Source: Frankia alni
Lineage (GTDB): Bacteria > Actinomycetota > Actinomycetes > Frankiales > Frankiaceae
Reading direction: 5' to 3'
NCBI GenBank assembly: GCA_026225295.1
Contig: JAMFSN010000161.1
Location: 1-35,647, forward strand
DNA: 35,647 bases
Position 1 is the first letter of the stretch; each line of letters starts with the position of its first letter. The notes under the pieces are model-generated. The model was not told the origin of the DNA. It searched no databases and saw only the letters and a list, made by a program, of their open reading frames with translations. The position numbers and the translations under genes were made by a program. Below are positions 1 to 35,647 of this stretch, piece by piece.

Positions 1-1765
1 TCCAGGTCTCCTGCGGGCGCGGGGTCCGGTAGCGCTCGTACTGCAGGTCACTGCGCAGTTCGACGCTGCCCACCCCGAGCAGGCGGGCGATGTCGGCCAG
101 CGACGAGGGGTCGAACACGCCCTCCTGCAGCCGCCGGTCGAGGGCCCGGACCAGGTCGGCGGACGCCGGCTCGCCGTCCGGGACGAGCTGCCGGGAAATC
201 ACCGAGCGGTCGGTGAGCCCGGTGGTGACCGGGTCGAGGGTGGTGCCCCAGCGGTAGTGCGAGAAGTCGGCGCCGGGGATCTCCAGGGTCCGGGTGGCGG
301 TCCCCTCGGCGGTCAGCGCCCTGCCCAGCGCCGTCTCGTAAGCCGGCAGCTTCTCCGGCCGCTGGAGGTTCGGGTCGACGAACTTGCCCTCCCACAGCGG
401 GGCCATGTTGGCCGCGATGAGGGCCACCACGACGACCCCGACGCCGACCGGCAACCAGCCCGGCCGCCGGCCCCGGGATGCCTCCGCGAACGCGGTGACG
501 CCCGCGGCCAGCAGGACGGCCATGCCCAGGGCGGCCAGCGGCACCGCGCGCGGCATGCTGCGCAGGGCCAGCCCGATCGTCGACCCGGTGGCGAACGCCT
601 TCAGCGTTCCGCCGAGCGGGGACGGGTGGTGGTACGGGTAGGCCCCGACCGCGATCGCGGTGCCGAGCAGGGTGAGGGCCACGAAGTAGGCCCGGTGGGC
701 CCACCGGATCGCGCCCGCCGCGACCAGGGCCAGCACCGGAATCGTGAAGCTGATCAGGATGACGACCAGCGTGTGGGTGAAGCTGCCGGCCGGCACGATC
801 CACTCGCCGAGCGCGTCCTTGCCGTAGAAGTACCAGTTCCCCAGCCCGCGCAGGACTTCCGAGGCCTGCGAAGAACTGGCCACGGTCTGCACCGTCTCGG
901 TGTAGGCCAGCACGTCCAGGCCGTACCGGCCCTGGGTCAGCAGCCCGGACATCCACCACGCGGAGGTGACGAACAGGGCCAGCAGCGTGCGGACGAACAT
1001 CCCGCCGGCGCTGCGCCAGGTCGCCTCGCGGGTCCCCAGCACCGCGAACGGAACCCACAGCAGCGGCGCCAGCAGGACGAAGATCAGACTGGAGGCGTTG
1101 ATGCTGCCGACCAGCGTCACGGTCAGGCCGAAGGCGGCCGGGTACCGCCAACCGTCGAGCCGCCAGCCGGCCCGCCCGGGCCGGGCGACCCGCAGCCCGC
1201 GCACCGCGATCCCGATCATCCAGGCCAGCCCGGACCAGGGCAGCAGGATGATCGACATCCGGGCTTCGTACTCGAGCAGGTAGGGCGACAACATGTAGGA
1301 GAAGGCGGCGATGAACGCGTACCGGTCGGGCCACCGGAACGAGCGCATCAGGAAGATCACGCCGGCGCCCGCCGCGAACAGCACCGAACCGGTCCACAGC
1401 CGCTGGGCGACCCAGATCGGCATGCCGGTCAGGCTGGTCAGCCAGTAGTACAGCCCCTGCGGGAACAGGTAGCCGATGTTCTGGTGGGTGACGCCGCCGG
1501 TCGAGACGTGCGGGTCCCACATCGACATCGCCCGCCGCAGCATCGTGCCGGGATCGAGGTAGAGGTAGGCCTTGGTGTCGGCGCCGATCTTGCCGGGCGC
1601 CGTGAACAGCAGCGGGAGGTACGCGACGGCGGCCAGGACGAGCAGGGCCCAGGAGGGCCGGTGCAACCGCCACCGGGCGTCCGGGGGGTTGTCGCCCTCG
1701 GCTGCCCGGCCTCCTGACCGTCCGACCGCCCGCCGCACCAGAGTCCGGGGCGCGGTCAGGGTCAC
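1..1765 (-). CDS. aftD: AftD-like alpha-(1->3)-arabinofuranosyltransferase, N-terminal part (runs off window)
   Basis: Polytopic GT-C-type membrane glycosyltransferase of the AftD/DUF3367 family, which adds arabinofuranose from a polyprenyl-phosphate donor to cell-wall arabinan. I translated the frame from a GTG at 1765 to the window edge without meeting a stop: about 588 residues of a family usually well over 1000 long. The N-terminus has a hydrophobic helix followed by a loop with GADTKAYLYLDPG, the acidic first-loop motif expected of GT-C enzymes. Many further membrane segments follow. The visible end, LRSDLQYERY, resembles AftD relatives. The GTG overlaps the stop of the GT4 gene upstream (GTGA), so the two are probably translationally coupled. 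Overlapping Arg/Pro-rich open frames on both strands are shadows. The exact sugar and acceptor are not shown by the sequence. Confidence 0.85.
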   Translation of the reverse strand, partial: MTLTAPRTLVRRAVGRSGGRAAEGDNPPDARWRLHRPSWALLVLAAVAYLPLLFTAPGKIGADTKAYLYLDPGTMLRRAMSMWDPHVSTGGVTHQNIGYLFPQGLYYWLTSLTGMPIWVAQRLWTGSVLFAAGAGVIFLMRSFRWPDRYAFIAAFSYMLSPYLLEYEARMSIILLPWSGLAWMIGIAVRGLRVARPGRAGWRLDGWRYPAAFGLTVTLVGSINASSLIFVLLAPLLWVPFAVLGTREATWRSAGGMFVRTLLALFVTSAWWMSGLLTQGRYGLDVLAYTETVQTVASSSQASEVLRGLGNWYFYGKDALGEWIVPAGSFTHTLVVILISFTIPVLALVAAGAIRWAHRAYFVALTLLGTAIAVGAYPYHHPSPLGGTLKAFATGSTIGLALRSMPRAVPLAALGMAVLLAAGVTAFAEASRGRRPGWLPVGVGVVVVALIAANMAPLWEGKFVDPNLQRPEKLPAYETALGRALTAEGTATRTLEIPGADFSHYRWGTTLDPVTTGLTDRSVISRQLVPDGEPASADLVRALDRRLQEGVFDPSSLADIARLLGVGSVELRSDLQYERYRTPRPQETW

Positions 1766-3075
1766 TGCCGGGGTCCTCCGGTTCCGGCCTCGGAACCGGG
1801 CGCCGATCGCGGCGCCGGCGCGGGTCGGGCCGACGGTGCGGGTCGGGATGGCGGGACCGCGCCGGGGCGGGCCGCCGCCTCGGCGGCGAGCGCCGCGAAC
1901 GTCGTGCGGGCGGCCGCGTCCCAGCTGAAGCCGGCCGCATGGGCCAGTGCCCCGGCCGACAGCCGGTCGCGGACGACCGGGTCGCTGACCACGACGTTCA
2001 GCGCGCCGAACAGGTCGGTCGGGTCCTCGACGAGCAGGCCGCTGAGCCCCTCGGCGACGGCGTCGGTGTGGCCGGCGATCTTCGTCGCGACAGCCGGCGT
2101 ACCGCACGCGGCGGCCTCAGTGATCGTCATACCCCATCCTTCACGCGCTGACGTCGATGTCAGCACCCAGGCGCGCCGGTAGAGCTCGAGCAGGTCGTCA
2201 TCGTCGACCCGACCGGGCAGCGTCAACCAGCCGGTCGCGCCGGCGGCGGCGATCCGGGCCTCCAGGGCCGGCCGCTCGTAGCCTTCGCCGACGATCACGG
2301 CCTGCAGGGTCGGGTGCTCGGCGCGCAGTTTGACCAGCGCGTCGACCAGCAGGTCGAAGCGCTTGACCGGCACCAGCCGGCCCACCGCGACGACCAGCGG
2401 GTGCGGGGAACGCGGACCGGCCGGGTGATACCGCTCCTCGATGCCGGGGGGCGCCACGCTGACCATGGCCGGCGACATGCCGAGCAGGTTGATGATCTCG
2501 CGGCGCGACGACTCCGAGAGGGTCAGGATCCGGGTCTTCCGGTAGAACGGCGGCGCGATCTTGAACTCGATCGTCTCGCCGACCTTGGCCAAGGGACCGG
2601 GCATCACCATCCGCCACATTTCGGCGTGGACGTGGTGCAGGAAGACGATCCGGGGGCAGCCGGCCCACACGGGGGAGAAGAACGGCATCCCGTTCCAGAT
2701 CTCGACCAGTCCGTCGCGGGGTCCGGTGCGCCCGATGGCCCCCGACAGCGCCGTCCGGGGGAACACCGAGTACCGGCCGGCCTTACGAATGACGTCGTAG
2801 CCGTTGCGGCGGGTGCGTTGCGGGAAACCCGGCGCGGCGGCGGTCCGCAGACTGACGTCGAGGCCGGCGGCCGCCCAGGCGCTCGCCACCCGGTCGGCGT
2901 GCAGTTCGGAGCCACCGGCCTCGGGGTCGTCGAGGTCCCGCCAGGCCAGCAGGTGGATCCGGCGCAGCCCCGAGGCGGCCACCATCTCGGCCAGCGTCGG
3001 CTCGGCCAGCCGCGGTCGGACCGGAATCTCAGCGGCGGCCACCCCGTCGGGTCGGCCGATCTCCTCCAGGCTCAC
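1762..3075 (-). CDS. GT4-family (GT-B fold) glycosyltransferase
   Basis: Cytoplasmic glycosyltransferase of 437 residues that probably transfers a sugar from a nucleotide donor to a lipid-linked or cell-envelope glycan. The N-terminal Rossmann half contains LAWRDLDDPEAGGSELHAD. The linker contains VAPPGIEERYHP, followed by VAVGRLVPVKRFDLLVDAL, typical of the GT4 donor-binding half. Near the C-terminus, EGWGMTITEAAACGTP carries the E-x7-E signature of retaining GT4 enzymes. The last 40 residues are Ala/Pro-rich and probably disordered. It starts with GTG at 3075, overlapping the flippase stop by 4 nt, and its own stop overlaps the next gene's GTG. This gives a tight flippase-GT4-AftD operon. 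Donor and acceptor cannot be read from the sequence. Confidence 0.9.
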   Translation of the reverse strand: MSLEEIGRPDGVAAAEIPVRPRLAEPTLAEMVAASGLRRIHLLAWRDLDDPEAGGSELHADRVASAWAAAGLDVSLRTAAAPGFPQRTRRNGYDVIRKAGRYSVFPRTALSGAIGRTGPRDGLVEIWNGMPFFSPVWAGCPRIVFLHHVHAEMWRMVMPGPLAKVGETIEFKIAPPFYRKTRILTLSESSRREIINLLGMSPAMVSVAPPGIEERYHPAGPRSPHPLVVAVGRLVPVKRFDLLVDALVKLRAEHPTLQAVIVGEGYERPALEARIAAAGATGWLTLPGRVDDDDLLELYRRAWVLTSTSAREGWGMTITEAAACGTPAVATKIAGHTDAVAEGLSGLLVEDPTDLFGALNVVVSDPVVRDRLSAGALAHAAGFSWDAAARTTFAALAAEAAARPGAVPPSRPAPSARPAPAPRSAPGSEAGTGGPRQ

Positions 3076-4613
3076 GGCCGGGCCGCCGTCCGGCGCGCCG
3101 CGGCGAGCACCATCACGCCGGTGACCGCGGCCAGCACGGCCTGGATCAGCAGGTCGGCCCGGGCGGTGGGGACGGCGTGGCCGCCCGCCGCGACCAGCAT
3201 CGGGATCGACGCGCCGGCCGCGACGGCCAGCACCAGCAGGACCGGTCGTGATCCCACAGCCAGCAGGTAGTGCGTGAACAGCACGGTGGCTCCGAGACAG
3301 GTCATGGCGGCCGCGAGCGGCAGCAGCGCGGCGGAAGCGCCGGTGAGGCGGGGTCCGAACGCCACCGACAGCAGGGCGTGCGGGGCGACGACCGCGGCGG
3401 CCAGCAGGAAGCCGGCCGGCAGCGCGAGGATCGCCAGGGTCCCGCCGAGCTGGTGCAACGCGTGCTGGCCGAGGTGGCGTCGGTTGGCCGCTTCCGGCAG
3501 CAGGAAGCCGGCCAGCACCATCGCTCCGAACACCAGCACCTTGGAGGCGACCGAGATCGCCGCGTAGGCGCCGGACTCACCGGGCTTGAGCCGGCCCAGC
3601 ACCAGCACGTCGATGTTCTGCAGCAGGCCGAGGAAGGCCAGCGCGACCAGGGCCGCGCCGACCTCGGCGGCCAGGCGCCGGGAAGGTACCGGCGGGGTGT
3701 GGGTCGGGGCCGCCGCCGCCCCGCTCAGGACATCGACGACGGGCGGCGTCACCAGCCCGACCGGGGCATCCACGGCAATGCTGGAGGCACCGGCAATGCT
3801 GGAGGCACCGGCCAGGCCAGCGGCGGCGCCGTTGCTGACCACGGCGGCCGCCGCCGGGCCCTCGGCGGCGGCCGGCGGCGGGTCGCCCCCGAGCACCGCG
3901 AGCTGGTTGCGGGCGATGACCCACCGGGCGTGGGCCACGCAGCAGATGACCGCCGCGATCTGGCCGAGGGCGACGCCGCTCTGGTCGAACCCGACCAGGA
4001 CCGTCCCGAGCGTCACGACCGTCCGGGACAGACCTTCCATGCACACGTTGGCGGCCAGGGCCCGGTACAGACCGCCGCACTGGAGCAGCGCGCGGTCGAT
4101 GCACAGCAGCGACCAGGCGGCGGCGGCGGTCAGCATCTCCGCGACGCCGCTCGGCCCGGGCAGAGACAGCTCGCGGGCGATCAGGCCCCGGGCGAACAGC
4201 CCGGTCAGGGCGATGGCGACCACCACGACCAGCCCGGCCTGGCGAACCTTGCGGACCCAGCTGCCGATCCGGCGCGTGTCGCCGGCCTGCCGCCAGGACG
4301 ACACCCGTCGCACCACGCCGACCAGCAGGGCGCTGCCGGGGATCGAGACCACGAAGTAGAGGGCGAGCAGCTGGGCGACCGCGCCGTAGGCCCGGGTCGA
4401 AAGCTCCCGCGCGATGATGACGGTGACGCCGACGTTCGCGGCGTTCGCGAACAATCCGGCCAGGGCGAGCGGGATCGCCCCCCGGACCGCGGTGCGGACG
4501 TCGTCGACCGGACCGTCGCCCGTCGGGCGCCGCGGTGGCCGGCGGCCCACCGGCCGACCGATGCGGCGGGGCGAACGGGTCGGGCGCGGGCGTTCCGTAG
4601 CGGTCACGCCCAT
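3072..4613 (-). CDS. Polysaccharide flippase-like membrane protein (Wzx/MVF type)
   Basis: Polytopic inner-membrane protein of 513 residues resembling oligosaccharide flippases of the MOP superfamily, which move lipid-linked glycans across the membrane. After a basic N-terminal tail come roughly a dozen hydrophobic segments in two halves. The halves are separated by an unusual 60-70 residue Ala/Pro-rich loop (about residues 245-310), which includes a GASSIA duplication. I chose the ATG at 4613 because GGGGAGAG lies a few bases upstream; an in-frame GTG at 4628 would add five residues and consume that site. It overlaps the GT4 gene downstream and lies 172 bp after gmd. Family assignment rests on topology and neighbours rather than a diagnostic motif, so a related transporter is possible. 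Confidence 0.75.
   Translation of the reverse strand: MGVTATERPRPTRSPRRIGRPVGRRPPRRPTGDGPVDDVRTAVRGAIPLALAGLFANAANVGVTVIIARELSTRAYGAVAQLLALYFVVSIPGSALLVGVVRRVSSWRQAGDTRRIGSWVRKVRQAGLVVVVAIALTGLFARGLIARELSLPGPSGVAEMLTAAAAWSLLCIDRALLQCGGLYRALAANVCMEGLSRTVVTLGTVLVGFDQSGVALGQIAAVICCVAHARWVIARNQLAVLGGDPPPAAAEGPAAAAVVSNGAAAGLAGASSIAGASSIAVDAPVGLVTPPVVDVLSGAAAAPTHTPPVPSRRLAAEVGAALVALAFLGLLQNIDVLVLGRLKPGESGAYAAISVASKVLVFGAMVLAGFLLPEAANRRHLGQHALHQLGGTLAILALPAGFLLAAAVVAPHALLSVAFGPRLTGASAALLPLAAAMTCLGATVLFTHYLLAVGSRPVLLVLAVAAGASIPMLVAAGGHAVPTARADLLIQAVLAAVTGVMVLAAARRTAARP
3774..3809. repeat. Two perfect 18-bp tandem units inside the flippase gene
   Basis: The unit GGCAATGCTGGAGGCACC occurs at 3774-3791 and again at 3792-3809. 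On the minus strand it encodes a duplicated GASSIA hexapeptide in the inter-domain loop. Being in frame, it changes only loop length, so copy number could vary between strains by slippage. Confidence 0.9.
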
Positions 4614-4785
4614 CAGCTCTCCCCCCACGAAGACAGCATTCCCGTTCCGCCGGTCGTTTCAACTACGGAGCGCGACTTGACCAGCGCGGACGGGTGGTTG
4701 GCGACGAACCGACGCCCGCCCGGCGGACGGGTGTGGGCCACCGACCGGCACGGCCGGTGGCATCCGCCGGGTGGGCGCCGGGTGG

Positions 4786-5805
4786 TCACGGGCGGCTGAG
4801 TCGGGTGGCCGCGCGTTCGGCGCGATCGATCTGCTCCCGCTCGATCGCGAGATCGTTGTCGATCATCATCTCGACGAGCTCCTGGAAGCCGACGGTCGGC
4901 TTCCACCCCAGCTTGTCCATCGCCTTGGTCGGGTCGCCGACCAGGATGTCGACCTCGGCCGGGCGGAAGAAGCGCGGGTCCTGGACGACGTGCCTGCTCC
5001 AGTCGTCGATGCCGACCCGGGCGAACGCGACGTCGAGCAGTTCGCGGATGCTGTGGGTCTCGCCGGTGGCCACGACGTAGTCGTCGGGCGTGTCCTGCTG
5101 GAGCATCCGCCACATGGCGTCGACGTAGTCACCCGCGAAGCCCCAGTCCCGGCGGGATTCCAGGTTGCCCAGGCTGATGGACTCCTGGACGCCGAGCGCG
5201 ATCCGGGCCACGCCCCGGGTCACCTTGCGGGTCACGAACTCGATGCCGCGCCGCGGGGATTCGTGGTTGAACAGGATTCCGGAAACCGCGAACGCGCCGT
5301 AGGACTCGCGGTAGTTCACGGTCATGTAGTGACCGAACGTCTTGGCCACGCCGTACGGCGAACGGGGATGGAACGGGGTGCTCTCCCGCTGCGGCACTTC
5401 CCGGACCTTGCCGAACATTTCCGAGCTGGAGGCCTGGTAGAAGCGCACCTTGTCCATCTCGTTGCCGGTGGCGATACGGATCGCCTCCAGCATGCGCAGG
5501 ACGCCCATCCCGGTGATTTCACCGGTGAGTTCCGCCTGCCGCCAGGAAACCCCCACGAAGGAGATGGCACCGAGGTTGTAGACCTCGTCCGGCTGGGCGA
5601 TCTCCACCGCGCCGATGAGGCTCGGCAGGTCGGTCAGGTCGCCTTCCAGGAGCTGGACCCCGGGAACAAGGCTCTCGACCGTGGGCACCTTGGGATTGGA
5701 CTGCCCACGCAGCAGCCCGAACACCTCATACCCCTTGGCGGTGAGCATTTCACCGAGGTACAGGCCGTCCTGGCCGGTGATCCCCGTGATCAGAGCGCGA
5801 GGCAT
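4786..5805 (-). CDS. gmd: GDP-mannose 4,6-dehydratase
   Basis: Converts GDP-D-mannose to GDP-4-keto-6-deoxy-D-mannose using bound NADP, the first step to GDP-fucose, GDP-rhamnose or related deoxyhexoses. It has 339 residues, the normal family length. The Rossmann glycine motif GITGQDG is at residues 8-14, SSSEMFG (catalytic Ser/Glu region) at 126-132, and the Y-x3-K pair is Y151/K155 in [18 protein letters not shown] and [13 protein letters not shown] are characteristic of GMD. The ATG at 5805 is preceded by AGAAGGGACC. No partner reductase, such as GDP-fucose synthase or RMD, is in this window, so the final sugar is unknown. The neighbouring glycosyltransferases and flippase place it in envelope glycan synthesis. 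Confidence 0.96.
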
Positions 5806-5855
5806 GGTTGGTCCCTTCTGTGGTGTCTTAGCACCGTGGCGAGGTTAACGTCGGC

Positions 5856-8216
5856 TCAGTGCGGGCTTGTGGTCGGGGGTCCGGACCGCGCCGTGCGGGC
5901 CTGCGCCGCGCGGCCGAGCGTGACGAGCCGGGGGAACAGCGCCCGGGCGGCCAGTTCCGAACCGGCCGGGGCGACGTGGACCCCGTCGCTCCACCGCACC
6001 ACCTCCCCGTTGATGCTGGCGGCGTACCGGTCGTCCGGGGTCAGGACGTGCCCGAAGTCCACCAGCGCGGCGACGCCGGGATGGCGGGCGGCGGCCTGCG
6101 CGAGCAGGCGGTTGAACGCGACCACCCGGGTGGCGTCGGTCTCGGGATAGTAGTCACCGTCCGGCGCTTCCTGCGGTTCGAAAACCGGTGCCGTCAGCAG
6201 GGCCACCTTGGCCCCGTGCGATGACAACGCGGTAATCGCCTCATCCAGGTGAGCGGACAGGTAGACGTCGTACGCGGGCTCCCCTACGTGTGTCCACACG
6301 CCGTCGAGCTTGCGGTCGGTGACCTCCCACCGGCCGACCAGCAGGGCGGCCACGTCCGGGTCGGTCTGGGCGACGTCCGCGCGGTAGTCGGCCGCCCAGG
6401 GCAGGCACTCGGCCCGGGGCTCGCCCACGACGCCCTGGGAGCGGCCCTCCAGGTTGCCCACGATGCCGCAGCCCTCGATCCCCTTGTCGATGAGATCGAC
6501 GCCCAGCGCCTGGGTCCGGGCGGGCGGCAGGTTCGCGCCGAACGTGAGGGCGACCGAGTCGCCGGCCAGCAGGACCCGCACCGGTCGGTCGGGCACGTCG
6601 GCCGGCGGCTGGAGCGCGGCCCGGGCCGACGACGCGGCGGCGGCCCGCTCGGCCACCGCGACCTGGTTGCCGGCCCCGGTGCCGCTGATCGTGCCGGTCA
6701 CCACGATGAGGATCAGGGCCACCGCGGCGACCAGGGCCGGGGTCGCCACCGACGGGTGGGGCAGCCGGAACCGGCCGGTCCGGACCGGCTCCTCGACCAG
6801 GTGGAACGACAGGCCGGCCACGGCGAAGGTCACGGCGAACCGGACCAGGCACAGGGCCGCGCCGGACAGGTGGGTCCGGCCGGCGGTGAGGGTCAGGAAG
6901 ATCGGCCAGTGGTAGAGGTAGAGGCCGTAGGAGATCCGCCCGACATAGCGCAACGGCGGTACGGACAGCCCCCGGGCCAGCGGCGTCGACGGCAGCGCGA
7001 CGACGCTCGCGACCAGAGCCGCGACGGCCAGCGCGAACACCAGGAAACCGCCCCGGTACAGCTCCCGGCCCTGCCCGTCGACCGTGAACCAGACGGCCGC
7101 GACGACCGCGGCCCCGGCCAGCCCGGCGGCCTGCCCCCCGAGGCGGGCCCAGCGCTCCGTGGCGGCGCCACCGCGGGTCATCGTGGCGCCGCCACCGGGG
7201 GTCATCGTGGCTGCGCCACCGCGGGTCATCGTGGCGGCGAGCGCCGCGCCGACCAGGAGCGCCTGGGCCCGGGTGTCGGTGCCGTAGTAGATCCGGGAGG
7301 TGTCGACGCCGGCCACCGACAGCCCGAACGCGGTCGCCGCCGAGGCCACCGCGCCCCCGACCGCCACCGTGCGCAACACCGCCGCGGCCGGATGGCGGGC
7401 CCGCCGCTTGCGTGGGGGCCGGTGCGCGGCGCGGGTCAGCAGGACCAGCACGACGAGCGGCCAGATGACGTAGAACTGCTCCTCGACCGCCAGCGACCAG
7501 GTGTGCAGCAACGGTGAGGGCGGCGTGAGCTGCGCGAAGTAGCTCTGGTGGGACAGCGCGAAACGCCAGTTCGCGACGTAGCCGAGGGTCGAGAGCGCAT
7601 CGACGCGCAGGTTCCCGGCGTCGTCCGGGTCGGCCACGAACCGCGCGTAGGCGCAGACGGCCAGCAGCACGAGCAGGAGGGCGGGCAGCAGCCGCCGGGC
7701 CCGCCGGCCCCAGAACCGGGGCAGGTCGATCCGCCCGCTGGTCGTCCACTCGGTCAGCAGCAGGCCGGTGATGAGGAAGCCGGACAGCACGAAGAACAGG
7801 TCGACGCCCAGCAGCCCGCCGGGCAGCCACGAGACGCCCGCGTGGTAGGTCATCACGGCCAGGACGGCCAGCGCGCGCAGCCCGTCCAGGGCCGGCCAGT
7901 GGCGGCGCGTCCCGACCGGCGCTTCCGACGGCTGCCGGTCCCGCTGCTCCGGCGACCGCGGGCCCGGCTGCTCAGCGGGCGCCGGGTCCGGCATCCGGAC
8001 CGAGCGGGGCCCGGGCGGGCGACCGAGGAGCGGCCCCGGCGACGGGCCCGGGATCGACGCGCCGTCGGTGGTCGTGGCCAGGGCGGGCCCCTCTCGGCGA
8101 TCGGCGACCGCGGCCGGCGGCAGTGGGTGCGGCTGGTATGTGCGCTGGTGGTGGTGCGGGCGACGGTCGGTGCGGGGGTGCTGCCGGTGGTCCGGCGGGC
8201 GTTTGTCGCCGGGCAA
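5856..8216 (-). CDS. Membrane O-acyltransferase (acyltransferase 3) with C-terminal SGNH domain, copy B
   Basis: OafA-like enzyme expected to acylate envelope sugars. The membrane half carries WPALDGLRALAVLAVMTYHAG (possible active-site His), GLLGVDLFFVLSGFLITGLL and LHTWSLAVEEQFY. The extracytoplasmic half has an SGNH signature: LLAGDSVAL (block I) and DGVHVAPAGSE (the Asp-x2-His block). It is the tandem paralogue of the gene at 8305-10650 and ends 50 bp before gmd. The start is uncertain. The TTG at 8216 lacks a ribosome-binding site and the first 45 residues are Arg/His/Pro junk. ATG at 7997 is another option, and a CTG at 8081 has AGAGGGG 6 nt upstream. A 24-bp triple repeat lies between membrane segments. 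Confidence 0.9.
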   Translation of the reverse strand: MPGDKRPPDHRQHPRTDRRPHHHQRTYQPHPLPPAAVADRREGPALATTTDGASIPGPSPGPLLGRPPGPRSVRMPDPAPAEQPGPRSPEQRDRQPSEAPVGTRRHWPALDGLRALAVLAVMTYHAGVSWLPGGLLGVDLFFVLSGFLITGLLLTEWTTSGRIDLPRFWGRRARRLLPALLLVLLAVCAYARFVADPDDAGNLRVDALSTLGYVANWRFALSHQSYFAQLTPPSPLLHTWSLAVEEQFYVIWPLVVLVLLTRAAHRPPRKRRARHPAAAVLRTVAVGGAVASAATAFGLSVAGVDTSRIYYGTDTRAQALLVGAALAATMTRGGAATMTPGGGATMTRGGAATERWARLGGQAAGLAGAAVVAAVWFTVDGQGRELYRGGFLVFALAVAALVASVVALPSTPLARGLSVPPLRYVGRISYGLYLYHWPIFLTLTAGRTHLSGAALCLVRFAVTFAVAGLSFHLVEEPVRTGRFRLPHPSVATPALVAAVALILIVVTGTISGTGAGNQVAVAERAAAASSARAALQPPADVPDRPVRVLLAGDSVALTFGANLPPARTQALGVDLIDKGIEGCGIVGNLEGRSQGVVGEPRAECLPWAADYRADVAQTDPDVAALLVGRWEVTDRKLDGVWTHVGEPAYDVYLSAHLDEAITALSSHGAKVALLTAPVFEPQEAPDGDYYPETDATRVVAFNRLLAQAAARHPGVAALVDFGHVLTPDDRYAASINGEVVRWSDGVHVAPAGSELAARALFPRLVTLGRAAQARTARSGPPTTSPH
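7159..7230. repeat. Three 24-bp tandem units within acyltransferase copy B
   Basis: Units of the form GTGGCGGCGCCACCGCGGGTCATC occupy 7159-7182, 7183-7206 and 7207-7230; units 1 and 3 differ by one base and unit 2 by a few. On the minus strand they encode an 8-residue repeat (MTRGGAAT, MTPGGGAT, MTRGGAAT) in a loop. The paralogue at 8305-10650 lacks it, so it arose after the duplication. Confidence 0.9.
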
Positions 8217-8304
8217 CGCAACCGACGACAGGCTAGGCCATCAGCAGCCGATCTTCCTGTCCCGAGGGCCCGATCGGGCCGACCGGGGGATCACCGGCCG
8301 GCCG

Positions 8305-10650
8305 TCACCGGGTGGACGGCGTCGGGCTCGGCGACGGGCTGGTCGCGCCCGACCCCCGGCCCGCCTGCGCGGTGTCCGCGGTGGGGCGCAGCCGGGCCAG
8401 CTGCGGCATGATCACCGGAACCTCCGCCTCGGTGCCGGCCGGCAGGACATGGACCCCGTCGTCCCAGCGGACCGGCACGCCGTTGATGTCCTTGCGGAAG
8501 ACGTTGCCGGGCGTGAGCACATCCCCGAAGTCGACGATGCTGACCAGGCCCGGGTGGCGGGCCGCGGCCGCGCGCAACTGCTGGTTGAACGCGATGACCC
8601 GCTGCGGCAGCGTCTCGGTGTAGACCGCTCCCTCGGCGCTTTGCCGGGTCCCGTAGATCGGCGCGGTCAGCAGCGCCACCTTGGCGCCGGTCGAGGACGC
8701 GTCGGCGATCGCCGAGTCGAGCTGGCCGGCCAGGAACGCGTCGTAGTCGGGCTGCCCGACGTTGGTCCACCGCCCGTTGATGCGCCGGTCGGTGGTTTCC
8801 CACCGCCCGACCAGGATCGCGACCACGTCCGGGTTGTAGATCTTGACGTCCTTGGTCCACAGGTCCTGCCAGTGCGGGCAGATCTGGTTACCGAAGTCCT
8901 CTTTGCCCTCGACGTGCTGGGGGATGTCGCCCATGATCCCGCACCCGATGATGGCCTGGTTGAAGAACTCGACGCCGTACTTCGCCGTGTTGATGTGGTT
9001 CGTGCCGATGTTCCAGCCGAAGGTCCAGGCCACGGAGTCCCCGAGCAGCAGGACCCGGGTCAGCCGGTTCGCCGCGGTGCTCTTGGCCGGTACCCCGCCC
9101 GCGATCTTCTGCGTGGCGGCGGCCGCCTTGTCGAGCGTGGCGGCGGTTCCGCCGGCGCGCGCCGGCGCGTGGATGAGTGTCGTCGTCCCCATCACCGCGA
9201 CCGCGACCGCGGCCACCACGGCCGGCGCGAAGACCCGCGGCCGGGGGATCCGGAACGTGCCGGCCCGGATCGGCTGCTCGATGAACCGGGCCGACGCCGC
9301 GGCCACCACGAAGGTGGCCCCGAGGCGCGCGCCGAGCAGGGTGGGGCCGGTCAGGTGGGTCCGGGCGGCGGTCATGGTGAGGAACAGCGGCCAGTGGTAG
9401 AGGTACAGGCCGTAGGAGATCCGACCGACGTAGCGCAGCGGCGGGACGGACAGCACGCGGGCCAGCGGGCTGTCCGGCAGCAGCACGACGCTGGCCAACG
9501 TGATCATCACGGCGATGGCCAACGCCAGGAAGCCACCCTGATAGAGCCCGGTGCTCTGGCCGTCGACGGTCGCGAAGACGACCAGGACGGCGGCCAGCGC
9601 GGCGGCCCCGGCCACGGCCAGGGCGGCGCGCTTGGCGCGGTTGGCCGGTTCGCCCCGCAGCGTCAACGTGGCGGCCAGGGCGGCCCCGACGAACAGGGCC
9701 TGGGAGCGGGTGTCGGTGCCGTAGTAGATGCGGGAGTCGTTCACGCCCCGGGCCGACATCACGGCCGCGGTGGCCGCCGAGCCCAGGGCTCCGAGCAGCG
9801 CGACCGTGCGCAGCCGGCGCGCGGCCGGACGGGGGGCGCGGCGCTTCTTCGGGGTCCGGCGGGCCGCCAGCCCGAGCACGGCCAGGACCACCAGCGGCCA
9901 GACCAGGTAGAACTGCTCCTCGACGGCCAGCGACCAGGTGTGCCGCAGCGGCGATGGCGCCGTCGTGTCGAAGTAGCCCTGGTGGGACAGCGCGAAACGC
10001 CAGTTGCCGACGTAGAACAGGGTGGCCAGGCTGTCGTCGCGCAGGCTGGCGGCCTGACCGGGCGACGCGATGAACCGCGCGTAGGCGCACACCGCGAGCA
10101 GCAGGATCAGCAGCGCCGGCAGCAGCCGGCGGGCCCGCCGACCCCAGAACCGGGCCAGGTCGATGCGCCCGGACCGGTTCCACTCGCCGAGCAGCAGCCC
10201 GGTGATGAGGAAGCCGGAGAGCACGAAGAACAGGTCGACGCCCAGCAGACCGCCGGGCAGCCAGGTGACCCCCGCGTGGTAGAGCAGCACGGCCAGGACA
10301 GCGATCGCGCGCAACCCGTCGAGCGCGGGCCAGTGTCGGCTGCCGCCGGCCCCGGAGCCGCCCGGACCGCTCGGGCCGGGGGCCGGGGACTCCTCGAGCG
10401 GGTGCGGGCCCGGCGCGGCGGGGTCCGACCCCGACGAGTGGGCGGAATCGCCGCGCTGCGCCGGGCGGACGACCCGGACGTGGCCGTAGCGGCCGGGCGC
10501 CTCGTCGGGGCCGCCGTCGACGTCACCCGGCGGACGGGTCGGGCCGTCCGGTCGCGTCGGTGAGGCGACCGGCGTCGGCAGGGCCGATTGGTGCGTCCGG
10601 GTGCTCAGCGCCGCGCCCCTTTCGAGGCGAGCCGTCGCCTGGCCAACCAT
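8305..10650 (-). CDS. Membrane O-acyltransferase (acyltransferase 3) with C-terminal SGNH domain, copy A
   Basis: OafA-like protein of 781 residues, highly similar to the next gene downstream. A Pro/Gly-rich cytoplasmic N-terminus of about 100 residues precedes WPALDGLRAIAVLAVLLYHAG (His about 125). GLLGVDLFFVLSGFLITGLL and RHTWSLAVEEQFYLVWPL, the conserved acyltransferase-3 blocks, follow. The periplasmic-side SGNH domain has LLLGDSVAWTFGW and WDDGVHVLPAGTE. It probably transfers acyl groups to an envelope polysaccharide or glycolipid. The ATG at 10650 has GGAGGTGG abutting it, closer than ideal. An in-frame CTG at 10608 has AAGGGG 7 nt upstream, as in the paralogue. It is divergent from the glycosyltransferase at 10881 and separated by 230 bp. 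Confidence 0.92.
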   Translation of the reverse strand: MVGQATARLERGAALSTRTHQSALPTPVASPTRPDGPTRPPGDVDGGPDEAPGRYGHVRVVRPAQRGDSAHSSGSDPAAPGPHPLEESPAPGPSGPGGSGAGGSRHWPALDGLRAIAVLAVLLYHAGVTWLPGGLLGVDLFFVLSGFLITGLLLGEWNRSGRIDLARFWGRRARRLLPALLILLLAVCAYARFIASPGQAASLRDDSLATLFYVGNWRFALSHQGYFDTTAPSPLRHTWSLAVEEQFYLVWPLVVLAVLGLAARRTPKKRRAPRPAARRLRTVALLGALGSAATAAVMSARGVNDSRIYYGTDTRSQALFVGAALAATLTLRGEPANRAKRAALAVAGAAALAAVLVVFATVDGQSTGLYQGGFLALAIAVMITLASVVLLPDSPLARVLSVPPLRYVGRISYGLYLYHWPLFLTMTAARTHLTGPTLLGARLGATFVVAAASARFIEQPIRAGTFRIPRPRVFAPAVVAAVAVAVMGTTTLIHAPARAGGTAATLDKAAAATQKIAGGVPAKSTAANRLTRVLLLGDSVAWTFGWNIGTNHINTAKYGVEFFNQAIIGCGIMGDIPQHVEGKEDFGNQICPHWQDLWTKDVKIYNPDVVAILVGRWETTDRRINGRWTNVGQPDYDAFLAGQLDSAIADASSTGAKVALLTAPIYGTRQSAEGAVYTETLPQRVIAFNQQLRAAAARHPGLVSIVDFGDVLTPGNVFRKDINGVPVRWDDGVHVLPAGTEAEVPVIMPQLARLRPTADTAQAGRGSGATSPSPSPTPSTR

Positions 10651-10866
10651 CCACCTCCACCACGATCGGCCCCGCGGCCGCAGGAACTCGCTGGACGACG
10701 GGCGCGCGCAATGGGCGCACCGGACGGACCTGAGCTCGGGTCAGGCTATGGCATCTTCCGCACTTTCTCACATCGGGGCGGGTATCGATAACGGAGTGTG
10801 ACCGATTCGCGCCCGTGGCGCGGTCCGGGGACCGCCGCCGGGTCAGACCGCCGGACCGATCGCTGG

Positions 10867-10872
10867 TAGCGT
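10867..10872 (+). promoter_or_regulatory. TAGCGT -10 box, probable leaderless promoter
   Basis: TAGCGT fits the actinobacterial TAnnnT -10 consensus and lies 8 nt before the GTG at 10881. No Shine-Dalgarno sequence is present, so transcription may begin at or next to the start codon. No clear -35 box is seen. Confidence 0.5.
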
Positions 10873-10880
10873 CGCGCAGC

Positions 10881-12260
10881 GTGTCAGTGGATGCCACAAA
10901 GCCGGACGTTCCGCGCCGTGAGGTGGCGGAACCCGTAGCTGCGGGTGACGAGATCCCGGAACCGGATCACGGTTCGGTCGTCCGCGAGAGCCGTCCGGGC
11001 CGGCCCTGGCTGCTCGGACTCGGCCTGGTGATGCTGGTCGGCCTGGCCGTTCGGCTCGGGTATCTGTTCGGTTGGCAGAATCCCGGCCACGACATCGGCG
11101 ATTCCTACTATTACCACTATGGTGCCAATCTCTTCGCCAGCGGGCGTGGCTTTCCGAACCCGTTCGAGTTGCGGCAGCGCCACCAATACTGGCCCGATGC
11201 CCAGCACCCGCCCCTGACCATCATTCTGCTGGCTGTCCCGTCGCTTTTCCGGCTCCGCAGCTATTTCGACCACCAGGTCTTTTCGTGCCTGTTGGGCACG
11301 GTCACGGTCGGCGTGGTCGGCCTGACCGGTCGGCGGATGGCCGGCCCGCGGGCCGGCCTGGTCGCCGCCGCGCTCGCGGCCGTCTATCCCGGGCTGTGGC
11401 TCAACGACCCGATGGTGCTCTCGGAAACCCCGAGCGTGCTGGTCTGCGCGCTGACGTTGCTGCTGTCCTACCGGTTCATCGCCCGGCGCACGCCGGCCCG
11501 GGCCGGCTGGCTCGGGGTGGTGCTGGCCGCGGACATCCTGGTCCGCGCCGAACTGGCCCTGCTGGCCGTCCTGCTCGTCGCGCCGCTGGTTCTCGCGACC
11601 CGGAGCGTCCCCGGGCGGGCCCGGTTGGTCCAGCTGGGCGCGGCCGCCGCGACCGGCCTGGTGCTGCTGGCCCCGTGGGTCGGCTACAACCTGTCGCGTT
11701 TTTCGCAGCCCGAATACGTCTCCACCGGCCTGGGTTCGACGCTGGCCGTCGCCAATTGCGATCCGACCTACCACGCCCCGCTGACCGGCTGGTGGTTCTA
11801 CGGATGCGGGGTGAACAACACCCCGGCCGGGGACATGTCCGACCGGGACGTCGGGTTCCGGCATCAGGCCTTCACCTACATCTCGGACCATTCCCACGAG
11901 CTGCCCCGGGTGATGACCGCCCGGGTCGGTCGGCTGTGGGGTTTCTATGCCCCCAACCAGCAGGTTCGGCTTGACCAGATCGAATATCGCCAGATCACGT
12001 TCGACCGGATCGGGCTGTGGGCGATGTATGCGTTCCTGGTCCTGTCGATCGCCGGGCTGATCATCCTGCGACGCCGCCGGGTGCGGGTCTGGCCGCCGGT
12101 CGCGCTGGTCATCACCGTCACGGTGTCGGCCGCGGTCATCTACGGCACGACCCGGTTCCGGGCCGCCGCCGAACCGGCGCTGGTGCTGCTGGCCGCGGTG
12201 GCGATCGACGCGGCGATCGGGGCGGTCCGCGCTCGTGTCGAGAGGAGCCCGGAGCGCTGA
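10881..12260 (+). CDS. PMT/ArnT-like GT-C membrane glycosyltransferase
   Basis: Polytopic membrane glycosyltransferase of the GT39/RgtA-D type, which uses polyprenyl-phosphate sugars on the outer face of the membrane. It has about 459 residues. A hydrophilic 40-residue N-terminus is followed by a first helix and then the acidic first loop HDIGDSYYYHYGANLF. HPPLTIILLAVPSLF, YPGLWLNDPMVLSETPSVL and the C-terminal GTTRFRAAAEPALVLLAAVA are typical of this family in actinobacteria. I prefer the GTG at 10881, just after a TAGCGT box, over a start at 10815 that would add 22 Arg-rich residues. The next transcription unit's -10 box directly abuts its TGA. Donor and acceptor are unknown. Confidence 0.88.
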   Translation: MSVDATKPDVPRREVAEPVAAGDEIPEPDHGSVVRESRPGRPWLLGLGLVMLVGLAVRLGYLFGWQNPGHDIGDSYYYHYGANLFASGRGFPNPFELRQRHQYWPDAQHPPLTIILLAVPSLFRLRSYFDHQVFSCLLGTVTVGVVGLTGRRMAGPRAGLVAAALAAVYPGLWLNDPMVLSETPSVLVCALTLLLSYRFIARRTPARAGWLGVVLAADILVRAELALLAVLLVAPLVLATRSVPGRARLVQLGAAAATGLVLLAPWVGYNLSRFSQPEYVSTGLGSTLAVANCDPTYHAPLTGWWFYGCGVNNTPAGDMSDRDVGFRHQAFTYISDHSHELPRVMTARVGRLWGFYAPNQQVRLDQIEYRQITFDRIGLWAMYAFLVLSIAGLIILRRRRVRVWPPVALVITVTVSAAVIYGTTRFRAAAEPALVLLAAVAIDAAIGAVRARVERSPER

Positions 12261-12266
12261 TAGCGT
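12261..12266 (+). promoter_or_regulatory. TAGCGT -10 box abutting the upstream stop codon
   Basis: TAGCGT begins immediately after the TGA at 12258-12260 and ends 6 nt before the GTG of a 12-codon ORF. It is the same hexamer as the box at 10867. It suggests an internal promoter giving a leaderless transcript for the acyltransferase. Confidence 0.5.
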
Positions 12267-12272
12267 CACGGC

Positions 12273-12311
12273 GTGCCCTCTGTCGGCGATCTTGAGGATT
12301 GGCGCGGGTGA
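12273..12311 (+). CDS. 12-codon leader ORF coupled to the acyltransferase
   Basis: The frame GTG...TGA encodes VPSVGDLEDWRG. Its GTG sits 6 nt after a TAGCGT box and could be read as a leaderless start. Its TGA overlaps the GTG of the acyltransferase at 12308 (GTGA), the arrangement for translational coupling. The acyltransferase has no good ribosome-binding site at that distance, so reinitiation after this mini-ORF would explain its translation. The peptide itself has no recognised function. Conservation in relatives is untested. Confidence 0.4.
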   Translation: MPSVGDLEDWRG

Positions 12312-13675
12312 GTAGAGGCGTCGCCCAGCCGGCCGGATCCGTTTCGGTCGACTCCGCACCGACCCCCACCGGTCAGGCGATCTTCCCGGGCTTCGACGGC
12401 CTGCGGGCCATCGCCGCGCTCCTGGTCGTCGTCGTGCACGCGAGCTTCACGACGGGATTCACGACCCGCACCGCCGCCGACGGCTCCTACTCCTCACCGT
12501 GGGGCGCCTACACCGCCCGCGGCGAGATCGGGGTCGCGGTCTTCTTCCTGATCTCCGGGTTCCTGCTCTACCGGCCGTTCGTCGGCGCGCACCTGTCCGG
12601 GCGCCGGGCGCCGGCGCTCGGTCCCTACCTGATCCGCCGGCTCTCGCGCATCGTCCCGCTGTTCTGGTTCGCCCTGGTGGTGACGGTCGCCGTCCTCGGC
12701 TGGCACGTCGTGCACGGCCTGCCCGGCCTGCTGGAATGCGCGTTCTTCCTCCAGTCCTACCGGGGGCAGTGGGCGCTGCAGGGCATCGACCAGGCCTGGA
12801 CCCTCGACATCGAGGTTGCGTTCTACCTGACCCTGCCCGTCTGGGCCTGGCTGGTCGGGCGCCGGCCGCGGACCCCCGAGCGGCAGCTGCGGGTCGAGCT
12901 GCTCTCGCTGGTCGGGCTGTATCTGGGCTCGGTCGCGCTGCACGCGGCGCTCGCGACCCAGCACTCGGGCTGGGCGGAGGCCTGGCACGGCTGGCTACCG
13001 GTCTGGTGGAACCTGTTCGCCCTCGGGATGGGGCTGGCGGTGGTGTCCACCTGGTACGCCCGCCAGGGGCGCACCCCCCGGTGGGCGACCCAGACCGGAT
13101 CGGCGACCGCCTGCTGGCTGGTCGCGTTGTTCCTGTACTGGCTGGTCAGCCGGCATCTGGGGATGTCCCGGAGCCCGCTGCACGGCCGGACCGTGGGGTC
13201 CGACCTGGTCGAACACCTCTTCTACGGCTTGTTCGCGCTGTTCCTGATCATGCCGGCGATCTTCGTGCCGGTCGGCCGCGGCTGGGTGCAGCGCTTCCTG
13301 AGCTGCCGGACGATGGCCTTCCTGGGGCTGGTCTCCTACGGGGTCTACCTCTGGCACCAGCTGGTGATCGCCCAGCTGGTGGCGTGGACGCCCTGGCGGA
13401 TCTTCCAGATCTCACTGATCGAGTTCGTCCCGACCGTGGCCGTCGTCACCGTGCTGCTGGCCGGGGTGACGTACGCCGTGGTGGAACGCCCCTTCATCGC
13501 CCGCGGTCACGACTGGGCCCGGCGCTGGCGGGAGCGGGCCGCCGGCATCGCCCCCACGGCGGCGGACCGGCGGGCGACCGCCGCGGTGCTGGGTCAGGCG
13601 GTGGCCGATCCGCGGGCGGCCGATCAGGTCGACCGGCCGGGGGAGCCGGCAGCGGTCAGCCCGGACGGACGCTGA
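12308..13675 (+). CDS. Acyltransferase-3 family membrane protein
   Basis: Integral membrane O-acyltransferase of about 455 residues without an SGNH domain. Near the N-terminus FPGFDGLRAIAALLVVVVHAS carries the possible catalytic His; GEIGVAVFFLISGFLLYRPF and QAWTLDIEVAFYLTLPVW are further family blocks. About ten hydrophobic helices follow, ending in a charged Ala-rich tail. It is only distantly like the two SGNH-bearing acyltransferases across the divergent promoter. The GTG at 12308 overlaps the mini-ORF stop; a TTG at 12299 would add three residues but has no ribosome-binding site. The 3' end overlaps the convergent methyltransferase by 20 bp. It probably decorates the product of the adjacent glycosyltransferase, an inference from position. 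Confidence 0.9.
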   Translation: MSRGVAQPAGSVSVDSAPTPTGQAIFPGFDGLRAIAALLVVVVHASFTTGFTTRTAADGSYSSPWGAYTARGEIGVAVFFLISGFLLYRPFVGAHLSGRRAPALGPYLIRRLSRIVPLFWFALVVTVAVLGWHVVHGLPGLLECAFFLQSYRGQWALQGIDQAWTLDIEVAFYLTLPVWAWLVGRRPRTPERQLRVELLSLVGLYLGSVALHAALATQHSGWAEAWHGWLPVWWNLFALGMGLAVVSTWYARQGRTPRWATQTGSATACWLVALFLYWLVSRHLGMSRSPLHGRTVGSDLVEHLFYGLFALFLIMPAIFVPVGRGWVQRFLSCRTMAFLGLVSYGVYLWHQLVIAQLVAWTPWRIFQISLIEFVPTVAVVTVLLAGVTYAVVERPFIARGHDWARRWRERAAGIAPTAADRRATAAVLGQAVADPRAADQVDRPGEPAAVSPDGR

Positions 13676-14459
13676 CGAAGATCGCGGTGGACGGGAACAG
13701 GCGGCCCCGGACCGGTCCCCACCGGCCCCACAGCCGCTCGTGGCCGGCCGGCCACTCCGGCTCCACCAGGTCGGTCAGGACGAACCCGGCCGCGGCCAGG
13801 TGCCGGACCCGGTCGCCCAGCGTGTGATGGGCCTCGACGTAGAGCGGCACCCCGTTCGCGTCGTACTCCACATACGCGTCGCGGTCGAAGTAGCTGCGCA
13901 TGATGGTCAGCCCGGCCTCGCCCGGGTCGTCCGGGAAGCACCAGCTGGTCGGATGGTTGGCCGCGAAAACCCACCGGCCCCCGGGCCGCAGCACCCGGGC
14001 CACCTCCCGCATGAGGGCCGCGCCGTCCGGGATGAACGGCACCGCCCCGAACGCCGAGCAGGCCAGATCGACGCGGCCGTCGGCCAGTGGCAGGTGCAGC
14101 GCGTCGGCCTGGGCGAGCGGCACCGTGATCCCGGTCCGGGCCGCGAGCTCCCGGGCGTGGCGCAGCTGCCCGGCCGACACGTCAATGCCCAGGACGTGCG
14201 CTCCCCGGGCCGCGAGCCAGCGGGCGCACTGGGCCGCGCCGCACCCGATCTCGAGCACGGTGCGGCCGGTGACGTCGCCGAGCAGGCCGACCTCGGCCTC
14301 CCGGACGCCCTCCGGGCACCACACGAAATCGCTGTCGCCGAGAAAATCGCCGTGTTCGGCCTGATAGGCGTCCGCGTCGGCGTCCCAGTGGCGCCGATTG
14401 GCCCGGCTGGCGGCGACCGGATCGACGGCGGTGTATCCGATACTCGACACGTCTGCCAC
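13656..14459 (-). CDS. Class I SAM-dependent methyltransferase
   Basis: Soluble methyltransferase of about 267 residues with a Rossmann-fold SAM site: LEIGCGAAQCARWLAARGAHVLGIDVS (motif I and the acidic end of beta-2), AQADALHLPLADGRVDLACS (motif II region) and EVARVLRPGGRWVFAANHP (motif III-like). The N-terminus ANRRHWDADADAYQAEHGDFLGDSDFVWCPEGVREAEVGLLG is a common actinobacterial methyltransferase preamble, and HTLGDRVRHLAAAGF follows in the C-terminal half. I prefer the GTG at 14459; the frame is open up to 14564 but the extra 35 residues look non-coding. The substrate is unknown. It is divergent from rpsA, and its 3' end overlaps the convergent acyltransferase gene. Confidence 0.85.
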   Translation of the reverse strand: MADVSSIGYTAVDPVAASRANRRHWDADADAYQAEHGDFLGDSDFVWCPEGVREAEVGLLGDVTGRTVLEIGCGAAQCARWLAARGAHVLGIDVSAGQLRHARELAARTGITVPLAQADALHLPLADGRVDLACSAFGAVPFIPDGAALMREVARVLRPGGRWVFAANHPTSWCFPDDPGEAGLTIMRSYFDRDAYVEYDANGVPLYVEAHHTLGDRVRHLAAAGFVLTDLVEPEWPAGHERLWGRWGPVRGRLFPSTAIFVSVRPG

Positions 14460-14766
14460 AGCGCACCATGCTGTCAGACAGGTCCTGAGGCGAGGTTTCT
14501 GCGTCACGCTCGGCGCCTCGCGTTGACCTCTGGCGATCCTGCTCCCTAGACTCGGACCGAGCACGAGGGTCTGTGGGTCTCATACCGAGCAGATCCACTC
14601 GAGCGTCTTCATCGGTCACGGCAGTGTTTGTTGCAGTGCAGCGTTACGTGCAGTGCGGTCTCTGTCCGCTCCGTCGGTCGTTCGGTCTGGTCCTCGCGCG
14701 GACGCAAACCTGTCAGCCGGAGCCGACCCCTTGACGAGCACCACCGACGTACGACCCACGGAGACC
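14460..14766. other. Intergenic region between methyltransferase and rpsA, rpsA leader
   Basis: About 307 bp with no convincing gene. It should contain the divergent promoters. The rpsA side has a less GC-rich patch with GCAGTG at 14621, 14633 and 14650, including an exact TGCAGTGC direct repeat at 14632-14639 and 14649-14656. An in-frame TTG at 14731 preceded by GGAG is an alternative rpsA start. No convincing TAnnnT box could be assigned. Confidence 0.5.
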
Positions 14767-16215
14767 GTGACCAGTCCCAACAGCCCGACCACACCCCAGG
14801 TCGCGGTCAACGACATCGGCTCGACCGAGGATTTCCTCGCGGCCATCGACAAGACGATCAAGTTCTTCAACGATGGCGACATCGTCGACGGCACGATCGT
14901 CAAGGTCGACCGGGACGAGGTCCTGCTCGACATCGGCTACAAGACCGAGGGCGTCATCCCGTCCCGTGAGTTGTCGATCAAGCATGACGTTGACCCGAAT
15001 GAGGTCGTCAAGGTCGGCGACCACGTCGAGGCCCTGGTCCTCCAGAAGGAGGACAAAGAGGGTCGGCTGATCCTGTCCAAGAAGCGCGCCCAGTACGAGC
15101 GCGCCTGGGGCACGATCGAGAAGTTGAAGGAAGAGGACGGCGTCGTCACCGGCACCGTCATCGAGGTCGTCAAGGGCGGCCTCATCCTCGACATCGGACT
15201 CCGGGGCTTCCTGCCCGCCTCGCTCGTGGAGATGCGGCGCGTCCGCGACCTCCAGCCCTACGTGGGCCGCGAGCTCGAGGCGAAGATCATCGAGCTCGAC
15301 AAGAACCGCAACAACGTGGTCCTGTCCCGGCGGGCCTGGCTGGAGCAGACGCAGAGCGAGGTCCGGTCGGAGTTCCTCGCCCAGCTGGCCAAGGGTCAGA
15401 TCCGCAAGGGTCAGGTCTCCTCGATCGTCAACTTCGGCGCGTTCGTCGATCTCGGCGGCGTCGACGGTCTGGTGCACGTCTCCGAGCTGTCCTGGAAGCA
15501 CATCGACCACCCGTCCGAGGTCGTCGAGGTGGGCCAGGAGGTCACGGTCGAGGTCCTGGACGTCGACCTGGAGCGCGAGCGGGTCTCGCTGTCGCTGAAG
15601 GCGACGCAGGAAGACCCGTGGCGCCAGTTCGCCCGGACCCACGCCATCGGCCAGGTCGTCCCGGGTCGGGTCACCAAGCTGGTGCCGTTCGGCGCGTTCG
15701 TCCGGGTGGACGAGGGCATCGAGGGTCTGGTCCACATCTCCGAGCTGGCCGAGCGCCACGTGGAGATCCCGGAGCAGGTCGTCAACGTCGGCGACGAGAT
15801 TCTGGTCAAGGTCATCGACATCGACCTGGACCGCCGCCGGATCAGCCTGTCGCTCAAGCAGGCCAACGACGCCGGTTCGCTCGGCGCGGTGGGCGACACG
15901 TTCGACCCGACGCAGTACGGCATGGAAGCCAAGTACGACGAGCAGGGCAACTACGTCTATCCGGACGGTTTCGACCCGGAGACCGGCGAATGGCTGCCCG
16001 GCTACGAGGAGCAGCAGGCGGAATGGGAGCGGCAGTACGCCGAGGCCCACTCCCGCTACGAGGCTCACCAGGCCCAGATCAAGGCCGCTCAGGAGGCCGA
16101 GGCCGCCGCGGGTACCGCCCCGTCGTCCTACACCTCCGCGGAGTCGGACAAGCCGGCCTCGGCGATCGACGAGGACGCGCTGCGCCGGCTGCGGGAGCAG
16201 TTCGGTCGCGAGTAG
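14767..16215 (+). CDS. rpsA: 30S ribosomal protein S1
   Basis: RNA-binding ribosomal protein that helps load mRNA on the 30S subunit. It is 482 residues from the chosen GTG, with four S1 OB-fold repeats at roughly residues 38-107, 124-190, 210-280 and 295-365. They include GDIVDGTIVKVDRDEVLLDIG, GGLILDIGLRGFLPASLVE and VSSIVNFGAFVDLGGVDGLVH. An acidic Glu/Gln/Tyr-rich tail of about 115 residues follows, as in actinobacterial S1. The chosen N-terminus, VTSPNSPTTPQVAVNDIG, matches the usual family start; TTG at 14731 has better GGAG spacing and would add 12 residues. The codon use is strongly biased, as expected for a highly expressed gene. A very strong hairpin lies 35 bp after the stop. Confidence 0.97.
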   Translation: MTSPNSPTTPQVAVNDIGSTEDFLAAIDKTIKFFNDGDIVDGTIVKVDRDEVLLDIGYKTEGVIPSRELSIKHDVDPNEVVKVGDHVEALVLQKEDKEGRLILSKKRAQYERAWGTIEKLKEEDGVVTGTVIEVVKGGLILDIGLRGFLPASLVEMRRVRDLQPYVGRELEAKIIELDKNRNNVVLSRRAWLEQTQSEVRSEFLAQLAKGQIRKGQVSSIVNFGAFVDLGGVDGLVHVSELSWKHIDHPSEVVEVGQEVTVEVLDVDLERERVSLSLKATQEDPWRQFARTHAIGQVVPGRVTKLVPFGAFVRVDEGIEGLVHISELAERHVEIPEQVVNVGDEILVKVIDIDLDRRRISLSLKQANDAGSLGAVGDTFDPTQYGMEAKYDEQGNYVYPDGFDPETGEWLPGYEEQQAEWERQYAEAHSRYEAHQAQIKAAQEAEAAAGTAPSSYTSAESDKPASAIDEDALRRLREQFGRE

Positions 16216-16249
16216 GCCCGGGGCGCGCTGAGGCGCGCCGTGAACGATC

Positions 16250-16284
16250 GTCGCCCCGACCGGATCCCTTCCGGTCGGGGCGAC
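16250..16284 (+). terminator. Strong terminator hairpin after rpsA
   Basis: GTCGCCCCGACCGGA at 16250-16264 pairs perfectly with its complement at 16270-16284, a 15-bp stem with a TCCCT loop. It is followed by GTCGTTTCT, a short T-containing tail. A smaller GGCGCGC/GCGCGCC hairpin precedes it near 16221-16240. Confidence 0.9.
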
Positions 16285-16391
16285 GTCGTTTCTGCCCGTC
16301 GGCGGAGATCTCCGGGCGCGAAAAGCGCATTTCACCGCGATAAGCACCGGTGGTGTCCCGGCGGCCGCCCCGGTAGTGGGAAGCTGGGGCG

Positions 16392-16784
16392 ATGGCGGAT
16401 GAGCGCAATGTTCTCGGTACCGAACTGGAGCCGTGCGGCACCGATCCGGTGACGGGTTTCTTCCGTGACGGGTGCTGCACGACCGGGCCCGAAGATCTCG
16501 GCAGTCACACGGTCTGCGCGGTGGTGACCACGGAATTCCTGGCCCATCAGCAACGGGTCGGCAACGACCTGGTGACCCCCCGGCCCGAGTACGGGTTCCC
16601 GGGGCTGCGGCCCGGCGACCGCTGGTGCGTGGTCGCGGCCCGCTGGCTGCAGGCCTACCGGGAGGGCGCCGCGGCCCCGGTGGTGCTGGCCGCGACGCAC
16701 ATCCGGGCGCTGGAGATCGTCCCGCTGGAGGCGCTCCGGGCCAACGCCGTCGACGTGCCGGCCGACCCCAGCTCGCTGGCCTGA
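16392..16784 (+). CDS. DUF2237 family protein
   Basis: Small soluble protein of 130 residues belonging to the uncharacterised DUF2237 (COG3651-type) family. It has the family's conserved blocks NVLGTELEPCGTDPVTGFFRDGCC, GSHTVCAVVTTEFLAHQQRVGNDL, GLRPGDRWCVVAARW and AAPVVLAATHIRALEIVPLEAL. Conserved Cys residues in the first block (C16 and the CC pair of GCC) could bind metal or be redox-active, but no activity is established. It is monocistronic, sitting between the rpsA terminator and a GC-rich hairpin at 16800-16828. Confidence 0.9.
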   Translation: MADERNVLGTELEPCGTDPVTGFFRDGCCTTGPEDLGSHTVCAVVTTEFLAHQQRVGNDLVTPRPEYGFPGLRPGDRWCVVAARWLQAYREGAAAPVVLAATHIRALEIVPLEALRANAVDVPADPSSLA

Positions 16785-16799
16785 CCCGCTACCCGCGCG

Positions 16800-16828
16800 G
16801 TTCCCGGCCGGGGCGGCCGGGTGGGAAC
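16800..16828 (+). terminator. GC-rich hairpin downstream of DUF2237 gene
   Basis: CCCGGCC and GGCCGGG form a 7-bp stem around GGGGC, flanked by GTT/AAC that can extend it across a small bulge. It starts 16 nt after the stop. There is no real T-run, so termination is likely but unproven. Confidence 0.5.
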
Positions 16829-16880
16829 TGTGATCTTGCTAACGGTCGGGCCGGGCGCCGGTCCACCAGGGTGATCCCGG

Positions 16881-16886
16881 TACACT
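16881..16886 (+). promoter_or_regulatory. TACACT -10 box for the DUF574 methyltransferase
   Basis: TACACT matches TAnnnT. Start of transcription would fall near 16893, about 36 nt before the GTG at 16929, leaving room for the GGAGG at 16919-16923. Confidence 0.5.
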
Positions 16887-16928
16887 TTTGATGATTTGGG
16901 GTGGATCGCGACAGAGGTGGAGGCGATC

Positions 16929-17750
16929 GTGGCGCAGGTCCAGGAACCCGATGGTTGGGCGCCGCGGGGCATTGACGTGTCCGTGCCGCACTCCGCGCGC
17001 ATTTACGACTGGTGGCTGGGCGGCAAGGACAACTTCGCCGCCGACCGGGCGATGGGCGAGGAATTCATCCGCGTCATCCCCACCATGCGGGCGATGGCCC
17101 TGGAGAACCGGCGGTTCGTCGACCGGGCGGTTCGCTACCTGGTTCGCGAGGGCGGTATCCGGCAGTTCCTCGACATCGGCACGGGCATTCCGACCAGTCC
17201 GAACCTGCACGAGGCGGCGCAGTCGCTGGCTCCCGAGGCGCGGGTCGTCTACACCGACAACGACCCGATCGTGCTCGCCCACGCGCGGGCCCTGATGACC
17301 AGTACCCCGGCCGGCGTGACCCGCTACGTCGAGGGCGACCTCTGCGAGCCCGAGAAGCTGCTGCTCGAGCAGACCCTCTCCGACACGTTGGACCTGACGA
17401 AGCCGGTCGGGCTGATGCTCCTGGCTATTCTCATGCTGCTGCAGGACTCCGACGACCCGTACAGTCACGTGCGGTACCTGATGGACGCCCTGCCGTCCGG
17501 CAGCTACCTCGCCATCACGCACCCGGGCCGCGACTTCAACCCGGAAGCGGTCGCGGCCACCGTCGAGATGGCGGTCAAGGGCAACATTCCCTACACGCCC
17601 CGCATCCGGTCCGAGGTCGAAAGCTTCTTCGACGGCTGGGAGATCGTCGAGCCGGGAATCGTGCCGGTGATGGCCTGGCGTCCCGACGGCGAACCGCCGG
17701 TCGACCCCTACGCCGCTTACTACTGGGGCGGCGTGGCCCGCAAGCCCTGA
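16929..17750 (+). CDS. DUF574-type (Methyltransf_19) SAM-dependent methyltransferase
   Basis: Actinobacterial methyltransferase-like protein of 273 residues. It has the DUF574 hallmarks: VPHSARIYDWWLGGKDNFAADR near the N-terminus, then FLDIGTGIPTSPNLHEAAQ (SAM motif I), VVYTDNDPIVLAHARAL, PVGLMLLAILMLLQD and SYLAITHPG. PYAAYYWGGVARKP is the usual C-terminal signature. Substrates of this large family are mostly unknown. I chose the GTG at 16929 because GGAGG ends 5 nt upstream; a TTG at 16896 would add 11 residues. Two hairpins follow, at 17761-17775 and 17819-17852. Confidence 0.93.
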   Translation: MAQVQEPDGWAPRGIDVSVPHSARIYDWWLGGKDNFAADRAMGEEFIRVIPTMRAMALENRRFVDRAVRYLVREGGIRQFLDIGTGIPTSPNLHEAAQSLAPEARVVYTDNDPIVLAHARALMTSTPAGVTRYVEGDLCEPEKLLLEQTLSDTLDLTKPVGLMLLAILMLLQDSDDPYSHVRYLMDALPSGSYLAITHPGRDFNPEAVAATVEMAVKGNIPYTPRIRSEVESFFDGWEIVEPGIVPVMAWRPDGEPPVDPYAAYYWGGVARKP

Positions 17751-17760
17751 TCACCGCTCC

Positions 17761-17775
17761 GGGCGGCCGCCGCCC
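17761..17775 (+). terminator. GC-rich hairpin after the DUF574 gene
   Basis: GGGCGG-CCG-CCGCCC, a perfect 6-bp stem with a 3-nt loop, starts 10 nt after the stop. No T-run follows, so the call is tentative. Confidence 0.4.
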
Positions 17776-17811
17776 GAGGTCGGAACGCCCCGCGGAACGG
17801 TGGTTGCGTCG

Positions 17812-18387
17812 TCAAGGGCTGTTCCTCGGAGCGGCGTCGCTCCGCGGAACAGCGTCGGCCAGGTGGGCGGCGATCGCGGCCCCGGCGGCCGTGAGCCCGG
17901 CCCGGACCGCCGGGTCGGTGACGAGACCGTCGGCGCCGATCATGTCCCGGTGGACGGCCAGCCGGACGCAGGCCGGTTCCACCGCGACGGCGCCGACGTA
18001 GCCGAGCACGGTCGCCAGCGTGGCTTCCGCCCCGAGCCCCCGACCGGTTGGCGCGGCGGTGATCCAGGCGACCGGCTTGCCGTAGATCTCCCCGCCCCCG
18101 ACGGTCCAGTCGAGCAGGTTCTTGAGGCTGCCGGGCAGCGTCCCGGCGTACTCGGGGACGCAGAACAGCAACGCGTCGGCCGCCGCGATCGCAGCCCGCA
18201 GGGCGGTCACCGGCCCGGGCCGGTGGTCCTCGTCGTCCGGGTTGAATGCGGGCAGCCCGGTCAGGCCGGCGTAGAGCTCGGCGGTGACCCCCGGCGGCGT
18301 GAGCAGGCGCATCGTGCGCAGCACCGCCGTGTTGGTGGACGCTTCCCGGGTGCTGCCCGAGATGAGCAGGATTCGCGCGCCCGTCAC
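17812..18387 (-). CDS. NAD(P)H-dependent FMN reductase family protein
   Basis: Flavodoxin-fold oxidoreductase of 191 residues that reduces FMN or quinone-like substrates with NAD(P)H. After the first beta strand, LLISGSTREASTNTAVLR gives the phosphate-binding loop for FMN. CVPEYAGTLPGSLKNLLDWTVGGGEIYGKPVAWITAAP is the classic family block around the isoalloxazine. I chose the GTG at 18387; the frame is open to 18588 but the additional 67 residues are Arg/Pro-rich and non-coding in style. The GTG overlaps the TGA of a 14-codon leader ORF (GTGA). Its last codons contain a strong hairpin at 17819-17852. Confidence 0.9.
   Translation of the reverse strand: MTGARILLISGSTREASTNTAVLRTMRLLTPPGVTAELYAGLTGLPAFNPDDEDHRPGPVTALRAAIAAADALLFCVPEYAGTLPGSLKNLLDWTVGGGEIYGKPVAWITAAPTGRGLGAEATLATVLGYVGAVAVEPACVRLAVHRDMIGADGLVTDPAVRAGLTAAGAAIAAHLADAVPRSDAAPRNSP
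17819..17852. terminator. Long hairpin inside the 3' end of the FMN reductase gene
   Basis: CTGTTCC/GGAACAG (7 bp), a 2x2 internal loop and GGAGCG/CGCTCC (6 bp) close on a GCGT loop. It lies about 70 nt past the plus-strand DUF574 stop and within the final codons of the minus-strand gene. It could terminate the plus transcript or protect the minus mRNA 3' end. There is no T-run. Confidence 0.45.
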
Positions 18388-18428
18388 GCCGGACCGGTCG
18401 CCAGGTAGAGCAGGTGGGGCGGCGTCAT
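18384..18428 (-). CDS. 14-codon leader ORF ahead of the FMN reductase
   Basis: The frame ATG...TGA encodes MTPPHLLYLATGPA. GGGAG lies 8 nt before the ATG, a proper ribosome-binding site. Its TGA overlaps the reductase GTG by the GTGA arrangement. The reductase lacks an obvious site of its own, so ribosomes probably reinitiate from this ORF. No function is known for the peptide. Confidence 0.4.
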   Translation of the reverse strand: MTPPHLLYLATGPA

Positions 18429-18440
18429 CGTGATCACTCC

Positions 18441-18539
18441 CTACCGTCCGGGGTCGTCCGGGCCGCCGGGGCCGGCCCGGCTGTCGAGGTGGCGTTCGAG
18501 GGCGTCGAGGTGGCCGGCCCACAGCCGACGGTAGAGCAT
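18441..18539 (-). pseudogene. Possible C-terminal remnant of an SRPBCC-like protein
   Basis: A short frame from ATG 18539 to TAG 18441 encodes 32 residues including MLYRRLWAGHLDALERHLDS. Its amphipathic W-x2-HL-x-AL-x2-HL pattern resembles the C-terminal helix of SRPBCC/AHSA1-type proteins. Nothing of the rest of such a protein is present, because coaE starts 43 bp away on the other strand. It may be a remnant left when the gene was lost, or a chance frame. Evidence is weak. Confidence 0.25.
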
Positions 18540-18581
18540 CGGCCGTGACGCGCGGCGCGGTCGTCGGGCAGACTCGCGGGC

Positions 18582-19175
18582 GTGACACGGGTGGGCCTCA
18601 CGGGCGGCATCGGGGCGGGCAAGAGCGCGGCGGCCAGGCTGCTCGCCGAGCGCGGTGCCACGGTGATCGACGCGGACGCGATCGCCCGGGAGGTGGTTGC
18701 GTCGGGCACGCCGGGCCTGGCGGCCGTCGCCGAGGCGTTCGGCGACCGGATCATCCAGGCCGACGGTTCGCTCGACCGGGCCGGCCTGGGCGCGATCGTG
18801 TTCGCCGACCCGGCCGCGCGTAAACGGCTGGAAGAGATCACCCATCCGCTGATCGGGGCCGAGACGGCCCGCCGGATGGCCGGGCTGCCGGCCGGGACAG
18901 TGGTCGTCTACGACGTGCCGCTGTTGGTCGAGGCCGGGCTGCGCGGCGCGTACGACGTGGTCGTGGTGGTCGAGGCCCCCCGGGCGCTGCGGCTTGAACG
19001 GTTGGAGCAGCGGGGTCTGCCGCCTGAGCAGGCCGAGGCGCGGATGGCCACCCAGGCCAGCGACGCCGACCGGCGGGCGGTGGCCGACGTCCTGCTGGAC
19101 AACAGCGGCAGCCTCGCGGAGCTGCGGGCCCAGGTCGCCGCCGCCTGGGAGCGCATTGCCGGGGCCGGGAACTGA
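18582..19175 (+). CDS. coaE: Dephospho-CoA kinase
   Basis: Phosphorylates the 3'-hydroxyl of dephospho-CoA, the last step of coenzyme A synthesis, in the cytoplasm. It has 197 residues, the normal single-domain length. LTGGIGAGKS at residues 6-15 is the P-loop; VIDADAIAREVV carries the substrate-binding Asp; HPLIGAETARRM and VVYDVPLLVEAGL are family blocks. QASDADRRAVADVLLDNSGS is the usual C-terminal signature. The GTG start lies 7 nt after CAGACT, a possible variant -10 box for leaderless translation. It follows rpsA at a distance and precedes uvrB by 42 bp, the order known in mycobacteria. Confidence 0.97.
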   Translation: MTRVGLTGGIGAGKSAAARLLAERGATVIDADAIAREVVASGTPGLAAVAEAFGDRIIQADGSLDRAGLGAIVFADPAARKRLEEITHPLIGAETARRMAGLPAGTVVVYDVPLLVEAGLRGAYDVVVVVEAPRALRLERLEQRGLPPEQAEARMATQASDADRRAVADVLLDNSGSLAELRAQVAAAWERIAGAGN

Positions 19176-19217
19176 GCGGCCGGGAAACTGTCGGACCCGT
19201 GTGGTGTTGTGGATGGC

Positions 19218-21338
19218 GTGAGACCCACCACTGATCTTGAGCGTTCGCGCGCGCCCTTCCAGGTCGTCTCCGACTTCGAGCCGTCCGGTGACCAGCCGGC
19301 CGCGATCAAGGAGCTGGCCCGTCGGGTCAACGCCGACGAGCAGGACATCGTGCTGCTCGGCGCGACCGGTACCGGTAAGTCGGCGACCACGGCCTGGCTG
19401 ATCGAACAGGTCCAGCGGCCGACCCTGATCATGGCGCCCAACAAGACGCTCGCCGCGCAGCTGGCCAACGAGTTCCGCGAGCTGCTGCCGAACAACGCGG
19501 TCGAGTACTTCGTCTCGTACTACGACTATTACCAGCCCGAGGCGTACATCGCCCAGACCGATACCTACATCGAGAAGGACTCCTCGATCAACGAGGAGGT
19601 CGAGCGGCTGCGGCACTCGGCGACGATGAGCCTGCTGACCCGGCGCGACGTGGTCGTGGTGGCCAGTGTGAGCTGTATCTACGGCCTGGGTACCCCGCAG
19701 GAGTACGTCGACCGGATGGTCCGCCTCCGGGTCGGGGACGAGATCGAGCGCGACAAGCTGTTGCGCCAGTTCGTCGACGTCCAGTACACCCGCAACGACC
19801 TGGCCTTCACCCGGGGCACGTTCCGGGTCCGGGGCGACACCGTGGAGATCTTCCCGGTGTACGAGGAACTCGCGGTCCGGGTCGAGATGTTCGGCGACGA
19901 GATCGAGAAGGTCAGCTATCTGCACCCGCTGACCGGTGAGATCGTCCGCGAGTCGCCCGAGGTGTACGTCTTCCCGGCCACCCACTACGTGGCCGGCCCG
20001 GAGCGGATGGAACGGGCCATCGCCGGCATCGAGATCGAGCTGGCCGACCGGCTGGCCGAGATGGAGCAGCAGGGCAAGCTGCTGGAAGCCCAGCGGCTGC
20101 GCATGCGGACCACCTACGACATCGAGATGATGCGCCAGGTCGGGTTCTGCTCCGGCATCGAGAACTACTCGCGGCACATCGACGGCCGGGCCGCCGGGAC
20201 GGCGCCCAACACCCTGATCGACTATTTCCCGGAAGACTTTCTGCTGGTCATCGACGAGTCGCACCAGACGGTGCCCCAGATCGGGGGCATGTACGAGGGC
20301 GACATGTCGCGCAAGCGCAACCTCGTCGAACACGGCTTCCGGCTGCCGTCGGCGACCGACAACCGGCCGTTGCGCTGGGAGGAGTTCCTGGAGCGGGTCG
20401 GCCAGACGGTGTACCTGTCGGCCACCCCCGGCCCGTACGAGCTGTCCCGCGGCAACGGGGTGGTCGAACAGATCATCCGGCCGACCGGTCTGATCGACCC
20501 GGAGATCGTGCTGAAGCCGACCAAGGGCCAGATCGACGACCTCGTCCACGAGATCCGGCTGCGGGCCGAGCGGGACGAGCGGGTGCTGGTCACGACGCTG
20601 ACCAAGAAGATGTCCGAGGACCTCACCGACTACCTGCTCGAGCTGGGCATCAAGGTCCGCTACCTGCACAGCGAGGTCGACACGATCCGCCGGATCGAGC
20701 TGCTGACCAGCCTGCGGCGCGGTGACTTCGACGTCCTGGTCGGCATCAACCTGCTTCGCGAAGGTCTGGACCTGCCCGAGGTGTCGCTGGTGTCGATCCT
20801 GGACGCCGACAAGGAAGGCTTCCTGCGCTCCGACAAGTCGCTGATCCAGACGATCGGCCGCGCCGCCCGCAACGTCAGCGGCCAGGTGCACATGTACGGC
20901 GACTCGATCACCCCGTCGATGGCCAAGGCGATCGACGAGACCAACCGGCGCCGCGAGAAGCAGGTCGCCTACAACACCGAACGCGGCCTCGACCCGCAGC
21001 CGCTGCGCAAGAAGGTCGTCGACATCCTCGACGACCTCCTGCGCGAGGGTGCCGAGGGTGAGCTCATCGGCGGCGGCGGGCGTTCGCAGTCCCGGGGCAA
21101 GGCGCCGGTGCCGGGCATGTCGTCCCGGGGTCGGGGGCGCGACGACGTCATCGGCCGGCACGCGGCCGACCTGGCCGGGATGCCGCGTTCCGAACTCGCG
21201 CAGCTCATCCGGCAGCTCGACGACCAGATGCACGAAGCGGCCAAGGAGCTTCAGTTCGAGCTGGCCGCCCGCCTGCGCGACGAGGTCGGCGAACTGAAGA
21301 AGGAGCTGCGCGGCATGGAAGCGGCCAACGTTTCCTAG
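19218..21338 (+). CDS. uvrB: Excinuclease ABC subunit B
   Basis: DNA-damage-verifying helicase-like subunit of nucleotide excision repair; it receives damaged DNA from UvrA and recruits UvrC. It has 706 residues from the GTG at 19218. GATGTGKS at 48-55 is Walker [28 protein letters not shown] is the beta-hairpin that clamps [11 protein letters not shown] is the DExH box, and QTIGRAARN is helicase motif VI. A C-terminal UVR helical hairpin for UvrC binding includes [28 protein letters not shown] at 19209 would add three residues. It lies 42 bp after coaE and is probably co-transcribed. A 930-residue open frame on the opposite strand is a shadow. Confidence 0.98.
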
Positions 21339-21369
21339 GTTCGGGGGCGGTCGGGCGGCTGTCCGCCGG

Positions 21370-21681
21370 TCACCGGGACCGGCGGCGCCGGACGTTCGGC
21401 GCGTTGGCGATGCGGACCAGGAAACGCTGCCGCATCGTCTCCTGCACGGCTCGGCGGTGCTTGTCGCACACGACGTCCCGGGTCTGCAGGGGGCTGCGCC
21501 AGACCGGATCTCCGCACGCCGCGCAACCCGGGCCGGTGTAGTCGCCCGGCTCCCGCCGGCAGTGGCAGTTCGGTTCCGTGCAGCCGATCAGCAGCTCACC
21601 GAGCAGGTGGACGGCCCACGCATGCCCGCACAGCTCGCACTGCGGCCCGCCGCCCGTCGCGCGTGATTCATTTTCGCACAT
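21370..21681 (-). CDS. Small Cys-rich, probably zinc-binding protein of unknown function
   Basis: About 103 residues from the ATG at 21681. The sequence has paired Cys motifs: CELCGHAWAVH, CTEPNCHC, CAACGDPVW and CDKHRRAVQE, suggesting one or two zinc knuckles. A basic C-terminus (RRRRSR) could bind nucleic acid. The frame is open to 21795, but DNA from about 21660 to 21790 is less GC-rich and looks like promoter sequence, so I prefer the internal ATG. I do not recognise the family. It is convergent with uvrB, with 31 bp between the stops, and divergent from mscL. Confidence 0.7.
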   Translation of the reverse strand: MCENESRATGGGPQCELCGHAWAVHLLGELLIGCTEPNCHCRREPGDYTGPGCAACGDPVWRSPLQTRDVVCDKHRRAVQETMRQRFLVRIANAPNVRRRRSR

Positions 21682-21846
21682 TTGTTCGATTGAAGCACAG
21701 TCCGGCCACCCGGCCCGTCGTCGGGCCCCGCCGTCGGTCGCGGCCAGAAATTTCCTCCCGGGAACAATCCGCCTACCGGTCCAGGAGTAGGACATAAAGT
21801 GCGCTGTCCGGTCGTCGGACCGGGCTTCAACGGGAGGACGCGGGAC

Positions 21847-22323
21847 ATGGCACTGTTCAGGGGACGCAGGATCATCACCGGGGGAGAGCCGGCGGTCCGT
21901 CCCGCGGCGCGGGTCATCAAGCCCGGCCTCAGCGGGTTCAAGACCTTCCTCCTGCGGGGGAACGTCGTCGATCTGGCGGTCGCCCTGGTCATCGGCACCG
22001 CCTTCACCGCCGTGATCAAGTCGTTCGTCGCGAACCTGCTGACCCCGCTGATCGCGGCCATCGGTGGCGAGCCCGACTTCTCCTCACTGTCATTCAAGAT
22101 CCACAACAGCCGGTTCTCCTACGGCGCGTTCATCAACGACGTCATCGCGTTCGTGATCGTCGCGGCCGCCATCTACTTCATCGTCGTGCTCCCGATCGCC
22201 AAGGCCAACGAGTTCCGCCACCGGGGCGACGCGCCGGCCGCGGACGAGCCGGCCATCAGCGACGAGACGCGCCTGCTCACCGAGATCCGGGACCTGCTCG
22301 CCGCCGGTCGCGAGATCGGCTGA
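21847..22323 (+). CDS. mscL: Large-conductance mechanosensitive channel
   Basis: Homopentameric membrane pore that opens under hypo-osmotic stress to release solutes. It has 158 residues. GFKTFLLRGNVVDLAVALVIGTAFTAVIKSFV is the signature of the N-terminal amphipathic helix and TM1. YGAFINDVIAFVIVAAAIYFIVV is the loop and TM2, and TRLLTEIRDLLAA forms the C-terminal bundle. About 28 residues precede the usual start, and no internal RTG would remove them cleanly, so this N-terminal extension is probably real. GGGAGG lies about 8-12 nt before the ATG. It stands alone, convergent with the pth2 gene 10 bp away. Confidence 0.95.
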   Translation: MALFRGRRIITGGEPAVRPAARVIKPGLSGFKTFLLRGNVVDLAVALVIGTAFTAVIKSFVANLLTPLIAAIGGEPDFSSLSFKIHNSRFSYGAFINDVIAFVIVAAAIYFIVVLPIAKANEFRHRGDAPAADEPAISDETRLLTEIRDLLAAGREIG

Positions 22324-22332
22324 GCCGGGGCG

Positions 22333-22701
22333 CTACAGCAGCGACAGATCCCCGGTGATCGCGTCCACCGCGTCGGCCGGCGCCGGTCCGATCGCCGCGC
22401 AGGTCACGGTGCCCGGCTCGAGTTGGGTATAGCCGGCGTCGGCGATGCGGACGACCGGCAGGCCGGCCGCGCGGGCCCGGTCGCACACGGCGTCCAGCTC
22501 GTCGAGACTGCCGACCCGCAGCGCCACCTTGGGCTGTCCGTCGGCGCGCCACTCCGCCAACCAGGCGGGATGGGTGCGGGCCACCTCGGTGACCCCGTCG
22601 ACGGCGGCGTGGGCGCCTTGGGCGACGCTCTTGCCCGGGCCCATCCGGAGGTCCTTGCGGACCACGATGACCTGCTTGTACGCCCAGCGGCCGCCGTTCA
22701 C
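22333..22701 (-). CDS. Pth2-type peptidyl-tRNA hydrolase
   Basis: Releases tRNA from prematurely dropped peptidyl-tRNA. It has 122 residues and is the archaeal/eukaryotic-type Pth2 fold rather than bacterial Pth. KQVIVVRKDLRMGPGKSVAQGAHAA is the N-terminal signature with the catalytic Lys/Asp region. PVVRIADAGYTQLEPGTVTCAAIGPAP and ITGDLSLL are the C-terminal signature. Start GTG 22701 overlaps the acyl-CoA dehydrogenase stop by GTGA, so it is the last gene of that run. The coupling to metabolic genes may be incidental. Confidence 0.93.
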   Translation of the reverse strand: MNGGRWAYKQVIVVRKDLRMGPGKSVAQGAHAAVDGVTEVARTHPAWLAEWRADGQPKVALRVGSLDELDAVCDRARAAGLPVVRIADAGYTQLEPGTVTCAAIGPAPADAVDAITGDLSLL

Positions 22702-23876
22702 CGGTCGGGCCTGCGGAGCCGGGCGCGCCGCACGAGCCCCCGGGCGATGACGGTGCGCTGGATCTCGTTGGTTCCTTCGCCGACGATCATGAGCGGGGCG
22801 TCGCGAAAGTAGCGCTCGACGTCGAACTCGGTCGAGTAGCCGTGGCCGCCGTGGATCCGCAGCGCGTCCAGGGTCACGGTGGCGGCCATCTCGGAGGCGA
22901 ACAGTTTGGCCATGCCGGCCTCGAGATCGGCCCGTTCGCCGGAGTCGAAGCACTCCGCGGCGTGCAACGTGAGTTGCCGGGCCGCTTCGATCCGGGTGGC
23001 CATGTCGGCCAGATAGTTGCCGATCGACTGGTGCTCCCAGATCGGCTTACCGAACGAGTGCCGGTCCTGCGCGTACTGCAGCGCATCCTCGAACGCGGCC
23101 CGGGCGACGCCCAGGGCCCGGGCGGCGACCTGGATGCGCCCCACCTCGAGCCCGGCCATCATCTGGCTGAAGCCGCGTCCCGGGACGTCCCCGAGAATCG
23201 CGTCGGTGGGCGCCCGGTAGTCGTCGAAATGCAGTTCGCAGCTTTCCACCCCCTTGTAACCGAGCTTCGGCAGATCCTTGGAGACCTCGAAGCCGGGACC
23301 CTTCTCAGCCAGCAGGATGCTGATCCCGCGGTGCGGCGGGTCGGCCGCCGGATCGGTCTTGCACAGCAACGCGACCAGGCCCGACCGGCGGGCGTTGCTG
23401 ATCCACGTCTTGGTCCCGTTCACCCGCCACCCGGCGCCGTCGCCCTCGCCGTCGCGGCGGGCCACGGTCCGGATGGCCTGCAGGTCGGAACCGCCACCCG
23501 GCTCGGTCAACGCCATGGTGGCCCGCAGTTCGCCGGTCGCCATCCGGGGCAGGTAGCGCTCGCGCTGGGCCTCGGTCCCGAAGCGCAGCAGCAGCTTCGA
23601 GACGACCGAATGGCCGCCGAACGCGCCGGCCAGGCTCATCCAGCCCCGGGCCAGTTCCTCGGTGACCATCGCGTAGCAGGCGGTCGAGACGCTGAAATCG
23701 CCGTAGGGCGGGTCGATGGCCAGTCCGAAGACCCCCATCTCCTTCATCCCGGCGATCAGGTCCTCGGGGTAGGTGTCGGCGTGTTCGAGCTCGCGGGCGA
23801 CCGGGCGGACCCGGTCGTCGACGAACTGGGCCACGAGCCGGACGATCTCGTCCTCCTCGGCGCTCAACCGGGCCAC
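22698..23876 (-). CDS. Acyl-CoA dehydrogenase
   Basis: FAD enzyme that introduces an alpha,beta double bond into an acyl-CoA and passes electrons to ETF. It has 392 residues, the usual length. MALTEPGGGSDLQAIRT and TKTWISNAR are the FAD/substrate blocks. GRIQVAARALGVARAAFEDALQYAQDR and IHGGHGYSTEFDVERYFRDAPLM are C-domain signatures. IVGEGTNEIQR has E367 at the catalytic-base position. The GTG start has AAGGAG 7 nt upstream. A 22-bp duplicated element with a TATGGT box precedes it. It follows the carnitine-acyltransferase gene by 118 bp, so the substrate may be the acyl chain handled there, which is inference. Confidence 0.93.
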   Translation of the reverse strand: MARLSAEEDEIVRLVAQFVDDRVRPVARELEHADTYPEDLIAGMKEMGVFGLAIDPPYGDFSVSTACYAMVTEELARGWMSLAGAFGGHSVVSKLLLRFGTEAQRERYLPRMATGELRATMALTEPGGGSDLQAIRTVARRDGEGDGAGWRVNGTKTWISNARRSGLVALLCKTDPAADPPHRGISILLAEKGPGFEVSKDLPKLGYKGVESCELHFDDYRAPTDAILGDVPGRGFSQMMAGLEVGRIQVAARALGVARAAFEDALQYAQDRHSFGKPIWEHQSIGNYLADMATRIEAARQLTLHAAECFDSGERADLEAGMAKLFASEMAATVTLDALRIHGGHGYSTEFDVERYFRDAPLMIVGEGTNEIQRTVIARGLVRRARLRRPDR

Positions 23877-23892
23877 GTCCCACTCCTTCCGG

Positions 23893-23936
23893 CCGGGTCC
23901 TGGTCCCGACCACGCCGGGTCCTGGTCCCGACCATA
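23893..23936. repeat. Two 22-bp tandem units upstream of the acyl-CoA dehydrogenase
   Basis: CCGGGTCCTGGTCCCGACCA is shared by units at 23893-23914 and 23915-23936; only the last two bases differ (CG versus TA). Each unit contains GGTC...GACC inverted symmetry, as in operators for dimeric repressors. On the minus strand the outer unit supplies the TATGGT box, while the inner unit has CGTGGT instead. Confidence 0.85.
23931..23936 (-). promoter_or_regulatory. TATGGT -10 box for the acyl-CoA dehydrogenase
   Basis: TATGGT on the minus strand matches TAnnnT. Transcription would start near 23924, leaving a leader of about 48 nt that contains the inner 22-bp repeat unit and the AAGGAG site. A regulator bound to the repeats would cover the promoter. 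Confidence 0.45.
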
Positions 23937-23994
23937 GAGACCGGCCGGCGTCGGCCCGGCGGGAGGAACCTCCAGGCCGCCGCCTACGCGGCGG

Positions 23995-25836
23995 TCAGGT
24001 GACCTCGGAGGCCAGCAGGTCCTGCAGCTCGCCGACCGCCTCCCGCAGTCGGTCGGCGAACCGGTGCATCTCGGCGGCGACCGGCGCCGGGGTGCTCAGG
24101 TACAGGTTGAGGCGGTCGGGCAGCAGCACGTAGGCCACCCCGATGCAGGTGCTGCTCGTCGACCCGAACCCGAAGTACTGGATGTTGGTCGACGGTGCCG
24201 AGCTGGTGCTCAGGTAGTCGTCCCGCATGACGGTCCACCCCGGGCTGTCGTACAGGGGCAGGGGGCCGGTCACTCCCAGCTCCGCGCCGCGCCGCTTCGC
24301 GATGAGCTGCAGCTCCCACAGGTGCTGCTCCGGGGCCTGCCCGGACTGGCACTGCTTGGCCCGCGCGACGTGCGCGGCGGCGGCGGCCCGGAACGCGGCC
24401 CGCCGGCTGCCCGGGTCGGCGTCGGCATCGTCCATGACCGCGACAAAGGCCAGGACCTCGGGGGTGACGACCCGCATCGCCTCCGTCCGGCCCCGCCGGT
24501 ACTGGCGGGTCGCGATGGATTCGTAGGTTGCGCCGGTGATGCCCTTGGCCCGTCGGTGAGCGAGCTGGTAGGCCAGCTGCGCGAACGCGTCCGGCGACAT
24601 CCGCAGTTCCTTGGCCCGGTTCCCGCCGAAATCGGTGAACGACAGAACGGACGTCGCGGTGGCCTCCCCGTAGGCCGCGAACGCCTCGCCGGCCGCCCGT
24701 ACGTCGGCCCGCAGGGCGTCGTCGAGCCCGAACTCGATCGCCTCGATCTTCGGCGGGCCGGCGGACCGGGCGCCCGAGCGGGCCGCGTGTTCCTCGCCCG
24801 GGGTATCGAGCACCGCGTCGATGAAGCTGAGCACCGTCGTGCCGTCCAGGCCGCAGTGCTCGATGTTGATGCCGGCCGCGCCGTCCGCGAACACGATCAG
24901 TGAGACGGCCTTGTCGAACCACCGGTTGGCGCTGTCGCCGTACAGCAGGTTGTCACAGGCGGTCAGGTGGTCGGCCGGCGCGAAATCCTCCAGGCACAGG
25001 CAGAACAGCGCGGTCTCGATGTCGTCGAGCGCGGCCGGGTTGCCCGGGTCGGCGGCCAGCAGCGTGGCCCGGCTGGTCGCCCAGGCGGCCCGGGCCTTGG
25101 TCGTGAGGTGCCCGACCGTGGTGCCGGCGGCGGCCCGCCCGGCGCCGGACGCCAGGACCGCGCGCAGCCCGGCGGTCAGGTCGTCCAGCGAGTGGGGCCG
25201 GCCGTCGGGGCCCAGCACGTCCATCCGGAACAGGTTCCCGCGGAAGAACACCACGATGTGGCGGGCGTCGGAGGGCCCCGGCCACTCAGCGGTGTACGGG
25301 GTACGGACGGTGTCCTGCTCAAGCCCCGGTAGCCGGGTGCTGGAGAACAGGAACTTGTTCTGCTCCATCGACAGGGCCTGCCCCCGGGACAGAATCGGGG
25401 GAATGGCTTCGTCGTCGAGCCGCAGTTTGTAGTCGACGGCGCCGGCGATGAGGCCGGCGGCCCGGTCGACCTGCGTCTGGCCGGAGTCCCGGAACAGGAA
25501 GATGAAGTTCGCGTTGAGCGCGATCCGGTCGCGTCGCCCCAGGTAGCGGGCCGGCCAGAACGTGTCGAGCCAACTGTGGACCCCCGGGCTCCCGTCGTAC
25601 GTTTCGAGCGCCGCGTGTAGCGCCCGGCCGGGACCGCCCGGGCGCTGGAAGTCGGTCACCGCCGTCCGGGTGGCGGCCAGCTCCTCGTCGCTCAGCAGCG
25701 GCGCGCACCAGGTGAGGAAGCGCGCGCAGGTGTCATCGAGGCTCGGCAGCGGAACCCGCGGCAGCCGGTCCTCATTCTCGAACGTGTGCGGCTCAACGGT
25801 GTGCGGGGCCAGTTCCGGACCGCTGTTCAATGTCAT
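23995..25836 (-). CDS. Choline/carnitine O-acyltransferase family protein
   Basis: Transfers acyl groups between CoA and the hydroxyl of carnitine, choline or a related betaine. It has 613 residues from the ATG at 25836, matching eukaryotic carnitine acetyltransferase in length. NRWFDKAVSLIVFADGAAGI leads to the catalytic EH pair (H327). TYESIATRQYRRGRTEAMR (about 437-455) is the family block near the acceptor site. Y541 and STS at 543-545 match the carnitine-carboxylate-binding region. Such complete proteins are uncommon in bacteria. The open frame extends to 25995, but the added 53 residues look non-coding. The ATG is preceded only by CGGGG. It lies 68 bp after a methyltransferase gene and two genes after an oxygenase, suggesting its acceptor is made locally (inference). 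Confidence 0.93.
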   Translation of the reverse strand: MTLNSGPELAPHTVEPHTFENEDRLPRVPLPSLDDTCARFLTWCAPLLSDEELAATRTAVTDFQRPGGPGRALHAALETYDGSPGVHSWLDTFWPARYLGRRDRIALNANFIFLFRDSGQTQVDRAAGLIAGAVDYKLRLDDEAIPPILSRGQALSMEQNKFLFSSTRLPGLEQDTVRTPYTAEWPGPSDARHIVVFFRGNLFRMDVLGPDGRPHSLDDLTAGLRAVLASGAGRAAAGTTVGHLTTKARAAWATSRATLLAADPGNPAALDDIETALFCLCLEDFAPADHLTACDNLLYGDSANRWFDKAVSLIVFADGAAGINIEHCGLDGTTVLSFIDAVLDTPGEEHAARSGARSAGPPKIEAIEFGLDDALRADVRAAGEAFAAYGEATATSVLSFTDFGGNRAKELRMSPDAFAQLAYQLAHRRAKGITGATYESIATRQYRRGRTEAMRVVTPEVLAFVAVMDDADADPGSRRAAFRAAAAAHVARAKQCQSGQAPEQHLWELQLIAKRRGAELGVTGPLPLYDSPGWTVMRDDYLSTSSAPSTNIQYFGFGSTSSTCIGVAYVLLPDRLNLYLSTPAPVAAEMHRFADRLREAVGELQDLLASEVT

Positions 25837-25859
25837 CCCCGGGTTCGAAGGAGTGGCTG

Positions 25860-25880
25860 TGATCGGTGATCGGTGATCGG
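25860..25880. repeat. Triple TGATCGG heptamer in the intergenic leader of the acyltransferase
   Basis: TGATCGG occurs three times without spacing, at 25860, 25867 and 25874. On the minus strand it reads CCGATCA x3, starting 24 nt before the acyltransferase ATG. Phased 7-bp repeats with a GATC core could be a regulator site or a slippage product. Confidence 0.8.
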
Positions 25881-25904
25881 TCTGTCGGGCGGTGGGGCGC
25901 GGGT

Positions 25905-26786
25905 TCAGGCCGCGCGGGGGGAGCCGTGGGCCGTGAGACCGGGTACGGCGGCGAGATCGGGCAGGGCCGGTCGGTCCGCGCCTTTCGGCCGGCATACGTA
26001 CAGCTGGGCATAGAGCCAGCCGTCGGTCTCCAGCCCGGTCGGATCCACCCCGACCGTCGACAGCGTATCGAGTACCTCCGCCTGTTCAGCGGCGGAGGCG
26101 AACCGTCGCTGGCGGAACATCCCGTCCAGGCGGACGGTGTCGTAACCCAGGCCGGCCAGGCTTTCGGCGAACGGCTCGAACGGAAACATCCGCAGCACGA
26201 AATGCGCCATCGGTGGCCGGCGCTCGCCCTGGCTGGCCACGATCCGGGCAATCGTGCGGTCGGTGACGTAGCCGACGCAGCCGGTCGAGATGACCAGGTC
26301 GGCATCGGCCAGTTTCCGGCGTTGCCCGTCGGACGGGTCGCGCGTTTCCAGATCGGCGTGCACCGCGTCATCCAGGAATCCGGCCGACACGGCGTAGGAA
26401 AGGGCCGGCCGGGAAGTGTCCAGGCCGACGAACCGGGTTCCCGGCAGCCGGTTGCGGGTCCTGACCAGGGCCCGGTCCCGGCTGAGGCGGTCGTTCAGGG
26501 TCGCCGTGCGCGCGTCGTCGCCGCAGTAGCGGTCGTGCAGATCGGTCATGGAGACATCGCATTTGAGCAATGCGGCGTTTATGCCGTAGGAACAGCCGAC
26601 GTCCAGCACGGTGGTGGGGGCATCGGCGGCCGGCCGTTGCTGGTGGTCGATGAGTTGGGCAAAGATCGGCTTGGCCAGTTCGGGGATGCAGTAATCGAGC
26701 CCGCGCAGCGTGCTGAAGTAATCGTGCGGATCGGGCTGGACGTAGATGTGGTCGAACGATGCTTTCCCGGTGGCGTCCAGTTGCAT
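25905..26786 (-). CDS. Class I SAM-dependent methyltransferase
   Basis: Methyltransferase of 293 residues. LDVGCSYGINAALLKCDVSMTDL at about 61-83 is SAM motif I with the acidic residue ending beta-2. FVGLDTSRPALSYAVSAGFLDDAVHADLE and ADLVISTGCVGYVTD form the next blocks. FVLRMFPFEPFAESLAGLGYDTVRLDGMFRQRRFAS probably caps the substrate site. The ATG at 26786 has AGGAG 9 nt upstream. The open frame continues to 27359 in a non-coding style and is rejected. The gene is 95 bp after a 2-oxoglutarate oxygenase and 68 bp before a carnitine-type acyltransferase. N-methylation of an amino acid is the attractive guess; the sequence does not prove the substrate. Confidence 0.85.
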   Translation of the reverse strand: MQLDATGKASFDHIYVQPDPHDYFSTLRGLDYCIPELAKPIFAQLIDHQQRPAADAPTTVLDVGCSYGINAALLKCDVSMTDLHDRYCGDDARTATLNDRLSRDRALVRTRNRLPGTRFVGLDTSRPALSYAVSAGFLDDAVHADLETRDPSDGQRRKLADADLVISTGCVGYVTDRTIARIVASQGERRPPMAHFVLRMFPFEPFAESLAGLGYDTVRLDGMFRQRRFASAAEQAEVLDTLSTVGVDPTGLETDGWLYAQLYVCRPKGADRPALPDLAAVPGLTAHGSPRAA

Positions 26787-26881
26787 GGGTGGCGCTCCTG
26801 CTCGGGCTCGGGTGGGCAACGGGTTGACATCGCCGGCCGGGGTCGGGGTCGGCGTCGGGCCGGTCGGGGCGACGGGCCGGA

Positions 26882-27757
26882 TCAGTCCAGAAGCTGATCG
26901 ACCCGGGCCGCGTCCCCCTGGGCGGCCCGGTGGACGGGCAGCACCCGGCCGAACAACTGGCGGGTGCGGGCGACGCTGCCGACCACCCCGGGTTGCTCGC
27001 TGTACGCGAAGATCGCCGAATGGCGCTCGGTCGGGCCGCTCACCGCACTGACCCGGTGCATCGAATAGCGGCCCTTGAACAACTGGAGGTCGCCGGGGCG
27101 CAGGGTGAGCCGGTGGACCCGGTCGGGGCGCCGGCCGGCCAGCACGTCGCGCACGTCGCCGAAGTTCTCGGCGTGCGCCGAGCGGAGGCCCGGGCAGTAC
27201 TCGAACCAGCCCCCGACCGCCGCGGCCTGGGTCAACAGGCTCACCGTGAACTCGTTGGTGTCGAAGTGCCACGGGTGCTCCAGCCCGGGGCTGATCACGT
27301 TGAGGCAGAGTCCGGACAGCGGGTCGGCCAGTTCGTGGACCGCCGGCAGGTCGAAGCACCCGGCAATGAACCGCTGGAACAACGCGCTCCGGTAGAGCCG
27401 GTGAATGGCCAGGTCATCGGGGAGGCGGTCCCGGGCCACAAACGCATTTCCGCGTTGCATCGTGACCCGGCCCGGGTGATCTTCCGGCAGGTCGGTCCCG
27501 ATCTCGATGTTGTACGCATTTACCGTGGCGACGTCGTAATAAGCGAAAGGCGTGGTGGCGGCGCACTCCGACCGCAGCGGGGCACGGTGGGAATCGCGAA
27601 TGAAGCCGGGTAACACGCTGCAACCGCTGTCATTCAGCTCCCGCCGGGCCCGATCGACCGCGCGCAGCCAGCTGTCACTTTCAGGCCGCGCGAGCGGGTA
27701 ACGCTCCGCGTCCACCGTTTCGTTGAGCAGGTGGGCCTCGGATGTGCTAATGAACAT
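26882..27757 (-). CDS. HalD/BesD-like Fe(II)/2-oxoglutarate-dependent oxygenase
   Basis: Non-haem iron oxygenase of 291 residues. HPWHFDTNEFTVSLL supplies the H164-x-D166 part of the iron triad, LFKGRYSMHRVSAV supplies the distal H234, and R245 in GPTERH can bind 2-oxoglutarate. The order LCLNVISPG, HFDTNEFTV, WFEYCPGLR and YSMHRVS resembles the HalD/BesD family, whose characterised members act on free amino acids. The iron-ligand Asp points to hydroxylation, because halogenases replace it with Gly or Ala. The ATG at 27757 directly follows CTGGAGGAG, unusually tight spacing. It is the first gene of a five-gene minus-strand run. The family call is from recognition only; the substrate is unknown. 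Confidence 0.8.
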   Translation of the reverse strand: MFISTSEAHLLNETVDAERYPLARPESDSWLRAVDRARRELNDSGCSVLPGFIRDSHRAPLRSECAATTPFAYYDVATVNAYNIEIGTDLPEDHPGRVTMQRGNAFVARDRLPDDLAIHRLYRSALFQRFIAGCFDLPAVHELADPLSGLCLNVISPGLEHPWHFDTNEFTVSLLTQAAAVGGWFEYCPGLRSAHAENFGDVRDVLAGRRPDRVHRLTLRPGDLQLFKGRYSMHRVSAVSGPTERHSAIFAYSEQPGVVGSVARTRQLFGRVLPVHRAAQGDAARVDQLLD

Positions 27758-28044
27758 CTCCTCCAGTTCATAAATCCGTGCCGACGGGCCGGGGCGGGGG
27801 TGGCCCGGCGCTCGAGAGGGCCAAAGGTGGCGCGATCATGGTTTTTTTGCGCCGCCGGAGGCCGTGGTCACTATCCGGGTCTAGCACATTCGGTGCGCTC
27901 CATTCATTGCCCGGAAGCGGTTTGTGACGCGCGACACGGTCGAATGCGCGAGACCGGAATGCCTCCCCACCGGCCGGAGCGGGGCCCGGTTCACCGCCCG
28001 GGGCCGGCCCGGTCAGGGAGCCGCGACCCGGGTCCGGCCGGGTT
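27758..28044. other. Intergenic region upstream of the oxygenase module
   Basis: 287 bp without a supported gene. It includes a T7 tract at about 27843-27849 (A7 on the minus strand), rare in this GC-rich DNA, and a GATAGT-like hexamer on the minus strand in GGATAGTGACC that may be the module promoter. A short frame ATGATCGCG... just after the A-tract has no ribosome-binding site and is not called. Confidence 0.5.
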
Positions 28045-28626
28045 TCACGTCGGTCGGCGGACTCCGGTCCGATACGGCTGGAAACCGCGGTTGAGGTAGT
28101 TGTGCAGGGCATTCGGGTGGTCGGCGGTGGAGGTGTGCAGCCAGACCCGCCGGACCGGGCCGGCGTCCGGACGCTCCCCGTCCCACGCCACCCGGACCGC
28201 GAGGGTGAGGGCGTGGCCACCGAGTCCGGCGCCGACGGACTCCGGCACCAGCCCGAACGTCGCGATCTCGACCTCGTCGGCCGGATGGATCTTCAGCTCG
28301 CAGAGGCCGGCGACCTCGCCGGCCCGCCGGACCAGCCACTGCCGCAGCGTCGGCTCCGCGAGCCAGGCCGTCCACCGGTCGTCCGACCAGCCGGCCGACG
28401 GCCAGCCGTACGGGGCGCCGATCCGGGTGACGGTCGGGCGGATCAGGGCCGAGCCGCGGGCCAGCCGTTCGAGGGTCACCCCGGCCGCCGGGCGGCCCGG
28501 GCGGAGCTGGTCCCGGCTGGTCATCTGCAGGTAGGTGACGGTTTCGGGGTCGGCCGGCCGGAGCGCCGCGCCGACTTCGGGCGGGTGCCCGGCGTTCTCC
28601 CGCGCCCGGGCCGGCTCTGCCTCCAT
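28045..28626 (-). CDS. GNAT-family N-acetyltransferase
   Basis: Acetyl-CoA-dependent acyltransferase of 193 residues. VTYLQMTSRDQLRPGRP starts the fold after a 30-residue polar tail. LVRRAGEVAGLCELKIHPADEVEIATFGLVPE gives beta-4, and ESVGAGLGGHALTLAVRVAW is motif A, with a G-x-G-x-G-G pyrophosphate loop variant. LHTSTADHPNALHNYLNRGFQPYRT is motif B. The ATG at 28626 has no Shine-Dalgarno sequence and lies 6 nt after TACGGT on the minus strand, so translation is probably leaderless. It is divergent from the DUF2332 gene across 99 bp. Substrate unknown. Much longer overlapping frames here are shadows. Confidence 0.88.
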   Translation of the reverse strand: MEAEPARARENAGHPPEVGAALRPADPETVTYLQMTSRDQLRPGRPAAGVTLERLARGSALIRPTVTRIGAPYGWPSAGWSDDRWTAWLAEPTLRQWLVRRAGEVAGLCELKIHPADEVEIATFGLVPESVGAGLGGHALTLAVRVAWDGERPDAGPVRRVWLHTSTADHPNALHNYLNRGFQPYRTGVRRPT

Positions 28627-28632
28627 CGACCC

Positions 28633-28638
28633 ACCGTA
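28633..28638 (-). promoter_or_regulatory. TACGGT -10 box, leaderless promoter for the GNAT gene
   Basis: TACGGT on the minus strand ends 6 nt before the ATG at 28626. There is no ribosome-binding site between them. Confidence 0.6.
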
Positions 28639-28713
28639 GGGCCGGTTCCCCGATCTGCCGACCGTCCGGGCGGTCGGGGCGACCGGCCGCGGGGCGGTGC
28701 CGGCCGGTCCGGA

Positions 28714-28719
28714 TATGGT
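28714..28719 (+). promoter_or_regulatory. TATGGT -10 box, leaderless promoter for the DUF2332 gene
   Basis: TATGGT ends 6 nt before the GTG at 28726, with no Shine-Dalgarno sequence. It is the mirror partner of the box at 28633-28638. Confidence 0.6.
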
Positions 28720-28725
28720 CGATGA

Positions 28726-29754
28726 GTGGCAGGCTGGGACGCACTGGCCCGAAAGTTCTCCTCGGCGCCGGAATTCACCCCGTCTCCGCTCTATACGGCG
28801 CTCGGTCAGACGGTGGCCGGGGACCCGTTCCTGCTGGGTCTGGCGGCCCGCATCCGGGCCGGCCAGTACCCGACGTTCCTGTTCTTCGGGTCGGTGCAGT
28901 ACCTGCTGCTGGGCGGGGTCGACCACGAGCTGGCCCAGTTCTACCCGTCGATCGTCGGCACCGACGCCCGGCCGCCGGCCGCGGCCGGCCCGGCACTGGT
29001 CGACTTCGCCCACACCTACGCCGAACCGTTGACCGACCTGCTCACCACCCGCCTGGTACAGACCAACCACGTGCAGCGGTCGTTGGCGCTGCGGCTGGGG
29101 CTGTCCGTCGTGCACCGGCAGGTGACCGATCCGGTCCACGTCATCGAAGTCGGCACCAGCGCGGGGCTGAACCTGCGCTTCGAGCGGTACGGCTACCAGC
29201 TGGGGGAGCAGCACCTGGGACCGGTGGATTCGCCGGTCCAGGTGGAGTCCGGGTGGCGGGGCCCGGTCCCGATGCCCGACCTCACCGGCCTGCCGACCAT
29301 CGCCAGCGTGACCGGCATCGACCTGCATCCCCTGGACATCGCCGACCCGGACGACCGCCGGTGGCTGCACGCCCTGGTCTGGCCCGAGAACCGGCATCAG
29401 GCCGCCCTGCTCGAGGCCGCGTTCACCATTGCCCTCGACGAGCCGCTCGCGGTCCGGGGCGGCGACGCGGTCGACCTTTGCCCGGCGCTCGCGGCCGAGC
29501 TGCCCCCGGGCGAGACCCGCGTCCTGTTCCACGCCGCGACCCGGATGCATGTGCCGACCGACCGGCTCGCGGCGTTCGACGCGGCGCTCGCGTCGCTCGG
29601 CCGGAACGCCCCGCTCTACCACCTGTCCCTGGAGCCGACCACCGAGCCGGGATGGACCGGTCTGCCGCTCACCCTGCGCCACCCGGACGGCCGGGTCGAG
29701 GAGTTGGCCGATGCCGACGGCCACCTGCACTGGGTCAACCCGCGCAGCCTCTGA
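28726..29754 (+). CDS. DUF2332 family protein
   Basis: Uncharacterised 342-residue protein of the actinobacterial/alphaproteobacterial DUF2332 family. Recognised blocks are SPLYTALGQTVAGDPFLLGLA, VQYLLLGGVDHELAQFYPS, QTNHVQRSLALRLGLSVV and VHVIEVGTSAGLNLRFERYGY. The E-V-G-x-S-A-G-L-N motif resembles a nucleotide or SAM-binding turn. TGIDLHPLDIADPDDRRWLHALVWPE is the central block. No activity is known. GTG 28726 is probably leaderless; the overlapping ATG at 28722 is out of frame. It is followed by metG after 132 bp. Confidence 0.92.
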   Translation: MAGWDALARKFSSAPEFTPSPLYTALGQTVAGDPFLLGLAARIRAGQYPTFLFFGSVQYLLLGGVDHELAQFYPSIVGTDARPPAAAGPALVDFAHTYAEPLTDLLTTRLVQTNHVQRSLALRLGLSVVHRQVTDPVHVIEVGTSAGLNLRFERYGYQLGEQHLGPVDSPVQVESGWRGPVPMPDLTGLPTIASVTGIDLHPLDIADPDDRRWLHALVWPENRHQAALLEAAFTIALDEPLAVRGGDAVDLCPALAAELPPGETRVLFHAATRMHVPTDRLAAFDAALASLGRNAPLYHLSLEPTTEPGWTGLPLTLRHPDGRVEELADADGHLHWVNPRSL

Positions 29755-29798
29755 CCGGGCCGGCCGTCGCGGGCCCGGTCATCACCCGGGCCGACGAC

Positions 29799-29804
29799 TA
29801 GGCT
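29799..29804 (+). promoter_or_regulatory. TAGGCT -10 box upstream of metG
   Basis: TAGGCT matches TAnnnT. Start of transcription would be near 29811, giving a leader of about 75 nt that contains the 29830-29848 hairpin. Confidence 0.45.
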
Positions 29805-29829
29805 CGCGGGAGCGGGGTGCCGGTCTGGT

Positions 29830-29848
29830 CACGGTCGGCGCGACCGTG
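29830..29848 (+). promoter_or_regulatory. Perfect hairpin in the metG leader
   Basis: CACGGTCG-GCG-CGACCGTG is an 8-bp perfect stem with a 3-nt loop, 38 nt before the metG ATG. It could terminate readthrough from the DUF2332 gene or fold in the metG leader. No T-box sequence (TGGN consensus bulge) was recognised. Confidence 0.4.
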
Positions 29849-29886
29849 CGAACCAGCGGACATCGACACCACGGAGTACTGCCCAG

Positions 29887-31611
29887 ATGACGAAATACCT
29901 GATCACGAGTGCGCTTCCGTACATCAACGGGATCAAGCACCTGGGCAACCTGGTCGGTTCGATGCTGCCGGCCGACGTGTACGCCCGGTACCTGCGTCAG
30001 CAGGGTCACGAGGTGCTGTTCATCTGCGCGACGGACGAACACGGAACGCCGGCCGAGCTCGCCGCGCTGGACGCGGGCCTGCCGGTCGCGGAGTTCTGCC
30101 GCCAGCAGCATGAGGCCCAGGCCGGAACCTACGCGGGCTTCAAGTTGTCGTTCGACCACTTCGGGCGATCCTCCTCGCCGCAGAACCGGGAACTGACCCA
30201 GCATTTCGGGCACCGCCTGGCCGACAACGGCTATATCGAGGAGCGCGTCACCAAGCAGGTGTATTCGCGTGCCGACGAGCGGTTCCTGCCCGACCGCTAC
30301 GTGATCGGCACCTGCCCGCACTGCGGTTACGCGGCCGCCCGCGGCGACCAGTGCGAGAACTGCACCCGACTGCTCGACCCGACGCAGCTCATCAATCCGC
30401 GCTCGGCGCTGGGGGGCAGCGAGGACATCGAGTTCCGCGACAGTCGCCACCTGTACCTGCTGCAGAGCCGGCTGGCGCCGCGGCTGCGGGACTGGATCAC
30501 CTCCCGGACGGACTGGCCGACCCTGACCACCTCCATCGCCCTGAAGTGGCTCAACGAGGGGCTGGAGGACCGTGGGATCACCCGCGACCTGGACTGGGGC
30601 GTCCCGGTCGACCGGGACGGTTTCGAGGGCAAGGTCTACTACGTCTGGTTCGACGCGCCCATCGAATACATCGGCGCGACCAAGGAACATTCCGACGCGC
30701 GCGGTCTCGGGGACGACTGGCGGTCCTGGTGGTATGACGCCTCCGACGTCCGCTATGTGCAGTTCATGGCCAAGGACAACGTCCCCTTCCACACGATCAC
30801 CTTTCCCGCGACCATCATGGGTTCGGGTGAGCCGTGGAAGGTCGCGGATTACATCAAGGGCTTCAACTGGCTCAATTACTACGGCGGGAAGTTCTCGACC
30901 AGCCGTCGGCACGGGGTCTTCATGGACAGTGCGCTGGAGATCCTCCCGGCCGATTACTGGCGGTATTTCCTCATCGCCAACGCGCCGGAATCCGATGACG
31001 CGACGTTCACCTGGGAACATTTTGCCGCGCAGGTCAACAAGGACCTGGCCGACAACCTGGGCAACTTCGTGAACCGGGTCCTGACCTTCAGTCGGAAGCG
31101 GTTCGGCGAGCAGGTTCCGGCCGGTGCCGAGGCCGGCCCCCCCGAGCAGCAGCTCACCGACCAGCTCGTGACCCTGCTGGGCGAGTACCAGAGCTGCCTG
31201 GACGGGCTGCAGTTCCGGAAGGCCGCGCAGACCCTGCGGACCATCTGGAGTGTGGCGAATTCCTACCTGGAGCTCAAATCGCCCTGGTTGGAGATCCGGG
31301 AGGACCCGGCGGCGGCCCAGCTCACGCTGCGCACGGCGATGAACCTCATCCAGCTGTTCGCGCTCATCTCCGAGCCGATCATCCCCGACGCGGCCCGGAC
31401 GCTGCGGGGCATCTTCGACCTCGGTGACGCGGACGACCTCGGTGACGCGGGCGCGGCCGGTAGCCCCTGGCCGGCTCTCGACGACGTCCGCAGCCTGAGC
31501 TGGGTGGCGGCCGGGACCCCGTTCACCGTCCCGCCGGTGTTGTTCCGCAAACTCACCGACGAGGACATTGAGGCCTGGCGGGAGCGGTTCGGGGCCGAAA
31601 CGGCCGCCTGA
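29887..31611 (+). CDS. metG: Methionyl-tRNA synthetase
   Basis: Charges tRNA-Met with methionine. It has 574 residues with a class Ia catalytic core: [11 protein letters not shown] at 11-21 is the HIGH-type motif. The zinc knuckle uses C143, C146, C156 and C159 (CPHCG...CENC). [19 protein letters not shown] is the methionine-pocket region. KFSTSRR at 335-341 replaces the usual [18 protein letters not shown] begins the anticodon-binding helical domain. No C-terminal EMAP/Arc1p-like domain is present. The ATG has GGAG 10 nt upstream. Whether this is the only MetRS of the genome cannot be seen here. A 14-bp palindrome, CCGCTGGCCAGCGG, directly follows the stop. Confidence 0.97.
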
Positions 31612-31687
31612 CCGCTGGCCAGCGGCCCGGGCCCGGCCGCCGGTCGGTCCGGGTGGGTCCCGGTCGCCGCTGGTGTTGACTGGGACC

Positions 31688-32149
31688 ATGCCTCTTACCG
31701 GTGAATATGAGCCGAGTCCCGCCGCGTGGGTGCGGGATCAGGTCGAGTTGTACGAGCGGTCCGGCGGCACCGAGGGGACGACCCTGCGCGACGTGCCGGT
31801 GATCATCCTGACCACCCTCGGTGTGAAGTCCGGCAAGATCCGTAAGTCGCCGCTGATGAAGGTCGAGCACGACGGCCGGTATGCCGTCGTGGCGTCGCTC
31901 GGCGGGGCTCCGAAGCACCCGGTCTGGTACCACAACGTGGTCGCCGACCCGCACGTGGAGCTGCAGGACGGCCCGACCCGGCAGGACCTGGTGGCCCGGG
32001 AGGTCACCGGCGACGAGAAGGCGTTCTGGTGGGAGCAGGCCGTCAAGGTGTGGCCCGACTACGCCGACTACCAGAAGAAGACCGACCGGGTCATCCCCGT
32101 GTTCGTCCTGGAGCCGACCGCCTGGGCCCCGACGCCGCCTGACGCCTGA
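31688..32149 (+). CDS. Ddn-like deazaflavin (F420)-dependent nitroreductase family protein
   Basis: Split-barrel oxidoreductase of 153 residues. The family uses reduced coenzyme F420 to reduce quinones or nitro compounds, usually at the membrane. [74 protein letters not shown] and [21 protein letters not shown] are the characteristic blocks for F420 phosphate and deazaflavin binding. The ATG lies 6 nt after TTGACT, perhaps a variant -10 with leaderless start, and no Shine-Dalgarno sequence is evident. Its presence implies that the host makes F420. Physiological substrate unknown. Confidence 0.94.
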
Positions 32150-32309
32150 CGCCCGCCCCTTCACGGCCCGGCCTGGTCCCGCCGACCCGGCTCCCATCCA
32201 CCGGCCACCGGGAGCCGGCACCCCAATTCCACCTTCGGACATCACCGTCGATAATGGGGGTTGCCGCTCAACTCGGCGGCATTTCGCAGGTCAGGGCCGT
32301 GGAGGAGCA

Positions 32310-33806
32310 ATGGCGGTCGGTGCGCTTCCGCGCCCGGACATCACCACCGAGCCGTCGATCGAGCCAGACCCGCTGCCGGTTTACCTACGCGGCCCGGTGC
32401 TGGTGGTCGCGTCGGTCGTCCTGGCCGGGTTGTCCCTGCTGCTGGCCCGGACTCCGACCTATGACGTGTGGGCCTGGCTGGTGTGGGGCCGCGAGATCGC
32501 CCACCTCGACCTGGACACGACGACCGGCCCGGCCTGGAAGCCGCTCCCGATCGCGGTCACCGCGCTGCTGTCGCCGGCCGGCTCCGCCACCCCGGCGCTC
32601 TGGCTGGTCATCGCCCGGGCCGGTGGCCTGCTGGCCCTGGGTGGGGCGGCCCGGCTCGGCTACCGGGCGGCCGGTCCGCTGGCCGCCGTGGGGGCCGCCG
32701 GCGCCCTGATCACCGTCAGTCTGTGGCTGGGCTACCAGCTTCCGTACGGCATGAGCGAATCCCTGCTCGCGGCGCTCGCGCTGTGGTCCGCCGAGCGCCA
32801 CCTGCAGGACCGTCCCACCCAGGCCTGGTGGTTGCTGGTCGCCGCCGCGCTCCTGCGACCGGAGGTCTGGCCCTTCCTGATCGCCTACGCGGGCTGGTCG
32901 GCCTACCGCCGGCTGGTTTCCCGGGCGGCCCTCGCGGCCGGACTGGTGCTGGTGCCGCTGGCCTGGTTCGTCCCGCAGTGGTTCGGGGACGGCAATCCGT
33001 TCCGCCTCGGGCAGGGTCAGGTCGCGCCGAACGGTCCCCTCGACCAGAGCCATCCCGGGCTCGCGTCGCTGCGGGCCATCCCGGCCGACCTGGTGTTGTG
33101 GACCCAGGTCGGCGCGGTCGCCGGGGTGGCGTACGCGGTCGCGGCGCGCGACCGGCTGCTGCTCGGGGTCACCGCCGTCGGGGTCGCCTGGGCGGCGCTC
33201 ATCGCGGTGATGGCCGAGCTGCATCTCAGTTCCGGGGTCTCCCGGTACCTGGTGATCACCCAGGCCGCGGCGGCGGTGCTGGCCGGCGCGGGCTGGGTGG
33301 CGCTGGTCCGGTTCGTGCGGGCCCGGCTCGCCGGCCGGGGTCTGGCCGATCCGGTGGCGCTCGCCCTACCGGTCCTGGCCTGCGTCGCGGTGGCCGGCGG
33401 CTCGGTGCCCACGTTCCTCGGGCAGCTGCGCCCGCTCGGGCACGACGTCCGCCACCAGGAGGACCTGCGGGTCGCCCTGCCGCGCGCGGTCAGCCGGGCC
33501 GGCGGCCGGTCGGCCATCCTCGCCTGCGGTCGTCCGTGGGTCGACCCGCTCCAGGTCACGTTCGTCGCCTGGGACCTGCACCTGCACATTTCCCAGGTCC
33601 GGGCGGTACCGCTGCCGGGCGCGCCGCTGGAGTCCTACCGCAGCCCGATGCTGCAGACCCGTAACCGGATCCAGGATCCGCTCAGCCCGGTGCCGTTCCC
33701 GTTCTTCACCTGGCACCCGACGGGTCAGGCCACCGCGGGCGGCGCGACCTGGACCGTCCTGTCGCCGTGCCCGCCCGCCGGGTTGACCGGTTCCGGGCCC
33801 AGCTGA
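32310..33806 (+). CDS. Polytopic membrane protein, probably GT-C-like
   Basis: Integral membrane protein of 498 residues with about ten hydrophobic helices. After the first helix comes TYDVWAWLVWGREIAHLDLD, an acidic loop as in GT-C sugar transferases. PAWKPLPIAVTALLSP and ALLRPEVWPFLIAYAG are further conserved-looking blocks. The last 120 residues form an extracytoplasmic domain (ILACGRPWVDPLQVTFVAW). The ATG at 32310 has GGAGG 4 nt upstream; the frame is open further back to 31881 but that part overlaps the F420 gene. A GATAAT-like box lies near 32250. No specific family is recognised, so glycosyltransferase is a topology-based guess. Confidence 0.75.
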   Translation: MAVGALPRPDITTEPSIEPDPLPVYLRGPVLVVASVVLAGLSLLLARTPTYDVWAWLVWGREIAHLDLDTTTGPAWKPLPIAVTALLSPAGSATPALWLVIARAGGLLALGGAARLGYRAAGPLAAVGAAGALITVSLWLGYQLPYGMSESLLAALALWSAERHLQDRPTQAWWLLVAAALLRPEVWPFLIAYAGWSAYRRLVSRAALAAGLVLVPLAWFVPQWFGDGNPFRLGQGQVAPNGPLDQSHPGLASLRAIPADLVLWTQVGAVAGVAYAVAARDRLLLGVTAVGVAWAALIAVMAELHLSSGVSRYLVITQAAAAVLAGAGWVALVRFVRARLAGRGLADPVALALPVLACVAVAGGSVPTFLGQLRPLGHDVRHQEDLRVALPRAVSRAGGRSAILACGRPWVDPLQVTFVAWDLHLHISQVRAVPLPGAPLESYRSPMLQTRNRIQDPLSPVPFPFFTWHPTGQATAGGATWTVLSPCPPAGLTGSGPS

Positions 33807-33822
33807 GCGACGGTCAGGAAAG

Positions 33823-33848
33823 GCGACGGGTCAGGAAAGGCCCGTCGC
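33823..33848. terminator. Hairpin at the convergent ends of the membrane-protein gene and a small ORF
   Basis: GCGACGGG at 33823-33830 pairs perfectly with CCCGTCGC at 33841-33848 around a 10-nt loop. On the minus strand it is followed by CCTTTCC. A near-copy of the left arm plus loop, GCGACGGTCAGGAAAG, precedes it at 33807-33822, so the region is a direct repeat as well. It probably serves both converging genes. Confidence 0.5.
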
Positions 33849-34064
33849 GGTGCAGGCCTCGGCCAGGGTCGGCCAGCCGGTGCCGACCATCAGCCAACCG
33901 TCGTGGCCGGACAGGCGGTTGGTCGGGTCGTGCACCTTGACCTGCCAGCTGCCGACGCTGGTCTCCTTGGCGTACGCGGACCGGCCGTGGCAGGTCCCGT
34001 AGCGGTTACCGAGGGCGGGGGTGGTCGCGGGCTTGGCCCGGGGAGTCACGTTGTCGATTGCCAT
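33831..34064 (-). CDS. Small protein of unknown function, 77 residues
   Basis: MAIDNVTPRAKPATTPALGN begins a 77-residue protein with balanced composition (Lys, Asp, Trp, His), unlike the Arg/Pro-rich shadow frames. Recognisable text includes CHGRSAYAKE, GSWQVKVHDP and HDGWLMVGTGWPTLAEACTATG. GTGGAG lies 8 nt before the ATG at 34064, a plausible ribosome-binding site. No signal peptide or membrane segment. I do not recognise a family. Its stop lies in the loop of the hairpin at 33823-33848. Confidence 0.65.
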   Translation of the reverse strand: MAIDNVTPRAKPATTPALGNRYGTCHGRSAYAKETSVGSWQVKVHDPTNRLSGHDGWLMVGTGWPTLAEACTATGLS

Positions 34065-34244
34065 GCTGGTCGCTCCACAAGGGGATCGCCGAGGTCCCGG
34101 CAGTGAGCGAGATCGCTCGCGATGGGCGGCGCTGGACGTGCGTCGCTTTCCCGACCCGGGCTGGCTGTTATCCCAGCAGTTCTGATTCTACGCCCGGGGC
34201 GGTCCGGGCCGCCCCTTCGCCGAACTGCGGCCCGATCGCTGAAC

Positions 34245-34250
34245 TACGGT
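34245..34250 (+). promoter_or_regulatory. TACGGT -10 box, leaderless promoter for the PHP gene
   Basis: TACGGT ends 6 nt before the GTG at 34257; no ribosome-binding site intervenes. Same hexamer and spacing as at 28633-28638. Confidence 0.6.
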
Positions 34251-34256
34251 TGACCG

Positions 34257-35354
34257 GTGGCCGGAAGAGATCCCGTCGCCGATCTGCGGCGCATTGCATA
34301 CCGGTTGGAGAGCGCGGGCGGCGCCACCTACCGGGTCCGCGCGTTCCGGGGCGCGGCCGCCGCCCTCGCCGACCGGGATCCGGCCGTGGTCGCCCAGCTG
34401 GCCGCCGACGGCCAGCTCCGGACGATCGCCGGGGTCGGGGACGCGACCGCCCGCTGCGTGGAGGAGTCGCTGCGGGGCGAGGAGCCGGCCTACCTGCGCT
34501 CGCTGCCACCGCCTCCGCAAAGCGAACCCGGGTCGGCGGCGACCGCCGTGCGAACCGCGCTGCTCGGCGACTGCCACAGCCATTCGGACTGGTCCGACGG
34601 CGGGTCCCCGATCGTGGAGATGGCGTTGGCCGCGGTCGGGCTCGGCCACGAATACCTGGTCCTGACCGACCATTCGCCCCGGCTGCGGGTCGCCCGGGGC
34701 CTGTCGGCCGACCGGCTGCGCCAGCAGCTCGAGCACATCGCGGGCATCAACGCGGCGCTCCCGCCCGGATTCCGGATCCTGACCGGGATCGAGGTGGACA
34801 TCCTCGCGGACGGGTCGCTCGACCAGGACCCGGCCCTGCTGACCGAGCTGGACGTCGTGGTCGGTTCGTTGCACAGCGGGTTGAAGGACCCGGCCGACAC
34901 GATGACCCACCGCATGCTGACCGCGATCGCGAACCCGCACCTCGACATCCTCGGGCACTGCACCGGTCGCAAGGTCAAGGGCGGGCGGGGGGCGGTCGCC
35001 GGAGCCGACCCGGCGGGAGCCGGCGGGGGTGGGGACCGGGCACACCGGTCCGGACTCAGCCGCGCCGAAAGCACGTTCGACGCGCCGGCCGTGTTCGCCG
35101 CCTGCGCCGAGCACGACAAGGCGGTGGAGATCAACTGTCGGCCGGACCGGCTCGACCCGCCGCTACGCCTGCTGAGCCTGGCCGTGGACAGCGGGTGCCG
35201 GTTCGCGATCGACACCGACGCCCACGCGCCCGGCCAGCTCGAATGGCTGGTCAACGGCTGTGAACGGGCCGTCCGCAGTGACGTCCCGACCGACCGCGTC
35301 GTCAACACCTGGTCGGCCGACGCCCTGGTCGCCTGGACGGCGTCGCACGCCTGA
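34257..35354 (+). CDS. PHP-domain phosphoesterase with N-terminal helix-hairpin-helix region
   Basis: Metal-dependent phosphoesterase of 365 residues resembling the C-terminal half of PolX. The N-terminal 75 residues (DPVADLRRIAYRLESAG, YRVRAFRGAAAALADRD, LRTIAGVGDATARCVEES) form a Pol-beta 8-kDa/HhH-like DNA-binding unit. The PHP domain follows, with DCHSHSDWSDG (H107, H109), LTDHS (D138, H139), GIEVDIL, GSLHSG, ILGHCTGRK, VEINCRP and DTDAH as metal ligands. It has no polymerase palm. A Gly/Ala-rich insert of about 25 residues interrupts the block after TGRKVKG, normally continuous with the Ser/Glu-FDA segment. GTG 34257 is probably leaderless. A DNA-repair or phosphatase role is inferred. 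Confidence 0.92.
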   Translation: MAGRDPVADLRRIAYRLESAGGATYRVRAFRGAAAALADRDPAVVAQLAADGQLRTIAGVGDATARCVEESLRGEEPAYLRSLPPPPQSEPGSAATAVRTALLGDCHSHSDWSDGGSPIVEMALAAVGLGHEYLVLTDHSPRLRVARGLSADRLRQQLEHIAGINAALPPGFRILTGIEVDILADGSLDQDPALLTELDVVVGSLHSGLKDPADTMTHRMLTAIANPHLDILGHCTGRKVKGGRGAVAGADPAGAGGGGDRAHRSGLSRAESTFDAPAVFAACAEHDKAVEINCRPDRLDPPLRLLSLAVDSGCRFAIDTDAHAPGQLEWLVNGCERAVRSDVPTDRVVNTWSADALVAWTASHA

Positions 35355-35364
35355 CCGGCGGCAC

Positions 35365-35370
35365 TAACCT
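35365..35370 (+). promoter_or_regulatory. TAACCT -10 box before the VOC remnant
   Basis: TAACCT ends 7 nt before the ATG at 35378, with no Shine-Dalgarno sequence. The leaderless promoter appears intact although the gene is not. Confidence 0.5.
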
Positions 35371-35377
35371 CGGCGCC

Positions 35378-35647
35378 ATGACGACCGACGAGGGTCGACC
35401 GGTCCGACCGGTCCGGCCCCAACCGCTGATCGCGGTCGCCGACGTACCGGTCGCCAGCCGCTGGTACCAGCAGGTCCTCGGGGTGACGAGCGGCCACGGC
35501 GGCCCGGAGTACGAGCAGCTGAGACCGATGTGCACGTCAATCCGAATGCCGGCCACCGCGAGATCTGGCTGCGTGACCCCGACGGCTACCTGGTGGTGAT
35601 CGCGGAGCCCCAGCGGTCCTCCGTCCCGTCCGGCGGGCCGGACAGGA
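35378..35647 (+). pseudogene. VOC/glyoxalase-family gene with internal deletion and frameshift
   Basis: The frame from ATG 35378 begins like a normal VOC-superfamily protein: PLIAVADVPVASRWYQQVLGVTSGHGGPEYEQL. After CTG at 35519-35521 it changes to non-homologous residues and stops at 35599. In the +2 frame from 35524 the typical VOC C-terminus appears: DVHVNPNAGHREIWLRDPDG, then YLVVIAEPQ, open to the window edge. About 50 residues normally between these blocks are absent. The gene therefore looks inactivated by an internal deletion that also shifted frame. Sequencing error alone would not remove the middle segment. Confidence 0.75.

Follow-up and report, generated by a model that had tools for sequence, protein, structure and literature searches.

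A conserved oxygenase-methyltransferase-acyltransferase cassette of actinobacteria and its possible product, an acylated carnitine analogue

Three neighbouring genes on a contig of Frankia alni encode an oxygenase (OXY), a methyltransferase (MT) and a carnitine-type acyltransferase (CAT), and the question they raise is whether they form one pathway and, if so, what that pathway would make. The window, i.e. the whole stretch of DNA analysed (35,647 nucleotides), is one entire contig (C228) of a source genome of 412 contigs and 5.8 Mb that is 97.6% complete. All positions given for the window refer to this stretch, and all features of the three genes lie on its minus strand.

A three-gene unit shared across actinobacterial genera

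An earlier description made from the letters alone (the sequence-only reading) had placed an oxygenase, a methyltransferase and a full-length choline/carnitine O-acyltransferase consecutively on the minus strand, and open reading frames, profile matches and predicted folds confirm this arrangement. The genes are transcribed in the order OXY, MT and CAT, with gaps of 95 bp between OXY and MT and 68 bp between MT and CAT. OXY (26882-27757, 291 amino acids), a predicted hydroxylase of the HalD/BesD-fold Fe(II)/2-oxoglutarate (2OG) oxygenases, starts with the ATG at 27757, with GGAGGAG a short way upstream. MT (25905-26786, 293 amino acids), which we assign to the class I SAM-dependent methyltransferases, starts with the ATG at 26786, with AGGAG upstream; a longer frame beginning with a GTG at 27359 is spurious. 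CAT (23995-25836, 613 amino acids) is the only PF00755 protein of the source genome, and a 666-amino acid frame from 25995 was set aside because its extra leader falls outside the family match.

We scanned a CAT alignment against 84,980 species genomes (GTDB), which yielded 435 stretches encoding relatives, and inspected the best 80 of these 435. Adjacency in this window only, which the sequence-only reading had named as a ground for abandoning it, is not what we found: OXY adjoins CAT in 80 of the 80 other loci, and MT lies between the two in 74, the genera represented being Streptomyces, Nocardia, Actinomadura, Saccharopolyspora, Amycolatopsis, Actinokineospora, Gandjariella and Frankia. When the flanking proteins of 97 loci were clustered, no further gene family was common across genera beside the cassette, indicating that the unit consists of OXY, MT and CAT. 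Thus, the acyl-CoA dehydrogenase gene that follows CAT after 118 bp in the window (22698-23876), the GNAT gene and the DUF2332 gene were rejected as pathway members, none of them being conserved beside the cassette; a 31% identical dehydrogenase is found near one S. nanshensis locus. The cassette neighbourhoods gave no pointer to a phenotypic role.

The three genes also come and go together. Within the order to which the window belongs, 30 of the 35 genomes have MT, and PF00755 occurs in exactly these 30, nearly all MT loci having OXY and CAT beside them in the same order; the genomes G024, G031 and G034, which lack CAT, also lack MT in a profile search. PF00755 is rare in the class (41 of 394 genomes), and 30 of the 41 genomes come from the family of the window. 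In the other 11, OXY adjoins CAT in nine, with MT between them in seven of those nine, and the two genomes without an OXY neighbour encode a divergent CAT of ~30% identity. Further, MT and CAT occur as a single uninterrupted open reading frame in three lineages, namely Frankia (L097, L109 and genomes G022, G023 and G026), Streptomyces (S. specialis, L091) and a pseudonocardiad (Gandjariella thermophila, L114). The view that unrelated genes became neighbours by chance is refuted by these MT-CAT fusions and by a gene order kept in 74 of 80 loci (Frankia, Streptomyces, Nocardia, Actinomadura, Saccharopolyspora and others) between flanks that are not conserved. The earlier proposal that the three genes belong together is thus upheld by conserved adjacency, gene fusion and joint absence.

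Within the unit, the firmest pair is OXY and CAT, with MT as the third member. In Streptomyces (247 genomes), an MT ortholog is present in 21 of the 28 genomes with CAT versus 1 of the 219 others. All seven remaining CAT genomes have an unlinked second MT homologue, versus 45 of 240 others (Fisher p = 1.3e-5, kinship ignored); in five of these seven strains, the gene lies in one and the same chromosomal context, so that these strains are not independent and are probably related, and we therefore regard the unlinked methyltransferase as consistent with a need for methylation and not as proof of it. The lone exception among the 247 genomes is G499, in which an MT ortholog (55% identical; L189:1610-2440) has neither OXY nor CAT nearby. 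Amycolatopsis anabasis has OXY and CAT, and an MT homologue is absent genome-wide, which suggests that methylation may be optional or the task of another enzyme. Genome G025, from the family of the window, has two complementary partial loci (L081:8009-11175 and L089:5998-8696), one combining OXY and CAT with a decayed MT and the other MT and CAT without OXY. The whole cassette was absent from plasmids in the places examined, though relatives of OXY and MT turned up there.

The acceptor and acyl sites of CAT

CAT spans the whole PF00755 profile (positions 1-574 of 574) with 533 bits against a cut-off of 22.3, and its best PDB profile is that of human carnitine acetyltransferase (CrAT; 326 bits), with lower scores for CPT2, octanoyltransferase and choline acetyltransferase (280 bits). 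His-327 of the EHCGLDG motif (24856-24858) aligns with the catalytic histidine of CrAT and is invariant in 70 of 70 cassette CATs, as is the STS motif (Ser-543, Thr-544 and Ser-545; 24202-24210). The tyrosine and threonine of the carboxylate site are likewise retained in 70 of 70 (Tyr-438 and Thr-451, corresponding to CrAT Tyr-452 and Thr-465).

CrAT Arg-518 contacts the carboxylate of carnitine, and in octanoyltransferase replacement of the matching Arg-505 reportedly led to a Km for carnitine over a thousand times higher. The equivalent of this arginine, by which the carnitine-specific acyltransferases (CrAT, CPT and COT) are recognised, is glutamine in all 70 cassette CATs (Gln-504 in the window; 24325-24327). 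Two bacterial CATs outside the cassette keep the arginine, and the substitution thus marks the cassette subfamily and, judged from the alignment, indicates an acceptor that is probably not ordinary carnitine. Choline acetyltransferase, which has asparagine where the arginine would be, resembles CAT in being a full-length PF00755 protein that likewise lacks this arginine; CAT differs from it in retaining the carnitine-type threonine (Thr-465 position) and in being closer to CrAT.

These features bear on whether the cassette makes carnitine itself, by methylating a GABA-type amine to gamma-butyrobetaine and hydroxylating this to carnitine, which would be acetylated. Such a route would use the same three reaction types, and CAT is most like carnitine acetyltransferase and keeps the Tyr-452 and Thr-465 positions and the STS motif; however, the glutamine in 70 of 70 sequences at the carnitine-carboxylate position and the placement of OXY in the alpha-amino-acid HalD group, not the BBOX/TMLH group, make de novo carnitine synthesis very unlikely. 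We also rejected the use of ordinary carnitine taken up from outside, since the source genome contains no transporter of the BCCT type, the type searched for (as distinct from ABC-type uptake). Carnitine uptake genes nearby had been named earlier as evidence that would count against an analogue, and this point is now answered for BCCT carriers. The acceptor first envisaged, a carnitine analogue in place of ordinary carnitine, is probably correct given the glutamine and the missing BCCT carrier.

The residue at the gate of the acyl tunnel is methionine in CrAT and glycine in CPT2. In alignment with CrAT Met-564, it is phenylalanine in 70 of 70 cassette CATs (Phe-555; 24172-24174), which suggests that the acyl groups transferred would be short and makes long-chain transfer unlikely. 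A use of PF00755 in biosynthesis, not in fatty acid transport, has a parallel in the cAT release domains of fungal polyketide synthesis (luteodienoside A, PMC10901484); in contrast to these domains, CAT stands alone, has an acyl pocket of the short-chain type and is encoded at a locus without a polyketide synthase. Separately, we note a different carnitine-type acyltransferase in Streptomyces (L179:112-8797), 29% identical and with the arginine kept, which follows a 1423-amino acid NRPS-like frame and an aminotransferase-like frame and precedes two methyltransferase-like frames; this may be a separate natural-product cluster.

The oxygenase, its relatives and the methyltransferase

OXY passes the family profile PF23169 (HalD) with 33.8 bits against a cut-off of 26. 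Its AlphaFold model (pLDDT 91.8) finds as best PDB folds with Foldseek HalB, HalD, HalA, a BesD-type lysine hydroxylase and BesD (E values of 3e-14, for HalB, to 2e-12, at ~15% identity), and the matched HalB and HalD structures hold lysine or ornithine; by sequence alone, solved structures are matched only weakly (profile E 6e-4). The iron site consists of His-164-Phe-Asp-166 (HxD; 27260-27268), invariant in alignments A4 and A7 with His and Asp also invariant in A1, and of the second histidine, His-234 (27056-27058), invariant in all three alignments. These ligands are unchanged across 39 aligned cassette OXYs and in relatives as distant as 30% identity. Arg-245 (27023-27025), invariant in the same three alignments, is the presumed ligand of the 2OG carboxylate by analogy with the fold family. 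The halogenases of the HalD/BesD group have an HxG iron site that leaves space for the halide, and on the conserved HxD of OXY we rejected a halogenase; with its invariant HxD and His ligands, OXY should hydroxylate. The HalD/BesD-like oxygenase proposed at the outset is therefore borne out by profile and fold, and we predict from sequence and model that OXY is a hydroxylase of the free-amino-acid HalD/BesD fold. It shares with the halogenases and hydroxylases of this family the fold, the 2OG and iron site and an above-threshold PF23169 score, and differs in its low identity, HxD motif, longer C-terminal tail (with a conserved RTxQxFGR) and gene context.

OXY relatives outside the cassette are found in betaine- or sulfonium-type settings. 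In Caballeronia (L036:6963-13092), an operon-like array comprises a LysR gene, an OXY relative (44% identical), a DddP-like M24 enzyme and an OpuAC-type glycine-betaine ABC importer. OXY relatives (39-42%) adjoin M24 proteins with DddP as the best NCBIfam model in Pseudomonas and in two other, actinobacterial, genomes as well; these M24 neighbours score 240-428 bits, below the cut-off of 600 for DddP, a DMSP lyase. In a member of the Rhodobacteraceae, a 35% identical relative is found with an MttB-type methylamine/betaine methyltransferase (demethylase) and an FAD-dependent oxidoreductase. In four actinobacterial genomes, relatives (33-36%) directly adjoin the formaldehyde-activating enzyme Fae (PF08714; L205:2277-3604, L206:7587-8920, L207:5541-6956 and L209:7184-8502), suggesting that these Fe/2OG oxygenases demethylate and pass on formaldehyde. 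All of these settings are of the methylated-amine or sulfonium type, and the relatives in betaine contexts are only 30-44% identical to OXY.

The best-known acceptors of the choline/carnitine acyltransferase family are quaternary ammonium alcohols. The contexts of the OXY relatives are an independent line of support for a substrate of the betaine or sulfonium type and, taken with these onium acceptors, make a methylated zwitterion the likeliest class of substrate. The same contexts suggest that methylation comes before the OXY step, in the manner of eukaryotic carnitine synthesis; on this point we depart from the sequence-only reading, which had hydroxylation come first.

MT falls below every Pfam cut-off (Methyltransf_12 at 20.4 bits versus 30), and its assignment to the class I SAM methyltransferases comes from the SAM-binding motif I, VLDVGCSYG (26583-26609; conserved in alignments A3 and A5), and from a predicted Rossmann-like fold (AF2 model, pLDDT 87.9) whose Foldseek matches are class I methyltransferases. 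Neither sequence nor structure comparison found a close characterised relative, and the structural neighbours comprise carboxyl, N-, S- and C-methyltransferases with no clear winner. MT relatives are also carried on Rhizobium and Roseibium plasmids (L178:7953-10400 and L038:7992-10441), where the next two genes encode conserved proteins, the second of them a relative of arylmalonate decarboxylase (PF17645); OXY and CAT are not annotated there.

Two alternatives to a betaine arise from MT. First, MT could methylate oxygen, carbon or a carboxyl group (e.g. to a methyl ester), and the product would be an O-acylated derivative of a hydroxy amino acid. The spread of its structural neighbours allows for this, and the change of Arg-518 to glutamine would suit an acceptor with a masked carboxylate at this position; the clustering of OXY relatives with betaine- and sulfonium-type genes and the acceptors best known for the acyltransferase family speak against it, and we hold this route to be rather doubtful. 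Second, MT could S-methylate a thioether amino acid, which OXY would hydroxylate and CAT acylate to give a compound of the DMSP type. DddP-like genes adjoin OXY relatives, and the methionine S-methyltransferase MmtN figures in the structural hits of MT with a relatively high TM-score, but many methyltransferases score alike, the DddP-like genes stay under the curated cut-off, and M24 enzymes cleave many substrates. We consider a sulfonium product unlikely.

The proposed pathway and its meaning

Overall, we propose, with a probability of about one half, that the cassette is a self-contained pathway to an O-acylated, hydroxylated and methylated zwitterion, i.e. an analogue of carnitine and not carnitine. 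The proposal builds on sequence and structure comparison of the enzyme families, the hydroxylase-type ligands, the conserved unit, the MT-CAT fusion and the lost carnitine-carboxylate arginine. The substrate of MT would be an amino acid or an amine, which it would most likely methylate on nitrogen to yield a quaternary betaine. OXY would introduce a hydroxyl at a carbon of this methylated compound or, alternatively, of the compound from which it is made, and CAT would esterify the new hydroxyl with a short acyl group (probably acetyl) taken from acyl-CoA. This last step may be reversible, as it is in carnitine acetyltransferase. As a concrete candidate, we guess at 4-hydroxy-N-trimethylornithine or 5-hydroxy-N-trimethyllysine, because ornithine and lysine are both ligands of HalD-type enzymes and because both compounds carry the Me3N-CH2-CHOH-CH2 head of carnitine with the carboxylate farther off. 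Against the proposal stand A. anabasis, with its OXY-CAT pair and no MT homologue, the distance of the betaine-context relatives from OXY, the Fae pairing, which suggests demethylation instead of carbon hydroxylation for some relatives, and an MT whose relatives do not distinguish N- from O-, S- or carboxyl methylation. The pathway first put forward is thus partly supported: the gene linkage is strong, the oxygenase has a HalD/BesD fold with hydroxylase ligands and the acceptor is probably not carnitine, and the substrate, the methylated atom, the acyl chain length and the step order are inferred.

The eukaryotic carnitine pathway (TMLH and BBOX) with carnitine acetyltransferase shares with the cassette a methylated amino acid, hydroxylation by Fe/2OG enzymes and O-acylation by PF00755. 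In contrast, the cassette is bacterial and has a single oxygenase of the HalD/BesD group and one small methyltransferase, without aldolase or aldehyde dehydrogenase, and its CAT lacks the carnitine-carboxylate arginine. We know of no report of carnitine synthesis in bacteria. The literature searched, which covered few subscription papers, held no description of an OXY-MT-CAT cassette, in agreement with the sequence-only reading, which knew of no described cluster with this make-up; the enzyme families are known, and their combination is apparently widespread and undescribed.

We tentatively raise the possibility that an acyl carrier resembling carnitine, or an acyl-betaine solute, has gone unrecognised in many actinobacterial species. 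Its synthesis by three enzymes would have no relation to the eukaryotic hydroxylases, and the compound might buffer acetyl-CoA or serve as a protective or signalling metabolite. The cassette is small enough to be expressed whole and put to a direct test, and with OXY it provides a new free-substrate hydroxylase. Compact and widely kept, it covers the same three kinds of reaction as carnitine chemistry, but with other enzymes. If the proposal is true, it would add a new class of bacterial metabolites in the well-studied Streptomyces, Nocardia and Frankia and explain the role of a carnitine-type acyltransferase in these bacteria.
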